Positions 1 to 64,000 of a DNA stretch of 64,000 nt are shown here, piece by piece. The position numbers and the translations under genes are program-made. Location of the stretch: NCBI RefSeq assembly GCF_014270065.1, contig NZ_JACNME010000008.1:1-64000 (forward strand), given 5' to 3'. This DNA comes from Quadrisphaera sp. RL12-1S (GTDB lineage: Bacteria; Actinomycetota; Actinomycetes; Actinomycetales; Quadrisphaeraceae). Position 1 is the stretch's first letter, and each line of letters begins with the position of its first letter. The notes beneath the pieces are model-generated. The model ran no database searches, had not been told where the DNA came from, and saw nothing but the letters and a program-made list of their open reading frames with translations.

Positions 1-114
1 CTGATCGCCTCATCGCAGTCTCGCCGTGCGCGCTCCCGGCGCCTGGTCGAGGTCATCGTCAGCACCACTGCGGGTGCCGTCGTCCGACAGCGGAGACCAG
101 TGAGGACGACGCGA

Positions 115-549
115 GGACGAGCCAGCCTGTACGCCGGGTCCTGTCCCCGCGGCCGGCGAACCGGTCGCGGGGGGCGGCCATCCATCTCGGGACGGCGTTG
201 CCGCCGTCCTCATCGCTCCCGTCCCACGAGGGGCCGGGCGCTGTCGCGGCCTACCCGGGAGCTCGGGCGGGCAGCCCTCGGACGCTCCCTGTCTGGCCTT
301 GCTCCGGGTGGGGTTTGCCGAGCCACCCCCGTCACCGGGGGTGCTGGTGGTCTCTTGCACCACCGTTTCACCCTTGCCCCGCCTCCCCCGGCGGACCGGG
401 AGCGGCGTGGCGGTCTGTTCTCTGTGGCACTTTCCCGCGGGTCACCCCGGGTGGGTGTTGCCCACCACCCTGCCCTGCGGAGCCCGGACGTTCCTCGGCG
501 GCGGGCCCCTCGCGAGGTCCGCCGACGCGGCCGCCCGGCTGGCTCGTCC
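115..549 (-). ncRNA. rnpB: RNase P RNA (class A)
   Basis: Catalytic RNA of RNase P, which trims tRNA 5' leaders. Read on the minus strand, the 5' and 3' ends form a 13-bp P1 helix (GGACGAGCCAGCC with GGCTGGCTCGTCC). Near the 5' end is the conserved GAGGAACGTCCGGGCTCC block, in the middle AGTGCCACAGAGAACAGACC, and near the 3' end ACAGGACCCGGCGTACAGGC; these are signature blocks of bacterial type A RNase P RNA. The length of about 435 nt fits actinobacteria. Several open frames cross the region but are shadows of the RNA. Ends are set from the P1 helix. Confidence 0.95.
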
Positions 550-557
550 GCCACAGC

Positions 558-563
558 AGACTA
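558..563 (-). promoter_or_regulatory. -10 box of rnpB
   Basis: TAGTCT on the minus strand ends 8 bases before the first base of the P1 helix, the distance expected for a transcription start at the RNA 5' end. No convincing -35 box was found. Confidence 0.5.
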
Positions 564-638
564 GCGCCGCGCGGCCCGACCTCGACCAGCGCAGGCACGA
601 CGGGCCCCGCACAGGATCGCGCACTACTGTTCCCGCCC

Positions 639-1436
639 GTGCTCCTGCTGCTGCCGCCCTCGGAGCGCAAGCTCCCCGCCCGCCCCGGGCGGTCCAGCAC
701 CCCGGTCGACCTCGCGGCCCTGTCGTGGCCGCAGCTGGCCCCCGCGCGCGAGCGGGTGCTCGAGGCCGCCGCCGCGGTCAGCGACGACCCCGCCGCCGTC
801 GGCGCGGGCCCCTCGCTCGCGCAGGAGGTGGCCCGCAACGGCCGCTGGCGCACCGAGCCCGCCCACGCCGCCGCGAGGGTCTTCACGGGGGTGCTCTTCG
901 AGGCGCTCGGCCTCGCCTCGCTGCCCCGGGCGGCCGCCGCCCGGGCCGCCGAGCGCGTGCTGGTGGTCTCCGCGGCCTACGGCCTCCTGCGCCCCGCCGA
1001 CCGCGTGCCGGCCCACCGGCTGTCCATGGGCACGGACCTGCCGGGCGTCGGCCAGCTCGCGGCGCACTGGCGCCCGCACCTGGCACCCGTGCTCGACGAG
1101 CTCACCGGGCAGCCGGGCCAGGTGGTGCTCGACTGCCGCTCCGCCGCGTACGCCGCCGCATGGCGGCCCGCAGGGGCGCTGGCCGGGAAGGTGGTGGCGG
1201 TACGGGTCTTCCGGGAGGCCCCGGGACCGGACGGGCCCGTGCGCACCGTGGTCAGCCACGACGCCAAGCGCACCCGCGGCGAGCTGGCGCGCCACCTGCT
1301 GCTGCGGCGCAGGAAGGAGCCCGACTCCCCCGAGGCGCTCGCCGCCGCCGCGGCCGAGGCCTTCGAGGTGGAGCTGGCCCCGGCCGCCCCCGGCCGCGTC
1401 CGCCACCTCGACGTCGTGCTGCGGGGTGCGGCGTGA
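639..1436 (+). CDS. yaaA: YaaA-family peroxide stress protein (UPF0246)
   Basis: 265-aa protein of the YaaA/DUF328 family, whose E. coli member limits free iron damage during hydrogen peroxide stress. The family N-terminal LLPPSE signature is at residues 4-9, immediately after the GTG start, and the C-terminal SHDAKRTRGELARHLL stretch is near residue 205. The start was set at 639 because the PPSE motif lies at the extreme N-terminus in this family; a TACTGT box 8 bases upstream could give a near-leaderless mRNA. Its stop overlaps the GTG of the next gene by four bases (GTGA), so the two are translationally coupled. Function is by family only. Confidence 0.85.
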   Translation: MLLLLPPSERKLPARPGRSSTPVDLAALSWPQLAPARERVLEAAAAVSDDPAAVGAGPSLAQEVARNGRWRTEPAHAAARVFTGVLFEALGLASLPRAAAARAAERVLVVSAAYGLLRPADRVPAHRLSMGTDLPGVGQLAAHWRPHLAPVLDELTGQPGQVVLDCRSAAYAAAWRPAGALAGKVVAVRVFREAPGPDGPVRTVVSHDAKRTRGELARHLLLRRRKEPDSPEALAAAAAEAFEVELAPAAPGRVRHLDVVLRGAA

Positions 1437-2701
1437 GCCCGGCGCCCGAGCGCGCCGGGGGGACCGCGCAGGACGACGACGAGCGCCGCCGCGAGCCGTC
1501 CTGGGCCACGCCCTGGCGCTGGCTGCCCGACGGTGCGCTCGTGCCGCTGCTGGCGGTGCTCGCCTCCGCCGTCGTCCTGGTCTCGGGGGCCCTCACGCTC
1601 GGGCAGGCCGGGGCACTGGTCGGGCGCACCTGGAGCGTGCTGGTGTTCCTGCTGGGCGCCGCCGTGCTGGCGGAGCTGGCCGGCAAGGCGGGCGTGTTCG
1701 AGGTGGCCGCGGTGTGGGCCGCCCGCCACGGCGGCGGGCGCACCTGGAAGCTGTGGCTGCTCGTCGTCGCCATCGCGGTGGCCGCCACCGTCACCCTCAG
1801 CCTGGACACCACCGCCGTGCTGCTCACGCCCGTGGTGCTGGCCCTGGCCCGGCGCACCGGCGCGCCCGCCTCGGTGGGGGCGCTGCTGGCGCTGACGTGC
1901 GCGTGGCTGGCCAACACGGCCTCGCTGCTGCTGCCGGTGTCCAACCTCACCAACCTGCTCGCCCTCGACGTGCTCGAGGGCGGCCCCGCCGGCGGCGGCG
2001 TCCCGGCGTTCGCGGCGCTGACGTGGCGCCCCGCGGTGGCGGCGGTGGTGGCGACCGTCGTCGTCCTCGCCCTCCTGCACCACCGGGCGCTGCGCACGGG
2101 GTACTCCCGGCCGCAGCCGGCCGACGTGGCCGACCGCGTGCTGCTCAAGGTGGCGGCCGCCGTGGTGGTGCTCGTGCTGCCGGCGCTGGCGGTCGGCCTG
2201 GAGCCATGGGCAGTGGCGGGCACGGCCGCGCTGGTGCTGGCCGCGGTGTTCGCCGTGCGGAAGCGCTCTGCGCTGCGCTGGGACGTGGTGCCGCTGCCGC
2301 TGGCGGTCTCGGTGCTGGGGCTGTTCGTGGTGGTGGAGGCGCTCAACCAGCACGGCCTCACCGGGGCCCTGGCGTCCGTGGCCGGGCAGGGCGAGGGGTT
2401 CACCGAGCTGCTGCGCCTGGCCGGCACCTCGGCGGCGGCCGCCAACGCCGTCGACAACCTCCCGGCCTACCTCGCGCTGCAGCCGCTGCTGTCCCCCGAC
2501 GACCCGCTGCGCACCGCCGCGGTGCTCGTCGGCGTCAACGCCGGCCCCCTCATCACGCCGTGGGGGTCGCTGGCGGTGCTGCTGTGGGCGCGCGCCTGCC
2601 GCGCCGAGGACGTGCCCGTGCGGTGGGGCCGGTTCGCGCTGCAGGGCCTCGTGCTCGTGCCCGTGGTGCTGGTGGCCTGCGTCGGCGCGCTGGTGCTCTG
2701 A
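1433..2701 (+). CDS. SLC13/ArsB-NhaD-type membrane permease
   Basis: 422-aa integral membrane protein with about ten to eleven hydrophobic segments after a polar, acidic N-terminal tail of about 33 residues. It resembles the CitMHS/ArsB/NhaD permease superfamily: a first half with SLDTTAVLLTPVV and a second half with AAANAVDNLPAYLAL and NAGPLITPWGSLAVL, the two pseudo-symmetric pore hairpins of that fold. Substrate is not readable from sequence; arsenite, sodium/proton exchange or a carboxylate are all possible, and there are no arsR or arsC neighbours. It is coupled to yaaA by a four-base overlap. Confidence 0.8.
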   Translation: MSPAPERAGGTAQDDDERRREPSWATPWRWLPDGALVPLLAVLASAVVLVSGALTLGQAGALVGRTWSVLVFLLGAAVLAELAGKAGVFEVAAVWAARHGGGRTWKLWLLVVAIAVAATVTLSLDTTAVLLTPVVLALARRTGAPASVGALLALTCAWLANTASLLLPVSNLTNLLALDVLEGGPAGGGVPAFAALTWRPAVAAVVATVVVLALLHHRALRTGYSRPQPADVADRVLLKVAAAVVVLVLPALAVGLEPWAVAGTAALVLAAVFAVRKRSALRWDVVPLPLAVSVLGLFVVVEALNQHGLTGALASVAGQGEGFTELLRLAGTSAAAANAVDNLPAYLALQPLLSPDDPLRTAAVLVGVNAGPLITPWGSLAVLLWARACRAEDVPVRWGRFALQGLVLVPVVLVACVGALVL

Positions 2702-2708
2702 GCCGGCC

Positions 2709-3464
2709 TCAGCCGGCGAAGGCCTCGACCCGGGCGACGAACCGCGCCGGGTCGGCCAGGTGCGGGTAGTGCGTGGGCGGCTGCCAGACCTCCTGCACGG
2801 CGTGCGGGACGGCCTGCCGCAGCCAGGCGGCGTACTCCGGTCCCGCGTCCAGACCGGTGATGACCAGGTACGGGACGTCGGCGGGGACCTCGGTCAGCTC
2901 GTCCACCAGCGCTGAGAGCTCCTCGGGCGAGCCCTCCAGCAGCACCCGCCAGGTCCCCAGGACCACGTCCTGGCGCGGCCGCCGGATCCCGTCGAGGCGG
3001 GCCTTCTGCGCGGGGTCGAGGTCACCGGACATCTGGGCGAACATCCCCTCGACGAACAGCGGGAACTGCTCACCGCGGAGCATCCCCTCGGCCTGCTGGA
3101 CCTGCTGCTGCATGCCCGCGAGGTGGAGCGGCTGGTCCACGTTGACCACCGCCCGCGCCGGGAACAGCGCGCCGTACGCCGTGGCGACGATGCCGCCGAG
3201 GGAGTGGCCGACCACCGCGGGCGGCTCGTCGGGCAGCCCCAGCGCCTCCTGCGCGTGCACGACGGTGTCGTGGACGTCCGCGGCCAGCACCGGGATGTCG
3301 TAGGGCTCCGCGGCCGGCGACGCCCCGTGCCCGCGGAGGTCGACGCGGAGCACGGTGAAGGCGCCGGTGAGGTCGACCGGGTCCCAGCTGCGGCGGTCCT
3401 CGGTGATGCCGTGGACGAGCACCAGCAGCGGGCCGGAGCCCGAGACGTCGTGGGCGAGGATCAC
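2709..3464 (-). CDS. alpha/beta hydrolase
   Basis: 251-aa soluble alpha/beta-hydrolase fold protein. Visible are the oxyanion strand ([13 protein letters not shown]), the nucleophile elbow GHSLGG, an acidic residue in VITGLDAG and the catalytic histidine in [10 protein letters not shown] near the C-terminus, giving an intact Ser-Asp-His triad. The start is GTG at 3464, placed five bases after AGGAGG; the frame stays open upstream but its extra 39 residues are proline/serine-rich and outside the fold. The gene converges with the permease, leaving seven bases between stops. Substrate unknown; esterase, epoxide hydrolase or haloperoxidase-like activities are all possible. Confidence 0.85.
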
Positions 3465-3507
3465 AGGGGCCTCCTGTCGTCGGAGCGGGGTGGGCGGGGT
3501 GGAGCGG

Positions 3508-3930
3508 CTAGGACTGCCGCCAGGGCAGGCCCTCGGCGCGCCAGCCGCGGGCGCCCCGGTGGCCGTCGGCGTCGAGGTCACCCTCGAAGCCGTCGAGGAC
3601 GTTGGACGAGCGCAGCCAGCCGGCCCGCGCCGCGGCGTCCGCGGCGGCCACCGAGCGGTGGCCGGAGCGGCACAGGAAGAGCACGTGGGCGTCCTTCGGC
3701 GCCACGCCCTCCAGCTGCGCGAGGAACTGCGCGTTGTGGGCTCCGTCGGGGAAGCTCGTCCACTCCAGCGCCACCACGCGCCGCCCCAGCGCGGACAGGT
3801 CCGGCAGCCCGACGAACACCCACTCGGCCTGGGTGCGGACGTCGACCAGCACCGCCGCGGGGTCCGCGGCGAGCGCGTCCCACGCCTGGCGGGGCGTGAG
3901 GTCGCCGGTGCGGGGCGTGAAGGTGCTCAC
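3508..3930 (-). CDS. rhodanese-like domain protein
   Basis: 140-aa single-domain rhodanese homologue. The active-site loop CRSGHRS is intact (Cys then Arg, Gly, Arg, Ser), consistent with persulfide carriage or sulfurtransfer. It has the [14 protein letters not shown] stretch typical of the small actinobacterial form and no second domain. The start is GTG at 3930. The gene follows the zinc-ribbon gene with a seven-base gap, suggesting a minus-strand transcript Nif3-like, zinc-ribbon, rhodanese. Partner and physiological sulfur acceptor are not evident. Confidence 0.9.
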
Positions 3931-3937
3931 CGGCGCC

Positions 3938-4699
3938 TCACCGCCGCAGCTCGGGCTCGGGCGAGCGGACGAGGATGCGGTCGCACTCCTCGCACTGCAC
4001 CACGTCGTCCGGGGCGGCGGCGGCCACCCGCACGCGGAAGGTGCCGGTGAAGGGCAGGCGGCAGCCGCCGCAGGTCTCCCCCACCACGGCCGCGGCGCCC
4101 AGGCCGTCGCGCCGGGCGCGGACCTGCTCGTAGAGCGCCACCAGGCCCTTGTCGAGCTGGCCGATGGCCCCGGCGCGCTGGGCGCCGGTGCGGTCGTGCT
4201 CCTCGCGGGCCGCGGTGAGGGCGGTGTCGCGGGCGGCGACGAGCTTCGCGCGCTCACCGGACAGGCCGGCGGCGCGCTCCTCCAGGGCGGCGGCGGCCTC
4301 GGCGGCGGCCTCCTGGCGCTCCATCACCTCCAGCTGGGCGTCCTCCAGGGTGCGCAGCCGGCGGGTCAGGGCCTCGGCCTCGGCCAGCAGCTGCTGCAGC
4401 TCCTTGGGCGGGGTGCCCCCGGCGGCCAGGCGGGCCGAGGTGCGCTCGGCGCGCGAGCGGACCTGCTCCACCTCGGTCTCGGCGCGGGTGGCCTCGCGCT
4501 CGACGTCGGAGGCGACCGTGCGGGCCGCCACCAGCTCGTCGCGCAGGCTGCGCTCGGTGCCGTCCAGCGCCGCGATCGCGGCGTGCTCGGGCAGGGTGCG
4601 AGCGCGGTGCGCGATCTGCGCCAGCCGCGTGTCGAGCGCCTGCACGTCGAGCAGGCGGCGCTGGTCGTGGGCGGGGGCGGTCTGCGTCGGACCGCTCAT
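3938..4699 (-). CDS. coiled-coil protein with C-terminal C4 zinc ribbon
   Basis: 253-aa protein: residues about 10-190 are a long Ala/Glu/Arg-rich coiled coil, followed by a four-cysteine zinc ribbon (CGGC, then CEEC about 30 residues later). This architecture is the widespread C4-type zinc-ribbon family found beside Nif3-like genes in many actinobacteria; a nucleic-acid-binding role has been proposed but is not firmly established. The ATG at 4699 overlaps the stop of the Nif3-like gene by four bases, so the two are translationally coupled. Confidence 0.85.
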   Translation of the reverse strand: MSGPTQTAPAHDQRRLLDVQALDTRLAQIAHRARTLPEHAAIAALDGTERSLRDELVAARTVASDVEREATRAETEVEQVRSRAERTSARLAAGGTPPKELQQLLAEAEALTRRLRTLEDAQLEVMERQEAAAEAAAALEERAAGLSGERAKLVAARDTALTAAREEHDRTGAQRAGAIGQLDKGLVALYEQVRARRDGLGAAAVVGETCGGCRLPFTGTFRVRVAAAAPDDVVQCEECDRILVRSPEPELRR

Positions 4700-5541
4700 C
4701 GGACGGTCCCGGCGGGCGAGGGCACGTGGAAGCTCCAGGGGTCGGACGACCGCACGGACACGGACGTGGTGACGGACTGGCCGCGATCGGCCAGGGCTGC
4801 GGTGAGGCGCTCGGCGGCGCCGTGGAGCCAGGGCCACTCGCTGGCCCAGTGGGAGACCTCCACGAGGGCGGTCCGCGGCGCCTGCTCGCGGGCCTCGGAG
4901 GCGGGGTGGTGGCGCAGGTCGGCGGTGACGTAGGCGTCCACCCCGGCGGCCCGCACGTCGGCGAACAGCGAGTCGCCCGCTCCGCCGCAGACCGCCACGC
5001 GCTCGACGAGCGCGTCGGGGTCACCGGCCACGCGCACGCCCCCGGCGGTGCCCGGCAGCGCCTGGGCCACCTGCTCGGCGAAGGTGCGCAGCGGCAGGGG
5101 GCGCTCCAGGCGGCCCACCCGTCCCAGGCCGAGCGCGGCGTCGTGGGACGCCGGGACCAGCGGTGCCAGGTCCACCAGCCCCACCACGCGCGCCAGGGCG
5201 TCGGAGACGCCCGGCCGCGCGGAGTCGGCGTTGGTGTGGGCGGTGAACAGGGCCACCCCGGAGCGCACCAGGCGGTGCACCACCCGGCCCTTGGGGAAGG
5301 TGGCGGCCACGGAGGAGGTGCCGCGCAGCAGCAGCGGGTGGTGCGCCAGCACCAGCTGGGCGCCCTCGTCCAGCGCCTCCTCGACCACGTCCTCGACGGG
5401 GTCGACCGCCAGCAGGACGCGCTCCACGGAGGCCTCCGGGTCTCCGCAGACCAGGCCCGGGCGGTCCCAGTCCTCGGCCCAGGCCTGCGGGTACAGCCCG
5501 TCGAGGACGGCGACGACCTGCGCCAGCGTCGGGGTGCTCAC
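4696..5541 (-). CDS. Nif3-like dinuclear metal centre protein
   Basis: 281-aa member of the NIF3/YbgI family. Metal-ligand motifs are visible: LVLAHHPLL (two histidines) near residue 65, the acidic and His residues of FTAHTNADSA about 30 residues later, and a C-terminal HWASEWP segment. The family binds two metals and is often annotated as a GTP cyclohydrolase I type 2 homologue, but true activity is unsettled; a real folE is encoded at 50671. The GTG start at 5541 lies seven bases after a minus-strand TACCCT box, suggesting a leaderless transcript. First gene of a three-gene operon. Confidence 0.9.
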   Translation of the reverse strand: MSTPTLAQVVAVLDGLYPQAWAEDWDRPGLVCGDPEASVERVLLAVDPVEDVVEEALDEGAQLVLAHHPLLLRGTSSVAATFPKGRVVHRLVRSGVALFTAHTNADSARPGVSDALARVVGLVDLAPLVPASHDAALGLGRVGRLERPLPLRTFAEQVAQALPGTAGGVRVAGDPDALVERVAVCGGAGDSLFADVRAAGVDAYVTADLRHHPASEAREQAPRTALVEVSHWASEWPWLHGAAERLTAALADRGQSVTTSVSVRSSDPWSFHVPSPAGTVR

Positions 5542-5560
5542 GTCCGCGAGGGTAGTGGGG

Positions 5561-5633
5561 TGGGCCCGGCCGGGTTCGAACCGACGACAGCCGCGGTGTA
5601 AGCGCGGTGCTCTACCAGCTGAGCTACAGGCCC
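5561..5633 (-). tRNA. tRNA-Val (anticodon TAC)
   Basis: Minus-strand cloverleaf: 7-bp acceptor GGGCCTG/CGGGCCC with one G-U pair, D arm with GCTC and GAGC, anticodon stem CCGCG/CGCGG around loop CTTACAC (anticodon TAC), and T arm with GGTTCGAACCC. Discriminator base is A. CCA is not encoded. Confidence 0.95.
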
Positions 5634-5658
5634 TGGCGCGACCGCCTCGGCGGCCGCC

Positions 5659-6081
5659 TCAGCGACGGCCGCGACCGCTGACGAGGCGGATGGCCGTCCA
5701 GTCCGGCGACGGCTTGACCGTCGAGGTGGCGAACAGGCCCGCCGTGGGCGCGGCCTCCTCCACGTCGGAGGGGCGCACGTGGCCGGGGCTGCCGGCCTTG
5801 GGGGTGAGCAGCCACACCACGCCGTCGTCGGCGAGGGAGACCAGGGAGTCCACCAGGGCGTCGACCAGGTCGCCGTCGTCCTCGCGCCACCACAGCAGCA
5901 CCGCGTCGACGACGTCGACGTCGTGCTCGTCGAGCATCTGCTCACCGGTGAGGTCCTCGACCTCGTCGCGCAGGTCGTGGTCGACGTCGTGGTCGTAGCC
6001 GCGCTCCTGCACCGCCTGGCCCGCGCTCAGGCCCAGCCGTGCCGCCCCGCTCGTGGCGGGTGCCCCCGCGGTCTCGCTCAC
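5659..6081 (-). CDS. DUF3052 family protein
   Basis: 140-aa acidic protein of the DUF3052 family, conserved in actinobacteria next to aceE, as here. Features are the LGLSAGQAVQERGYDHDVDHDLRD opening of the family (residues about 16-40), an aspartate-rich middle and a C-terminal WTAIRLV strand. No catalytic motif is evident and no function is established. The start is GTG at 6081 with a GGGGGGAG ribosome-binding site about eight bases upstream. The gene is divergent from fdhD. Confidence 0.88.
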   Translation of the reverse strand: MSETAGAPATSGAARLGLSAGQAVQERGYDHDVDHDLRDEVEDLTGEQMLDEHDVDVVDAVLLWWREDDGDLVDALVDSLVSLADDGVVWLLTPKAGSPGHVRPSDVEEAAPTAGLFATSTVKPSPDWTAIRLVSGRGRR

Positions 6082-6212
6082 GCTCGATCTCCCCCCAAGG
6101 TGGTGGTGCCGCCTCCCGCGGACACCCTCTGCCGCGCATCGCCGCCGGCTGCTCGCCAGCGGCCCGAACGCTACCGCCTCGCCCCCGCGCTCAGCGGCAC
6201 TAACCTGGCCGG

Positions 6213-7130
6213 ATGGCGCGCTCGAGCCCCCGGCGGCCGGTCCTGCGCCTCGACGCAGCGCTCGGCACGGCCGTCCACCGCCCCGACTCCCTCGCCGCGG
6301 AGGAGCCGCTGGAGGTGCGCGTCCGCGCGCTCGACGCGCCGGCCGCGGAGCCCGTCGTCGTCACCATGAGGACCCCCGGGGACGACGTCGACCTCGCGCT
6401 CGGGTTCCTCCTGACCGAGGGCCTGCTCGCGGGCCCGGACGACGTGGCCGCGGCCGTCCACTGCGGTGACCCCGACCCGGCCGACCCCGACGGGCTGAGC
6501 TCGATGAACGTCATGGAGCTCACGCTGCGCCCGGGCGTGCCGGCCCCGGACCTGGAGGGCCGGCGGACCTTCGGGATGACCTCCGCGTGCGGGGTGTGCG
6601 GGACGGCGAGCATCGACGCCGTGTCCCGGCGCAGCCAGCACGACCTGCGCGAGGACCCGACGGTGGTGTCGCCGGAGCTGCTGCTGTCCCTGCCCGACCG
6701 GCTGCGCGAGGCCCAGCGGGTGTTCGCGCGCACGGGCGGGCTGCACGCCGCGGGGCTCTTCACCGCCGATGGGGAGCTGCTGGCGGTGGCGGAGGACGTG
6801 GGGCGCCACAACGCGGTGGACAAGGTGCTCGGCCGCGCCGCCCGCGAGCGCCTGGCGGGGGGCTGGCCCCTGCGCGGGACGGTGCTGCAGGTGAGCGGGC
6901 GGGCGTCGTTCGAGCTGGCGCAGAAGGCCTGGTGCGCGGGGGTGCCGCTGCTGTCGGCGGTCTCGGCGCCCTCGTCCCTGGCGGTTGACCTCGCGGTCCG
7001 GGCGGGGATGGGCCTGGCGGGGTTCGTGCGGGCGCCGAGGCTCAACGTCTACGCCGGGCAGGAGCGCTTCGGCCCGCTGGGCGGGGTCGGCGAGCGAGCC
7101 ACCGAGGGATCGGGCGCCGCGGCGCTGTGA
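6213..7130 (+). CDS. fdhD: FdhD, formate dehydrogenase sulfurtransferase
   Basis: 305-aa FdhD homologue. FdhD moves sulfur from a cysteine desulfurase to the Mo-bis-MGD cofactor of formate dehydrogenase. The essential CGVCG loop is intact near residue 129, and the conserved LTEGLL, EDVGRHNAVDKV and VSGRASFELAQKA segments are all present. The ATG follows a TAACCT box by exactly six bases, so the mRNA is probably leaderless. No formate dehydrogenase is in the window; PurU (40485) would be one source of formate. Confidence 0.95.
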   Translation: MARSSPRRPVLRLDAALGTAVHRPDSLAAEEPLEVRVRALDAPAAEPVVVTMRTPGDDVDLALGFLLTEGLLAGPDDVAAAVHCGDPDPADPDGLSSMNVMELTLRPGVPAPDLEGRRTFGMTSACGVCGTASIDAVSRRSQHDLREDPTVVSPELLLSLPDRLREAQRVFARTGGLHAAGLFTADGELLAVAEDVGRHNAVDKVLGRAARERLAGGWPLRGTVLQVSGRASFELAQKAWCAGVPLLSAVSAPSSLAVDLAVRAGMGLAGFVRAPRLNVYAGQERFGPLGGVGERATEGSGAAAL

Positions 7131-7283
7131 CCGCGAGCACGCCCCCTCCGACCGGGAGGTGGACATCCCCGGCGGGGAGGGCAGGATGGAGGGGCCCCGA
7201 CGCGGCCCTGCAGCGCTCCACCTCGCGCCCGCACGGAACGCCGGGCGCCCGCGGCGCCACCCGCCGCGGGGACGACGAGCGAT

Positions 7284-10103
7284 GTGGAGACCAACGTGGC
7301 ACCACGCGACGAGGTCGCTGAGCTGGGAGCCCTGGCGGGCCCCCTGCACCAGACCGACGCCGACCCGGAGGAGACCGGGGAGTGGCTCGGGTCCGTCGAC
7401 GGCCTGGTCGAGGCCCGTGGCGGCGACCGCGCCTCCTTCGTCCTGCGCAGCTCGCTGGTGCGCGCGCGCGAGCTGGGCGCCCCGGTCCCCGGGCTGATCT
7501 CGACCGACTACGTCAACACCATCCCGCCGCAGGACGAGCCCGACTTCCCCGGTGACGAGGCCGTCGAGCGCCGCTACCGCGCCTGGAACCGGTGGAACGC
7601 CGCGGTGATGGTCCACCGCGCGCAGCGCCCCGGCATCGGCGTGGGCGGCCACATCTCCACGTACGCCTCCTCGGCCACGCTCTACGAGGTCGGCTTCAAC
7701 CACTTCTGGCGCGGCCCGGAGCACCCCGGCGGCGGCGACCACGTCTTCATCCAGGGCCACGCCTCCCCCGGCACCTACGCCCGGGCGTTCCTCGAGGGCC
7801 GCCTGTCCGAGGACGACCTCGACGGCTTCCGCCAGGAGCTGACCTCCCCCGGCCGCGGGCTGCCCAGCTACCCGCACCCGCGCCTCATGAAGGGCTTCTG
7901 GGAGTTCCCCACGGTCTCCATGGGCCTGGGCCCGGCGAACGCGATCTACCAGGCGCAGTTCGACAGGTACCTGCACAACCGCGGGATCAAGGACACCTCC
8001 GACCAGCACACCTGGGCGTTCCTCGGCGACGGCGAGATGGACGAGCCCGAGAGCCGCGGCCTGCTGCAGCTGGCCGGCTACGAGGGCCTGGACAACCTGA
8101 CCTTCGTGGTCAACTGCAACCTGCAGCGCCTCGACGGCCCGGTCCGCGGCAACCACAAGATCATCCAGGAGCTCGAGTCGTTCTTCCTGGGCGCCGGCTG
8201 GAACGTCATCAAGGTCGTGTGGGGCCGTGAGTGGGACCCGCTGCTGGCCAAGGACACCGAGGGCGCGCTCGTCGGGCTGATGAACCGCACCCTCGACGGC
8301 GACTACCAGACCTACCGCGCCGAGGACGGCTCGTTCATCCGCGAGCACTTCTTCGGGCGCGACGAGCGCACCGCCAAGCTGGTCGACGGCATGACCGACG
8401 ACCAGATCTGGTCGCTCAAGCGCGGTGGGCACGACTACCGCAAGGTCTACGCGGCCTACCAGGCGGCGACGGCGAAGAACGGCAAGCCGACCGTCATCCT
8501 CGCCAAGACCATCAAGGGCTACGGGCTCGGCAAGCACTTCGCCGGCCGCAACGCCACGCACCAGATGAAGAAGATGACGCTGGAGGACCTCAAGGCCTTC
8601 CGCGACGGCCTCAAGATCCCGGTGACGGACGCCCAGCTCGAGGCCGACCCGTACCGCCCGCCGTACTACCACCCCGGGCCGGACGCGCCGGAGATCCAGT
8701 ACCTGCAGGAGCGCCGCAAGGCCCTCGGCGGGTACGTCCCGTCGCGGCGCACCTCCTCCAAGGCGCTCAAGCTCCCCGGCGACTCCGCCTACACGGTGGT
8801 CAAGCGCGGGTCGGGCAAGCAGCAGATCGCCACCACCATGGCGTTCGTCCGCCTGCTCAAGGACCTCATGCGCGACAAGGAGTTCGGCCCCCGCGTGGTG
8901 CCGATCATCCCCGACGAGGCCCGCACGTTCGGCATGGACTCGTTCTTCCCGACCGCCAAGATCTACAACCCGGAGGGGCAGCAGTACACCTCCGTCGACC
9001 GCGAGCTGATGCTCGCGTACAAGGAGTCGACCTCCGGGCAGATCCTGCACCTGGGCATCAACGAGGCCGGGTCCGCCGCGGCGTTCCAGGCGGCGTCGAC
9101 GTCGTACGCCACCCACGGCGAGCCGATGCTGCCGGTCTACATCTTCTACTCGATGTTCGGCTTCCAGCGGACCGGCGACGCCTTCTGGGCCACCGCCGAC
9201 CAGATGGGCCGCGGCTTCCTGCTGGGCGCCACCGCCGGTCGCACCACGCTGACCGGCGAGGGCCTGCAGCACGCCGACGGGCACTCGCTGCTCCTGGCCT
9301 CCACCAACCCCGCGGTGGTCGCCTACGACCCGGCGTACGCCTACGAGATCGGGCACATCGTCCGCGACGGCCTCGAGCGGATGTACGGCGAGGGCTCCAC
9401 GGCCGTCCAGGACGCTGAGGCCGACCGGGCGCACCTGGGCCAGGTGGGTCTGCGCGACCCGAACGTCTTCTACTACATCACCGTCTACAACGAGCCGATG
9501 GTCCAGCCGGCCGAGCCGGAGGACGTCGACGTCGAGGGCATCGTCAGGGGCATCCACAAGATCGCCCCGGCGCCGTCGGGCGAGGAGGGTGCACCGCGCG
9601 TGCAGCTGCTCGCCTCCGGCGTGGGCGTGCCGTGGGCGCTCGAGGCCCAGGAGCTGCTCGCCAAGGACTTCGGCGTGCTGGCCGACGTCTGGTCGGTGAC
9701 CAGCTGGAACGAGCTGCGCCGCGACGGCCTGGCCTGCGACGAGGCGGCGTTCACCCGTCCCGCCGAGGAGCCGCCGGTGCCGTTCATCGCCCAGCAGCTC
9801 GCCGACGCGCCCGGCCCGGTCGTCGCCGTGTCCGACTGGATGCGCGCCGTGCCGGACATGGTCCGCCAGTGGGTGCCGAACGAGTACGTCTCGCTCGGCG
9901 CCGACGGCTTCGGCGTGTCGGACACCCGCGCGGCCACCCGCCGCCACTTCCACATCGACGGGCCGAGCATCGCCTACCGGGCGCTGCAGGTCCTCGCCCG
10001 CCGCGGCGAGGTCGACCGCGGGCTGCCGGTCAAGGCGTACGAGCAGTACCGCCTCGACGACGTCACCGCCGGCACGTCCGGCAACGCCGGCGGCGACGCC
10101 TGA
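7284..10103 (+). CDS. aceE: pyruvate dehydrogenase E1, homodimeric type
   Basis: 939-aa AceE-type E1 component, which decarboxylates pyruvate with thiamine diphosphate and passes acetyl to the lipoyl E2. The length matches the single-chain bacterial/actinobacterial form, and the ThDP motif begins at [12 protein letters not shown] near residue 246 and continues through [15 protein letters not shown]. The GTG at 7284 is chosen, with GTG 7296 an alternative giving VAPRDE; neither has a strong ribosome-binding site. It lies upstream of fatty acid synthesis genes, which use its acetyl-CoA product. E2 and E3 are not in the window. Confidence 0.97.
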
Positions 10104-10192
10104 CGCCTCCCGCCTGAGGCTCCACCGGGGGCCGGGTCCGGAGCGCACCCCCGTGCGCTCGGGCCCGGCCCTCCGCCGTCCCCCTCCCCGGT

Positions 10193-10245
10193 TGGTGCGG
10201 GGTGGCCCTGGTCTCGTAGGAGTGGACCAGGGCCACCCCGCACCA
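10193..10245. repeat. hairpin repeat, copy 1
   Basis: A perfect 21-bp inverted repeat: left arm 10193-10213 (core GTGGCCCTGGTC), 11-base loop TCGTAGGAGTG, right arm 10225-10245. A second copy with the same loop is 160 bases downstream (10406-10454), and a half copy, TGGACCAGAGCCACCC, lies at 10255-10270. There is no T-tract, and the conserved loop argues against a plain terminator. It sits about 90 bases after aceE. Confidence 0.85.
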
Positions 10246-10405
10246 CTCGACGCATGGACCAGAGCCACCCACTGCCCGCCTGCGCCGCCGCGCACGAGCC
10301 CCCAGCCACCGACGCCTGGCCGGAAGACCCCCTCGTCGTCGTCCCGATCACCGGTGCACCGCCCCTGAGCGGCGCCCTGGGGTGATCTGGTCCCAACCCC
10401 AGTGG

Positions 10406-10454
10406 GTGCAGGGTGGCCCTGATCTCGTAGGAGTGGACCAGGGCCACCCCGCAC
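10406..10454. repeat. hairpin repeat, copy 2
   Basis: 19-bp arms around the identical 11-base loop TCGTAGGAGTG. Compared with copy 1, two left-arm bases are changed (both G to A), leaving two A-C mismatches, while the right arm is unchanged. A small separate hairpin, CTGGGGT/ACCCCAG, lies just upstream at about 10377-10403. The rest of the 635-base interval between aceE and the next gene shows no supported gene. Confidence 0.8.
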
Positions 10455-10697
10455 TCAACGGAGTGGGACGTGCGCGGACGCGCTGCGCGGGGTCCCGACC
10501 AGGGAGCTGCGGGAAGGACCCGAGGTGGCGGCGCGCTCCGGAGGTGCGTCCCGCCTGGACCGCGGCCTGCACGGGCCGGCGACCGGCCTCGGGCGCCTCG
10601 AGGCGGGGTCGCGCGGCCGCGCCCTCCGTCGCGGAGCGCACGACGGCGCGCGGCGGGCCGGTGAAGGGGGGCCGTGCCGCTGACCCGAGGGGGCGTC

Positions 10698-10714
10698 TTG
10701 GAGGAGGTCCACAA
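10698..10714. promoter_or_regulatory. imperfect FasR-type site before fasR
   Basis: TTGGAGG-AGG-TCCACAA: the left arm is identical to that of the perfect site before fabD and the right arm matches four of seven bases. It lies about 20 bases upstream of the TACCCT -10 box of fasR. Confidence 0.4.
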
Positions 10715-10738
10715 CGCCGCCGCGCCTACCCTGACACC

Positions 10739-11968
10739 GTGACCGCCCTGGAGGACCCGGCCCTCGCCACCGAGCGGGTGGCGCGGGCGCTGCAGGGCTC
10801 CACCGGCGCTCTGGCCGCCACGGCGATCGCGCGGCTGGAGGAGCGCCACGCCTGGTACGGCGCGCTGGGCCCGCAGGAGCGCTCGTGGGTGGGCCTGGTG
10901 GCGCAGGGCGGCATCGCGGCCTTCGTCACGTGGTTCCGCGCGCGCGCCGAGCGCCCGGCGGTCTCGGCCGACGTGTTCGCCACGGCCCCGCGCGAGCTGG
11001 TCCGGGCGGTCTCGCTGCACCAGGCCCTGCAGCTGCTGCGCGTGGTGGTAGACGTGGTGGAGGAGCGCGTCACCGAGCTCGCCGACGCGGGCGAGCAGCC
11101 GGACCTGCGGGCCGACCTGCGCGAGGCCGTGCTGCGGTACTCGCGGGAGGTGGCGTTCTCCGCGGCGGAGGTCTACGCCCGCGCTGCGGAGGCCCGGGGG
11201 GCGTGGGACGCGCGCCTGGAGGCCCTCGTGGTGGACGCCCTGGTGCGCGGAGAGGCCGACGACGATCTCGCCACCCGCGTCGCGGCGCTCGGCTGGGCGC
11301 ACGACGTGCCGGTGGCCGTGCTCGTGGGCACCCGCCCCGCGGGAGCGGCGGACGCCGTGGTGGCGGACCTGAGGCGCGCGGCGCGGACCGTGGCGGACGA
11401 CGCCCTGGTGGGCCTGCGCGGCGAGCGGGCGCTGCTGGTGCTGGGCGCGTCCGGGGAGGACGGGCCGCTGCGGGCGGCCGCCTCGCTGGCGCCCCGCCTG
11501 GGCGCGGGCCCGGTGGTGGTGGGCCCGGTGGTGGCCGGCCTGGCCGCGGCGGGCCGGTCGGCGCGCACGGCGCTGGTGGCGCTGACCGCCGCCCGCGCCT
11601 GGCCGGAGGCTCCGCGGCCGGTGGCCGCCGACGAGCTGCTGCCCGAGCGCGTCCTCGCCGGTGACGCCGGGGCGCGCCGGGCCCTGGCGGACCGGGTGCA
11701 CGCCCCGCTGGCCGCGGCGGCTCCCGCGCTGGCGGAGACGCTGCGCGCGTACCTGGTCTCGGGGCGGTCGCTGGAGGGCACGGCGCGGGCGCTGTTCGTG
11801 CACCCCAACACCGTCAGGTACCGGCTGCGCCGGGTGGCGGAGGTCACCGGGTGGGACCCGGCGGTGCCCCGGGAGGCGTTCGTGCTGCAGGTGGGCCTGG
11901 CGGTGGGAGCCCTCGCCGAGCGGCCCGGACGGCGGTCCGGCGCCCCGGAGCCGACCGCGGTCCCTTGA
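10739..11968 (+). CDS. fasR: FasR-like PucR-family regulator of fatty acid synthesis
   Basis: 409-aa regulator with a C-terminal PucR-type helix-turn-helix (LFVHPNTVRYRLRRVAEVTG, near residues 350-370) and a GGDEF-like central region. In Streptomyces a homologue, FasR, sits directly upstream of fabD and activates the fab operon; the same gene order here supports that role. The GTG start lies six bases after TACCCT, implying a leaderless mRNA. A partial copy of the fabD operator lies at 10698-10714, overlapping the expected -35 region, which hints at autoregulation. Confidence 0.85.
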   Translation: MTALEDPALATERVARALQGSTGALAATAIARLEERHAWYGALGPQERSWVGLVAQGGIAAFVTWFRARAERPAVSADVFATAPRELVRAVSLHQALQLLRVVVDVVEERVTELADAGEQPDLRADLREAVLRYSREVAFSAAEVYARAAEARGAWDARLEALVVDALVRGEADDDLATRVAALGWAHDVPVAVLVGTRPAGAADAVVADLRRAARTVADDALVGLRGERALLVLGASGEDGPLRAAASLAPRLGAGPVVVGPVVAGLAAAGRSARTALVALTAARAWPEAPRPVAADELLPERVLAGDAGARRALADRVHAPLAAAAPALAETLRAYLVSGRSLEGTARALFVHPNTVRYRLRRVAEVTGWDPAVPREAFVLQVGLAVGALAERPGRRSGAPEPTAVP

Positions 11969-11985
11969 CCAGCACTTGACCGCTC

Positions 11986-12002
11986 TTGGAGGTTTCCTCC
12001 AA
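11986..12002. promoter_or_regulatory. candidate FasR operator before fabD
   Basis: Perfect 7-3-7 inverted repeat TTGGAGG-TTT-CCTCCAA in the gap between fasR and fabD, 67 bases before the fabD GTG. Two direct TTGACC hexamers (11965-11970 and 11976-11981) precede it and one could be the -35 box, placing the palindrome in the promoter spacer or -10 region. Confidence 0.7.
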
Positions 12003-12069
12003 AGACGGTGGCGGTACTTCGTCAGCCCCGGCACCCGTGCGCCGCGGTGGTACCGGGCAGGCTGGGGAG

Positions 12070-13065
12070 GTGCTCGCTCTCGTGTGCCCCGGCCAGGGGT
12101 CGCAGACCCCCGGCATGCTCGCCGCCTGGCTCGAGGTCCCGGGGGTGGCCGAGCGCCTGCGCTGGTCCAGCGCCGTCGTGGGCCCGGTGGGAGGCGCCGA
12201 CGACGACGACGCCCTCGGCGCTGACCTGCTCACCCACGGCACCACCTCCGACGCCGAGACCATCCGCGACACCGCCGTCGCGCAGCCGCTCATCGTGGCC
12301 GCCGGCCTGGCCGCCGCCGCGGCCCTCTGGCCGGACGGCGTCACCGGGGACGTGGTGCTCGCCGGCCACTCGGTCGGGGAGCTGACCGCTGCCGCGCTGG
12401 CCGGGGCCCTCACCCCCGAGGCCGCCCTCGTGCTGGTGCGGGAGCGGGGCCGGGCCATGGCCGCCGCCGCCGCGACCACCAGCACCGGCATGAGCGCCGT
12501 GGTCGGGGGGAAGCCCGAGGAGGTGCTGGCCGCCGTCGAGGCCGCCGGCGCCACCGCCGCCAACCACAACGCCGCGGGCCAGGTGGTGGCCGCCGGCACC
12601 GCCGAGCAGCTGGCGGCCCTGGCCGCCGCCCCGCCCGCCCGGGCCCGCGTCATCCCGCTGCAGGTGGCGGGCGCCTTCCACACCGAGCACATGGCGCCGG
12701 CGCGCGAGCGGCTCGCCGCGCTGGCGCCGGGGGTGCCCACCGCCGACCCGGCCCTGCCCCTGCTGAGCAACGCCGACGGCGCGGTCGTCACCAGCGGCGC
12801 CGACGTGCTGGCGCGCATCGTCACGCAGGTGGCCAACCCGGTGCGCTGGGACCTGTGCAGCGACGCCCTCGTGGCCCGCGGGGTGACCGCGCTGCTCGAG
12901 CTGAGCCCTGCGGGTACCCTCACCGGGCTGGCCAAGAGGGCCATGCCCGGCGTGGAGCTGCTGGCGCTCAAGGGTCCCGAGGACCTCGACGCGGCCCGGG
13001 ACCTCATCGCCCGCCACGCCTCGTCCCCGCAGTCCCCGCAGCAGCCCCGGAGCGCCCTCGCATGA
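12070..13065 (+). CDS. fabD: malonyl-CoA:ACP transacylase FabD
   Basis: 331-aa FabD. It transfers malonyl from CoA to acyl carrier protein for type II fatty acid synthesis. The CPGQGSQTPGM opening, the nucleophile motif GHSVGE near residue 98 and the catalytic histidine in GAFHTEHM near residue 200 are intact. The GTG at 12070 is chosen because the PGQGSQ motif starts within ten residues of the N-terminus in this family. The upstream GGGGAG abuts the start codon, so a classical ribosome-binding site is not properly spaced. First gene of the fab operon; its stop overlaps fabH by four bases. Confidence 0.95.
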   Translation: MLALVCPGQGSQTPGMLAAWLEVPGVAERLRWSSAVVGPVGGADDDDALGADLLTHGTTSDAETIRDTAVAQPLIVAAGLAAAAALWPDGVTGDVVLAGHSVGELTAAALAGALTPEAALVLVRERGRAMAAAAATTSTGMSAVVGGKPEEVLAAVEAAGATAANHNAAGQVVAAGTAEQLAALAAAPPARARVIPLQVAGAFHTEHMAPARERLAALAPGVPTADPALPLLSNADGAVVTSGADVLARIVTQVANPVRWDLCSDALVARGVTALLELSPAGTLTGLAKRAMPGVELLALKGPEDLDAARDLIARHASSPQSPQQPRSALA

Positions 13066-14084
13066 GCAGCACGTCCTCGCTGGTCTCCTCGACCGGCCCC
13101 GGTCACGCACGAATCCTGTCCGTCGGCGCCTTCCGCCCGCAGCGGGTGGTGACCAACGAGGAGATCTGCACCTACATCGAGTCCACCGACGAGTGGATCC
13201 GGCAGCGCACCGGCATCGAGGAGCGCCGCTGGGCGGACGCGGACACCTCCGTGGTGGACATGGCGCAGGCCGCGTCCACCGAGGCGATCGAGAAGGCCGG
13301 GCTGGCCGCCAGCGACATCGACGCGGTGATCGTCGCCACGGTCAGCCACCCGTACCAGACCCCCGCCGCCGCGGCGATCCTCACGCACCGCCTGGGCGCC
13401 ACCCCGGCCGCCGCGTGGGACGTCTCCGCCGGCTGCGCCGGCTTCTGCCACGCCCTCGCCCAGGCCAGCGACCTGGTCCGCGGCGGCACCGCCCGCCACG
13501 TGCTGGTGGTGGGCGCGGAGAAGCTGACCGACTTCACCGACCTCACCGACAGGTCCACGGCCTTCCTCTTCGCGGACGGCGCCGGCGCCGTCGTCGTCGG
13601 CCCCTCCGACGTCCCGGGCATCGGCCCGACGGTGTGGGGCAGCGACGGCGGCCAGTGGGAGACCATCAAGAACAAGCGCTCCTGGCTGGAGCTGCGCGCT
13701 GCGCAGGAGGCCGGCGAGGAGGTCGTCTGGCCGGCCCTGGAGCAGGAGGGCCGGCAGGTCTTCCGCTGGGCCGTCTGGCAGATGGCCCCGGTGGCGCAGA
13801 AGGCGATCGACGCCGCGGGCATCGCCGTGGAGGAGCTGTCCGCCTTCGTGCCCCACCAGGCGAACATGCGCATCATCGACGCGATGGTGAAGCAGCTCGG
13901 CCTGCCCGAGAGCGTGCCGGTGGCCCGGGACATCGCGCAGATGGGCAACACCTCCGCGGCCTCCGTGCCGCTGGCGATGCACCGCATGCTCGCCGAGGGG
14001 CAGGCGCCCTCGGGCGGCCTGGCGCTGCTCATCGGCTACGGCGCGGGCCTGTCCTACGCCTCGCAGGTCGTCGTCCTGCCCTGA
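13062..14084 (+). CDS. fabH: beta-ketoacyl-ACP synthase III FabH
   Basis: 340-aa KAS III, which condenses an acyl-CoA starter with malonyl-ACP to begin chain elongation. The catalytic triad is visible: Cys in SAGCAGFCHA (about residue 125), His in VPHQANMR (about 264) and Asn in MGNTSAAS (about 294). The ATG overlaps the fabD stop (ATGA). Actinobacterial FabH commonly accepts branched starters, but specificity cannot be read here. Confidence 0.96.
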   Translation: MSSTSSLVSSTGPGHARILSVGAFRPQRVVTNEEICTYIESTDEWIRQRTGIEERRWADADTSVVDMAQAASTEAIEKAGLAASDIDAVIVATVSHPYQTPAAAAILTHRLGATPAAAWDVSAGCAGFCHALAQASDLVRGGTARHVLVVGAEKLTDFTDLTDRSTAFLFADGAGAVVVGPSDVPGIGPTVWGSDGGQWETIKNKRSWLELRAAQEAGEEVVWPALEQEGRQVFRWAVWQMAPVAQKAIDAAGIAVEELSAFVPHQANMRIIDAMVKQLGLPESVPVARDIAQMGNTSAASVPLAMHRMLAEGQAPSGGLALLIGYGAGLSYASQVVVLP

Positions 14085-14172
14085 GCCCGCCCGCCGCGGC
14101 GGCGAGAACCACCAGACCACAGGTCCCACCCAGACCCGGCGAGACGCCGGGCCGACGAAGGAGAGAGCACCC

Positions 14173-14421
14173 ATGGCGCAGTCCGAGCAGGAGATCCTGG
14201 CCGGCGTGGCCGAGCTGGTCAACGAGGAGACCGGCCTGCCCGTCGAGAGCGTGGAGATGGACAAGTCCTTCACCGACGACCTCGACATCGACTCCCTGTC
14301 GATGACCTCGATCGTCGTCCAGGCCGAGGACAAGTTCTCCGTCACCATCCCCGACGAGGACACCAAGAACCTCAAGACGGTGCGCGACGTCGTCACCTAC
14401 ATCCAGCAGGCCCAGGGCTGA
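14173..14421 (+). CDS. acpP: acyl carrier protein
   Basis: 82-aa acidic ACP that carries growing acyl chains on phosphopantetheine. The attachment serine lies in DIDSLSM near residue 40; the usual DSL motif is intact. A GAAGGAGAG ribosome-binding site precedes the ATG. It is followed by a 30-base palindrome that may trim or terminate part of the transcription, which would raise ACP dose relative to FabF. Confidence 0.97.
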   Translation: MAQSEQEILAGVAELVNEETGLPVESVEMDKSFTDDLDIDSLSMTSIVVQAEDKFSVTIPDEDTKNLKTVRDVVTYIQQAQG

Positions 14422-14435
14422 CACAGGCCCCGCGT

Positions 14436-14465
14436 CCGGGGGGCCCGCCGCGGCGGGCCCCCCGG
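14436..14465 (+). terminator. palindrome between acpP and fabF
   Basis: A perfect 30-base palindrome with 14-base arms (CCGGGGGGCCCGCC and its complement). It starts 14 bases after the acpP stop, lacks a T-tract, and lies inside the fab operon, so it is best read as a partial terminator or a 3'-end stabiliser for acpP mRNA. Confidence 0.6.
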
Positions 14466-14476
14466 AGCCGCACCAT

Positions 14477-14540
14477 CAGCACCAGCCAGCACCAGCCAGC
14501 ACCACCGGCACCACCCAGCACCACCAGCAGCCAGCCGCAC
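14477..14540 (+). repeat. CAGC-rich tandem repeat in the fabF leader
   Basis: Two perfect copies and one partial copy of CAGCACCAGC (14477-14504), then further CACCACC/CAGC variants up to the ribosome-binding site of fabF. The segment is nearly free of G and T runs and should be unstructured in mRNA. Confidence 0.7.
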
Positions 14541-14553
14541 CTCGGAGGTCCCC

Positions 14554-15807
14554 GTGAGCTCGAGCCCGTCCCGCACCCGCGTGGTCGTCACCGGCCTGGG
14601 CGCCGTCACCCCGCTCGGCGACACCGTGCAGGCCACCTGGGACGCGCTGCTCGCCGGCACCCCCGGCGCCCACACCATCGACGAGCCGTGGGTGGAGGAG
14701 TTCCACCTCCCGGTGACCTTCGCCGCGCGCACCAACGTCCCCAGCCCGGACGTGCTGCCCAAGCACGAGGCCAAGCGACTGGACCCCTCGGGCCAGTTCG
14801 CCGTGGCCGCGGCGCGCCAGGCCTGGGCCGACGCCGGCACGCCCGAGGTCGACCCGCTGCGCCTGGCCGCCGTGGTGGCCACCGGCATCGGCGGCGTCCA
14901 CACCCTGCTCGACGCCTACGACACCCTGCGCACCCGCGGCCCGCGCCGCGTGCTGCCGATGACCGTGCCGATGCTCATGCCCAACGGCGCCGCCGGCGCC
15001 GTCAGCCTGGCGCTGGGCGCCGCCGCCGGGGCCCACGCCCCGGTGTCCGCGTGCGCCTCCGGCGGCGAGGCCGTCGCCTACGGCCTCAACATGATCCGCA
15101 CCGGCCGCGCGGACGTCGCCGTGGTCGGCGGCACCGAGGCCGCGATCCACCCGATGCCGCTGGCCAGCTTCGCCGCGATGCAGGCGCTGTCCACCCGCAA
15201 CGACTCCCCCGAGACCGCCTCCCGGCCCTACGACACCACCCGCGACGGGTTCGTCATGGGCGACGGCGCCGGGATCATGGTGCTGGAGTCCGAGGAGTTC
15301 GCCCGCGCCCGCGGCGCCCGCATCTACGCCGAGGTGCTCGGAGCGGGCACCTCCTCCGACGCGTACCACATCGCCGCTCCCGAGCCGGAGGGCGCGGGCG
15401 CCTCCCGCGCCGTGCTCGAGGCGCTGCGCGTCTCGGACGTGAGCCCCCGCGACGTCGTGCACATCAACGCCCACGCCACCTCCACGCCCGCGGGCGACCT
15501 CGCGGAGGTCAAGGCCCTGCGCGTGGCCCTCGGCGCCGACCTCGACCACGTCGCCCTGTCCGCCACCAAGTCGATGACGGGCCACATGCTGGGCGCCGCG
15601 GGAGCCGTGGAGTCGATCTTCGCGATCCTCGCGCTGCACCACCGCCTCGCGCCACCCACCATCAACGTCGAGGACGTCGACCCGGGCGCCGACGTCGACC
15701 TCGTGCTGAAGACCCCGCGCGAGCTGCCCGAGGGCGGTGTGGCGCTCAACAACGCCTTCGGCTTCGGCGGCCACAACGTGGCCGTGGCGTTCGGTCCCGC
15801 CAGCTGA
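14554..15807 (+). CDS. fabF: beta-ketoacyl-ACP synthase II FabF
   Basis: 417-aa KAS II elongation enzyme. Active-site residues are visible: Cys in SACASGGEA (about residue 166), His in NAHATSTPAGD (about 306), and the Lys/His of TKSMTGHMLGAAG (about 345). The nucleophile context is SACASGG rather than the more usual TACATG/TACSSG, a conservative change. The start is GTG with CGGAGG upstream. Last gene of the fab operon, followed directly by a strong terminator. Confidence 0.96.
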   Translation: MSSSPSRTRVVVTGLGAVTPLGDTVQATWDALLAGTPGAHTIDEPWVEEFHLPVTFAARTNVPSPDVLPKHEAKRLDPSGQFAVAAARQAWADAGTPEVDPLRLAAVVATGIGGVHTLLDAYDTLRTRGPRRVLPMTVPMLMPNGAAGAVSLALGAAAGAHAPVSACASGGEAVAYGLNMIRTGRADVAVVGGTEAAIHPMPLASFAAMQALSTRNDSPETASRPYDTTRDGFVMGDGAGIMVLESEEFARARGARIYAEVLGAGTSSDAYHIAAPEPEGAGASRAVLEALRVSDVSPRDVVHINAHATSTPAGDLAEVKALRVALGADLDHVALSATKSMTGHMLGAAGAVESIFAILALHHRLAPPTINVEDVDPGADVDLVLKTPRELPEGGVALNNAFGFGGHNVAVAFGPAS

Positions 15808-15820
15808 GAGACCCCGCACG

Positions 15821-15863
15821 ACGGCGAGAGCCCCCTCACGCGCTGTGAGGGGGCTGTCGCCGT
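15821..15863. terminator. bidirectional terminator after fabF
   Basis: Perfect 11-bp stem AGCCCCCTCAC/GTGAGGGGGCT with a five-base loop, extended after a G-G mismatch by ACGGCGA/TCGCCGT. It lies between the convergent fabF and DUF3145 genes. Confidence 0.85.
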
Positions 15864-15873
15864 GCTGCGTGCG

Positions 15874-16377
15874 TCAGCCGACGCGGTGGAGCCAGCGGAC
15901 GGGGTTGCCGTCCCCGGCGTAGCGGAACGGCTCCAGCTCGTCGTCCCAGGCGCGGCCGACAGCGAGGTCGATGCCCTCGCGCAGCAGCTCCAGGTCGTCA
16001 CCGGCGCGCTCCACGGCGGCGCGCAGCCGGTCCTCGGGGACGACGACGTTGCCGTGCGCGTCCGTGACGGCGTGGAAGATGCCCAGCTCCGGGGTGTGGC
16101 TCCAGCGGCCGCCGTCGACGCCCTCGCTGGGCTCCTCGGTGACCTCGAAGCGCAGGTGCGCCCACCCCCGCAGAGCTGAGGTGAGGCGCGCCCCGGTACC
16201 AGGCGCCCCGTGCCAGGGCACCTCTCCGCGCAGCAGGCCGGGCGCCACCGGCTGGTCGGACCAGTCGATGGTGACCGACACGCCGACGACGTTGGCCGCC
16301 GCCCACTCCACGTGCGGGCAGACCGCACGTGGCACGGAGTGCACGAACAGCACGCCACGGGTGATCCCACCGGACAT
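15874..16377 (-). CDS. DUF3145 family protein
   Basis: 167-aa protein of the actinobacterial DUF3145 family, which often neighbours the fab cluster. The family opening RGVLFVHSVPRAVCPHVEWA follows the ATG at 16377 closely; GGAGGAGG is five bases upstream and fixes the start. The C-terminal WDDELEPFRYAGDG segment is also typical. No catalytic motif is recognised and the function is unknown. The 266 bases upstream (16378-16643) show no gene I can support. Confidence 0.88.
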   Translation of the reverse strand: MSGGITRGVLFVHSVPRAVCPHVEWAAANVVGVSVTIDWSDQPVAPGLLRGEVPWHGAPGTGARLTSALRGWAHLRFEVTEEPSEGVDGGRWSHTPELGIFHAVTDAHGNVVVPEDRLRAAVERAGDDLELLREGIDLAVGRAWDDELEPFRYAGDGNPVRWLHRVG

Positions 16378-16667
16378 CTCGACCTCCTCCGACCTCGGCG
16401 CGTGGTGCGTCTTCCCCAACGACCTGCGACGGGACGAACAGCGGTGCGGACGACGCGGACGGACCGTGCGGCGCGTTCTGCTCGTCGGTCATGATGCACC
16501 ACGCGGCGTGACGGCACCAGGAGATCGGGGTCGCGGGCGCCGGCGTGTCGGTGAGCGCAGCGTGGTCGCCGGTCGCGGGTCCGTCGCACGGGGGTCCCGG
16601 GGCCACCCGGACGGGTGCAGGAGGGTGAAGCGCTCAGGCTCTGGTGATCACGTGCCGATGGAAGTGC

Positions 16668-17075
16668 GTGAGCACCCTCAGCCACCGGCGCGACCCCGTC
16701 ACGGAGGTCATCCGCCCCGCCGCCATCGTGCCGGAGGAGGCTGCCCGCACGGTGCTGCTGGAGCTCGCACGCCGGGACGTGCAGAACGGCGGGGTCTGGG
16801 AGTCCGAACCGACCACCTGGAGCCGCTGGGACCGCCCGTGGTCTCCCTCGGGCGACGTCGGCGGGGCGCAGCTGCTCGGGAGCCTGCACGTGGCCTACGG
16901 GACGCCCACGCGCTACGAGATCACCATCTACCGCATCACCGTGACCGTGGCCGGCATCGACGCGGGCTGGACGGTGGAGTCGCTGTGCGACGAGGCGCTC
17001 GGCTACGGCGGCCTGACGCTGGGCGGGTGCCCGCGCGCGGTGCTGCAGGCGCCGCCGAGGCCCTTCCGCCACTGA
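16668..17075 (+). CDS. conserved hypothetical protein
   Basis: 135 aa from GTG 16668 (or 143 aa from GTG 16644; GGAGGGTGAAG at 16620-16630 is too far from either for certainty). The protein has a Trp-rich middle (VWESEPTTWSRWDRPWSP), then a beta-rich segment with HVAYGTPTRYEITIYRITV and a C-terminal GWTVESLCDEALGYGGLTLGGC. This compact, low-complexity-free sequence looks like a real folded domain. I do not recognise a named family or a catalytic motif. Confidence 0.65.
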   Translation: MSTLSHRRDPVTEVIRPAAIVPEEAARTVLLELARRDVQNGGVWESEPTTWSRWDRPWSPSGDVGGAQLLGSLHVAYGTPTRYEITIYRITVTVAGIDAGWTVESLCDEALGYGGLTLGGCPRAVLQAPPRPFRH

Positions 17076-17137
17076 GCGCCGGCGCAGCGGCCGCTGCTGG
17101 TTCCTGGGACCCGCCCGCGGCGTGCTGTGATGGACGC

Positions 17138-17893
17138 GTGGTCGACCACCCGCGCAGACCCGCCTTCCTGGGCCCCGCCGCTCTGGACTCCCTGCGCGGC
17201 GGCGGCGACCCCGCGCTGCGCGAGGAGGCCGCCCAGACCACCGCCCGCCTCATCGTCGACGGCGCCCGCGGCTCCCAGGACGAGGAGGTGGCGGCGCGCC
17301 TCGTGGGCCTGGCCGACGAGCACGGCCTGGAGGTGCTGTCCTCGCTGTGGGCGGACGCCCCGGCGGACAGCCTCGCGGGGGCGCTGTGGCGCCTGTTCGC
17401 GCTGCGCCAGTGGGTCCACGCAGACCCCGAGGGCGCCGCGCGCGAGTTCGAGGAGGGCCGTCGCAGCGCGCCGGTCATGGAGGTCGTGGCCGGGGTGGGA
17501 GACCCGCCCGGTCCAGACGAGGTCCGCCGCTCCGTGGACGCCGTGCTGCGCGGGCTCGCCCGCGGGGACGTCCCCACCACGTTCGAGCGGGCGGCAGCGT
17601 TCGCCCGCGTGGTGGCCGCCGGGCGCGCGGCCCGGGCGGCGCAGGGCCTGCCACCGGTGACCGGCGGTGCCGCCGCGGCGGCACGGGCGGGCGGTCCCAC
17701 CGAGTCCGCCGTGCGCCTGGTGCGGACCGCGGAGCAGCTCGAGGGGGCCGCCCGCCAGGTGCGCCTGGAGCGCTTCGAGGCGGCCCGGGACCCCGGGCAG
17801 GACGACGACGGCGGGGGCGGTGCGGGCCCGTCCGGCGGCCCGCCACCGGCGAGTCCTCCCCATCGCGCGACCGACGGCCCCGGTCGGGGTTAG
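17138..17893 (+). CDS. hypothetical helical protein
   Basis: 251-aa, Ala/Arg/Glu-rich protein predicted to be mostly helical. It opens with VDHPRRPAFLGPAALDSLR, contains LAGALWRLFALRQWVHADPE near residue 85, and ends with a disordered Gly/Asp/Pro tail of about 30 residues. No family is recognised. The start is GTG at 17138, six bases after TGTGAT. It converges with the NYN-domain gene across a structured inverted repeat. Confidence 0.7.
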   Translation: MVDHPRRPAFLGPAALDSLRGGGDPALREEAAQTTARLIVDGARGSQDEEVAARLVGLADEHGLEVLSSLWADAPADSLAGALWRLFALRQWVHADPEGAAREFEEGRRSAPVMEVVAGVGDPPGPDEVRRSVDAVLRGLARGDVPTTFERAAAFARVVAAGRAARAAQGLPPVTGGAAAAARAGGPTESAVRLVRTAEQLEGAARQVRLERFEAARDPGQDDDGGGGAGPSGGPPPASPPHRATDGPGRG

Positions 17894-17903
17894 CCTTGGA
17901 GCG

Positions 17904-17983
17904 CGTCGGGCCGCGGTAGCCCCGGGCTCCACTTGAAGCCGCTACGAGCGGCCCCGCGCCGAGAGGCGCTCCCGGCCCGACGC
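17904..17983. other. structured inverted repeat, possible terminator or small RNA
   Basis: Arms GCGTCGGGCC (17904-17913) and GGCCCGACGC (17974-17983) enclose 60 bases that can form two further hairpins: GTAGC with GCTAC reinforced by GGCT/AGCC, and GCGCC-gaga-GGCGC with a GNRA-type loop on the plus strand. It lies between convergent genes, so a branched bidirectional terminator is the simplest reading. Confidence 0.5.
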
Positions 17984-17985
17984 AC

Positions 17986-18492
17986 TCACCCCGGGCCGTC
18001 GACCCCGCCGGCTGCGTCGCCCGCGCGCAGCTCGTCCAGCACCGCGCGCAGCCACCCGGGACCGGCGCTGCTCGCCGCCGCCGGGAGCCTGGCGCGCAGC
18101 CCGCGGTCTGCCGTCACCACGAGCACCGTCCGCCCCGCGGCCACGAGGTGGTCCGCCAGCCCGGCGATGGCGGAGTCGCCGTCCTGCGGGGCGAGGTGCA
18201 CGTGGACGCCGGCGTGGAGCCCCTCGGAGGAGGCCGCCCGCGCGGCCCCCTCCAGCACGGCGTGCACCTCGCCCACGGCCAGCGCCGCCTCGGCGCCGCC
18301 GGGACCGGGCACGACGCCGGCCCGCGCCAGCAGGGCCAGCTGCGCGAGCAGCCGCCGGGCGGCCCCCGGGCGGTCGCGCCACCAGCCGTCGGGGCGTGAG
18401 CCCACCGCGTTGGCGGCGTCGACCACCACGTCGGTGCGCGCCGCGCCCGGACGGCCGCGACCGTCGTCGTCGTCCCCCAGTGAGCCGGCCAC
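17986..18492 (-). CDS. NYN/PIN-like domain protein
   Basis: 168-aa small protein with an N-terminal VVVDAANAVGSRPDGWWRDR stretch and later VVTADRGLRARL, which together resemble the acidic Asp/Asn and TADRxL signatures of NYN (PIN-like) nuclease domains. The middle has a GDSAIAGLADHLV segment. If the assignment is right it would be a metal-dependent RNase-like protein, but substrate is unknown and a catalytically inactive fold cannot be excluded. The GTG start lies six bases after a minus-strand CAGGCT box, suggesting a leaderless mRNA. Confidence 0.7.
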   Translation of the reverse strand: MAGSLGDDDDGRGRPGAARTDVVVDAANAVGSRPDGWWRDRPGAARRLLAQLALLARAGVVPGPGGAEAALAVGEVHAVLEGAARAASSEGLHAGVHVHLAPQDGDSAIAGLADHLVAAGRTVLVVTADRGLRARLPAAASSAGPGWLRAVLDELRAGDAAGGVDGPG

Positions 18493-18548
18493 CCCGTGAG
18501 CCTGCCCGGCGGTGTGCGCAGACGGCTCGCAGGGGGTACCACTGCCTC

Positions 18549-18698
18549 ATGAGCGAACCTCCGGAGCTGCCGGACGAAGACGCCCCCTGGGCCGACGGGC
18601 CGGGCCACCTCAGCGGTGAGGACCTGCCTCTGCCCGAGGAGGTCGCCGCCCTGGAGGACCTGCCCCCGGAGGACGAGGTGCCGCCGTCGCCGAGCTGA
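18549..18698 (+). CDS. small acidic protein
   Basis: 49-aa, strongly acidic, proline-rich protein (opening MSEPPELPDEDAPWADGPGH) with no predicted fold. The ATG lies six bases after TACCAC within GGTACCAC, consistent with the leaderless pattern seen elsewhere in the window. It ends 53 bases before the rescue-factor gene. No family recognised. Confidence 0.5.
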   Translation: MSEPPELPDEDAPWADGPGHLSGEDLPLPEEVAALEDLPPEDEVPPSPS

Positions 18699-18751
18699 GC
18701 CCCGCCGACCGGGCCGCCGCGGGCGCCGACCGCCCGGAGGGCCCGCTGGTC

Positions 18752-19186
18752 GTGACCGTGCCCGGACGCTCCGGCCGTGCGGCGGGCCGGCTGGTGCTGC
18801 CCGCGGAGGAGCTGCGGTGGCGCTTCTCGCGGTCGTCGGGGCCCGGCGGCCAGGGCGTCAACACCGCGGACTCCCGGGTGGAGCTCTCCTGGGACGTGGC
18901 CGGCTCCCGGGTGCTCGACGAGCCCGTGCGCGAGCGGCTGCTGGAGGCGCTGGAGGGCCGGCTGGTGGACGGGGTGCTGGTGGTGGCCGCCTCGCAGCAC
19001 CGCCAGCAGCGGCGCAACCGGTCCGCGGCGCGCGACAGGCTCGCCGCGCTGGTCGCCTCGGCCGCCGCGGCACCGCCACCGGCCCGTCGCGCCACGCGGA
19101 TCTCGGCGGGGGCCAGGCGGCGCCGGGCGGAGGCCAAGCAGTCGCGCAGCAGCACCAAGGCGCTGCGCCGCCGGCCCGACTGGTGA
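18752..19186 (+). CDS. arfB: ArfB-like peptidyl-tRNA hydrolase (ribosome rescue)
   Basis: 144-aa release-factor-like protein. The catalytic GGQ motif is intact in SRSSGPGGQGVN (about residue 30), and the C-terminus is a basic tail rich in Arg/Lys (ARRRRAEAKQSRSSTKALRRR) that in ArfB enters the empty mRNA channel of stalled ribosomes. Size and absence of codon-recognition domains distinguish it from RF1/RF2. GTG 18752 is used; GTG 18758 would remove two residues. Acts in the cytoplasm on ribosomes stalled without a stop codon. Confidence 0.88.
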   Translation: MTVPGRSGRAAGRLVLPAEELRWRFSRSSGPGGQGVNTADSRVELSWDVAGSRVLDEPVRERLLEALEGRLVDGVLVVAASQHRQQRRNRSAARDRLAALVASAAAAPPPARRATRISAGARRRRAEAKQSRSSTKALRRRPDW

Positions 19187-19259
19187 GGTCCGGTCCTCCC
19201 ACGGAGCCCGCACGGCGCCTGGTACTGTCGTCCTCCGACGCAGCCGCTGGCGCGTCCGG

Positions 19260-19332
19260 TCCCGCATAGCTCAATTGGCAGAGCAGCCGGCTGTTAACCG
19301 GCAGGTTCTTGGTTCGAGTCCAAGTGCGGGAG
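19260..19332 (+). tRNA. tRNA-Asn (anticodon GTT)
   Basis: Acceptor TCCCGCA/TGCGGGA, D arm GCTC/GAGC, anticodon stem GCCGG/CCGGC around CTGTTAA (anticodon GTT), T arm CTTGG-TTCGAGT-CCAAG, discriminator G. The 308 bases after it (19333-19640) contain no gene or structure I can support. Confidence 0.97.
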
Positions 19333-19640
19333 CCCCCTCGGAGTCGCAGAGCACCGGAGCTCGAGAGCCGCTCCAGCCGGTCCCGTCGCAGCGCCCCGGC
19401 AGCTGCTGTGCTGAAGCGTCCTGGTCGACGAGGTGACGCCCGCGCCACCCACCGTCGCCACCGGCACCCGCTCGGGCGGGACCGTGCGGCACGAGGGTGC
19501 CGGGACGGCCTCGACGGCGGCGCCCGCCCCTGGTCTTCGGGCCGATCGCGGGACAGCGAGGTCGCCGCCCGCGACCCTTCCGCGGCGGTGACGAGGGCTG
19601 CCGGCCGAGGCCGGCGGTCGTCGGGGGTGGAGACGGCGAC

Positions 19641-21002
19641 GTGGCGCGCGTGACCGAGGTCGACCAGGTGGTCGTGGTGGAACGGGCCGACGGCACGTCC
19701 GAGGTGACCGTCGCGGGGAGCGTCCGCGTGCTGCGAGCGCCGTCGGCCGCGGAGGCCCGCGAGGAGGTCAGCGTCCTGGTGGCCGACCGCGCCGCCGCGC
19801 TCGGCCACCCGGTGCGCGTGCTCACCCGCTCCGAGGACGGTGACAGCACCGTGGTGGTCTTCCCCTCCGGGGCCGTCTGGCCCGGAGGCCCCGACGGGCA
19901 CGAGGACGGCGAGGACGGGTCCTTCGACCTCGACGCGGAGGCCGAGGTCGTCACCGCGGGCAGCGATGGCGCGGCCGGCGCTGCGACCACCGCCCCGACC
20001 CCCTCCCCCGTGGCCACGGTGCTGGTGCCCGCCCCCGCGGCAGCGCCGCGGCTCGAGAAGCGCCCCTGGGGCTACGACCACCCCGAGGGCCGCAGCTCCT
20101 TCGTGCGCCGGGCGGAAGCCGTGGCGGTGGCCGCGCAGGGCTGGCGAGGCCGCCTGAACCGGGTGGGGCTGCACCTGGCGCCCGGCGCCGCCGAGCGCGC
20201 TGAGCTGGCCGACGTCCGGGCCCTGTCGCAGCAGTGGGCGGGGCCGCGCACCGTCGTCGTCGTCAACCCCAAGGGCGGGGCGGGCAAGACGCCGAGCACG
20301 GCGATGCTGGCCGCCGTCCTCGCCCGCCACGGCGGCGGCAGCGTGCTGGCCTGGGAGAGCAGCCAGACCCGCGGCACCCTCGGCTGGCGCACCGAGCAGG
20401 ACGCCCACACGGGCACCTCCAGCGACCTGCTCCCGCGGGTGCCCGCGCTGCTGGGGCGGGGCTCCGGGGTGGCCGACCTCGCGCCCTACGTGCACCACCA
20501 GCACGAGGACCGCTACGACGTGCTGCGCTCCCAGCCCCCGGCGCTGGCCAGCGAGCAGCGCATGGACCTGGACGCCGTGGACGCCCTCCACGAGCTGGCC
20601 ACCACCTACTACCGCCTCCTCCTGGTCGACTCCGGCAACGACCAGTCCGAGCCGACCTGGCTGCGGATGATCGAGCGGGCGCACCAGCTGGTGGTGCCGA
20701 CCACCACGCGCGACGACCACGCCGAGGCCGCGGCCCTGCTGCTCGAGGGCCTGGGCCAGCGGGACGAGCGCTCGGCGGCGCTGGCCGCCTCAGCGGTGGT
20801 GCTCGTGACGCAGGCGGATCGCCGCGCCTCGACCAGGGACGTCCGGCGCGTGGTCGACGGTCTGCGCCCCCTCGCCCGCGAGGTGCACGCCGTGCCGTTC
20901 GACCCGCACCTCGTGGACGGGCAGCTGCGGTACGACGCCTTGCGCCCCGCGACGCGGCGGACGTGGTTGGCGGCGGCAGCAGCGGTGGGCCGCGGCCTCT
21001 GA
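19641..21002 (+). CDS. orphan MinD/ParA-like ATPase
   Basis: 453-aa protein. Residues about 1-200 are a family-specific region with acidic and Pro/Ala-rich linkers, ending in WGYDHPEGRSSFVRRAEAV. Residues about 205-453 are a MinD/ParA-type domain with a deviant Walker A (VVNPKGGAGKTPST, about residue 209) and VDSGNDQSEP as the probable Walker B region. No parB, flagellar or tad genes are adjacent, so the cargo is unknown. GTG 19641 and GTG 19650 are alternative starts. It is bracketed by tRNA-Asn and tRNA-Met genes. Confidence 0.8.
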   Translation: MARVTEVDQVVVVERADGTSEVTVAGSVRVLRAPSAAEAREEVSVLVADRAAALGHPVRVLTRSEDGDSTVVVFPSGAVWPGGPDGHEDGEDGSFDLDAEAEVVTAGSDGAAGAATTAPTPSPVATVLVPAPAAAPRLEKRPWGYDHPEGRSSFVRRAEAVAVAAQGWRGRLNRVGLHLAPGAAERAELADVRALSQQWAGPRTVVVVNPKGGAGKTPSTAMLAAVLARHGGGSVLAWESSQTRGTLGWRTEQDAHTGTSSDLLPRVPALLGRGSGVADLAPYVHHQHEDRYDVLRSQPPALASEQRMDLDAVDALHELATTYYRLLLVDSGNDQSEPTWLRMIERAHQLVVPTTTRDDHAEAAALLLEGLGQRDERSAALAASAVVLVTQADRRASTRDVRRVVDGLRPLAREVHAVPFDPHLVDGQLRYDALRPATRRTWLAAAAAVGRGL

Positions 21003-21042
21003 CGCAGCGGACGGCGGCCGTCTGGCACGATCGGGCGGACGC

Positions 21043-21116
21043 GCCGCGGTAGCTCAGCCGGTCAGAGCAGGGGACTCATAATCCCTGGGTCGTGGGTTCG
21101 AGCCCCACCCGCGGCA
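21043..21116 (+). tRNA. tRNA-Met (anticodon CAT; elongator or Ile2 type)
   Basis: Acceptor GCCGCGG/CCGCGGC, D arm GCTC/GAGC, anticodon stem GGGGA/TCCCT with one G-T pair around CTCATAA (anticodon CAT), T arm GTGGG-TTCGAGC-CCCAC, discriminator A. It is not an initiator: the acceptor is fully paired and the anticodon stem lacks three G-C pairs. CAT could also be the lysidine-modified Ile tRNA. Confidence 0.93.
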
Positions 21117-21221
21117 CATGATCACCGTGCCGTGCGACCCGGCGCTGGTGGAGGGGCTGCAGACACTGACGCTGCGAGGGCCGCGACCCTCGATGCCCCC
21201 CTGGGCAGGCTTCTCGCCGGA

Positions 21222-21235
21222 GTGACCCAGGTCAC
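21222..21235. promoter_or_regulatory. palindrome upstream of the Asp23 locus
   Basis: GTGACC-CA-GGTCAC, 6-bp perfect arms, 134 bases before the first Asp23 gene. It resembles a CRP-like half-site pair with a short spacer, but the binding protein is unknown. Confidence 0.4.
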
Positions 21236-21369
21236 ACCAATCGTCCCGTGACGTTTCCGGGCTTCCTGACTCCTACCTCATGTCGCGCACTTCGGGCACC
21301 GCCCGGAGGACGACGCAAGAGCCCGACGAGGACCGGCCGACAGGCCGGCAGAGGGAAGGACGGAACCCC

Positions 21370-21822
21370 ATGTCCCAGACCACCACCAGCACCGCCGTCG
21401 CTTCGACCAAGCCGGGTGCGCTCACCACGTCCCAGGGCCACACCACGATCGCCGACACCGTCGTGTCGAAGATCGCCGGCATCGCCGCCCGCGAGGTCAC
21501 CGGTGTCCACAACCTGGGCGGCGGCGCCTCCCGCGCCATCGGCGCCCTGCGCGAGCGCATCCCGGGTGCCACCACCAACCACGCCCAGGGGATCTCGGTG
21601 GAGGTCGGCGAGAAGCAGGCCGCCGTCGACATCAACCTCATCGCCGAGTACGGCGTGTCCATCGCCGACCTGGCTGCGGGCGTGCGCCGCAACGTCATCG
21701 CCTCGGTGGAGCGCATGACGGGCCTCGAGGTCACCGAGGTCAACATCGAGGTCGCCGACGTCTTCATCCCCTCCGAGGACGACGGGGACGACGAGCCGGC
21801 CAAGCCCGCCCGCGTCCAGTGA
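21370..21822 (+). CDS. Asp23/Gls24 family envelope stress protein
   Basis: 150-aa Asp23/Gls24 domain protein. The domain spans about residues 25-135, with TTIADTVVSKIAGIAAREVTGV at its start and VDINLIAEYGVSIADLAAGVRRNV in the middle. In firmicutes the family forms membrane-proximal assemblies anchored by AmaP and relates to cell-wall stress. First gene of a six-gene locus; the stop overlaps the next start by four bases. Confidence 0.92.
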   Translation: MSQTTTSTAVASTKPGALTTSQGHTTIADTVVSKIAGIAAREVTGVHNLGGGASRAIGALRERIPGATTNHAQGISVEVGEKQAAVDINLIAEYGVSIADLAAGVRRNVIASVERMTGLEVTEVNIEVADVFIPSEDDGDDEPAKPARVQ

Positions 21823-22178
21823 GCCCCTCGTCCGCCTCGACGCCCGGGGCCGTCCCGGTGGCCGCTCCCGCAGCGGCCACCACCCCGGGCGCCGTCGACG
21901 ACGCCGCCGCGGCTGACGCAGTGGTCGAGACGGTGCTCGGCGTCCCCGGGGTCGCGGCCCTGTCCGCCGGTCCCGCAGGGTCAGCAGCGACGCTGCTGCC
22001 CGGGCGCCGGATCGACGGCGTGGCCCTGCGTCCCACCGGCACCGAGGTGCACGTGGCCGTCAGGTACGGCGTCGACGTCCGTGCCACCGCCCGCGCGGTG
22101 CACGACGCGGTCGCCGCCCTCGGCACCGCAGTGCCCCAGCCGGTGAACGTCCACGTGGAGGACGTCTTGGCGCGCTGA
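21819..22178 (+). CDS. Asp23-like small protein
   Basis: 119 aa. An Ala/Pro-rich N-terminus is followed by a single degenerate Asp23-like unit: AVVETVLGVPGVAALSAG, then VALRPTGTEVHVAVRYGVDVRATARAV. GTG start, translationally coupled to the gene before it. Probably a partner in the same assembly. Confidence 0.75.
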   Translation: MSPSSASTPGAVPVAAPAAATTPGAVDDAAAADAVVETVLGVPGVAALSAGPAGSAATLLPGRRIDGVALRPTGTEVHVAVRYGVDVRATARAVHDAVAALGTAVPQPVNVHVEDVLAR

Positions 22179-22291
22179 CCGCGCCACCCCGGCGCCAGCG
22201 CCGGACCTGAGCGGGCGGGTCGCCACGGCGGCCCGCCCGCCCCTGTGCCCCGAGGGTCTCGGGGCTCCCAGACCGAGTCGGAGGAGACACC

Positions 22292-22483
22292 ATGAACAGC
22301 TCTGTCCCCGCTTCCTGGGCCGGCGCCCTCGCCGGTCTGCTCCTGGCCATCGCCGCTGCGGTCGGAGGGTTCGGCGCCCTGGTCGGCGCCCTCGTCCTCG
22401 GCGTCATCGGCTGGCTCGTCGGCGCCCAGGCCGAAGGCCGCATCGACGTCCTCGGCGCCCTCGGCCGCCGCAGCCGCGGCTGA
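22292..22483 (+). CDS. small membrane protein (DUF2273-like) of the Asp23 locus
   Basis: 63 aa with two short hydrophobic segments joined by a glycine-rich turn (LLLAIAAAVGGFG and ALVLGVIGWLVG) and a basic C-terminus. Its position and size match the DUF2273 small membrane proteins that accompany amaP and asp23 in other Gram-positives. A GGAGGAG ribosome-binding site precedes the ATG. Confidence 0.75.
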   Translation: MNSSVPASWAGALAGLLLAIAAAVGGFGALVGALVLGVIGWLVGAQAEGRIDVLGALGRRSRG

Positions 22484-22496
22484 CGGGAGGCCCCGC

Positions 22497-22988
22497 ATGA
22501 GCACCGCATCCCTGCAGCAGGACCGCGAGGTCGACTTCTCAGACCTGACGGTGGCGGGCCAGGCTCCGACCGCAGCGGACGCCGCCGACCGCGGTCAGCT
22601 CGAGGTGGCTGAGCGCGTGGTGGTGGCCATCGCCCGCGCCGCCGCCATGGAGGTCCCCGGGGTGGCCACCCCCTCCCAGAACAAGAGCGCCTCCAAGGCC
22701 GCTGGCGGCGTCAGCGGCATCACCAGCCAGATCGGCGACCAGCTGACCTCCGCGGTGGGACGCACCCTGCCCCGGGCCTCCGCCCAGGTCGCCGGCGACC
22801 GCGCCCGCCTCAGCGTCGAGATCGCCCTGCTGTGGCCCCACTCCGCAGCCACCGTCGCCGCCGCCGTGCGCGAGCACGTCGCCACGCGCCTGCGCGAGTA
22901 CGCCGCCACCACCACCGACACCGTCGCCGTCACCATCTCCACCGTCGTGCGCGACCAGCGCACCACCACCACCAGGAGGGTCCAGTGA
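22497..22988 (+). CDS. Asp23/Gls24 family protein
   Basis: 163-aa second full-length Asp23-type protein: AERVVVAIARAAAMEVPGVA opens the domain near residue 41, then SVEIALLWPHSAATVAAAVREHVATRL. GGGAGG lies before the ATG. The stop overlaps the next GTG by four bases. Confidence 0.85.
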   Translation: MSTASLQQDREVDFSDLTVAGQAPTAADAADRGQLEVAERVVVAIARAAAMEVPGVATPSQNKSASKAAGGVSGITSQIGDQLTSAVGRTLPRASAQVAGDRARLSVEIALLWPHSAATVAAAVREHVATRLREYAATTTDTVAVTISTVVRDQRTTTTRRVQ

Positions 22989-23584
22989 GCACCCCCACCC
23001 AGACCCGCCAGTCCCAGACCAGCCAGACCAGCCAGGCCGGTCAGGCCAGTCGGGCGAGCGCCCCGCTGCGCCCGGCTCCCCTGCCCACCGGCGCCGGGCG
23101 CATCGGCTGGCTCGGGCCCCTGCTGGCCGTCCTGCTCCTGGGCGTCGCCGTGCTGCTGGGCCAGGACGCCTGGGTCCGCCTCAACGGCGTCCAGAGCTCC
23201 TGGCTCGGATCGGTCATCTCCGCCCTGAACGGCCTGGCCCCCTCTGCGGCCCTGGCCGTGCCCGCCGCCATCGCCATCATCATCGGCCTCCTTCTCCTGC
23301 TGGCGGCCTTCTCCCGCCGCAAGCGCAAGGCCCTGGTCCTGCGCGGAGACCTCGGCGCCCACCTGACCACCCGCGACGTGGCCCGCCTGGCCTCCGGCGC
23401 CGCCCGCCAGGTCGACGGGGTCCTGGACGCCTCCGCCTCGGCCACCCGCCGCAAGGTCACCGTCGAGGTCACCACCACCGGTGATGGCGCCACCCGCGGC
23501 GCGGTGCAGGCCGATGTCCAGCGGGCCCTGTCGGCCCTGGCCGACGCCCCGAAGGTCACCATCAACGCCAAGGAGGCGAGCTGA
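22985..23584 (+). CDS. DUF6286-type membrane protein
   Basis: 199 aa. A polar Gln/Ser/Thr tail (repeated QTSQ units) is followed by two transmembrane segments (LLAVLLLGVAVLLG and IAIIIGLLLLLAAFS) and a C-terminal soluble domain with DVARLASGAARQVDGVLDA, itself Asp23-like. This matches actinobacterial DUF6286 proteins of Asp23 loci. Confidence 0.8.
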   Translation: MSTPTQTRQSQTSQTSQAGQASRASAPLRPAPLPTGAGRIGWLGPLLAVLLLGVAVLLGQDAWVRLNGVQSSWLGSVISALNGLAPSAALAVPAAIAIIIGLLLLLAAFSRRKRKALVLRGDLGAHLTTRDVARLASGAARQVDGVLDASASATRRKVTVEVTTTGDGATRGAVQADVQRALSALADAPKVTINAKEAS

Positions 23585-24174
23585 TGAGCCGCAAGACCGC
23601 AGGCTTTGACCGCCTGGCCGTCTTCGTCGTCGGCCTGGTCCTGCTCGCCGGTGGCGCCCTGGTGGGCGCCTGGGCCTTGAACCTGCTGCCCCAGCTGGGC
23701 GTGCCCGCCTCAGCGGTCCCCCAGAAGATCTCCACCGCTGGGGCCACCGACCTCACCGGGGCCTCGTGGTGGGCCTACGCCACCGCCGCCGCCGCCGTGG
23801 TGCTGGGCCTGGCCGGCCTGTGGTGGCTGCTGGCCCACATCCCCCACCGCGGCGCCGACCCGGTGCGCCTTCCCGGTTCGTCGGCCGCGGGGACCCTGGT
23901 CCTGGACGGGGACGCCGCCGTGGCGGTGGCCGCCCAGGTCATCTCCGAGGTGCCCGGGGTGCGCTCGGCCAGCGGGAAGATGGTCTCCGAGCGCGGTCAG
24001 CTGATCGCCGAGCTGGACGTGGTCGCTGACCCCGAGGTGGACCTGGTCGCCCTGGACCACGCCATGGTCGCCGCCAGCGCGGACCTGAACACGGTCCTGT
24101 CCCGCGCGGACGTGCGCGGCCGGGTCCACGTGGCCATCGCCCGCCGCTCCAAGGGCCTGACCCGCGTCGCCTGA
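23584..24174 (+). CDS. AmaP-like membrane anchor of the Asp23 locus
   Basis: 196 aa with two N-terminal transmembrane helices (residues about 10-32 and 60-82) and a C-terminal Asp23-like domain (AAQVISEVPGVRSASGK, then LIAELDVVADPEVDLVALD). Architecture parallels AmaP, the membrane anchor for Asp23. ATG overlaps the preceding stop by one base; a strong terminator follows, closing the locus. Confidence 0.75.
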   Translation: MSRKTAGFDRLAVFVVGLVLLAGGALVGAWALNLLPQLGVPASAVPQKISTAGATDLTGASWWAYATAAAAVVLGLAGLWWLLAHIPHRGADPVRLPGSSAAGTLVLDGDAAVAVAAQVISEVPGVRSASGKMVSERGQLIAELDVVADPEVDLVALDHAMVAASADLNTVLSRADVRGRVHVAIARRSKGLTRVA

Positions 24175-24203
24175 CCCGCACCAGACCGCACCCGCGGCAG
24201 CAC

Positions 24204-24233
24204 AGCCCCGGACGCCTCATGGCGTCCGGGGCT
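24204..24233. terminator. terminator after the Asp23 locus
   Basis: Perfect 13-bp stem AGCCCCGGACGCC/GGCGTCCGGGGCT with a TCAT loop, between convergent genes; it can serve both strands. Confidence 0.9.
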
Positions 24234-24266
24234 GTCGCCTTCCCGGGGCACCCCGGGTCCCGCGCC

Positions 24267-24785
24267 TCAGCGGTCGGCGCGCAGCAACCCCATGACCACC
24301 ACGTCCTCGTAGGCGCCGCGCACCCAGGCGTGCTCGCGTCGTCGTCCTTCTTCCACGAAGCCGACCTTCGCGTAGGCGCGCAGCGCGCCGGTGTTCGACG
24401 CGATGGCCTGCAGGTGGATGCGCCGCAGGTTGCGGCGGGTGAAGCCGAACTCCACCAGCTGCCGCAGCGCCTCGGTGCCGACACCCCGCCCGCGGTGCCC
24501 CGCCGCGAGGCTGATCCCGGCCTCGGCGTGGCGGGCGAGCGCGTCGAAGCCGAACAGGGTGGCGCTGCCGACGGGCTCGCCGTCCACGTCGACGACGAAG
24601 AAGACGTCGTCGCGGTAGCTCGTGGCCGCGGCCGTCGCCTGCGCGTCGTACCGCTGGCGGGGCACGGGACCGGGAGCGCTCGGGTCGCGCTCCTCCCACG
24701 TGTCCAGGTCGGAGGCGATGCCGTAGAGGACGTCCAGGTCGGCCGGGGTGCGCGCGCGGAGCGTGACGACGGGTGCCTCAGCCAT
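24267..24785 (-). CDS. GNAT-family N-acetyltransferase (RimJ/RimL-like)
   Basis: 172-aa acetyltransferase. The acetyl-CoA loop is GHRGRGVGTEALRQL (about residues 97-111) and the C-terminal YAKVGFVEEGRRREHAWVRG matches the RimJ/RimL-type subgroup that acetylates protein N-termini, amino sugars or small amines. The ATG lies six bases after a minus-strand TACGGT box, suggesting a leaderless mRNA. Substrate unknown. Confidence 0.88.
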   Translation of the reverse strand: MAEAPVVTLRARTPADLDVLYGIASDLDTWEERDPSAPGPVPRQRYDAQATAAATSYRDDVFFVVDVDGEPVGSATLFGFDALARHAEAGISLAAGHRGRGVGTEALRQLVEFGFTRRNLRRIHLQAIASNTGALRAYAKVGFVEEGRRREHAWVRGAYEDVVVMGLLRADR

Positions 24786-24900
24786 CGCTGCACCGTAGCC
24801 GCCGGTGCTCGCCACCCCCGCACGCGGCGCATCGGCGCCGCCGGCAGCGACTTCGTCCAGCCCCTTGATCCCGTGGTGGACGCGGGAGCACGCTCGGCCG

Positions 24901-25779
24901 GTGGACCTCCCCCGCCTGCTGGCGCCCACCGCTGCCACCGCCCTGCTCGCCGCCGCAGCCGTGGCGCTCGCGCCCGCTGCGTCGGCGCACGGCAGGCACC
25001 ACACCGGCTCAGCGGCCGCGGGTCTGCCGGCGGCGGCGTCCGTCGTCCCCAGGCTCGCCGGGGGCGTCACCGTCACGGCGGACGCCGGCGCCTCGGTGCC
25101 CACGTCCGCGAGCGCCGACTGGACCGTCCCGGCGTGCAGCGGCACCGTCTACGCGACCTTCATGCTCACCCAGCGCACCGCCGACGGTGGCCGGTCGGTG
25201 TACCTGCAGGACAAGGGCGCGCGCGCCTACCCCTGCCAGGCTGCTGCGCAGACCATCACGGTCCGGTACGGCGCTGCGGACCCCGCCCAGGGCGCGCTGA
25301 CCGCGGGTGACGTGGTCCTCACCACCACCACGTACGCGGCGGCCTCCGGGGGGCGGCAGACCAGCAGCACCAGCACCACCGCACGTGCCGTCGTGAGCGC
25401 CACCGGGCTGCCCGAGGCGACGAGCGTGGTCCCGCGCTTCCTGCAGGGCGTCTCGCTGCACGCGGACGCGGGCAGCCCCACCGGCGTCAGCGCGGCCGCC
25501 CGCTGGGTGGTGCCGGCGTGCACCGGCACGGTCCGCGCGGCGTTCACGCTCTTCCAGGACGGCGAGACCCGCCCGCGGGCCGCGCAGGGCGACGGCCCCG
25601 CGGACTTCCCGTGCAGCCCCGCGGACCAGGTGGTCACCGTCGTCTACCGGCCCACCACCGCGGGCTCCCCCGCGCTGCACGCCGGACGCGCGGACGCGTG
25701 GGTGGACACCTACGGCTCCCGCAGCGGCGGAACCGGCGAGCCGCTGCAGTCAGCGCAGACGGCTGTGGCGGTCCGCTGA
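24901..25779 (+). CDS. secreted protein with two homologous repeats
   Basis: 292 aa. The first 31 residues form a signal peptide (LLAPTAATALLAAAAVALAPAASA, likely cleaved after ASA). The mature part consists of two similar units of about 120 residues: ASVVPRLAGGVTVTADAG...WTVPACSGTVYATFMLTQ and TSVVPRFLQGVSLHADAG...WVVPACTGTVRAAFTLFQ, each with two cysteines (PAC and YPC/FPC) that could form one disulfide per unit. I do not recognise the family; beta-rich surface or adhesive domains are plausible. GTG start has no clear ribosome-binding site. Confidence 0.75.
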   Translation: MDLPRLLAPTAATALLAAAAVALAPAASAHGRHHTGSAAAGLPAAASVVPRLAGGVTVTADAGASVPTSASADWTVPACSGTVYATFMLTQRTADGGRSVYLQDKGARAYPCQAAAQTITVRYGAADPAQGALTAGDVVLTTTTYAAASGGRQTSSTSTTARAVVSATGLPEATSVVPRFLQGVSLHADAGSPTGVSAAARWVVPACTGTVRAAFTLFQDGETRPRAAQGDGPADFPCSPADQVVTVVYRPTTAGSPALHAGRADAWVDTYGSRSGGTGEPLQSAQTAVAVR

Positions 25780-25875
25780 CCCGTGGTGGGCGTCAGCTCT
25801 CCCCTCGGCCAGCGAGGCTCCGCGGCTCAGGACCCCCACCGGGTGAGGAACCTCGCCCGGCTAGGTTGAGGAGCC

Positions 25876-26796
25876 GTGACCGCGACCGTGCTCGACCCGT
25901 CCCCGGTGGCCGCGGCCTTCCGCGACCAGGTCCGCGCTGACGTCCAGCGCCTCGCCGAGCAGGGGCGCTCGCTGCGCGTGGTCGGGCTCATCAGCCAGGA
26001 GAAGGGCCCTGCGGCCACGTACGCGCGGTACGCCCAGCGGGGGTTCGAGGACGTCGGCATCGAGCTGGACCTGCGCCGCACCACCGCGGCGCAGGCGGAG
26101 GCGGCCGTCGCCGCGGCCAACACCGACGCCGACGTGGACGGACTGTTCCTCTACTACCCGCTCACCGACCGCACCGGCGACCGGTGGCTGCGCGAGCTGG
26201 TGGACCCCCGCAAGGACGTCGAGGGCATGCACTCCTTCTGGGGGCGGCTCCTGTACGAGAACACCCGCTTCGTGGACCCCGAGCGCACGGTCCGGGCGAT
26301 CCTGCCGTGCACGCCGCTGGCCGTCCTGAAGCTGCTCGAGGCGGCGGGCCTGCACAGCGACCGCGAGAACGCGCCGCTGGAGGGCGTGACCGCGTGCGTC
26401 ATCAACCGCAGCGACGTGGTGGGCCGCCCGCTGGCGGCGATGCTCGCCAACGACGGCGCCCGCGTGCACTCCCTGGACCTGTCGGGGCCGCTGACGTTCG
26501 AGCCCGCGATCGGCCGTCACGCGCACGACGTGCGGGCCTCCGACGTCGACCGCCGCGCGGCGCTGGCCCAGGCCGACGTGGTCATCTCGGCGGTGCCCTC
26601 GCGCGACTTCGAGCTGGTCCGCGGCGAGGAGGTCAAGGAGGGGGCGATCTGCGTGGACGTCGCCGAGTACACCAACTTCGCCCCGTCCGTGCAGGAGGTG
26701 GCACGCGTCTTCGTGCCGCGGGTGGGTCCGCTGACCATCGCGATGGCGGCGCGCAACCTCGTGCGGCTGGCGTCGGCGCGGCAGCCCCGGAGCTAG
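25876..26796 (+). CDS. Mtd1-like NAD-dependent methylenetetrahydrofolate dehydrogenase
   Basis: 306-aa FolD-fold protein with ILPCTPLAVLKLLE, the dinucleotide-binding segment CVINRSDVVGRPLAAMLANDGARVHSLD, and a C-terminal GPLTIAMAARNLVRL. It resembles the monofunctional NAD-dependent enzyme of yeast (Mtd1) more than bacterial FolD. In FolD a YVxxK motif supplies a catalytic lysine for cyclohydrolase; the aligned stretch here is TYARYAQRG, without that lysine, so cyclohydrolase activity is doubtful. It would oxidise 5,10-methylene-THF made by the betaine pathway genes. The yeast comparison is from memory. Confidence 0.8.
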   Translation: MTATVLDPSPVAAAFRDQVRADVQRLAEQGRSLRVVGLISQEKGPAATYARYAQRGFEDVGIELDLRRTTAAQAEAAVAAANTDADVDGLFLYYPLTDRTGDRWLRELVDPRKDVEGMHSFWGRLLYENTRFVDPERTVRAILPCTPLAVLKLLEAAGLHSDRENAPLEGVTACVINRSDVVGRPLAAMLANDGARVHSLDLSGPLTFEPAIGRHAHDVRASDVDRRAALAQADVVISAVPSRDFELVRGEEVKEGAICVDVAEYTNFAPSVQEVARVFVPRVGPLTIAMAARNLVRLASARQPRS

Positions 26797-27224
26797 CTGC
26801 CCGCCCTGCGCCAGCGGAGCCTCCGCGCGCGCCGCCGCAGCGGGTGCTGCCACAGCAGGTCCTCCGGCTCGGCGTGCGTGAGGTACAGGTAGACCGACGC
26901 GGCCGCCCACGCGACCTCCGTGTCCTCGGTGAGCGCGTCGGCGGTCGGCACGTCCAGCCCCCGCGCCCTCCCCCACGCCGCCCCGTCGGCCGTGTGGTCG
27001 CCGGAGTAGCCGAGCGCCGGCACCTCCTCCTGGGCCCGCGCCAGCAGGCTCGAAGCGATCCCGCGGCGCCGGTGCGCGGGCGCGGTGTGGACCAGCTCGA
27101 CGTCCTCGTCGAAGGCGAGGAACGCGACCGGGACCAGGGCACCGCGGCGGCGCTCGAAGGCCGCGAGCAGCCGGCAGGTGGTGAGGTCGCGGGCGTCGAC
27201 CTCCGCGCACACCAGTCGGCGCAC
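26793..27224 (-). CDS. GNAT-like acetyltransferase
   Basis: 143-aa protein whose first half resembles a GNAT domain: LVHTAPAHRRRGIASSLLARAQEEV carries the RRRGIA acetyl-CoA loop. The C-terminal third (VAWAAASVYLYLTHAEPEDLLWQH) is not typical GNAT. The start is GTG 27224, six bases after AGGGGGAGGTGG. It converges with the Mtd1-like gene; their stops overlap by four bases. Substrate unknown. Confidence 0.72.
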   Translation of the reverse strand: MRRLVCAEVDARDLTTCRLLAAFERRRGALVPVAFLAFDEDVELVHTAPAHRRRGIASSLLARAQEEVPALGYSGDHTADGAAWGRARGLDVPTADALTEDTEVAWAAASVYLYLTHAEPEDLLWQHPLRRRARRLRWRRAGS

Positions 27225-27373
27225 GAGCCCACCTCCCCCTGCGAGCGCGGCGGACGCCGGTGGTGCGGATGATGCCCCCGCAGCGGTGCCCTGTCGACGT
27301 CCCACGCCGGGCCGACCGAGACGACCCCGCTGGTCCTCCCGCGGGAGGAGGGCCGCCCGGTGCACGGAGCCTC

Positions 27374-27625
27374 GCGGTGGACGCGCCGTCCCGGGGACCC
27401 GAAGCACCATCACGACGACGGTGGCCGGCGCGGCGAGGAGGACGGCGTGGACGCAGCGGTGCGGCCGACGGGCGGCTGCAGCTGCGGCGGGGGCAGGGGT
27501 GGGCGCTGGCCCTGACCGCCGCCGCGGTGCTGGGACTGGCGGCCCTGGTGGGCGGCACCGCCGTCGTCGTCCATCACCGCGCGGTGAGGTCCCGGGCCAC
27601 CGAGCCGGACCTCGCCGGCGGCTAG
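27374..27625 (+). CDS. possible small membrane protein
   Basis: About 83 aa from GTG 27374: an Arg-rich N-terminus and one hydrophobic helix (WALALTAAAVLGLAALVGG) near the C-terminus. The hydrophobic run is the only positive sign; the basic N-terminus may be a frame artefact of GC-rich DNA. The upstream part of the frame has no homology I know. Confidence 0.35.
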   Translation, partial: AVDAPSRGPEAPSRRRWPARRGGRRGRSGAADGRLQLRRGQGWALALTAAAVLGLAALVGGTAVVVHHRAVRSRATEPDLAGG

Positions 27626-27665
27626 CGTGGTGGCGTCACCGAGGACGACCAAGACGGAGCGCGCC

Positions 27666-28403
27666 GTGACCTCCCAGCAGAGCGCCGACCAGACCGCCGA
27701 CCAGAGGCTCGCCGTCTGGAGCACCCTGGACGACCCGCGCGTGCTGCGCCTGCTGCTCGCCGCCCGCCCAGGGTGGGTGGTGCTCGACGCCCAGCACGGC
27801 GCGTGGACTGACCGCTCCCTCACCGACGTCCTGCTCTCGCTGGAGACGGACGTGCCCGTGTGGGTGCGCCTCGCGGACGACCGCGCCAGCGGCATCGGCC
27901 GCGCGCTGGACGCGGGCGCCGCCGGCGTCGTCGTCCCCCTGGTCGAGTCGCCCGAGCAGGCCGCGGCTGCGGCCGCGGCCTGCCGCTACCCGCCCCGGGG
28001 CCGTCGCAGCTTCGGTCCGATGCACGGCCTGGTGGGACGCACCGCGCCGAGCACGTCCGAGGCGGACGCCGCGGTGCGCTGCGCCGTCATGGTGGAGACA
28101 GCGGCGGGCCTGGCGCGCGCGGCCGACATCGCCGCGGTCCCCGGGGTCGACATGGTGTTCGTGGGCCCGAACGACCTGTCGCTCTCGCTGGGCACCACGC
28201 TGGACGCGCTGCTCGCCGACGACGGCGAAGGCGCACCGCTGCCGGCCGTGGTCGCCGCGTGCCGCGCGGCGGGCGTGCGCGCGGGCGCGTTCGGGGGCGG
28301 CGCCGAGCGCGGCCGCCGTCTGCTGGAGCTGGGGTTCACCGACGTGGTGGTCGCCACGGACACCGGGCTGATCAGCGCCGCTGCCGTCGCCGCTGTCGGG
28401 TGA
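27666..28403 (+). CDS. HpcH/HpaI-family aldolase
   Basis: 245-aa TIM-barrel aldolase of the HpcH/HpaI (citrate lyase beta-like) family, which cleave 2-keto-3-deoxy or hydroxy dicarboxylates to pyruvate and an aldehyde. LDAQHGAW (metal/phosphate region), [18 protein letters not shown] (metal-binding Glu) and [12 protein letters not shown] (metal-binding Asp) are visible. GTG 27666 was chosen because a TAGCGT box at about 27621-27626 would place the transcript start inside the longer frame; GTG 27627 is possible. Exact substrate unknown. Confidence 0.85.
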
Positions 28404-28455
28404 CCGCCGCCGGCCAGCTGTCTCCCGTCCGGGTGCGGCGCTGCCGGTCAAGGCG

Positions 28456-30081
28456 GTGCAGCGGCGGACCGATGCCTCTGGCGTGCTGAACTCCGTCGGG
28501 TCACGCCTGGGCGCCGCCTTCGCCGCGCTGACGGCCCTCACCGTCCTGTGCGGCGGCACCGGGCTGTGGGCGCTGCAGCAGGAGCAGCAGCGCAGCGAGT
28601 CGCTCGCAGCGCTCCAGGTGACCGCGCGCAAGGCGGAGCGCATCGAGTACTACAACACCGACGTCTCCGGCTGGCAGGCGTACGTCTACGCCCAGGCCGT
28701 GACGGACGGCGTGCCGTCGCTGGCCACCAACACCTACAACGTGGACGGGCTCGCCACCTCCCGCAAGGAGGGTGACGCCCTGCTCGCCAGCTTCAGCGCC
28801 GGTGAGCTGTCCCCCGGCGAGGAGGCCTCGCTGGGGAAGGTCCGCGACCTCTGGACCACGTACTTCCAGGAGACCGACGAGCTCCTGGAGCTCACCCGCA
28901 CCGACACCCCCGCGTCGAGCCGACAGGCGTACGACGTGCTGAACGGTCCGCTGGACACCAGCTGGCAGCAGCTGAACGAGGCCACGGGCACCCTGGTGGG
29001 CCAGCTCGACGAGCGCACGAAGGCCGCCCACGAGGCCACCGACGCCGCCACGCGCCGGCTCCAGCTGCTGCTCCTGCTCACCACCGTCCTGGCCGTGGTC
29101 CTGGCGGCCGTGGCCGCCCCCCGGGTGACACGCTCGATCACCGGCCGGCTCACCGCGGTGGTGGGAGTGGTGCGGGGGCTGGCCGAGGGCCGCCTCGACC
29201 AGCGCGCCCCCGTGGGGCGGCGGGACGAGATCGGGGTCCTGGCCACCGCCACCAACGAGTCCCTGGACACCTTCTCCGCGCTGGTGCGCGGGCTCACCAC
29301 CGACGCGCGGACCCTCAGCTCCTCCGTGGCCGGGCTGCGCTCCTCCGCCGTCCAGCTGTCCCAGGAGGCGACGACGACGTCGGCGACCACCGCCGAGGTG
29401 GCCGGCACCACCGACCGCATCAGCGCGGACATCGCCACCGTGGCGGCCGCCGGGGAGCAGATGACCGCGGCCATCCAGTCCATCTCGGAGTCGACCCTGT
29501 CGGCGTCCCAGGTGGCCGGAGACGCCGTGCAGGCCGCCGACGCCGCGCAGTCGACCATCGAGCGCCTCAGCACCTCCAGCCGCGAGATCGGCGAGGTGGT
29601 CGCCCTCATCACGGCCATCGCGGGCCAGACCGACCTGCTGGCCCTCAACGCCACCATCGAGGCGGCGCGGGCCGGCGAGGCCGGCAGGGGCTTCGCGGTG
29701 GTGGCCGACGAGGTCAAGCAGCTGGCGCGCCAGACCGCCGAGGCCACCGACCAGATCACCGCCAAGGTCAGCGCCACCCGGGTGGACGCCGAGGCCGCCG
29801 GCAGCGCGCTGCGCGGCATCGGCCAGGTCATCACCCGCATCGACGCCCTCCAGGGCACCATCGCCGCGGCCGTGGAGGAGCAGGCGGCGACCACCGCCGA
29901 GATGGTCCGCACCGTCTCGGCCGTGGCCCGCGGCAGCGAGCAGATCGCGCGGACCGTGTCCGACGTGGCCGCCACGGCGCAGGACACCACGCGCACCGCC
30001 GCGGACACCGAGGCGGTCACCTCCGAGGTGGCCGCCGTGGCGGAGTCGCTCGAGCGAGCCGTGGCCACCTTCCGCCTCTGA
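28456..30081 (+). CDS. methyl-accepting chemotaxis protein
   Basis: 541-aa chemoreceptor. One transmembrane helix at about residues 18-38, a four-helix type sensor domain (about 40-190), a second transmembrane helix ([18 protein letters not shown], about 200-218), HAMP, then the long signalling coiled coil. The hairpin tip is intact: [19 protein letters not shown] followed by [15 protein letters not shown] (about residues 388-422), so it should couple to CheW/CheA. No other chemotaxis genes are nearby. It implies a motile or surface-responsive cell. GTG start; ligand unknown. Confidence 0.92.
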
Positions 30082-30223
30082 GCCACCGGGCGGCGGGAGG
30101 CAGGCGGCAGGCGGCAGGCAGCGGCCGGGAGGCACCCGGCGCGGCCGCGGGTCGGCAGTGCCGAGGCGTGCGACCCTGGTGGAGCGCGCACCTGCGCGCA
30201 CGCCGTCGAAGGGGGCGGGCACC

Positions 30224-30655
30224 GTGGCTTCCGACGGACCTGCGCACGACGACCGCTCCTCGCGGGAGCAGCTGCGGCGCCAGCACGACGAGACCGTCGA
30301 GCGGCGGGCCTCCGACGCCGTGCAGCGCCGCCGTGCCGCGGTGGACCTGTGGCGCCACCAGCGCGACGACGAGGACCGCCGCCGCCAGGAGGGTGAGCAG
30401 CAGCGCACCGCCGAGCGCCGCGCCCGCGACGAGCAGGTGCGCCTGCGCCACGCCGCCGAGGACGAGGAGCGGCGCCGGCAGCGGGTGCTGGAGACCGCCC
30501 TGCGCCGCGAGCGCGTGGTGGCGCACCTGGCGCGCTCCGACCCAGCGCGCCAGGAGGACCTCCTGCGCGCCCACGAGGACGTCGAGCGGGCACGGGTGAA
30601 GTGGCAGGAGGCCGACGCCGTGCGCCGCCAGTGGCCCTCGCGCTGGCCGTGGTGA
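30224..30655 (+). CDS. charged coiled-coil protein
   Basis: 143-aa, Arg/Glu/Asp/Gln-rich protein, almost entirely predicted coiled coil (RRAAVDLWRHQRDDEDRRRQ and onward), with a Trp-rich C-terminus (RRQWPSRWPW). No family recognised. GTG start with AAGGGGG about eight bases upstream. The stop overlaps the following methyltransferase start by four bases, so they are coupled. Confidence 0.65.
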   Translation: MASDGPAHDDRSSREQLRRQHDETVERRASDAVQRRRAAVDLWRHQRDDEDRRRQEGEQQRTAERRARDEQVRLRHAAEDEERRRQRVLETALRRERVVAHLARSDPARQEDLLRAHEDVERARVKWQEADAVRRQWPSRWPW

Positions 30656-31371
30656 GCGCGGCGCCGGGCGCCGGCGGGGCGCCGCCGGACTTCGTGCGAG
30701 CACCGAACCAGGCCGACCGGCCGGAGGTCTACGAGCTCGAGAACACCGCGATGGACCCCTCGGGCCTGGTGCTCGACGCCCTGCGCGAGCTGGCCCCGTG
30801 GCGGGGCCGCAGGCTGCTCGACCTCGGCTGCGGTGCGGGGTACTGGCTGCCCGGGTACACCGCCGAGGCCGCGGAGGTGGTCGGGGTGGAGCCCGACCCC
30901 TCGCTGCTGCCCCTGGCGGCCGCCCGTCCGGGGGGTGCCCGGGTGCTGCAGGGGTCGGCCGAGCACCTGCCGCTGCCGGACGCCAGCGTCGACGTGGTGC
31001 ACGCGCGCTTCGCCTACTTCTTCCCGCCGGGCTGCGACGCCGGGCTCGCGGAGGTCCGCCGCGTGCTGCGCCCGGGTGGGTCGCTGGTGGTGGTCGACAA
31101 CGACCACCGCGCGGGCGAGTTCGCCGAGCTGCTCGCCGCCAGCCCGTGGGCCGCCTACCAGGGGGCCGCCGGTGCGACGGACGCGTGGTGGGCCCAGCGC
31201 GGGGCCGTGCGCCGCGAGGTCATGAGCAGCTGGGACTTCCAGCGCCGCGCGGACCTCCAGGCGGTGCTGCGGCTGGAGTTCCCGCCGCAGGTCGCCGGCC
31301 CGTGGCTGGCGGCGCACCCGGGTGCCCTGTCGCTGAGCTACGGCTACGTCCTCTTCTGCGTCACCGCCTGA
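30652..31371 (+). CDS. class I SAM-dependent methyltransferase
   Basis: 239-aa methyltransferase with motif I LLDLGCGAGYW (about residue 50), an acidic end of the second strand (VGVEPDPS), and VVHARFAYFFPPGCDAGLAEVRRVLRPGGSLVVVDN for motifs II-III. Residues 1-30 are low complexity. GTG 30652 overlaps the upstream stop (GTGA). The 3' end overlaps the convergent SDR-kinase gene by 28 bases. Substrate unknown. Confidence 0.88.
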   Translation: MSAAPGAGGAPPDFVRAPNQADRPEVYELENTAMDPSGLVLDALRELAPWRGRRLLDLGCGAGYWLPGYTAEAAEVVGVEPDPSLLPLAAARPGGARVLQGSAEHLPLPDASVDVVHARFAYFFPPGCDAGLAEVRRVLRPGGSLVVVDNDHRAGEFAELLAASPWAAYQGAAGATDAWWAQRGAVRREVMSSWDFQRRADLQAVLRLEFPPQVAGPWLAAHPGALSLSYGYVLFCVTA

Positions 31372-32654
31372 GCGTCCCAGCCGGCCACGCGCAGCACGGC
31401 GGCGGCCACCTCGGCGGGGCCCATCCCGTCGACGTCCACCACGTGGTCGTCGACCCCGGCCGCCTCCAGCACCCCGTGCAGCTCGGCGCAGCGGTCCAGG
31501 TGCCACCGCAGCCCGTCGTCGTCGGCGTGGCGGGCCTGGAGGCGCTCCCGCACGGTGGCGACGTCGGCCCGGAGCCGCACCACCACCAGCGGCGACTCGA
31601 GCGCCCGCTCGCACCGCTCGCGGGAGGCGCGGTCCTCCAGCACCCCGGCCAGCACCAGGCGCTGGGCGCCGGCGCGGCGGAGGTTGGCGGCCACGTCCCG
31701 CAGGTTGGCCAGCGCGAGCTCCTGCTGGAACGGGTCGTGCGCGGGGGCCGGCCAGGCCCGGCGCAGCTCGTCGAGGTCCACCCGGGCGTGGGCGGCGCCC
31801 CGCTGGTCGAGCAGGTGGCCCAGCTGCTCGGCGGTGGTGGACTTCCCCGCGCCGACGGTGCCGTTGAGCAGCAGCGCCGCTGCCGGGCGGGTGGGCTCAG
31901 GCGGCCTGGGCGCCTCCCCGCCGGCGAGGGCCGCCGCCCCGGTCCGCACGGCGTCGCGCCAGACGGGCGGCACCCACGCGAACCCGCCGCCGTCGACCAG
32001 GGCCAGGGCGTGCGCGGCGACCTCCTCGGGCGCCATCCCCTCCGGGGACATGCCCGTGCGGACGAGGTCGGGGCAGACGGCGTGCACGCGCACCGGGGTC
32101 CCCTCCAGCGCCATCGCCGCGTGCCGGGCGACGGCGAGGACGGCGTGCTTGGACGGCCCGTACGCGCCACCGCCCCCGAAGACGGCGGCCCCCGCGAGCG
32201 AGGCGGTGATGACCACGTGCGCGGGCTCCCCGGTCGCGAGCAGCCGCGGCACGAAGGCCCGCAGCCCGTTGACCACCCCGCCGAGGTTGATGTCGAGCAC
32301 GCGGCGCCAGTCCTCGGCGGGCACCTCCCACGGCGCCCCCAGGTGCTCGCCGAGGACGCCGGCGTTGAGGAACAGCCAGCGCGCGTCGGGCGCGCTGCGC
32401 GCCAGCTGCTCGACCTGGGCGGGGTCGGCGACGTCCACCCGCTCCGCCCGGCCCCCGGTCTGGGCGGCCACGGCCCGGGCGGCCCCGAGGTCGACGTCCG
32501 CGACGACGGGCCGCACGCCCCGGTCGCCGAGCGCACGGGCGAGGGCGGCGCCGATGCCGCTGCCGCCGCCGGTGACCACCGCCACCGCTCCTGAGGACGA
32601 CGACCAGGACGACGACGAGGACGTGCGGGGGGCTCCGGCGCGGGTCGTGATCAC
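31344..32654 (-). CDS. short-chain dehydrogenase fused to a P-loop kinase
   Basis: 436-aa two-domain protein in one uninterrupted frame. Residues about 22-250 are an SDR oxidoreductase: TGGGSGIG cofactor loop, NAG at the fourth strand, catalytic Ser in VITASLAGA and YGPSKHA (Tyr-x3-Lys). After a Pro-rich linker, residues about 262-430 form a small kinase/NTPase with Walker A NGTVGAGKSTT (about 268) and RVDLDELRRAWP, LAGVLEDRASRE segments similar to gluconate/shikimate-type kinases. The serine-rich N-terminus (SSSSSWSSSS) is unusual. GTG 32654 start. Both catalytic sites look intact. Confidence 0.85.
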   Translation of the reverse strand: MITTRAGAPRTSSSSSWSSSSGAVAVVTGGGSGIGAALARALGDRGVRPVVADVDLGAARAVAAQTGGRAERVDVADPAQVEQLARSAPDARWLFLNAGVLGEHLGAPWEVPAEDWRRVLDINLGGVVNGLRAFVPRLLATGEPAHVVITASLAGAAVFGGGGAYGPSKHAVLAVARHAAMALEGTPVRVHAVCPDLVRTGMSPEGMAPEEVAAHALALVDGGGFAWVPPVWRDAVRTGAAALAGGEAPRPPEPTRPAAALLLNGTVGAGKSTTAEQLGHLLDQRGAAHARVDLDELRRAWPAPAHDPFQQELALANLRDVAANLRRAGAQRLVLAGVLEDRASRERCERALESPLVVVRLRADVATVRERLQARHADDDGLRWHLDRCAELHGVLEAAGVDDHVVDVDGMGPAEVAAAVLRVAGWDAQAVTQKRT

Positions 32655-32795
32655 CGGCCCATGCTGCCGGACCCACCCGGTGGACGCTCGGGTCGCCGAG
32701 GGCGCCTTGCGGTGTAAGGCTCGACCTGAGGGGCCCTGGCCCCGCCGACCACGACCCCGTCGACGCACCTCGTCGACCGATCTCCGGGAGACGCC

Positions 32796-33005
32796 GTGCC
32801 CTTCCTGCTCGCCACCAGCTTCCGCCGCTGGCTGCTCCTGTCCGTCGCCGTGCCCGTCGGCGCCGCGGTGGCGCGCAAGGCCGCCCGCAGCATCGAGGCC
32901 CGCCGCGGCCCCAGCGTGGTGACCAAGGGCCTGACCAAGGCCGCTGACGCCGCGCAGCGCAGCAAGAAGGGCCGCAAGGGACGCCGGGACCGCACGGGCC
33001 GCTGA
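32796..33005 (+). CDS. small basic membrane-associated protein
   Basis: 69 aa with one hydrophobic N-terminal segment (RRWLLLSVAVPVGAAVA) and a strongly basic C-terminus (KKGRKGRRDRTGR). GTG start with GGGAG six bases before. No family recognised; it could be a membrane-tethered nucleic-acid or cell-wall-associated peptide. Confidence 0.6.
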   Translation: MPFLLATSFRRWLLLSVAVPVGAAVARKAARSIEARRGPSVVTKGLTKAADAAQRSKKGRKGRRDRTGR

Positions 33006-33086
33006 CGCGGCGCCGCCGCCCGAGCGGTTCCCGCGCCACCCACCACGGGGCGCTGGACCGGCAAGGACTCCCCTACGGTGGGACGC

Positions 33087-33608
33087 GTGTCCGACGCTCC
33101 TGAGCCCCTGCGCGGCAGCGGTGACGGCGACGTCCGGAGCGGCCCCGCGGCGGCACCGGAGGACGAGGAGGCGCTGGTCGAGGAGGAGGAGCGGGCCCTG
33201 CGGCGCGCGGCAGAGCTCCGCGAGCAGCTGGAGCCCGTCGGCAGCGCCGAGCAGGCGCGGCTGGAGCAGGAGCAGGACCGGCTCGCCGACCGGCTCGACG
33301 CGCTGGCCGACGCCTTCGACACCGAGGCCGAGCGCCGCGACCGCGCGGCGGAGGCCCGCGACACCCGGGCCCTCGTCCGTGACCGCGCCGCCGCCGAACG
33401 CGCCGCCGCGGCGGGGCTGCCCGACGCCGGGGCGCTGGACCGCCAGCACGCGGCGGTGGCCCGCGACTGGGCGGCCAGCGACCGCGTCGAGGCCCGCACC
33501 GACCGGCGCCGGGCGGCGCGGGCCCGGCGCGCGGCTGCCGACGAGCGCCGCGCCGCCACTACTGAGAGTCATGACGGCGAGACGCAGGATGACGACGCGC
33601 CGAGCTGA
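33087..33608 (+). CDS. charged coiled-coil protein with RDxxAxx heptads
   Basis: 173 aa. An acidic N-terminal third (EDEEALVEEEERALRR) precedes heptads of the RDxxAxx type (RRDRAAEARDTRALVRDRAA), similar to coiled-coil spacers ahead of GGDEF domains in actinobacteria, but no output domain follows. The start is GTG 33087, seven bases after TACGGT; GTG 33078 is possible. Gene precedes an RsbW-like ATPase. Confidence 0.65.
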   Translation: MSDAPEPLRGSGDGDVRSGPAAAPEDEEALVEEEERALRRAAELREQLEPVGSAEQARLEQEQDRLADRLDALADAFDTEAERRDRAAEARDTRALVRDRAAAERAAAAGLPDAGALDRQHAAVARDWAASDRVEARTDRRRAARARRAAADERRAATTESHDGETQDDDAPS

Positions 33609-33687
33609 TCCGCTGACCCCCGGACCGAGCGGGGACGTGCGGCCGCCCCGGCGGGTGGAGCGCCCGGGGCGCCCCTAATCTCGAGGG

Positions 33688-34071
33688 GTGGAGCGAGCGT
33701 CGACCGTCCTCGACGCGGTCCCCAGCTCCATCGCAGCCGCCCGTGCGGTGGTGCGCGAGCGCTGCCGCGCGTCCGGCGCATCCGGCCTGTCCACCGACCT
33801 CGCCGTCCTCCTCACCAGCGAGGTGGTCACCAACGCCGTCCTGCACGCCGCCAGCCGCGCGCGGCTGAGCGTCATCGCCACGACCGAGACGATCCGGGTG
33901 GAGGTCGGCGACGACAGCACGGAGCTGCCGCAGGTGCTGCGGCTGCGCCGCGGCTCCCCGCACGGTCGGGGCATGGCGCTGCTGGAGGACCTCGCTGACG
34001 CGTGGGGTGTGCAGGAGGAGCCCGGCGGCAAGGTCGTCTGGTTCACCCTGTCCAGCGACCGCCACCTCTGA
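33688..34071 (+). CDS. RsbW-like HATPase domain protein
   Basis: 127-aa GHKL ATPase of the anti-sigma/serine-kinase type. LLTSEVVTNAVLHA contains the N-box Glu/Asn, VEVGDDS the G1-box Asp, and GSPHGRGMALLEDLAD the G2 region. Such proteins inhibit an alternative sigma factor or phosphorylate an anti-anti-sigma partner; neither is adjacent. GTG lies six bases after TAATCT, so the mRNA is probably leaderless. Confidence 0.9.
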   Translation: MERASTVLDAVPSSIAAARAVVRERCRASGASGLSTDLAVLLTSEVVTNAVLHAASRARLSVIATTETIRVEVGDDSTELPQVLRLRRGSPHGRGMALLEDLADAWGVQEEPGGKVVWFTLSSDRHL

Positions 34072-34078
34072 GGCCCGC

Positions 34079-34990
34079 GTGGGCCCTACCGTCGACGCCG
34101 CGTCACCGGCGGACCTGGAGCGGCTCCTCGCGCTCTGGGCGGCGGCGTTCCCGGGCCAGCCCGCCCCCGACCTCGCCCGAGCGCTCGACGAGGGGCGCGC
34201 GGTGGTCCTGCGCGGCCCGGACGGTGTCACCGCGGCTGCCCTGTCCAGCTCCGTCGACGCCCGCCCGCGGGAGAGGCGGCTGACGCTGCTGGCCGCGGAC
34301 CTGGAGTCCTGGCTGGACGCGGAGCGGGCCGCCACCACGCCGGGCGGCCGGCTCGGGGCGGGCGTCGACTACTGGCACGTCACCGTGCGTGAGGACGCTG
34401 CGCTCTCCCTCGAGGGGGTGCGGCGCGCTGGCTACGCCCTCGCCAGCCGCTCCTGGGGCGCCCGCCTGGACGTCGACGACGACGACCTGCACGTCCTCCA
34501 CCGCCGGGCGCAGGCAGCTCTCGGCAGAGGCCTGCGCCTGCACCGGCTCGACCGCGCTGACGCGGGTCCGGCCCACCGGCTGCTGCGGAGCTGCCGCGCC
34601 GACTTCCCCGCCACCCCGGCGACACCGCCCCCCGACCACGACCTCGACGACGTGGTGGCCGCTCTGACCGGCCCGGGGCGCGTCGGGTACGGCGCGACCG
34701 CCTCCGCCGCCGCGGGCGGCGGTGGCCGCCTGGTCGCCGTGACGCTGCTGGAGGTCGACGAGGACGGCCGCAGCGCGGACACCGACCTCACGGCGGTCGC
34801 TGCGGACCAGCGGGGGCGCGGCGTCGCCACCGCCCTGAAGGCGTTCGCCGTCGTCGACCTCGCCTCGCGCGGGGTGCGGACGTTCCGCACCGGCGGGGCC
34901 GAGGTCAACGAGGCGTCCCTGCGGGCCAACCGCCGGCTGGGCTACCGGGTCGAGCCGCTGTGGCTCACCTGGTCGCGCCCCGCCGGCTGA
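34079..34990 (+). CDS. two-domain GNAT-type acetyltransferase
   Basis: 303 aa. The C-terminal half is a recognisable GNAT domain (LTAVAADQRGRGVATALKAFAV, with the RGRGVA loop, then VNEASLRANRRLGYRVEPLW). The N-terminal half, about 150 residues, resembles a decayed GNAT without the loop, a common double-GNAT layout. GTG start lies seven bases after the upstream stop. Substrate unknown. Confidence 0.82.
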   Translation: MGPTVDAASPADLERLLALWAAAFPGQPAPDLARALDEGRAVVLRGPDGVTAAALSSSVDARPRERRLTLLAADLESWLDAERAATTPGGRLGAGVDYWHVTVREDAALSLEGVRRAGYALASRSWGARLDVDDDDLHVLHRRAQAALGRGLRLHRLDRADAGPAHRLLRSCRADFPATPATPPPDHDLDDVVAALTGPGRVGYGATASAAAGGGGRLVAVTLLEVDEDGRSADTDLTAVAADQRGRGVATALKAFAVVDLASRGVRTFRTGGAEVNEASLRANRRLGYRVEPLWLTWSRPAG

Positions 34991-35035
34991 GCGCCTGCCC
35001 AGACCGAGGACGAGACCCGAGGAGCAGGCCCGGCG

Positions 35036-36223
35036 TCAGGCCTCCACCGAGACGTCGGTGAGGGGCTTGGAGCAGCACAGCAGCACCTTGCCCATCGTCA
35101 CCTCGCGCGGACGGATGCCGCCCTGGTGCTGCATGTCGACCTCGCCGTCCACCAGCGTGGTCTTGCAGGTGCCGCAGACGCCCTCGCTGCACGAGGACGG
35201 CGGGGTCAGACCGGCGCGGAACGCCGCCTGCAGGATCGTCTCGTCGCGTCCGCAGCGGATGGAGCGACCGCTGCGCGTGAACTGCACGGCGAAGCCCTCC
35301 TCCGCCTCGGCGGGGGCACCGGCGGAGTCACCGGCAGAGGCGTCGGCCACGCGCTCGACGTCCGGGGCGTCGAGCGAGGGCTCCGCGGAGGCGTCGCCCA
35401 GGTCGAGCCGCTCGAAGCTGAACGTCTCCTGGTGGTACTGCTCCGCCGGCAGCCCGGCGGCGAGCAGCGCGGCGCGGACGGCGTCCATGTACGGCGGCGG
35501 CCCGCAGACGAAGACCTCCCGGTCGGCGAAGTCCGGCACCGCGGCGGTGAGCATCGGGCCGTCCAGCTGGCCGACGAGCCCGGACCAGCCGGGCTCGTCA
35601 CCGGTCTCCGCGACCACGTGCTCCACCCGCAGCCACGGGTGCAGCGCCTCCAGGGCCTCGAGCTCCCGGCGGAAGATGATGTCCGCGGGAGTGCGGGCGC
35701 TGTGCACGAAGACCACGTCGGCGTCGCGGCCGAGGTCGGCCAGCGTCCGCGTCATGGACATCAGCGGCGTGATGCCGCTGCCGGCGGACAGGAACAGGTA
35801 CCTGCCCGACGGGTGGCGGCTGTGGCTGAACACGCCCAGCGGCGGCTGCACCCGCAGGGCGGTGCCGGGCCGCACCGTGTCGTGCAGCCACGGGGAGACC
35901 ACCCCGCCCGGCTTGCGCTTGACCGTGATGGACAGCGCGTGGGGCCGGGTGGGCGGGGAGGAGACGGTGTAGGAGCGCAGCACCTCGGTGCCGTCCACGT
36001 CCAGGCGCAGGGTGATGAACTGCCCCGGCTCGAAGTGGAACAGGTGCGGCTGCGGGGAGGCGAAGGTGAACGTCTTCACGTCGTGCGTGACGTCCAGCAC
36101 CGCCTGGCAGACGAGCAGCGACTCGTCCTCCTCGTCGCCCCAGGTGGTCAGGCCGCCGGGGTGGGGCGGGGCCTGCGGGGCCGGCGCGGCCCCGGTGGTG
36201 GGGGCGGTCGCGGCGCTGGTCAT
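35036..36223 (-). CDS. gbcB: glycine betaine demethylase reductase GbcB
   Basis: 395-aa electron-transfer partner of GbcA. FAD-binding ferredoxin-reductase domain (LRSYTVSSPP, about residue 81), NAD domain (FLSAGSGITPLMSM, VFVCGPPPYMDAVR), then a linker rich in Ala/Glu/Asp (about 280-310) and a C-terminal plant-type 2Fe-2S ferredoxin with CSEGVCGTC and a final cysteine in LLCCS. Electrons pass from NADH through FAD to the Fe-S centre and on to the oxygenase. ATG overlaps the gbcA stop by four bases. Confidence 0.92.
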   Translation of the reverse strand: MTSAATAPTTGAAPAPQAPPHPGGLTTWGDEEDESLLVCQAVLDVTHDVKTFTFASPQPHLFHFEPGQFITLRLDVDGTEVLRSYTVSSPPTRPHALSITVKRKPGGVVSPWLHDTVRPGTALRVQPPLGVFSHSRHPSGRYLFLSAGSGITPLMSMTRTLADLGRDADVVFVHSARTPADIIFRRELEALEALHPWLRVEHVVAETGDEPGWSGLVGQLDGPMLTAAVPDFADREVFVCGPPPYMDAVRAALLAAGLPAEQYHQETFSFERLDLGDASAEPSLDAPDVERVADASAGDSAGAPAEAEEGFAVQFTRSGRSIRCGRDETILQAAFRAGLTPPSSCSEGVCGTCKTTLVDGEVDMQHQGGIRPREVTMGKVLLCCSKPLTDVSVEA

Positions 36224-37533
36224 GCGGTGGCCTCCACGCCCAGGTGCTCGCGCAGGCGGGTGACGTACCAGTTCACGAAGCCCTCGACCTGGTCCTCGAC
36301 CATCGAGTACGGACCGGGCACGTAGCTCGGGTCGCCGCAGCCGATCTGGGTGTTGGTCACCAGCACCCGGTCCTGGTCGTTGGTGGCGTTCCAGACGGTG
36401 CACAGGCTCTCGAGGTCGTAGTCCACGCCCTCCTCCGCGTCCGGGTGCACCAGCCAGGTGGTGCGCAGGACGCTGGTGGTGGGCGACGTGGGCATCACCG
36501 AGAAGACCACGGCGTGGTCGCCCAGGAAGTGGAACCAGCTGTTGGGCTGCATGTGCAGCGACAGGTCGCCGAAGGCGGCGTCCTTGACCTCGCCGATGAG
36601 CTTGGAGCACACGGCGGCGCCGTTCTCGGCGAAGGACTTGCCCTCGCCGTCCAGCGGCAGGTGCGAGAGCTGGAAGCCGACCTGGCGGGTGTCCAGCTGC
36701 ATGTGGTCCTGCAGCGGCGTGCCCTGCTCGCGGCGCTTCTCGGCGAGGGCGTCCGCGGCCTTCGTGTACCTGTCGAAGAGCGGCTTGAGACGAGGGGTGA
36801 TGTCCTCCTCGTCGTAGGCGAAGATCGGGAAGTAGGCGCTGGTGAGCTCGGGGTGGCCGTCGCAGTGGTAGCACTCGCGGTTGTTCTCCATGACGAGCTT
36901 CCAGTTGCCCGCCTCCGGCAGGTCCACCTGACGGGCGACCTTGGCCTTGTCCAGCTGGTAGGGCGCCAGGTGCGGCTCGACGATCTTCGCGACCTCGTCG
37001 AAGTCCGCCGGGGCCTCGGGTGCCAGGCAGATGAAGACCAGGCCGGCGAGGTTGCGCACGTGCACCGTGCGCAGCGAGAAGCAGGTCTTGTCGAACGTGG
37101 GGGGCTGGGACTCGGCGTGCAGCAGCGAGCCGTCGAGGGCGTAGGTCCAGCGGTGGTAGGGGCACACGATGTTGCCCACGAAGCCCTTGTCCTCCAGCAG
37201 CCGCGAGCCGCGGTGCCGGCAGACGTTGTGGAAGGCCGCGATCTGGTCGTCGTCGTCGCGCACGACGATGACGGAGGCCTTGCCGACCTCCACGGTGACG
37301 AAGTCGCCCGCCTCGGGGATCTCGGCGGCCGCGGCCACGAAGATCCAGTTCTGGGTGAAGATGACGTCGATGTCGAGGTCGTAGACCTCCTGGCTGGTGT
37401 AGAAGCCGCCCTCCAGGCTGTAGCCCTTCTGGCGCCGCGCGACCAGCTCAGCGGCGCTCGCACCGGGCGCTGGGGCGGCGGTCGCGGAGGCCGGGCTGCT
37501 CGCGGCGGTGGGCGGCGTGAGCTGAGTGGTCAT
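36220..37533 (-). CDS. gbcA: glycine betaine monooxygenase GbcA (Rieske)
   Basis: 437-aa Rieske non-heme iron oxygenase alpha subunit. The 2Fe-2S motif is CRHRG (about residue 105) with CPYHRW (about 125); the mononuclear iron site shows NNRECYHCDGHPEL (about 218). It demethylates glycine betaine to dimethylglycine, releasing formaldehyde. Assignment as betaine rather than carnitine or choline oxygenase rests on its operon with gbcB and the neighbouring dmg/sox genes. GAAGGGAAG precedes the ATG. Confidence 0.92.
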   Translation of the reverse strand: MTTQLTPPTAASSPASATAAPAPGASAAELVARRQKGYSLEGGFYTSQEVYDLDIDVIFTQNWIFVAAAAEIPEAGDFVTVEVGKASVIVVRDDDDQIAAFHNVCRHRGSRLLEDKGFVGNIVCPYHRWTYALDGSLLHAESQPPTFDKTCFSLRTVHVRNLAGLVFICLAPEAPADFDEVAKIVEPHLAPYQLDKAKVARQVDLPEAGNWKLVMENNRECYHCDGHPELTSAYFPIFAYDEEDITPRLKPLFDRYTKAADALAEKRREQGTPLQDHMQLDTRQVGFQLSHLPLDGEGKSFAENGAAVCSKLIGEVKDAAFGDLSLHMQPNSWFHFLGDHAVVFSVMPTSPTTSVLRTTWLVHPDAEEGVDYDLESLCTVWNATNDQDRVLVTNTQIGCGDPSYVPGPYSMVEDQVEGFVNWYVTRLREHLGVEATA

Positions 37534-37622
37534 GGGGCTTCCCTTCGGACCGGCTTCTCCGGTGTCGCACGGGCGGGCGCTGTCGGTGGGCCTGGCGGGT
37601 CTCGCGGGCGTCATCGCCCGGG

Positions 37623-37641
37623 AGTTTCATCTGGTGAAACT
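37623..37641. promoter_or_regulatory. candidate IclR operator between gbcA and iclR
   Basis: Perfect 7-5-7 inverted repeat AGTTTCA-TCTGG-TGAAACT. It lies about 16-34 bases downstream of the predicted gbcA start and 104 bases before the iclR start, a position that suits roadblock repression of gbcAB. Confidence 0.65.
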
Positions 37642-37663
37642 GTCTCGCTGTGTGGTACGGCAG

Positions 37664-37692
37664 ATCTTGGAACCACGGCCCGGCGCTGTCAA
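37664..37692 (-). promoter_or_regulatory. promoter of gbcAB
   Basis: On the minus strand: -35 TTGACA (37687-37692), a 17-base spacer, and -10 CAAGAT (37664-37669). Expected start near 37657. Confidence 0.6.
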
Positions 37693-37745
37693 GGGGTGCC
37701 GCCGCGATCCGCAGCAGACTCGCCGAACCGCCGTAGTGTTCCGGG

Positions 37746-38552
37746 ATGCGGAACGACGGCGGTGACAGCAGCGGGGCCACCGGCGGCGCGCGCGAGGGCA
37801 CGGTCCAGTCGGTGGACCGGGCCGTCTCGCTGCTGCAGGCGCTGGCGGCGCGGGGCCCCTCGGGCCTGACGGACCTGGCGGCGGGGGTGGCCATCCACAA
37901 GGCGACGGCGTTCCGCCTGCTCGCCACGCTGGAGGCGCGCGGACTGGTCCAGCAGGACGGTGACCGCGGCCGCTACCGGCTCGGTCCCTCCGCCGGCCAG
38001 CTGGCCGCCGGGGCGGCGGGCGCCCAGGACGTCACCGCCCTGTGCCGCCCCCTGTGCGCCCAGCTGGCCGAGGAGGCCGGCGACACCGTGAACCTCGTGG
38101 TGAGCGACGGCGTGCAGATCACCACCGTCGACCAGGCCGCCGGCAGCGCCATCGTGGCCAGCACCGACTACGTGGGGCGCCGCGGTCCCCTGCACGCCAC
38201 CGCCGCGGGCAAGGTGTTCCTCGCCGAGTGGCCCGAGCAGCACCTGGCGGACCTGTGCCGCGCCGGCCTGGAGCGGTTCACCGAGCACACCCTGGTGGAC
38301 CGCGCGGCCCTGGGCGAGGACCTCCGCAAGGTGCGCGAGCGCGGGTGGGCGGTGGCCCAGGAGGAGCACGAGGCGGGCCTGGTGGTGGTGGGGGCGCCCG
38401 TGCGGGGCGCCGACGGCGCGGTGGTCGCCGCGATGACCGTGGGGGGCCCCACGTACCGGATGACCCCTGAGTCGCTCCCCGGGACCGCGGCCCGCGTCGT
38501 GGCGGCGGCGACCCGGGCCTCGTGGCGCCTGGGCGCGGTCAAGCCCGGCTGA
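37746..38552 (+). CDS. IclR-family regulator
   Basis: 268-aa regulator. Winged helix at residues about 16-75 (TDLAAGVAIHKATAFRLLATLEARGLV) and a C-terminal effector domain with the IclR GRRGPLHATAAGKVFLA and TMTVGGPTYRMTP segments. It is divergent from gbcAB with the palindrome between them, so it most likely controls betaine demethylation. The ATG lies six bases after TAGTGT, so its own mRNA is probably leaderless. Confidence 0.93.
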   Translation: MRNDGGDSSGATGGAREGTVQSVDRAVSLLQALAARGPSGLTDLAAGVAIHKATAFRLLATLEARGLVQQDGDRGRYRLGPSAGQLAAGAAGAQDVTALCRPLCAQLAEEAGDTVNLVVSDGVQITTVDQAAGSAIVASTDYVGRRGPLHATAAGKVFLAEWPEQHLADLCRAGLERFTEHTLVDRAALGEDLRKVRERGWAVAQEEHEAGLVVVGAPVRGADGAVVAAMTVGGPTYRMTPESLPGTAARVVAAATRASWRLGAVKPG

Positions 38553-38593
38553 GCCGGCGGCAGAGCACCGCCGGCACCGGGCCTCGCCACGGC

Positions 38594-40228
38594 TCAGTCC
38601 GCGACCGGGACCCGCCGCGCGGCCGCGGCGTCCTCGGCCTCGACCACCGAGACCGTCCGGCTGGACGCCGCCGGGGCGGCGGGCGGCACCGCGGGGAACT
38701 GCCCGGTGACCGGGGCCTTGTCGCCGCGCAGGTCCTTCAGCAGGGCCCAGCACAGCAGCACCATGACCACGAGGAACGGGGTCGCGGCGATGATCGTGAG
38801 GTTCTGCAGCGCCTTGAGGCCGCCCGCGTAGAGCAGGACGACGGCCACCACGCCGGTGATGGCGCCCCAGGAGGCGGTGAGCCAGCGGCGCGGCTCGTCG
38901 TCGCCGTGGCTCGACAGGGACGCCATGACGATGCTCGCGGCGTCCGCGCCCGACACGAAGAAGATCGCCACCAGGACGACGACGACGATCGAGGTGAGCC
39001 CGGACCACGGGAACAGCGCGAGCAGGTTGAACATCTGCACGTTCTGGTCGTCGCTGGCCAGCACGTCGAGCGCGCCGGTCAGCTGGGCGTTGATGGCGGT
39101 GCCGCCGAAGACGGAGAACCAGACCAGGCTCACCAGCGTGGGGATGAGCATGACGCCGACGACGAACTCGCGGATGGTCCGGCCGCGGGAGATCTTGGCC
39201 AGGAACGCCCCCACGAAGGGCGTCCAGGACATCCACCACGCCCAGTAGAAGATCGTCCAGGCGGACAGCCACTCCTGGCCGCCGAAGACTCCGGTGCGCA
39301 GCGACATGCGCGGCAGCCCGGCGAGGTAGTTGCCGGCGGCGTTGGGGGCCATGTCGAGGATGAACACGGTCGGGCCCACCACGAACAGGAACAGGAGCAG
39401 CAGACCGGCCAGCACCATGTTGGTGTTGGACAGGATCTTGACGCCGCGCTCGATGCCGCTGACGGCGCTGATGATGAAGCAGACCGTGAGCACCGCGATG
39501 ATGCCCACCTGCCAGCCGGTGCTGCTGGCCACGCCGAAGACCTGCGAGAGGCCCCCGTTCATCTGGGCGGCGCCCAGGCCCAGGCTGACCGCCGAGCCGA
39601 AGACGGTGGCGAGGATGGCGAGGACGTCGATGGCCTTGGCGGCGCCGCGCCCGCGCGGGCCGCGCAGCAGCGGCGCGAAGGCCGCGGAGAAGCCGCCCGG
39701 GCGGCCCTTGCGGTAGCTGGAGTAGGCCAGCGCCAGGCCGACGACGGCGTAGATGGCCCACGGGTGCAGGCCCCAGTGGAAGAGCGTGTACTGCATCGCC
39801 TCGTCGGCGGCCGCCGGCGTCCCACCGGTGACGTCGCCCTCCGGCGGGGTCATGAGGTGCGTGACGGGCTCGGTGACGCCGTAGAACATGAGGCCGATGC
39901 CCATGCCGGCGGAGAACATCATGGCGATCCAGGAGGCCCGGCTGAAGGCCGGGCGCTCGTCGTCCGCGCCGAGGCGGATCCGGCCGGTGCGGCTGAAGGC
40001 CAGGACCAGCGCGAGCGCCACGAACCCGGTGGCGCTGACGGCGAAGGCCCAGCCGAGGTTGCCGGTGATCCAGCCGAGGAGGTCGCTGCTGCCGGAGGCG
40101 AGCTGGTCCGGCACGGCGATGCCGACCACCACCAGGGCGACGACGACGACCGCGGAGACCGCGAGCACGGGGGTGTCGACGGGCCTGCGGCGGTGTTCGG
40201 ACGGGGGGGCTGCGTGGTCGAGCGACAT
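38594..40228 (-). CDS. BCCT-family betaine/choline transporter
   Basis: 544-aa transporter with twelve predicted transmembrane segments. BCCT signatures: GMGIGLMFYGVTEP near residue 105 and WAWWMSWTPFVGAFLAKISR with GRTIREF near residue 325. The soluble tail after the last helix is short (about 40 residues), unlike osmosensing BetP-type C-termini. It should import glycine betaine or related trimethylamines for the catabolic genes on either side. A GntR-type operator lies in its promoter. Confidence 0.93.
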   Translation of the reverse strand: MSLDHAAPPSEHRRRPVDTPVLAVSAVVVVALVVVGIAVPDQLASGSSDLLGWITGNLGWAFAVSATGFVALALVLAFSRTGRIRLGADDERPAFSRASWIAMMFSAGMGIGLMFYGVTEPVTHLMTPPEGDVTGGTPAAADEAMQYTLFHWGLHPWAIYAVVGLALAYSSYRKGRPGGFSAAFAPLLRGPRGRGAAKAIDVLAILATVFGSAVSLGLGAAQMNGGLSQVFGVASSTGWQVGIIAVLTVCFIISAVSGIERGVKILSNTNMVLAGLLLLFLFVVGPTVFILDMAPNAAGNYLAGLPRMSLRTGVFGGQEWLSAWTIFYWAWWMSWTPFVGAFLAKISRGRTIREFVVGVMLIPTLVSLVWFSVFGGTAINAQLTGALDVLASDDQNVQMFNLLALFPWSGLTSIVVVVLVAIFFVSGADAASIVMASLSSHGDDEPRRWLTASWGAITGVVAVVLLYAGGLKALQNLTIIAATPFLVVMVLLCWALLKDLRGDKAPVTGQFPAVPPAAPAASSRTVSVVEAEDAAAARRVPVAD

Positions 40229-40341
40229 GGTGCGGTCCTCTCACGTCAGGCGGCGCGGCCAGGTCCAGCTGGGGCGGTGAGGAGCACCCTAGGAGCGGAG
40301 CGGGCAGCGCTGCCGCGTGTGACCTGGATGTAACACCTTTT

Positions 40342-40364
40342 CTGATGCATCAGTCTGCGGTCAA
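40342..40364 (-). promoter_or_regulatory. promoter and GntR-type operator of the BCCT gene
   Basis: Minus-strand -35 TTGACC (40359-40364) followed at once by the perfect palindrome CTGATGCATCAG (40342-40353) in the promoter spacer. The core matches the site in the sox promoter at 50591-50604. A -10 box is not clear (AAAGGT is a candidate). Confidence 0.65.
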
Positions 40365-40423
40365 GGGGTGCGGACGGTGGGCCCGTCCAGCGACCGCCCA
40401 GCGACCGTCAAGCTCTGGACGCC

Positions 40424-40459
40424 GGAGAGCACCCGCCCTGGTCAGGACGGGTGCTCTCC
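40424..40459 (-). terminator. terminator of the sox-purU operon
   Basis: Perfect 12-bp stem GGAGAGCACCCG/CGGGTGCTCTCC with a 12-base loop, 26 bases beyond the purU stop on the minus strand. Confidence 0.85.
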
Positions 40460-40484
40460 GGGGGGGCGCTGCGGCGCCCGACGA

Positions 40485-41384
40485 TCAGCGGAAGACGACC
40501 GTGCGGTGCCCGTTCAGCTGGACGCGGTGCTGGCAGTGCCACCTCACGGCGCGCGACAGGGCCAGCGCCTCCGCGTCACGCCCGACCGTGGCCAGGGCCG
40601 CCGGGTCGTGGGAGTGGTCGATCCGGATGACCTCCTGCTCGATGATCGGGCCCTCGTCCAGGTCCGGGGTCACGTAGTGCGCCGTGGCGCCCACGAGCTT
40701 CACCCCGCGGTCGTAGGCCTGGTGGTACGGCTTGGCGCCCTTGAAGCCCGGCAGGAAGGAGTGGTGGATGTTGATGGCGCGGCCCTTGAGCGTGCGGCAC
40801 GTGTCGTCGGAGAGCACCTGCATGTAGCGCGCGAGCACCACGAGGTCGGCCTCGGACTCCGTCACCAGCTCCAGCAGCCGCGCCTCGGCCTCCGGCTTGG
40901 TGGCGGCGGTGATCGGCACGTGGTGGAACGGCAGCCCCGCCGCCTCGGCCATGGGCCGCAGGTCCTCGTGGTTGGACACCACGGCCACGAGGTCGCCGCC
41001 CAGGGTGTCCGAGCGCCAGCGGAAGACGAGGTCGTTCAGGCAGTGGCCCATCTTGGACACCATGACGAGCACCCGGGGGCGCTCGCCGCCGCTGAAGCTG
41101 ACGTCCATGCCGTACTTGGCGGCGATGGGGGCGAAGGCCGCTTCGAGGCGGGCGACGTCGACGTCGCCGTCCACGCTGGCGAAGGCGGTGCGCGAGAACA
41201 GGCGACCGCTGTGGGGGTCGTCGAACTGCTGGTGCTCCACGATGTCGTGGCCCTGCTGGTACAGGAACGACGTCACGGCGTTGACGATGCCCGGCTGCTG
41301 GGGGCAGCTGAGGGCGAGCACCGCGGTGCGGGGGGCCCCGGAGGCCGGGGCGGCCACCGGGGCGGCAGGTGCGGTCGTGGTCAC
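40485..41384 (-). CDS. purU: formyltetrahydrofolate deformylase PurU
   Basis: 299 aa. N-terminal ACT domain (LSCPQQPGIVNAVTSFLYQQG, residues about 26-95) and a C-terminal formyltransferase-like hydrolase domain with NIHHSFLPGFKGAKPYHQAY (about residue 203) and GATAHYVTPDLDEGPII. It hydrolyses 10-formyl-THF to formate and free THF, which restores folate for Dmg and Sox. AGGAGG is six bases before the GTG start. Last gene of the seven-gene operon. Confidence 0.95.
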   Translation of the reverse strand: MTTTAPAAPVAAPASGAPRTAVLALSCPQQPGIVNAVTSFLYQQGHDIVEHQQFDDPHSGRLFSRTAFASVDGDVDVARLEAAFAPIAAKYGMDVSFSGGERPRVLVMVSKMGHCLNDLVFRWRSDTLGGDLVAVVSNHEDLRPMAEAAGLPFHHVPITAATKPEAEARLLELVTESEADLVVLARYMQVLSDDTCRTLKGRAINIHHSFLPGFKGAKPYHQAYDRGVKLVGATAHYVTPDLDEGPIIEQEVIRIDHSHDPAALATVGRDAEALALSRAVRWHCQHRVQLNGHRTVVFR

Positions 41385-41395
41385 GAGGTGCCTCC

Positions 41396-45306
<3,911 letters not shown>

Positions 45307-45927
45307 TCAGGCGCCCGCGGTGCGGTGCTCGGTGGCGGCGTCGGCGAGCCAGTCGGCGAGGTAGCGCGCGAAGGACGAGCGCACCAGCACCTCGTAGTCC
45401 AGCCCGTCGCCGCCGAGGGCGAGGAGGATCACGCCGGCCTGGCCGAGCAGCGTCTGGGCGGCGCTGCCCTCGTGGAACACGGAGGGGTGCGTGTCGGTGG
45501 CGCACCCGGCCGCGAGCAGCTCCCGGGCGTGCGGCCCCTGCAGCCGCAGGCAGACGCGCTGCGCCGAGACGTCCACGGCGGCGCCTCCCAGGGGGGCGGC
45601 GGCGGAGCGCAGCCGCTCCTCCAGCTCCCAGGAGCGGGCCGAGGGGTCGGTCACCAGCCACTCGTCGGGGCTCAGCCAGACCACGCGGCCACCAGAGGGG
45701 GTGGCGACCCAGGTGCCGGGGCGCGCCGGCAGCGGCACGCCCAGCTCCCGGGCCAGGGCGTCCGCCGACGGCCCCGGCAGCGCGGCGCGGACCTGCACCA
45801 TCGCCGCCACCGGCTCCACCCGGACGGTCCCGGCGGTGGCCTCGGTCAGGTCGGGCCGGGCGTCGAGGGGGTGGGTGCTCGGAAGGGTGCGCGGAAGCGG
45901 CACCAGGGTGGCGGTCGGGTCAGCCAT
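45307..45927 (-). CDS. soxG: sarcosine oxidase gamma subunit
   Basis: 206-aa gamma subunit of heterotetrameric sarcosine oxidase. Recognisable segments are WLSPDEWLV, VDVSAQRVCLRLQGPHARELLAAGC (about residue 115) and YEVLVRSSFARYLADWL at the C-terminus. It lacks cofactor motifs, as usual, and packs against the alpha subunit. Its ATG lies inside the last codons of soxA (eight-base overlap). Confidence 0.92.
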   Translation of the reverse strand: MADPTATLVPLPRTLPSTHPLDARPDLTEATAGTVRVEPVAAMVQVRAALPGPSADALARELGVPLPARPGTWVATPSGGRVVWLSPDEWLVTDPSARSWELEERLRSAAAPLGGAAVDVSAQRVCLRLQGPHARELLAAGCATDTHPSVFHEGSAAQTLLGQAGVILLALGGDGLDYEVLVRSSFARYLADWLADAATEHRTAGA

Positions 45928-48865
45928 CGCGGCGAGCTCCTTCGGGGTCGACCAGGACGGGGCCGGTCACCTCGGCGGCGACGAGGCGGCCCTTGACGGG
46001 GACGTGCACCAGCTGGCCGGCGCGGGCGCGCCCGCCCTTGAGCAGCGCCAGGGCGAACGGGCGCTCGAGGTGCGCGCTGCGGTAGCTGGAGGTGACGTGG
46101 CCGAGCATCGGCACCGGCGGGGCGGGCAGGACGCCGTCCTCGGAGTGCTCGACGATCTGCGAGCCCTCCGGCAGCACGGTGGTGCCGTCGACCGGGAGCA
46201 GGCCGACGAGGTGCTTGCGGTCGGCGCGCTGGTTGTCGGCGCGGGCGAAGGAGCGCTTGCCCACGAAGTCGACCTTCTTCTTGGACACTACCCAGTCCAT
46301 GCCGAGGTCCTGCGGGGTGACGGTGCCGTCGGTGTCCTGCCCGATGATCGGGTAGCCCTTCTCGGCCCGGAGCACGTGCATGGTCTCCGTGCCGTAGGGG
46401 GTGATCCCGTACGGGGCGCCGGCCGCGACGAGACGCTCCCAGACGGCCAGCCCGTGGCGGGCGTCCACGTGGACCTCCCAGGCGAGCTCGCCGGAGAAGC
46501 TGATCCGCGCCAGGCGGACCGGCACGCCCTCGAGGGTGGTGTCGCGCCAGGTCATGAACCCGAAGGCCTCGTTGCTGGCGTCCACGTCCCCGCCGGCGCT
46601 GGGCCCGAAGACCGCGGCGATGACGTCGCGCGAGCGCGGGCCCACCACGGGGAACGCCGCCCACTGCTCGGTGACCGACGCCAGGTGCACGGCCAGCTCG
46701 GGCCACTCGGTCTGGTGCCACTCCTCCATCCAGTCGAGCACCTTGGCGGCACCGCCGGTGGTGGTCATCACCAGGAAGCGGTCCTCGGCGACGCGCAGCA
46801 CGGTGCCGTCGTCGATGACCATCCCGTCAGCACCGCACATCACCCCGTAGCGCACCTTGCCGACGGCGAGGCTGCTCATGAGGTTGGTGTACAGGCGGTC
46901 CAGGAGCTCCCCGGCGTCCGGGCCCTGCACGTCGATCTTGCCCAGGGTGGAGCCGTCGAGGATGCCGACGGACGTCCGGGCCGCGGCGCACTCGCGCAGC
47001 ACGGCGGTCTCCATGTCCTCGCCCGCCAGCGGGTAGTACCGCGGGCGCTTCCACTGGCCGACGTCCTCCCAGACCGCGCCCTGCTGGACGTGCCAGTCGT
47101 GCACGGAGGTGGTGCGGACCGGGTCGAACAGCTGGCCGCGGTCGCGGCCGGCGAGCGTGGCGAAGGCGACCGGGGTGTACGGCGGGCGGAAGGTGGTGGT
47201 GCCCACCGACTCCGGCGCGGACCCCAGCAGCTCGGCGATGATCCCCGAGGCCACGATCCCGGACGTCTTGCCCTGGTCGTGCGCGGTCCCGATGGTCGTG
47301 TACCGCTTGACGTGCTCGGGCGAGCGCAGGCCGGCGCCGAGCGCTCGCTCGACGTCGGCGACCGTGGCGTCCCGCTGGACGTCCACGAACTGGCGGCTGC
47401 TGTCTCCGGAGGGGTCCGGCACCACCCACACGAGGTCGGGGTCGGTCACGGGGGGCTGGGCGGGCGCCGAGGGCACCGGGACGGCGGTGACGTCCAGGCC
47501 GATCTCGGCCAGGGCCGTGGCGGCGGAGGCGCCCCCCTGGCGCAGGCAGGTCTGCAGGTCGAAGGCGCCTGCGCCGGAGCCGGCGACCAGCAGGTCCTCC
47601 AGGCGCTCGGCAGGCAGGAACGCCCCCAGCCGCGCGTCGAAGGAGAGCTTGCCGCGGGCCTGGCTGTGCAGGTGCACGGCGGGGTTCCAGCCGCCGCTGA
47701 CCAGCAGCAGGTCGCACTCGAGCACCTCGGGCGCCGGCTGGCCGGCCGAGGAGCGGGCGCCCGCGGCGAGGCCCGCACGGTCGAAGGGCCCGACGAGGGC
47801 GGCGCTGACCCGCTCGGTGCCCCGGGTGCCGACGACGGCGCTGCCCGTGCGGACGCGGATGCCGCGCCGCTGGCACTCAGCCGCCCAGTGCGCGGGGGCG
47901 GCCTCACGGGTGTCGACGACGGCCGCGACCTCCACGCCGGCGTCCGCGAGGTCCACGGCGGCGCGGTAGGCGCTGTCGTTGGTGGTGAAGACCACCGCGC
48001 GCGAGCCGGCGCGCACGCCGTACCGGTGCAGGTAGGTGCGGGCGGCGCCGGCGAGCATGGTCCCGGGCCGGTCGTTGTCGGTGAAGACCACGGGGCGCTC
48101 GTGGGCGCCGGGCGCCACGACCGTGCGGCGGGCCCGCACGCGCCAGACGCGCTGGCGCGAGACCCCCTCGGGGGCCTGCCCGCCGAGGTGGTCGGTGCGG
48201 CGCTCCACCGCGAGCGCGAAGCCGTCGTCGTAGACGCCGAAGACGGTGGTCCGCTGCAGGTGCACCACCTCCGGGGCGGCGGCGAGCTCGGCGACGGCGT
48301 CCGCCACCCACTCCAGCGCCGGGCGGCCGTCGAGCAGCTCGTCGGAGCCGAGCAGGGAGCCGCCGGCCTCGGACTGCTCGTCCAGCAGCGCCACGCGCGC
48401 TCCCGAGCGGGCCGCGGTCAGCGCGGCCTGCAGGCCCGCCGGACCGGCGCCCACCACGAGCAGGTCGACGTGCAGGTGCCGGGAGTCGTAGCGGGCGGAG
48501 TCGGCGATGTCGGCGAGGCGCCCCTGGCCGGGCACGCCGTCGGCCACGAGCCCCTCGAAGACCTCCACGGTGCTGGCCAGGAGCATCGGGTCCGGGAAGG
48601 GCTCCTCCACCTGGACCAGGCTGCTGGGGTCCTCGGCCCACGCGGCGCCGATGCCGCGGGGGCGGCCCAGCTTGATGCTGGTGGCGATCTGGTGGACGCC
48701 GTCGGCGAGCAGCGCGGAGGACAGCGTGTCCCCGCGGTAGCCGGTGTGCTCGACGCCGGCGAAGGTGAACCGCACCGGCGTGCTGCGGTCCACGCGACCG
48801 CCGGTGGCCGTGCGGAAGGGCGCCCGCGGGCCGGCGGGCGTCGTCGTGGGGGTCGTCTCGCTCAT
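45920..48865 (-). CDS. soxA: sarcosine oxidase alpha subunit
   Basis: 981-aa alpha subunit. N-terminal 2Fe-2S-fold-like segment (FTFAGVEHTGYRGDTLSSAL), NAD-binding Rossmann region (LLVVGAGPAGLQAALTAARSG, about residue 135), and a C-terminal GcvT-like folate domain from about residue 600 (RISFSGELAWEVHVD). With SoxB, D and G it oxidises sarcosine to glycine with formation of 5,10-methylene-THF and peroxide. Starts and stops overlap both neighbours. Confidence 0.95.
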   Translation of the reverse strand: MSETTPTTTPAGPRAPFRTATGGRVDRSTPVRFTFAGVEHTGYRGDTLSSALLADGVHQIATSIKLGRPRGIGAAWAEDPSSLVQVEEPFPDPMLLASTVEVFEGLVADGVPGQGRLADIADSARYDSRHLHVDLLVVGAGPAGLQAALTAARSGARVALLDEQSEAGGSLLGSDELLDGRPALEWVADAVAELAAAPEVVHLQRTTVFGVYDDGFALAVERRTDHLGGQAPEGVSRQRVWRVRARRTVVAPGAHERPVVFTDNDRPGTMLAGAARTYLHRYGVRAGSRAVVFTTNDSAYRAAVDLADAGVEVAAVVDTREAAPAHWAAECQRRGIRVRTGSAVVGTRGTERVSAALVGPFDRAGLAAGARSSAGQPAPEVLECDLLLVSGGWNPAVHLHSQARGKLSFDARLGAFLPAERLEDLLVAGSGAGAFDLQTCLRQGGASAATALAEIGLDVTAVPVPSAPAQPPVTDPDLVWVVPDPSGDSSRQFVDVQRDATVADVERALGAGLRSPEHVKRYTTIGTAHDQGKTSGIVASGIIAELLGSAPESVGTTTFRPPYTPVAFATLAGRDRGQLFDPVRTTSVHDWHVQQGAVWEDVGQWKRPRYYPLAGEDMETAVLRECAAARTSVGILDGSTLGKIDVQGPDAGELLDRLYTNLMSSLAVGKVRYGVMCGADGMVIDDGTVLRVAEDRFLVMTTTGGAAKVLDWMEEWHQTEWPELAVHLASVTEQWAAFPVVGPRSRDVIAAVFGPSAGGDVDASNEAFGFMTWRDTTLEGVPVRLARISFSGELAWEVHVDARHGLAVWERLVAAGAPYGITPYGTETMHVLRAEKGYPIIGQDTDGTVTPQDLGMDWVVSKKKVDFVGKRSFARADNQRADRKHLVGLLPVDGTTVLPEGSQIVEHSEDGVLPAPPVPMLGHVTSSYRSAHLERPFALALLKGGRARAGQLVHVPVKGRLVAAEVTGPVLVDPEGARRDG

Positions 48866-49140
48866 GCGGTCACCGGCCGGGGCTCGTCGGGGCGGTAGGT
48901 GGCGTGGAAGCGGTACGTCACCGTGTCGCGCACGGCGTTGAACCACTTGCGGCAGCCGGAGCTGTGCGACCAGCGCTCGGCGTACAGGCCGCGGGTGTTG
49001 TCGCGGAAGAACAGGTAGTGGGCCCACTCCTCGTCGCTCAGCGCTGCCGGCTCGGAGGGGTAGGGCACGTGGGCCTGCCCGCCGTAGTGGAACTCGACCT
49101 CCTCGCGGGGCCCGCACCACGGGCACTGGATCATCTGCAC
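48862..49140 (-). CDS. soxD: sarcosine oxidase delta subunit
   Basis: 92-aa small subunit that binds zinc. The CPWCG pair is at residues 6-10, with FHYGG and later HSSGCRKWFNAVRD supplying His and Cys ligands. The start is GTG 49140, seven bases after AGGAG; ATG 49134 would be 13 bases away, so GTG is preferred. Its stop overlaps the soxA start by four bases. Confidence 0.93.
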   Translation of the reverse strand: MQMIQCPWCGPREEVEFHYGGQAHVPYPSEPAALSDEEWAHYLFFRDNTRGLYAERWSHSSGCRKWFNAVRDTVTYRFHATYRPDEPRPVTA

Positions 49141-49175
49141 GTCGGGTCTCCTGGGTCTGCGGGTCGGCGGGGGCG

Positions 49176-50495
49176 TCAGTGGGCGACGGCGGCGGCGCCG
49201 TGCTCGTCCACGAGGCGGCCGGTGACGAAGCGGTCGAGGGAGAAGGGCGCCGCGTAGGGGTGCGGCTCGTCGTTGGCGATGGTGTCCGCGAACACCCAGC
49301 CGACGCCGGGGGTGGCCTTGAAGCCGCCGGTCCCCCAGCCGCAGTTGAGGAAGACGTTGTCGTACGGGGTGCGCCCGACGATGGGCGAGGCGTCGGGGGT
49401 GGTGTCCACGATGCCGCCCCACGTCCGCAGGAGGTGCGCTCGCGCGAAGACGGGGAACAGCTCCACCGCGGCGGCCATCTGCCGCTCGATGACGTGGAAC
49501 GCGCCGCGCTGCCCGTAGCCGTTGTACGCGTCGACGCCGGCGCCCATGACCAGCTCGCCCTTGTGGGCCTGCGACACGTACACGTGCACGGCGTTGGACA
49601 TGACGATCGTCGGGTGCACGGGCTCGAGGAGCTCGGAGACCAGCGCCTGCAGCGGGTGGGACTGGATCGGCACGCGCAGGCCCAGCATGTCCGTGAGCAC
49701 CGAGGTGCTGCCGGCCGCGGCCAGGGCCACCTTCCCGCAGGCGATGTCGCCGCGGGTGGTGCGCACGCCCGTGACGCGGTTGCCGTCCCGCAGGAAGCCG
49801 GTGACCTCGCAGCCCTGGATGATGTCGACGCCGGCCTCGTCGATGCGCCGGGCGAAGCCCCAGCCCACGTAGTCGTGCTTGGCGATGCCGGCGCGGGGCT
49901 GGTAGGTGGCGCCCAGCACCGGGTAGCGGATGTCGGAGGAGGTGTTGACGATCGGGCAGACCTTGCGGACCTCGTCAGGCTCCAGCCACTCGGCGTCGAC
50001 GCCGTTGAGGACGTTCGCCTCGACGCGGCGCACGCTGTCGCGCACGTCCTGCAGCGTGTGCGCGAGGTTGAGCACGCCGCGCTGGCTGAACAGGATCGGG
50101 TAGCCCAGGTCCTCCTCGAGGCCCTCCCACAGCTTGAGGGAGTGCTCGTAGATGGCCGCGGACTCGTCCCACAGGTAGTTGGACCGGATGAGCGTGGTGT
50201 TGCGGGCCATGTTGCCGCCCGCCAGCCAGCCCTTCTCCAGCACCGCGACGTTGGTGATCCCGTGGTTCTTCACGAGGTAGTGCGCCGTGGCCAGGCCGTG
50301 GCCGCCACCGCCGACGATGACGACGTCGTACGCCTTCTTCGGCTCCGGGTCCTTCCAGAGGAAGTCCGGGTGCTCCGGCAGGTCCGCGCCCGGGGTGCGG
50401 GGCGGGGTGCCGTGCAGCCGACCCTCGGCGGCAGCGGCGGGGGTGTGGGGAACGGCGTCGTCCGGGTCGGTCGAGAAGGCGTCGACGGTGGTCAT
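49176..50495 (-). CDS. soxB: sarcosine oxidase beta subunit
   Basis: 439-aa flavoprotein subunit. FAD-binding motif [17 protein letters not shown] (about residue 57), and [14 protein letters not shown] (about 212), whose histidine is the likely covalent FMN site of Sox[10 protein letters not shown] and [16 protein letters not shown] are also typical. First gene of the operon soxB-soxD-soxA-soxG-dmg-sdaA-purU. An 11-bp tandem repeat and then GGGAG lie just before its ATG. Confidence 0.95.
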
Positions 50496-50512
50496 CGGCT
50501 CGTCTCCCTGGT

Positions 50513-50545
50513 CTGGCTGGCGGCTGGCTGGCGGCTGGCTGGCGG
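50513..50545 (-). repeat. 11-bp tandem repeat in the soxB leader
   Basis: Three perfect copies of CTGGCTGGCGG on the plus strand (CCGCCAGCCAG in the mRNA), 18 bases before the soxB start; a partial fourth unit follows. Confidence 0.85.
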
Positions 50546-50590
50546 CTGGGCGGCGGTGCGGGCTGCTGCGGAGGGGCCTGTGCTAAGAAG

Positions 50591-50640
50591 ACTGATGTAT
50601 CAGTTGTCTGTAACGTAGGCACCGCGCCCCCTCCGGTCAA
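50591..50640 (-). promoter_or_regulatory. sox operon promoter with GntR-type operator
   Basis: Minus strand: -35 TTGACC (50635-50640), exact 17-base spacer, -10 TACGTT (50612-50617). The operator ACTGAT-AC-ATCAGT (50591-50604) begins where transcription should start, so bound regulator would block initiation. Core shared with the BCCT promoter. Confidence 0.75.
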
Positions 50641-50670
50641 GGGGGGGACGCGATCTCGAGAGGGGTTGGC

Positions 50671-51324
50671 ATGAGGACCGAGGCGCCCGTCCCACCGCAC
50701 CCCGGGCGCGCGCCCGCGCCGCTCGGGGACGCCGTCGTCGACCACGTCGTGCCCGCGGCGGCCCCGCTGCCCGACCCGGCCGCCGCCGAGCGGGCCGTGG
50801 CCGACCTGCTGGCCGCCCTGGGCCTGGACGCCGGGTCGCCCGGTCTGCTGGACACGCCCCGCCGCGTGGCCCGCGCCTACGCCGAGCTGCTCACCCCGGA
50901 GCCGTTCGCGCTGACCACCTTCCCCAACGACGAGGGGTACGACGAGCTCGTGGTCGTCGGGGACATCCCGTTCACGTCCCTGTGCGAGCACCACCTCCTG
51001 CCCTTCGCCGGAGTGGCCCACGTCGGGTACCTCCCGGGCGCCCGCGTGGTGGGGCTGTCCAAGCTGGCGCGGGCCGTGGAGGCCCTGTCACGGCGACCCC
51101 AGGTGCAGGAGCGCCTCACGTGCCAGGTGGCGGACCTGCTGCAGGAGGCCCTGGACCCCGAGGGCGTGGGGGTGGTGCTCGAGGCGGAGCACAGCTGCAT
51201 GTCCCTGCGCGGCGTGCGCGCCACCGGAGCCACCACCAGGACGTCGGCGCTGCGGGGGCGCGTGCGCAGCGACGCCCGCACGCGGGCGGAGTTCCTCGAC
51301 CTCGCCCGGCGGGGGCGGTCGTGA
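50671..51324 (+). CDS. folE: GTP cyclohydrolase I
   Basis: 217 aa. It opens the GTP ring to give dihydroneopterin triphosphate, the first step of folate synthesis. Zinc ligands are in SLCEHHLLPFAG (about residue 112) and EHSCMSLRGV (about 172). The N-terminal 30 residues are Pro/Ala-rich and outside the fold. Placement between the sox promoter and its GntR regulator suggests it boosts THF supply for Dmg and Sox. ATG 50671 follows GAGAGGGG by six bases. Confidence 0.95.
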   Translation: MRTEAPVPPHPGRAPAPLGDAVVDHVVPAAAPLPDPAAAERAVADLLAALGLDAGSPGLLDTPRRVARAYAELLTPEPFALTTFPNDEGYDELVVVGDIPFTSLCEHHLLPFAGVAHVGYLPGARVVGLSKLARAVEALSRRPQVQERLTCQVADLLQEALDPEGVGVVLEAEHSCMSLRGVRATGATTRTSALRGRVRSDARTRAEFLDLARRGRS

Positions 51325-51410
51325 CGACCGCGGCGGAGCGGCCGCGCGCCCGCACCCGGCGGGGCGGCTCCACCAGGACCGCGCGAGCCGCTCACCCCTA
51401 CAGTTGGAGG

Positions 51411-52076
51411 GTGGAGCAGGTCTCGGGCCTTCGCGAGGAGCGCTACTCGTCGCTGGCCGAGCGGGCGTACGCGGAGATCCGCGACCGCCTGATCATGCTC
51501 GACATCCGCCCCAACGAGCCCCTCGACGACGACGCGCTCGCCGAGCAGCTGCAGATGGGCAAGACGCCCGTGCGCGAGGCCATCAAGCGGCTCGAGGTGG
51601 ACCGCCTCATCGTCACCTACCCGCGCCGGGGCACGTTCGCGACCGGGGTCGACATCACCGACCTCGCGCACATCTCCGAGGTCCGCTCGCTGCTGGAGCC
51701 GCTGGCCGCCCAGCGGGCGGCGGAGCGCGCGACACCCGCCGAGACCCAGGAGCTGCTGGACCTGGCAGACCGGCTGGAGCAGCTGGACCTCACCACGACC
51801 AGCAACCACGACCTCATCTACTACGACGCGCAGGTGCACCGGACCATCTACCGCGTGGCCGGGAACCCGCACCTCGAGGACGCGCTGGTCCGGCACCACA
51901 ACCTGGCCACCCGGATCTTCTGCCTGTTCCTGGACCGCATGCCCGCGGTCGACGGCCACGTCCTCGAGCACGTCGAGCTGCTGCGCGGCATCGCCGCCGG
52001 GGACGGCGCGGCCTCCGCTGCCCGTGCCGCCGAGCACGTCCGCGGCTTCGAGGTGGCCGTCCGCTCCGTCATCTGA
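51411..52076 (+). CDS. GntR-family (FCD) regulator
   Basis: 221-aa FadR-type GntR protein. Winged helix at residues about 10-75 (DDDALAEQLQMGKTPVREAIKRLEVDRLI) and an all-helical FCD ligand domain with DLIYYDAQVHRTIYRVAGNPHL and HVLEHVELLRGIAAGD supplying Asp/His metal ligands. Best candidate to bind the CTGATG-Y-ATCAG sites in the sox and BCCT promoters. The GTG lies six bases after TACAGT, so its mRNA is probably leaderless. Confidence 0.92.
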   Translation: MEQVSGLREERYSSLAERAYAEIRDRLIMLDIRPNEPLDDDALAEQLQMGKTPVREAIKRLEVDRLIVTYPRRGTFATGVDITDLAHISEVRSLLEPLAAQRAAERATPAETQELLDLADRLEQLDLTTTSNHDLIYYDAQVHRTIYRVAGNPHLEDALVRHHNLATRIFCLFLDRMPAVDGHVLEHVELLRGIAAGDGAASAARAAEHVRGFEVAVRSVI

Positions 52077-52253
52077 GGCCCGTCCCCGCTCCCCCGCGGC
52101 GGCGGGTGGACGAGGGGGCCGGACGGTGGATGACGCTCGTCCTCGCCCCACGCGATGACCGCGCGGCGCTCAAGGTGGGCCGGCGACGTCCCGACGCTGT
52201 GAGTACCCCCGAGGAGACGGGGCGTGCTCCGCGCCGGAAGGACCCACCCTCAC

Positions 52254-52598
52254 ATGACGACGATCAAGGCCTCCTGCCCCACCTGCGGCGATGTGGAGCT
52301 GACCCCGCCCCAGGTGCGACTGGTGGTCTGCACCGTCTCGGCGTGGAGCTTCTACGCGTTCGACTGCCCGGACTGCGCTGACGAGGTGCGCAAGCACGCC
52401 AGCGACGACGTCGTGCGCCTCCTGACCACCGGTGGGGTCTCCTCGGAGCACTGGTCCGTGCCTGCCGAGGCGCTCGAGGAGCACACCGGCTCGACCATCA
52501 GCTGGGACGACGTCCTCGACTTCACGCTCTCCCTGGAGACGGTCGACCTCGTGGCCGCGGCGGCCTCGGCGGTGCTGCGCCCCCGCCACGTCGGCTGA
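52254..52598 (+). CDS. small zinc-ribbon protein
   Basis: 114-aa protein with two CxxC pairs (CPTC at residues 8-11, CPDC about 30 residues later) that should bind one zinc, then a helical C-terminal half. ATG follows GGAAGGA. It looks like a conserved actinobacterial hypothetical; function unknown. The 177 bases before it contain no supported gene. Confidence 0.8.
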   Translation: MTTIKASCPTCGDVELTPPQVRLVVCTVSAWSFYAFDCPDCADEVRKHASDDVVRLLTTGGVSSEHWSVPAEALEEHTGSTISWDDVLDFTLSLETVDLVAAAASAVLRPRHVG

Positions 52599-52664
52599 GC
52601 ACAGCGCCGAGCGCCTGACCACGGGCCTCTGGTCCCTGCGGACCCGTCGCCGTCGCGGCGGGTC

Positions 52665-53972
52665 TCAGCCCCGCGAGCGCGCGGCGGTGCGCTGGCGCGC
52701 GCGCTCGAGGGCCGCCCGCAGCGGCTCGTCCAGGGACCTGTCGCTGGGTGCGGCCGCCACGAGCACCCCGATGTCGCGCACCTTGACGTTGCGGTCCTGG
52801 CTCATCACGACCATCGCCCCGAAGGCCTCCTCCGCGGTGCACCCCAGCCGGCTGGCCACCGCGCCCTTGGCCTGCTCGATGGCGGCACGGGACTGCATGG
52901 CCAGCGTGAGGTTCTCCACCTCCGACTCCAGGTCGGCGGTGCGCCGAGCCGCCGCCAGCACCGCTGACGCGGCCTGCGCGAACGCCACGGCGCTCTCGAC
53001 GTCCGGTCCACCGGCGGCGTCGCCGTAGGCGCTCACCACGCCCATCACGCGGTCGCCGTCGCGCAGCGGCACCGACACCGCTGCCCGCGCTCCTCCCCCG
53101 GCTGCGCGCTGCGCCAGCCGCGGCCAGCGCTCGTCCCGGGTCAGGTCCGCGGTCCACGCGGGCTCACCGGTGCTGTGCGCGAGCGCGGCCGGCCCCTCGT
53201 CGGCGGCCCACTGGGCCCCGTCGGCGGCCTGAGCCAGGGCGCCGTCCGCTGCGCTGTCGGTCGGCTGGGCGGGCTCACCGGTGCTCGCGCTGCCCGCGGC
53301 GGCACCGGGCACCGCGACCGTGACGGCGGAGGCGACGGCGGCCAGCAGCTGGTGCCTCGACGCGCCCGTGACCGCCAGCCGCACGAGCGCGGCGACCCGC
53401 CGCAGCGGCTCACCCCCGGCGGGCCCGGCCGACCGCGGGGCGGCGTCGCGAGCGACGTCGACCTCTCCGGGCAGGGCGGCACCCTCGGCGGGCAGCACCA
53501 CCACCAGCCGGCGGTCACCTCGTTCGCAGGGGCAGGGCGTGACGACCGCGTGCACCTCCCGCGAGGAGCCCTCCCGGGGCACGAGGCGCAGGCGCGCGGT
53601 GACGGTCCCCTCACGTCCGGCGCGGGCGAGCAGCGACCTGGCCAGGGGGCGGTCCTCGGCGGCGACGAAGGCCTGAACGGGAGTGCGCAGGAGCGCCGCG
53701 GCGGTGCTGGCGAGCAGCTCGGAGGCGGCGGGGTTGGAGTGCACGATGCCGCCGTCGGCGTCGGTGGTGACGATCGGCGTGGGCAGGGAGTGCAGGAGCC
53801 ACCCGACCAGGTCCTCGGCGTCCTCCGGCTGCGTCCCGGGGCCCGCGACCTCGCGCTGCGGGGTGGGCCGCTGCAGGCGCTGTTCCAGCGGGTGTGCCGA
53901 CGGCGTGGGCGGCGTCGGCGTGGATGAAGGCTGAGCGGACACCAGGGATCGCCCTTCGGAGGAAGCTGTCAC
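52665..53972 (-). CDS. PAS-GAF-ANTAR regulator
   Basis: 435 aa. A disordered N-terminus (about 50 residues) is followed by a PAS domain (TPIVTTDADGGIVHSNPAASELL), an Ala-rich GAF domain (about 200-340; VSVPLRDGDRVMGVVSAYGD) and a C-terminal ANTAR domain (MQSRAAIEQAKGAVASRLGCTAEEAF). ANTAR domains bind paired hexaloop RNA hairpins and antiterminate; such regulators sense signals through GAF/PAS. No target hairpins were recognised nearby. GTG start at 53972. Confidence 0.88.
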   Translation of the reverse strand: MTASSEGRSLVSAQPSSTPTPPTPSAHPLEQRLQRPTPQREVAGPGTQPEDAEDLVGWLLHSLPTPIVTTDADGGIVHSNPAASELLASTAAALLRTPVQAFVAAEDRPLARSLLARAGREGTVTARLRLVPREGSSREVHAVVTPCPCERGDRRLVVVLPAEGAALPGEVDVARDAAPRSAGPAGGEPLRRVAALVRLAVTGASRHQLLAAVASAVTVAVPGAAAGSASTGEPAQPTDSAADGALAQAADGAQWAADEGPAALAHSTGEPAWTADLTRDERWPRLAQRAAGGGARAAVSVPLRDGDRVMGVVSAYGDAAGGPDVESAVAFAQAASAVLAAARRTADLESEVENLTLAMQSRAAIEQAKGAVASRLGCTAEEAFGAMVVMSQDRNVKVRDIGVLVAAAPSDRSLDEPLRAALERARQRTAARSRG

Positions 53973-54063
53973 CTGGTTTCGATGCTCCGCCAGTGTGCCA
54001 GGCGCCTCCCAGGTCCGGGACGGGTGTTCGGCACCCGGCTGTCACCCGGGTGTCAGCCGGGTG

Positions 54064-54666
54064 TCACCCGGAGCCGGGGAGCAGCGCCGCGACCGCCTCG
54101 ACGACCCGACGACCCGAACCGGCGACGCTCGTCCGGGTCGTGTCCACCACCGGCACGGACCAGCGCGGGTCACCTCGCCGCCAGCTCGTCCAGCGGTCCC
54201 ACCGCATGGCCGCCCAGCCGCCGTCCACCAGCACGTGCTGGCGGGCCGACGGGTCGGCGGCGTGCTCGCGGTGCCACTGCGCCCACCCGAGGAACGCCCC
54301 GCGGGCCTGGTGGTCCCAGCGCTCGCCGTCCCGCTCGGCCAGGCGGGAGAGCCGCTCGTCGTCGTCGACGTCGAGGAGCAGCGCCGCGGCGCCGTCCAGC
54401 GCCGGGGCGGACGGGCACGCCAGCAGCTCCCCCCAGGGGGACTGGGAGGCGAGGACCAGGTGCAGGCCTCCGCGCTGGAGGTCGAGGGCCCGCCTCACCC
54501 ACCCCTCGAGCGCCTCCTGTCGCCAGGCGGTGCCGGCGCCGGAGGGCACGCCCACCTCGTCGGCATCGTGCACCGCCACGCGCCCGCGCAGCTGCTCGGC
54601 CGAGCGCAGGGCGCCCAGCGCGGTCGTCTTGCCCGAGCACGCGGAGCCGCTGAGGAGCACCAGCAC
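54064..54666 (-). CDS. P-loop kinase-like protein
   Basis: 200 aa with Walker A GSACSGKTT at residues 7-15, then VHDADEVG and an acidic LLLDVDDDERLSRL, typical of small ATP-dependent kinases of the AAA_33/cytidylate-like group. Substrate unknown. GTG 54666 puts the P-loop at the N-terminus as in relatives. It is divergent from another P-loop gene 65 bases away. Confidence 0.75.
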   Translation of the reverse strand: MLVLLSGSACSGKTTALGALRSAEQLRGRVAVHDADEVGVPSGAGTAWRQEALEGWVRRALDLQRGGLHLVLASQSPWGELLACPSAPALDGAAALLLDVDDDERLSRLAERDGERWDHQARGAFLGWAQWHREHAADPSARQHVLVDGGWAAMRWDRWTSWRRGDPRWSVPVVDTTRTSVAGSGRRVVEAVAALLPGSG

Positions 54667-54731
54667 ACCCCGCAGCCTGCTGCCCCGCCACCTCGCGGCG
54701 CACCGGGTTTCCCCGTGGCAGGGTGTCCGGC

Positions 54732-55244
54732 GTGCGGCTCGTCCTGCTCGGTGGCGCTCCCGGCGTGGGCAAGAGCGCCGTGGCCCGCGCCGTCCTGGCG
54801 CGCCACGCGGGTCCGGTGGGCAGCGCCCCGCTGCTGCAGTGGGTGGACGTCGACGCGCTCTGGATGCACCAGCCGTGGCGCGTCGACGGCGCGATGCGCG
54901 CTCTGGTGGCCAGCAACCTGGGTGCCGTGCTGACCGGTGCGGCCGGTGCCGGCGTCGAGGTGGCGCTGGTGACGTGGACCTTCCACACCGAGGAGCTGCG
55001 CGACGTGGTCCGGGGCGCCTGCCCGGCCAGCTCGTCGACGACCGTGCAGCTGGTGGCACAGGAGGCGGCCTGGCGCCAGCGCTTCAGCGCTGACCCCGCT
55101 CGGGGTGCCCCGGACGCCTTCTACGAGCAGCGGTACGCCGCGGCGCAGGCGGCTGCGCGGGACGCCGACGTCGTCGTCGACACCACCGGCCGGACCATCG
55201 ACGCGTGCGCTGATGACGTCGGCCGGGTCACGCTCAGCCGATGA
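54732..55244 (+). CDS. P-loop NTPase/kinase
   Basis: 170 aa with Walker A LLGGAPGVGKSAVARAV at residues 5-21, WVDVDALWMHQPW and LVTWTFHTEELRD. Small-molecule kinase fold; substrate unknown. GTG 54732 was preferred because a CAGGGT box ends seven bases before it and covers the earlier GTG 54723. Confidence 0.75.
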   Translation: MRLVLLGGAPGVGKSAVARAVLARHAGPVGSAPLLQWVDVDALWMHQPWRVDGAMRALVASNLGAVLTGAAGAGVEVALVTWTFHTEELRDVVRGACPASSSTTVQLVAQEAAWRQRFSADPARGAPDAFYEQRYAAAQAAARDADVVVDTTGRTIDACADDVGRVTLSR

Positions 55245-55285
55245 GCGTCCCGAGCGCGGCCAGCGCGACAGGGCAGGATGGTCCC

Positions 55286-55543
55286 GTGATCACCGCCGTC
55301 CGTCGCGCCTGGCCCTGGGCGCTCGCCGCTGCCCTGGTGGTGATCGGCGTGGTGCTCGTCGCGACGGGCGGCGCAGCGCTCTACAGCGTGGTCTCGGCCT
55401 CGTACGAGCCAGCTCCCGTGGGCGGGGTGGTGCCCGGGCCGCTCATCATCGACGACCAGCAGCTGTACGGCGCCCTGGTGGTGCTGGCGGGCCTGCTGCT
55501 GCTGGCCGGGCTGACCGGTCACCGCCTCGGCGCGCGCCGGTGA
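55286..55543 (+). CDS. small two-helix membrane protein
   Basis: 85 aa with two transmembrane segments (WALAAALVVIGVVLVATGG and ALVVLAGLLLLAGLTG) joined by a short extracytoplasmic loop containing PLIIDDQQLYG. GTG lies six bases after CAGGAT (leaderless). Stop overlaps the following methyltransferase by four bases. No family recognised. Confidence 0.75.
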   Translation: MITAVRRAWPWALAAALVVIGVVLVATGGAALYSVVSASYEPAPVGGVVPGPLIIDDQQLYGALVVLAGLLLLAGLTGHRLGARR

Positions 55544-56184
55544 CGACGGCGGACCCCGCGGCGCTCTGGCGCCGGGTGGCCACGGCCCAGCACGGGGTCG
55601 ACTACGCCGAGGTCTACGCCGAGCGCTTCCGGGCGCTGGCCGCAGACGGTGAGGACGTGCACGGGGAGGCGCGGTGCGTGCAGCGACTGCTGCCGCCGCC
55701 GGCACGGGTGCTCGACGCCGGCTGCGGCACCGGACGCGTGGCGGTCCGCCTGGCGGAGCTGGGCTACGACGTGGTCGGGTGCGACCCGGACCCCGCCATG
55801 GTCGACGTCGCCCGGCGCACCCGCCCGGACCTGCCCTGGCTGGTGGCCGACCTGGCCGTGGTCACCCCGGAGGCCGCCGGGGGCGCGGTCGACGCGGTGG
55901 TGCTGGCCGGCAACGTGGTGCCGTTCCTCGGGGCGTCGCTGACGGGGGCCGCGCGCAGCTGTGCGCGACTGCTGCGACCGGGAGGGCTGCTGGTGGCGGG
56001 CTTCGGGCTCGACGCCGAGCACCTGCCGGAGGGCTGCGAGGCCGTGCCCCTCGTCGTCGTCCTGGAGGTCTTCGCCCAGGCCGGGCTGGTGCTGGAGCAG
56101 CGGTGGACGTCGTGGGACGGCGGCCCCGGCACCGGTGACCCGGCGGCGGACGGGTACGCGGTGGTCGTCCTGCGGACGCGGTGA
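55540..56184 (+). CDS. class I SAM-dependent methyltransferase
   Basis: 214 aa with motif I VLDAGCGTGRVAVRLAELG (about residue 50), VVGCDPDPAMVDVAR, and VVLAGNVVPFLG plus LLRPGGLLVAGFG for later motifs. Coupled by a GTGA overlap to the small membrane protein. Substrate unknown. Followed directly by a strong terminator. Confidence 0.88.
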   Translation: MTTADPAALWRRVATAQHGVDYAEVYAERFRALAADGEDVHGEARCVQRLLPPPARVLDAGCGTGRVAVRLAELGYDVVGCDPDPAMVDVARRTRPDLPWLVADLAVVTPEAAGGAVDAVVLAGNVVPFLGASLTGAARSCARLLRPGGLLVAGFGLDAEHLPEGCEAVPLVVVLEVFAQAGLVLEQRWTSWDGGPGTGDPAADGYAVVVLRTR

Positions 56185-56222
56185 CGCCCGGCGCCGGGGT
56201 CGGTGGACCCCGGCGCCGGGCG
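56185..56222. terminator. bidirectional terminator
   Basis: Perfect 17-bp stem (left arm CGCCCGGCGCCGGGGTC) with a four-base loop, between the convergent methyltransferase and oxidase genes. Confidence 0.92.
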
Positions 56223-56238
56223 CCCGGTCAGGCGCTGG

Positions 56239-58926
56239 TCACTGACGGGGTGCTGGCGAGAGCCCGGAGCTGACGGTGAAGGAGGAGTCGGCCTTGGACA
56301 GGTCGCTCCCGTCGGTCTTGACCGCGTACACCCGGAACCCGGCGTGCCGCAGCACCAGCGTCCTGTCCGCCCACACCTGGAAGGTGGTGCCCTGGCCAGC
56401 GGCTCCGGCCACGGGCGCGAAGGTCGCCCGAGCGGCGAAGGCCGCCGAGCCGTCTCCCTTCACCAGGGCCAGCGCGCCGCCCCCCGCCGGGGCCGTCAGG
56501 TAGTAGCCGGGGAAGTTCACCGCCTCCAGGCTGGTGCCGTCCGCGGAGGCCAGTCCGGGCCGCACCACGAAGGTGGTGTCCGCCCGGGCGCCCGCGTCGC
56601 TGCCCGCCCCGACCTGCTGCAGGTACGCCGCGAAGTCCTGGTGGCGCACCCGGTAGCCGGGGAAGTTGACGGCCTGCAGGCCCACGGCCCTGCCGGCCGT
56701 CAACGGGACCGGTGCCGCGGCGGTCAGCCCGGCGCGTACGGCGAAGGTGGAGTCCGCACGGCCCTGGTCGCTGGCGTCCGCCTTCTGCGCGAACAGCTTG
56801 AAGTCGGCGTGGCGCAGCACGAGGGTCCGGTCCGCCCACACCTGGAAGGTGGTGTTCTGGCCGGTCGCGCCCGTGACCGCCGCGAAGGTCGCGCGACCGG
56901 CGAACGACGCGGAGCCGTCGTCCTTCACCAGGCCCACGGCCCCACCGCCCACGGGGGCGGTGAGGTAGTAGCCGGGGAAGTTCACGGCCTCGAAGGAGAC
57001 GCCGTCCGCGGACGCCAGACCGGTGCGCACCGAGAAGGTGCTGTCGGCCTTGGTGCCCGCGTCGCTGCCGGTCCCGGCGGGCTGCAGGTACGCGCCGAAG
57101 TCCTGGTGGCGGACCCGGTAGCCGGGGAAGTTCACGGCCTCCAGGCCGACGGCCGTGTCCGGGGTCAGCGGCACGGTGCCGCCCGGCTGGGGAGCGGGAG
57201 CGCCCTGGTCCTGCACCTGGGTGGCGCTGCCCACCGTGACCGACCCGGCGGCGCCGTTGCGGAGGGTGAGGACCTGCGCGGCCGAGGGCACTCCGTTGCG
57301 GTCCACCACGGTGAGCTCGTAGTCGCCCGGGGGCAGGGTGTTCACGGAGGCGGGCAGCGCGGCGCTGACGGTCCCCCCGTTCTGGGTGGTGGTCAGCGGT
57401 ACGCGGCGCTGGTCGGTGTCCTGGCCGTGCGTGACGTCACCCATGCTCGTCAGCGAGGCGGAGGCGATGGCCCGGCCGTCACCGATGGCCAGCTTGATGG
57501 TGCCGCCGTAGGTGGCGGAGCCGGAGATCGCGGTGATCGCCGGGCGCGAGGCCCAGCGCACCACCCCGTCGCCGCCCTTGGTGAACAGGTAGGCCGGGTA
57601 GTAGAGCTCGGCGTTGAGGTTGTCCTCCGGGCCCGGCACCCCGCCGCCGCCGGTGAAGACGGCACCGCTGGGCATCAGGATCGCGGTGGAGTGGTAGGTG
57701 CGGGTCCGCTGCGCGGTCGCGGCGGCGCGCCAGGTGCCGGTGGTCGGGTTCCACACCTCGGCCTGCCGGACGGAGTTGCCGTCGCCGCCCTGGGTGCCCA
57801 CCCGCGTCCCGCCGTTGGCGAGGACCTCCCCGGTCGGCAGCACGGTGAGGTTCAGCCAGTTGCGGTTGTTCGCCATCGGCTGGGTCGAGGTGGTGCGCGG
57901 CGTGGCGGTGGAGAAGTCCACCACCGCCGCGGCGTTCGTCGCGGTGGTGCCGTCCTCGTTGAAGGGCTGGCCGCCGCCGGCCACGAGCACCTTGCCCGGG
58001 GCGTACATCACCTGCGAGCCGGAGACCCGGGGGTTGAAGGGCAGGGTGCCGGTCTTGGTGACCGACCCCCTGCCAGCGGTGGACAGGCTCCACACCTGGT
58101 CACCGGACGTGCCGACCACGGTGCCGGCCGGCCCGTTGAAGGCCCGCGGGTACCACCAGCGGTTGTCCTGGGCGCCGAACGCGGTGGTGCTCTGCGCCCC
58201 GGTGAGCTTGGTCCAGGCGCCGGTGCCCGTGCCGATCTCGGGGACCGTCGCCACCGCGGAGCTGTCGTTCGGCGTCTGGTAGGCCTTGGTGTTGTAGTAG
58301 TTCGCGCCGCCGAGCACCAGCACGCGGTTGTCGGTGAGCCGCAGCGACGTGGCGTACCACCGCTGGTAGGCGAGGTTCTGACCCATCGTCTGCTGGTGCG
58401 TGACGGGGTCGTAGACCATGGTCATCTGCGTGGAGTTGCCGCCCACCATGAGCACGCGGCCGTCGGCGAGGGTCACCGGCCCGTTGCAGAAGCTGTTGTA
58501 GCCGTTCATCGACGCGGTCTGGGTGTGCGCGCCGCGGGCGGCCCCGGCGGAGACGTCCCAGTCGTCGTAGAGGGTGCCGCCCTGCTGGGCGGTGTCCAGC
58601 GGCGTGCCCCAGCTGGTCAGGTGCCCGTTGCGCCCCAGGGCGACGTGCAGCGGGATGATCGGCCACGCGGTCTGCGGACCGAACATGCCCTTGTCGGCGG
58701 CGTCCGCGGCGGGCGTGAGGGCTCCCAGCCCGGGGTCGGAGGGCTGGTTGAGCTGGACCGCCGCACCGCCCACGGTGTACGTGCCCGGCGCTGCGGCCTG
58801 GGCGGCCGGTGCGGTGGCCAGCACCAGGGACCCGCTGGTCACCAGACCGGCGACGACGGCGGCTGCGGCGACCGAGCGTGCACGGGACCGTGGCGCGCGG
58901 GCAGGGGGCAGTGGAGCCTGGACCAT
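56239..58926 (-). CDS. secreted galactose-oxidase-like copper radical oxidase with two AbfB modules
   Basis: 895 aa. Signal peptide to about residue 45 (AAQAAA). Kelch-propeller oxidase: the Cys of NSFCNGPV (about 147), Tyr in NRWWYPRAF, the Tyr-His pair of RTYHSTAI and His of VTHGQDTD correspond to the copper/radical ligands of galactose oxidase and GlxA; all are present. A DUF1929-type domain ends near residue 565, then two near-identical AbfB carbohydrate-binding modules (about 592-741 and 746-895). It probably oxidises primary alcohols or aldehydes of glycans outside the cell and yields peroxide. Confidence 0.9.
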   Translation of the reverse strand: MVQAPLPPARAPRSRARSVAAAAVVAGLVTSGSLVLATAPAAQAAAPGTYTVGGAAVQLNQPSDPGLGALTPAADAADKGMFGPQTAWPIIPLHVALGRNGHLTSWGTPLDTAQQGGTLYDDWDVSAGAARGAHTQTASMNGYNSFCNGPVTLADGRVLMVGGNSTQMTMVYDPVTHQQTMGQNLAYQRWYATSLRLTDNRVLVLGGANYYNTKAYQTPNDSSAVATVPEIGTGTGAWTKLTGAQSTTAFGAQDNRWWYPRAFNGPAGTVVGTSGDQVWSLSTAGRGSVTKTGTLPFNPRVSGSQVMYAPGKVLVAGGGQPFNEDGTTATNAAAVVDFSTATPRTTSTQPMANNRNWLNLTVLPTGEVLANGGTRVGTQGGDGNSVRQAEVWNPTTGTWRAAATAQRTRTYHSTAILMPSGAVFTGGGGVPGPEDNLNAELYYPAYLFTKGGDGVVRWASRPAITAISGSATYGGTIKLAIGDGRAIASASLTSMGDVTHGQDTDQRRVPLTTTQNGGTVSAALPASVNTLPPGDYELTVVDRNGVPSAAQVLTLRNGAAGSVTVGSATQVQDQGAPAPQPGGTVPLTPDTAVGLEAVNFPGYRVRHQDFGAYLQPAGTGSDAGTKADSTFSVRTGLASADGVSFEAVNFPGYYLTAPVGGGAVGLVKDDGSASFAGRATFAAVTGATGQNTTFQVWADRTLVLRHADFKLFAQKADASDQGRADSTFAVRAGLTAAAPVPLTAGRAVGLQAVNFPGYRVRHQDFAAYLQQVGAGSDAGARADTTFVVRPGLASADGTSLEAVNFPGYYLTAPAGGGALALVKGDGSAAFAARATFAPVAGAAGQGTTFQVWADRTLVLRHAGFRVYAVKTDGSDLSKADSSFTVSSGLSPAPRQ

Positions 58927-59149
58927 GGCTTCTCCGAGGTGGGGGGCGCGTTCTGTCGCACGACAGCAGCCCGGACGCTAGAGATCACCAACACGGAGAG
59001 TCAACGGATCCCGTGCTCAGGCCCCGGAAGGTCCACCCGTGCGGTGGAGCGACAACGGTGTGTCACCGTCGTGGTGCGCAGCGGTCTCCGTCGGGGAGTC
59101 GCCGCTCACGATGCGTCACCGCGAGCGGGTTCCCCGAGGGCGCGGGAGG

Positions 59150-59380
59150 GTGACCGCGCCGCCCGCGGGCGGGACGGCCGTGTCCCCCGGCGGAGGACGA
59201 GCCGTCGAGGCGGGCGGCCGGGGCACCGGTGGGAGGGCGCTCGACGCCGCGGTCGGGAGCGTGCGCGGTGCGGTCTCCGCCATGCGCGACGGGGCCGCGC
59301 AGCTCACCGACACCACCGCGCAGCTGGGACAGGTGGCCTCGCAGCTGGAGCAGCAGGTCAGCCAGTTCTCGGTGCGCTGA
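59150..59380 (+). CDS. possible small helical protein
   Basis: 76 aa from GTG 59150: a Gly-rich start then a heptad-like helix (DTTAQLGQVASQLEQQVSQF). GGGCGCGGGAG precedes the GTG. No family recognised; moderate support from codon use and the amphipathic C-terminal helix. The 223 bases before it contain no supported gene. Confidence 0.45.
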   Translation: MTAPPAGGTAVSPGGGRAVEAGGRGTGGRALDAAVGSVRGAVSAMRDGAAQLTDTTAQLGQVASQLEQQVSQFSVR

Positions 59381-59395
59381 GGGCGCGCCGGCCCG

Positions 59396-60067
59396 TCACG
59401 CGGTCGCGGTGGCGGGCCAGGCGGCGGCGCCCAGCGCGAGCCAGCGGCTGACGTCCTCGCCGTCCATCGGCACCACGCCGAAGTCGCGCGCCGAGACCAG
59501 CGCGGTGGCCGCGAAGTCCGAGGTGGTGGCGATGACGGCGATCGCCCCGGGGTAGGAGGCACGGGCCCCCACCAGCTCCGCCACCTCCAGGGCCACCACC
59601 CGCTTGACCGGGTGGTGGTGGCAGCGCACCAGCAGGCTGGCACCTCCCCGCCGCGCCACCACGAGCATCCCGGAGGGGTCACGGGGGTCCACGTGCGCGT
59701 CCGCCCAGCCGTCTCGGCGCAGGGAGCGGCTCACCAGCAGCACGAACTGCTGCGGCGACACCTCGCGCAGCGCCTCGGCCTCCTCGCGCACGGCGGCCCG
59801 TGCCTGAGCCAGCTGGCGCTGGCGCTCGGCGTCGAGCTGGGCCGGGGACGGCGGGGGGCCCAGCAGGACGGCGCACACCCCCGCCAGCGCGACGAGGAGC
59901 GGCAGCACCACCCAGTGCCACCACCCCAGCCACCGCCAGGCCTCCGCCACCGCGTGGCGCCCGAGGAAGCCCGCCAGCGCGAGCATCACCAGGGCCGCGA
60001 GCAGCGTCCAGCGCGCACGCCCACCGCGTGCGGACGCCGCGCCCCCGCGTACCTCCGGCCTCGCCAC
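59396..60067 (-). CDS. membrane-anchored Mrr-like (restriction-endonuclease-fold) protein
   Basis: 223 aa with two N-terminal transmembrane helices (LLAALVMLALAGFLG and WVVLPLLVALAGVCAVLLG) and a C-terminal domain resembling Mrr_cat: VSPQQFVLLVSRSLRRDGW, LEVAELVGARASYPGAIAVIATTSDFAATALVSA. In active members the core reads GxD...QxK; here the last position is VRCHHHP, without the lysine, so nuclease activity is doubtful. GTG start. Confidence 0.7.
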   Translation of the reverse strand: MARPEVRGGAASARGGRARWTLLAALVMLALAGFLGRHAVAEAWRWLGWWHWVVLPLLVALAGVCAVLLGPPPSPAQLDAERQRQLAQARAAVREEAEALREVSPQQFVLLVSRSLRRDGWADAHVDPRDPSGMLVVARRGGASLLVRCHHHPVKRVVALEVAELVGARASYPGAIAVIATTSDFAATALVSARDFGVVPMDGEDVSRWLALGAAAWPATATA

Positions 60068-60214
60068 GGGACGAGGGTGGCGACGCGTGCGACCCGGCAG
60101 CGATCACCACGCCGCGTCACCCCCCCATCGGCAGACGTCGCACGCGGCGCGGGCAGCTGCCCGGTGCACGCCCGCGCCCGCGCGCCGACAGGCCGCACCG
60201 CGCAGGCTGGCGCG

Positions 60215-61339
60215 GTGAGCATGCAGCTGCGCCCCACGCGCCCGCGCCACCGCGCTGCCACCACGGGGTCCGCCCCCGACCCAACCACCGACCCAGCCAC
60301 CGACCCGGCCACCGGACTGGGCGCCCTCCTGCAGCACCTGCGCCACGGCGGCGGGACCGCCGCCGTCCCCGTCCTCGCCGCCGACGTGCCGGGCGACCTC
60401 ACCGGGGACGGTCTGACCTGGGCCGACGACGACGCCCACGACCCGGCGTGGTGGCCCCAGGGCATCGCCGCCCTCGACGGCGGCCGGGTGCTGCTGGTGA
60501 GCTGGTACGAGACGGCGCGCGGTCCCTGGTGGAGCCGCCGGCTCCCCCGCTCCCGCGTCAGCGCGGTCGACAGGTCCGACCCCGCCCGCCCGCGCTACGC
60601 GCACGTCGAGCTGGTGGTGGCCCACCGCCGACCGCTCGCGTGGCTGCGCCCCCTCGGCGCGGTCCCGGTGCACGCCGGCGGGCTCGCCGTGGTGGCCTCC
60701 CCCTCCGAGGGGCCGCTGCTCCTGGTGGCAGACACCCTCGTCGGGCTGCGGGTCTTCGCCCTCGACGACCTGCGCCGCGCCCCCGCCGCCGCCAGCGACC
60801 GGTGGGTGCTCCCGCAGCGGCGGGCGGTGCGGGTCCCGCTGCTGCGCGCGGGCCTGGGAGCCGCCCGGTTCCGCTTCTCCTGCACCGGAGCCGGGCGCCT
60901 CGACGACGGGACCCCCGTGCTGGTCAGCGCGGAGTACCGGCGCGCGGGCGCGGTCGGACCGGGAGGTGCTCCCCGCCTCGTGGTGCACCGGCTCGACCCC
61001 GCCACCGGGCTCCCCCGCGGAGCTCCGGTGGCCGTGCACGCCGACCAGCCGCCCCGGATGCAGGGAGTGGCGCTGCTGCCCGCTGCCAGCGGGTCGGCAG
61101 GTCCCACCTGGGCGGTCTCCGCGAGCGCCGGCCACGAGCGCCGCGGCGACCTGCACGTCGGCTCCCCCGGTGCCTGGTCCACGCACCGGGGCGCGCTGCC
61201 GCCCGGCTGCGAGGACCTCGACCCCGCCGACCCGGCCGACCCCGCCTCGGTGCTGTGGGGCGCCAGCGAGCACCCGGGACGGCGCTGGGTGTTCACCGTC
61301 CACCTCCCGGCCCTGGGAGGCGGCGCCGGGGAGTCCTAG
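60215..61339 (+). CDS. hypothetical protein, possible beta-propeller
   Basis: 374 aa without signal peptide or transmembrane segment. It is rich in short strands with repeated VL/GP turns (for instance ALDGGRVLLVSWYETARGPWW and GVALLPAASGSAGPTWAVSAS), suggesting a beta-rich fold. No family recognised. GTG lies six bases after CAGGCT (leaderless). It stops nine bases before the amine oxidase start. Confidence 0.7.
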   Translation: MSMQLRPTRPRHRAATTGSAPDPTTDPATDPATGLGALLQHLRHGGGTAAVPVLAADVPGDLTGDGLTWADDDAHDPAWWPQGIAALDGGRVLLVSWYETARGPWWSRRLPRSRVSAVDRSDPARPRYAHVELVVAHRRPLAWLRPLGAVPVHAGGLAVVASPSEGPLLLVADTLVGLRVFALDDLRRAPAAASDRWVLPQRRAVRVPLLRAGLGAARFRFSCTGAGRLDDGTPVLVSAEYRRAGAVGPGGAPRLVVHRLDPATGLPRGAPVAVHADQPPRMQGVALLPAASGSAGPTWAVSASAGHERRGDLHVGSPGAWSTHRGALPPGCEDLDPADPADPASVLWGASEHPGRRWVFTVHLPALGGGAGES

Positions 61340-61348
61340 GGTTCGCGC

Positions 61349-63352
61349 GTGAGCACCCCGCCGTCGTCAACGCCGCCGACCCACCCCCTGGTGCCCCTGG
61401 GCGCCGGAGAGCTGGCCCGCAGCCGCGAGCTGCTCGCCTCCAGCGGCCACCTCGCCGAGACCATGCGCTTCGCGTCGGTCTCCCTGGCCGAGCCGCCCAA
61501 GGCCGAGCTGGTCGCCTGGCGCGAGGGGGACCCGGTGCCCCGCCGCACCCGCTCGGTGCTGTGGGACCGCGCTGACGACAAGACGTACACCGCCGTGGTC
61601 GACCTGGGTGCCGGGACCGTGGACGAGTGGCGCCACCTGCCCGGCGAGACGCCCAACTTCACGGTGGACGAGTGGCACGAGGCCGAGGAGGCGCTCAAGG
61701 CGCACCCCCGCGTGCAGGAGGCGCTCGCGGCCCGCGGCATCACCGACCTGGACCTGGTGCTGCTGGACACCTGGACCTACGGGCGCGAGGTGATGCCGGA
61801 GCAGTGGCGGGACCGGCGCCTGGGGTGGGCTGACGTGTGGCGCCGCGAGACGCCGACGGGCTCGCCGTACGCGCACCCGGTGAGCGGCCTGAAGTTCGTG
61901 CTCGACATGAACACCTTCGAGCTCCTGGCCGTGGACGAGGACGACGACGCGGCGCGCCGCGCGGTCGGTGCGGTGGACGCCTCGCCCGTCGTCGTCGGCG
62001 AGTACGAGGCGGACCTGCTGCCGGCGGTGCTGCCGGGCTTCGCCGTGCGGGAGCCCCTGGCGCCGCTGGAGATCACCCAGCCCGCCGGGCCGGGGTTCAC
62101 CGTGGTGGACGGGCTGCTGACGTGGGACCGCTGGCAGGTGCGGCTGGGCTTCACCCCGCGCGAGGGGCTCGTCCTGCACCAGCTGGACTGGGTCGACGGG
62201 GACCAGTGCCGCACCGTCGGCCACCGGCTCTCGTTCGCGGAGATGGTGGTGCCCTACCGAGACCCGTCCTTCGACCACTACCGCCGCACCGCCTACGACA
62301 TCGGCGAGTGGGGCCTGGGGTACATGACGACGTCGCTGGAGCTGGGCTGCGACTGCCTGGGCGAGATCCGCTACCTCGACGCCGTCCTCACCGACTCCCG
62401 CGGCGAGCCGTACACCGTCACCAACGCCATCTGCCTGCACGAGGAGGACGACGGCGTGCTGTGGAAGCACGTCGACGCCAGCGGCCGCGCCGCCGTGCGC
62501 CGCGCGCGCGTGATGGTGATCTCGTTCCACGCCACCGTCGCGAACTACGAGTACCTCGTCTACTGGCGCCTGCACCAGGACGGCGCGGTCAGCTGCGAGG
62601 TCCGCGCCACCGGGATCATGGTCACCACCCCGCTGCCGCCGGGCGAGGCGACCCCGGCCACGGGCGTGCTCGTGGACGAGCGCACCTACGCCCCGAACCA
62701 CCAGCACTTCATCGTGGCCCGGCTGGACCTCGACGTCGACGCGCGCCCCGGGGAGCTGGCCACCAACACCGTGGTGGAGGTCGACTCGGTGGCCGAGCCG
62801 ATCGGCCCCGGCAACCCGTACGGGCTGGCCGTGACCACCCGGTCGACGCCGGTGCGCTCCGAGCGGGAGGCCGCCCGCTCCACGAACGCCGCCACGGCGC
62901 GCACGTGGAAGGTCACCAACCCGCAGCGCCGCAACGCCCACGGAGCGCCGGTGGCGTACAAGCTCCACACGCCCTCGGCGATCCCGTCCCTCTTCGACCC
63001 CGAGGCGCCGCAGTTCCGGCGGGCCCCCGTCATCGGGAACCCGGTGTGGGTGACCCGCCACCACGACGACGAGCTGTGGCCGGCCGGGGACAACCCCACG
63101 CAGTCCGCCGAGGACACCGGCATGTCGCGCTGGATCGCCGACGACGAGCCGCTGGAGTCCACCGACGTGGTGCTGTGGCACGTCTTCGGGATCCACCACG
63201 TGCCGCGGCCGGAGGACTGGCCGGTGATGCCGTGCGACCCGGTGGGCTTCTCGATCACGCCGTCCGGCTTCTTCGACAGGAACCCCACCCTCGACGTCGC
63301 TCCGCCGCGCGGGCACGGCGCTGGTGCAGACGGGGGCCACTGCCACGCTTGA
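61349..63352 (+). CDS. copper-containing primary amine oxidase
   Basis: 667-aa copper amine oxidase. The Tyr that becomes topaquinone is in VANYEYLVYW (Asn-Tyr-Glu motif, near residue 396); copper ligands are the HQH pair of APNHQHFIVARLDLD and a later His. It oxidises primary amines such as tyramine or phenylethylamine to aldehydes with peroxide and ammonia. No signal peptide. GTG lies six bases after TAGGGT, so its mRNA is probably leaderless. Confidence 0.93.
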   Translation: MSTPPSSTPPTHPLVPLGAGELARSRELLASSGHLAETMRFASVSLAEPPKAELVAWREGDPVPRRTRSVLWDRADDKTYTAVVDLGAGTVDEWRHLPGETPNFTVDEWHEAEEALKAHPRVQEALAARGITDLDLVLLDTWTYGREVMPEQWRDRRLGWADVWRRETPTGSPYAHPVSGLKFVLDMNTFELLAVDEDDDAARRAVGAVDASPVVVGEYEADLLPAVLPGFAVREPLAPLEITQPAGPGFTVVDGLLTWDRWQVRLGFTPREGLVLHQLDWVDGDQCRTVGHRLSFAEMVVPYRDPSFDHYRRTAYDIGEWGLGYMTTSLELGCDCLGEIRYLDAVLTDSRGEPYTVTNAICLHEEDDGVLWKHVDASGRAAVRRARVMVISFHATVANYEYLVYWRLHQDGAVSCEVRATGIMVTTPLPPGEATPATGVLVDERTYAPNHQHFIVARLDLDVDARPGELATNTVVEVDSVAEPIGPGNPYGLAVTTRSTPVRSEREAARSTNAATARTWKVTNPQRRNAHGAPVAYKLHTPSAIPSLFDPEAPQFRRAPVIGNPVWVTRHHDDELWPAGDNPTQSAEDTGMSRWIADDEPLESTDVVLWHVFGIHHVPRPEDWPVMPCDPVGFSITPSGFFDRNPTLDVAPPRGHGAGADGGHCHA

Positions 63353-63389
63353 GGCTCAAGGCTGCTGGGCCGTGCGCCGATGTCATCGC

Positions 63390-63593
63390 ATGGCCCAGCA
63401 GATCGTGGTGAAGAACCGCCAGCAGATGGCGGCGGAGACCGAGGACGCCCTGCGCGACGCCGCGCACGCCGGCGCCCTCGACCCGCAGGGCACCGGCGCG
63501 ACGCACTTCAGCCGCCGCACCGGCTACCACCTGCACTCCGTCGGCTTCGACTCCGAGGGGCACCCCCAGACCTGGGTCTTCACCAAGGGCTGA
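63390..63593 (+). CDS. small conserved-looking protein
   Basis: 67 aa (MAQQIVVKNRQQMAAETEDA start) with a polar, slightly basic composition and a C-terminal HSVGFDSEGHPQTWVFTKG. No family recognised. ATG 63390 is used; the upstream frame reads through the amine oxidase end. Confidence 0.6.
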   Translation: MAQQIVVKNRQQMAAETEDALRDAAHAGALDPQGTGATHFSRRTGYHLHSVGFDSEGHPQTWVFTKG

Positions 63594-63626
63594 GGCCGAG
63601 CGCCGCTCCGCCACCCCACCGGCGCG

Positions 63627-63902
63627 TCAGACGGGTTCGATCTGCTCGGCGTCGAGCCAGGTGCAGACCAGGTCCCCACCGCCGGTGGTCCACACGACGC
63701 GGGCCATCCAGCCCGCGCCCTCGCGACGCCACTCGAGCACCAGACCCGGGTGGTCGGCGCCGGTGGCGTGCACCCAGCAGTGCACGCGGCGCTGCGGCCG
63801 GCGCTGGGCGAGGGCCTCCTCAGCGGCCATGCGGGTGCTCTCGTTGGCCGCGACGAGCCACGCGGGCAGCCCGGTGCTCGCCCGGTTGCTGCCCCCTGCC
63901 AC
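63627..63902 (-). CDS. small hypothetical protein
   Basis: 91 aa with a beta-rich second half (VHCWVHATGADHPGLVLEWR, then VVWTTGGGDLVCTWLDAEQIEPV). GTG 63902 lies six bases after a minus-strand CATCCT box. Thirty-two bases beyond its start lies a LexA-type box, so it could be SOS-controlled. No family recognised. Confidence 0.65.
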   Translation of the reverse strand: MAGGSNRASTGLPAWLVAANESTRMAAEEALAQRRPQRRVHCWVHATGADHPGLVLEWRREGAGWMARVVWTTGGGDLVCTWLDAEQIEPV

Positions 63903-63934
63903 GGCACCAGGATGGCACCCCGGACCGCTCTCGT

Positions 63935-63950
63935 GCGAACGGGTGTTCGA
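63935..63950. promoter_or_regulatory. LexA-type SOS box
   Basis: GCGAAC-GGGT-GTTCGA matches the actinobacterial SOS consensus TCGAAC-N4-GTTCGA at 11 of the 12 fixed bases. It lies between the minus-strand gene at 63902 and an ATG at 63982 that opens a frame running off the window (too short to identify), so it could serve either. Confidence 0.7.
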
Positions 63951-64000
63951 CCTCGGGACCGCCCTGACGCTGGGTGACGCGATGCCGGGAGATCAGCAGG

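Follow-up and report, generated by a model that had tools for sequence, protein, structure and literature searches.

A short-chain dehydrogenase and a P-loop kinase share one open reading frame in a single Quadrisphaera genome

Introduction

When two enzymes that usually stand alone are found in one reading frame, does the joining tell us that they share a substrate? The question is raised by a gene of the GC-rich bacterium Quadrisphaera sp. RL12-1S, which lies in a stretch of 64,000 nucleotides of contig NZ_JACNME010000008.1 (hereafter the window) and in which a short-chain dehydrogenase (SDR) is followed directly by a P-loop kinase. We have analysed the frame, the two domains, their junction and the occurrence of each half in other genomes.

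Results

One unbroken frame runs through both domains

The frame at 31344–32654 on the minus strand translates into 436 residues with a single, terminal stop, and the whole of it lies within one contig of the assembly. The features considered here are as follows.

31344..32654, minus strand: SDR–kinase fusion gene, 436 amino acids counted from a GTG at 32654
31899..32588, minus strand: classical SDR (NAD(P)-dependent short-chain dehydrogenase) part, residues ~23–252
31881..31943, minus strand: junction or linker, residues ~238–258
31347..31904, minus strand: P-loop small-molecule kinase part; the segment used is residues 251–436, with the complete kinase from ~258
30601..31371, plus strand: methyltransferase, convergent neighbour, given for context only

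Third-position G+C is 0.93–1.0 in all the 40-codon windows printed from codon 21 onward, and at the junction the codon-position G+C pattern is continuous, with the same frame on either side. As the frame is unbroken, the fused protein is probably made; its computed mass is about 45 kDa, against about 23 and 20 kDa for two separate polypeptides. The start of the gene is uncertain, because residues 1 to ~20 are Ser-rich and atypical in their codon-position profile, are modelled with pLDDT values of 31–43 in the whole-protein model, and precede the apparent start of the SDR orthologs, which by eye corresponds to residues ~20–22 of the window protein. The true start may lie ~20 codons inside the GTG at 32654. 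Upstream, the open frame extends as far as 33572.

The SDR half carries a complete set of signature residues

Residues ~23–252 have the features of a classical SDR, with a TGxxxGxG motif (TGGGSGIG, 28–35), NAG (97–99) and the Ser–Tyr–Lys residues S152, Y165 and K169. Pfam adh_short (PF00106) matches at residues 24–204, well above its cut-off (E 1.3e-31, 110.1 bits against 26.6). Many solved SDRs also match this half and, among the 60 matches listed, the best-matching stretches stop short of the kinase domain. Of 201 NCBIfam families matched, the 25 listed all stay below their cut-offs. D53 sits at the end of strand 2, where we take an Asp to mark a preference for NAD(H); its presence suggests an NAD(H)-preferring oxidoreductase.

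The kinase half is a probable small-molecule kinase without a favoured substrate

The C-terminal half combines a Walker A motif (GTVGAGKS, 265–272), an acidic pair (D293-x-D295) and R375 with Pfam matches above cut-off to AAA_33 (residues 262–379, E 7.9e-8, 33.2 bits against 27) and AAA_18 (32.3 against 29.4), the features of a P-loop kinase of the AAA_33/AAA_18 type. The Walker A glycines, K271, D293, D295 and R375 are invariant across 32 aligned members of the kinase family. A sequence-only reading of the locus had held that both catalytic domains are intact in one frame, and the 436-residue frame, the two sets of motifs and the Pfam scores bear this out. The intact motifs point to catalysis by both halves.

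Further Pfam families scored close to their cut-offs. Zeta_toxin reached 22.7 bits against 22.3 over profile positions 11–60 of 199 alone, which is the P-loop part, and APS_kinase was barely above its threshold (21.3 against 21.1). More specific assignments were rejected: chloramphenicol phosphotransferase by Pfam CPT (E 0.26, 11.5 bits against 22), the GAR/GrdA gentamicin resistance protein (NF038208, 19 bits against 170), gluconokinase GntK/IdnK (TIGR01313, 16.1 bits against 113.75) and adenylyl-sulfate kinase (TIGR00455, 16.7 bits against 138.7). Across the 32 aligned kinases, the NCBIfam GAR/GrdA model finds matches in 20 (best E 1.4e-9; 8.7e-4 for the window member), and that for adenylyl-sulfate kinase gives weak matches in 23.

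The kinase structure is predicted with a pLDDT of 92.1. Its top fold in VIA-align is 1qhs (Z 16.0, 2.8 Å, 160 aligned residues, 24% identity), with adenylate kinases (Z 16.0), gluconate kinase 1ko5 (Z 15.9) and TmrD 2vli (Z 15.0) close by; we treated Z values differing by 1 or less as tied, and the ties include the adenylate kinases. In Foldseek an APS kinase leads, followed by 1qhs, and in a PDB profile search APS kinases head the list with TmrD fifth. Sequence and predicted fold thus support well a small-molecule kinase for which folds and profiles favour no single substrate; a CPT-like or GAR-like family placement would draw on the fold and on weak profile matches. The fold, the Walker A motif and the DxD pair make a small hydroxylated metabolite or xenobiotic the most likely phosphate acceptor.

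The junction may hold traces of a former gene boundary

In the whole-protein model, confidence falls below 50 at residues 238–255. This model (pTM 0.51) was built on 11 sequences, one of which is the same gene again, from an alignment in which the final residues of its two SDR relatives are misplaced, and it does not fix the relative arrangement of the SDR and kinase halves.

Between codons 2 and 430, the two other frames of the same strand contain one stop, a TGA at codon 252. The stops of nine SDR orthologs align with codons 254–257 of the window gene, so that the TGA lies 2–5 codons ahead of them. On the kinase side, five of the 12 relatives printed have a GTG aligned exactly with codon 250 (L031, L033) or 251 (L032, L034, L037) of the window gene; in L031 and L033 this GTG is the start, and codon 250 in the window is AGG, which is not a start. 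Five bases before this AGG stands GGGGAGG, which resembles a ribosome-binding site. The out-of-frame stop and the AGG at codon 250 may be remnants of a former boundary between two genes; they may also have arisen by chance.

Relatives of the SDR half stand alone

Nine SDR orthologs were found, 52–59% identical to the window protein: one in Allokutzneria (L009, Pseudonocardiaceae) and eight in family f35, these being eight of 297 genomes sampled from another order and all members of that family. The fetched flanks of all nine, ~1.5 kb for most, lack a relative of the kinase. Across 297 genomes of the window's own order, the sole SDR match at E≤1e-32 is the window's own gene, and the best match among the other 12 genomes of its family has E 4.7e-27 and 39% identity. 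When one genome per species was scanned by pattern, a method that reaches close relatives only, 12 SDR relatives were recovered, L009 alone at ortholog level, and no match to the kinase.

The kinase family is widespread and joins several partners

The kinase occurs in 55 of the 297 genomes of the window's order, at 59 places (E≤1e-12), with one copy in the window genome. It is present in four of the five other members of the genus, with identities of 59–61% in two of them and 41–42% in the other two. The closest relative (63%) belongs to another family of the order (G291), and the kinase need not have been resident in this lineage before the fusion.

The partner at these 59 places is the SDR once (the window's own), a domain without a Pfam family once and a GNAT acetyltransferase 23 times; 34 places have none of these three. 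This test used one SDR, two GNAT and one L023-type domain as queries, other partners being outside its reach. At 14 further distinct kinase places we found no SDR, GNAT or L023-type domain, so that 48 of 73 places in all lack the three partners and the SDR is joined at one, the window's own. Four weaker kinase matches (L027–L030) were left out of the counts and tested for the SDR alone, which was absent. Nine plasmid records match the kinase at E≤1e-10; the whole fusion protein found no plasmid match at E≤1e-35.

The GNAT fusions come from family f9, where the kinase lies in frame behind the acetyltransferase in 23 of the 23 places found; Pfam was checked at four of these loci. This GNAT–kinase is a conserved two-domain protein. 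The domain without a Pfam family (none at E≤0.01) comprises ~190 residues and precedes the kinase in frame at L023:901-2049, in a member of the window's genus (G011); a copy 59% identical to it is present in G010, also of this genus, where the fetched locus has no kinase. We considered fusions with still other partners at 13 loci with long upstream frames (12 among the 59) and rejected them, most of these frames having the codon-position G+C pattern of a wrong frame. The pattern is less clear upstream of L032, L049, L073 and L119, which were not counted as fusions.

No second SDR–kinase fusion was found

Searches with the whole protein against 394 genomes of the class (E≤1e-45) and 200 genomes of family f35 (E≤1e-35), and the pattern scan across species, returned no second fusion; such searches score a few best candidates per genome or require exact short peptides, and a diverged fusion could escape them. 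Among all the genomes inspected, the fusion is present in a single one. A conserved SDR–kinase family, which would need several species to share the fusion, was accordingly rejected. Literature searches by term matching, some of them judged from the titles listed, brought up no report of such fusions, which does not prove them unreported. The pairing had been called uncommon, and this holds: the SDR is found at one of the 73 kinase places, and the kinase beside none of the nine SDR orthologs. The sequence-only reading had also named an outcome that would tell against it, namely relatives that carry the two domains only as separate genes; this is what the comparison shows, with nine of nine SDR orthologs lacking the kinase in their fetched flanks and 72 of 72 other kinase places lacking the SDR.

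The gene neighbourhood is not shared with the kinase loci compared

The fusion gene and the methyltransferase gene converge, with a 28-base overlap at their 3' ends (31344-31371). Ten neighbouring ORFs were scanned and include an HpcH-type aldolase, a chemotaxis receptor, the methyltransferase, an HATPase, a Rieske oxygenase and a folate enzyme, four being without a match; no sugar or polyol enzyme and no resistance gene was recognised among them. At 35036-37614 the Rieske oxygenase is next to a frame resembling a ferredoxin/flavin reductase, and the two are possibly a pair for quaternary-amine demethylation.

The neighbours of the window gene (25–38.5 kb) were compared, on crude ORF calls, with those at 19 kinase loci and one SDR locus, these 20 being drawn from 18 genomes, and none matched. 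The comparison is incomplete, the ORF caller having overlooked the kinase itself in five of the 19 kinase loci. Five clusters of neighbours are common to three or four loci, and some of the ORFs in them look like wrong-frame reads. With no neighbour in common, the kinase loci compared did not show an ancestral arrangement. At the DNA level, similarity to G008 and G009 stops near the point where the methyltransferase gene ends, and that to G003 earlier, so that no arrangement from before the fusion was recovered; the G008 contig runs out 394 bases past its match.

Discussion

We consider it probable that this gene is a recent, lineage-specific fusion whose product connects two probably functional enzymes through a short flexible linker. 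An entire gene for a classical SDR would have come to sit directly upstream of a P-loop kinase gene. The SDR family is otherwise seen here in Pseudonocardiaceae-type genomes, a distribution that suggests horizontal gain of the SDR. One joined gene would have resulted once the SDR stop and the kinase start were lost, most likely encoding a bifunctional polypeptide of two independently folded enzymes. Since the relatives inspected carry the halves apart and the kinase family is joined to other proteins as well, the joining most likely came about recently through an accident of gene order and does not prove a two-step pathway.

The apparent fusion might instead be two separate genes brought into one frame by a sequence error at the junction. 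One assembly alone was examined, and the alternative-frame stop at codon 252, just ahead of the ortholog stops, would fit such an error. The kinase frame, however, offers no ATG, GTG or TTG after codon 236 and before the Walker A motif, with CTG alone at 261 and 262; frame 1 is likewise devoid of starts between codons 216 and 270, and the codon-position G+C is undisturbed. A separated kinase could possibly begin at GTG 236, inside the SDR end, but after that codon it would have no usual start, which makes an error the poorer alternative, and we judge it quite improbable. Marginally better placed, but still improbable, is a dedicated two-step enzyme, with oxidation or reduction of a polyol or another hydroxylated compound by the SDR and phosphorylation of the product by the kinase. 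The catalytic sites of both halves are intact and gluconate kinase is among the nearest folds, yet it is one among many tied folds, and the pairing recurs at none of the nine SDR orthologs or 72 other kinase places. The two-step polyol conversion proposed earlier finds no support here, with the kinase family also fused to GNAT or the L023-type domain and the ten neighbouring ORFs devoid of a recognised sugar or polyol enzyme.

Rather more plausible, though still unlikely, is a detoxification enzyme in which both domains modify an antibiotic or xenobiotic, a GAR/CPT/TmrD-like kinase being helped by the SDR. The GAR/GrdA matches in 20 of the 32 aligned kinases and the presence of CPT 1qhs and TmrD 2vli among the nearest folds speak for it, as may the finding that no window neighbour recurs at the kinase loci compared, a pattern expected of accessory genes. 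On the other side, the window member, at 19 bits, falls far below the GAR cut-off (170), the adenylyl-sulfate kinase model matches more members (23 of 32), and no resistance gene is recognised nearby. As a bolder proposal, this little-studied kinase family could serve repeatedly as the C-terminal half of unrelated proteins to yield new two-activity modifying enzymes, the SDR–kinase being a newly formed composite that would oxidise and phosphorylate the same antibiotic-like or sugar-like compound; we give it as little credence as the dedicated two-step enzyme. It is possible that both halves act on one substrate, but the fusion itself is poor evidence for a common substrate, because the same kinase family is fused to GNAT or the L023-type domain elsewhere.

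Under the recent, lineage-specific fusion that we prefer, the locus may capture a gene fusion soon after its formation, with possible traces of the old boundary. With three or more unrelated fusion partners and no assigned substrate, the kinase family offers in that substrate a useful target for study. The case also calls for caution, as a fusion found in a single genome should not be taken as proof of a shared pathway.

Each half resembles known proteins. The signature motifs are like those of classical SDR oxidoreductases (adh_short, PF00106), and the solved SDR 5ig2 matches residues 21–212 (E 1.4e-25), whereas the window protein adds a C-terminal kinase. For that kinase, the chloramphenicol phosphotransferase of Streptomyces venezuelae (1qhs) is the top VIA-align match, but it is tied with adenylate and gluconate kinases. 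The garosamine-specific aminoglycoside resistance proteins GAR/GrdA (NF038208) are, like the window kinase, short P-loop proteins with a Walker A motif and a DxD pair; the paper on GAR that describes these motifs suspects that a hydroxyl group of the drug is phosphorylated by kinase activity (PMC7085159). A parallel to the architecture is offered in family f9 by the fusions of GNAT and P-loop kinase (L050–L052, L054, L096–L114), whose C-terminal half is of the same kinase family and whose N-terminal partner is an acetyltransferase, in contrast to the SDR of the window protein.
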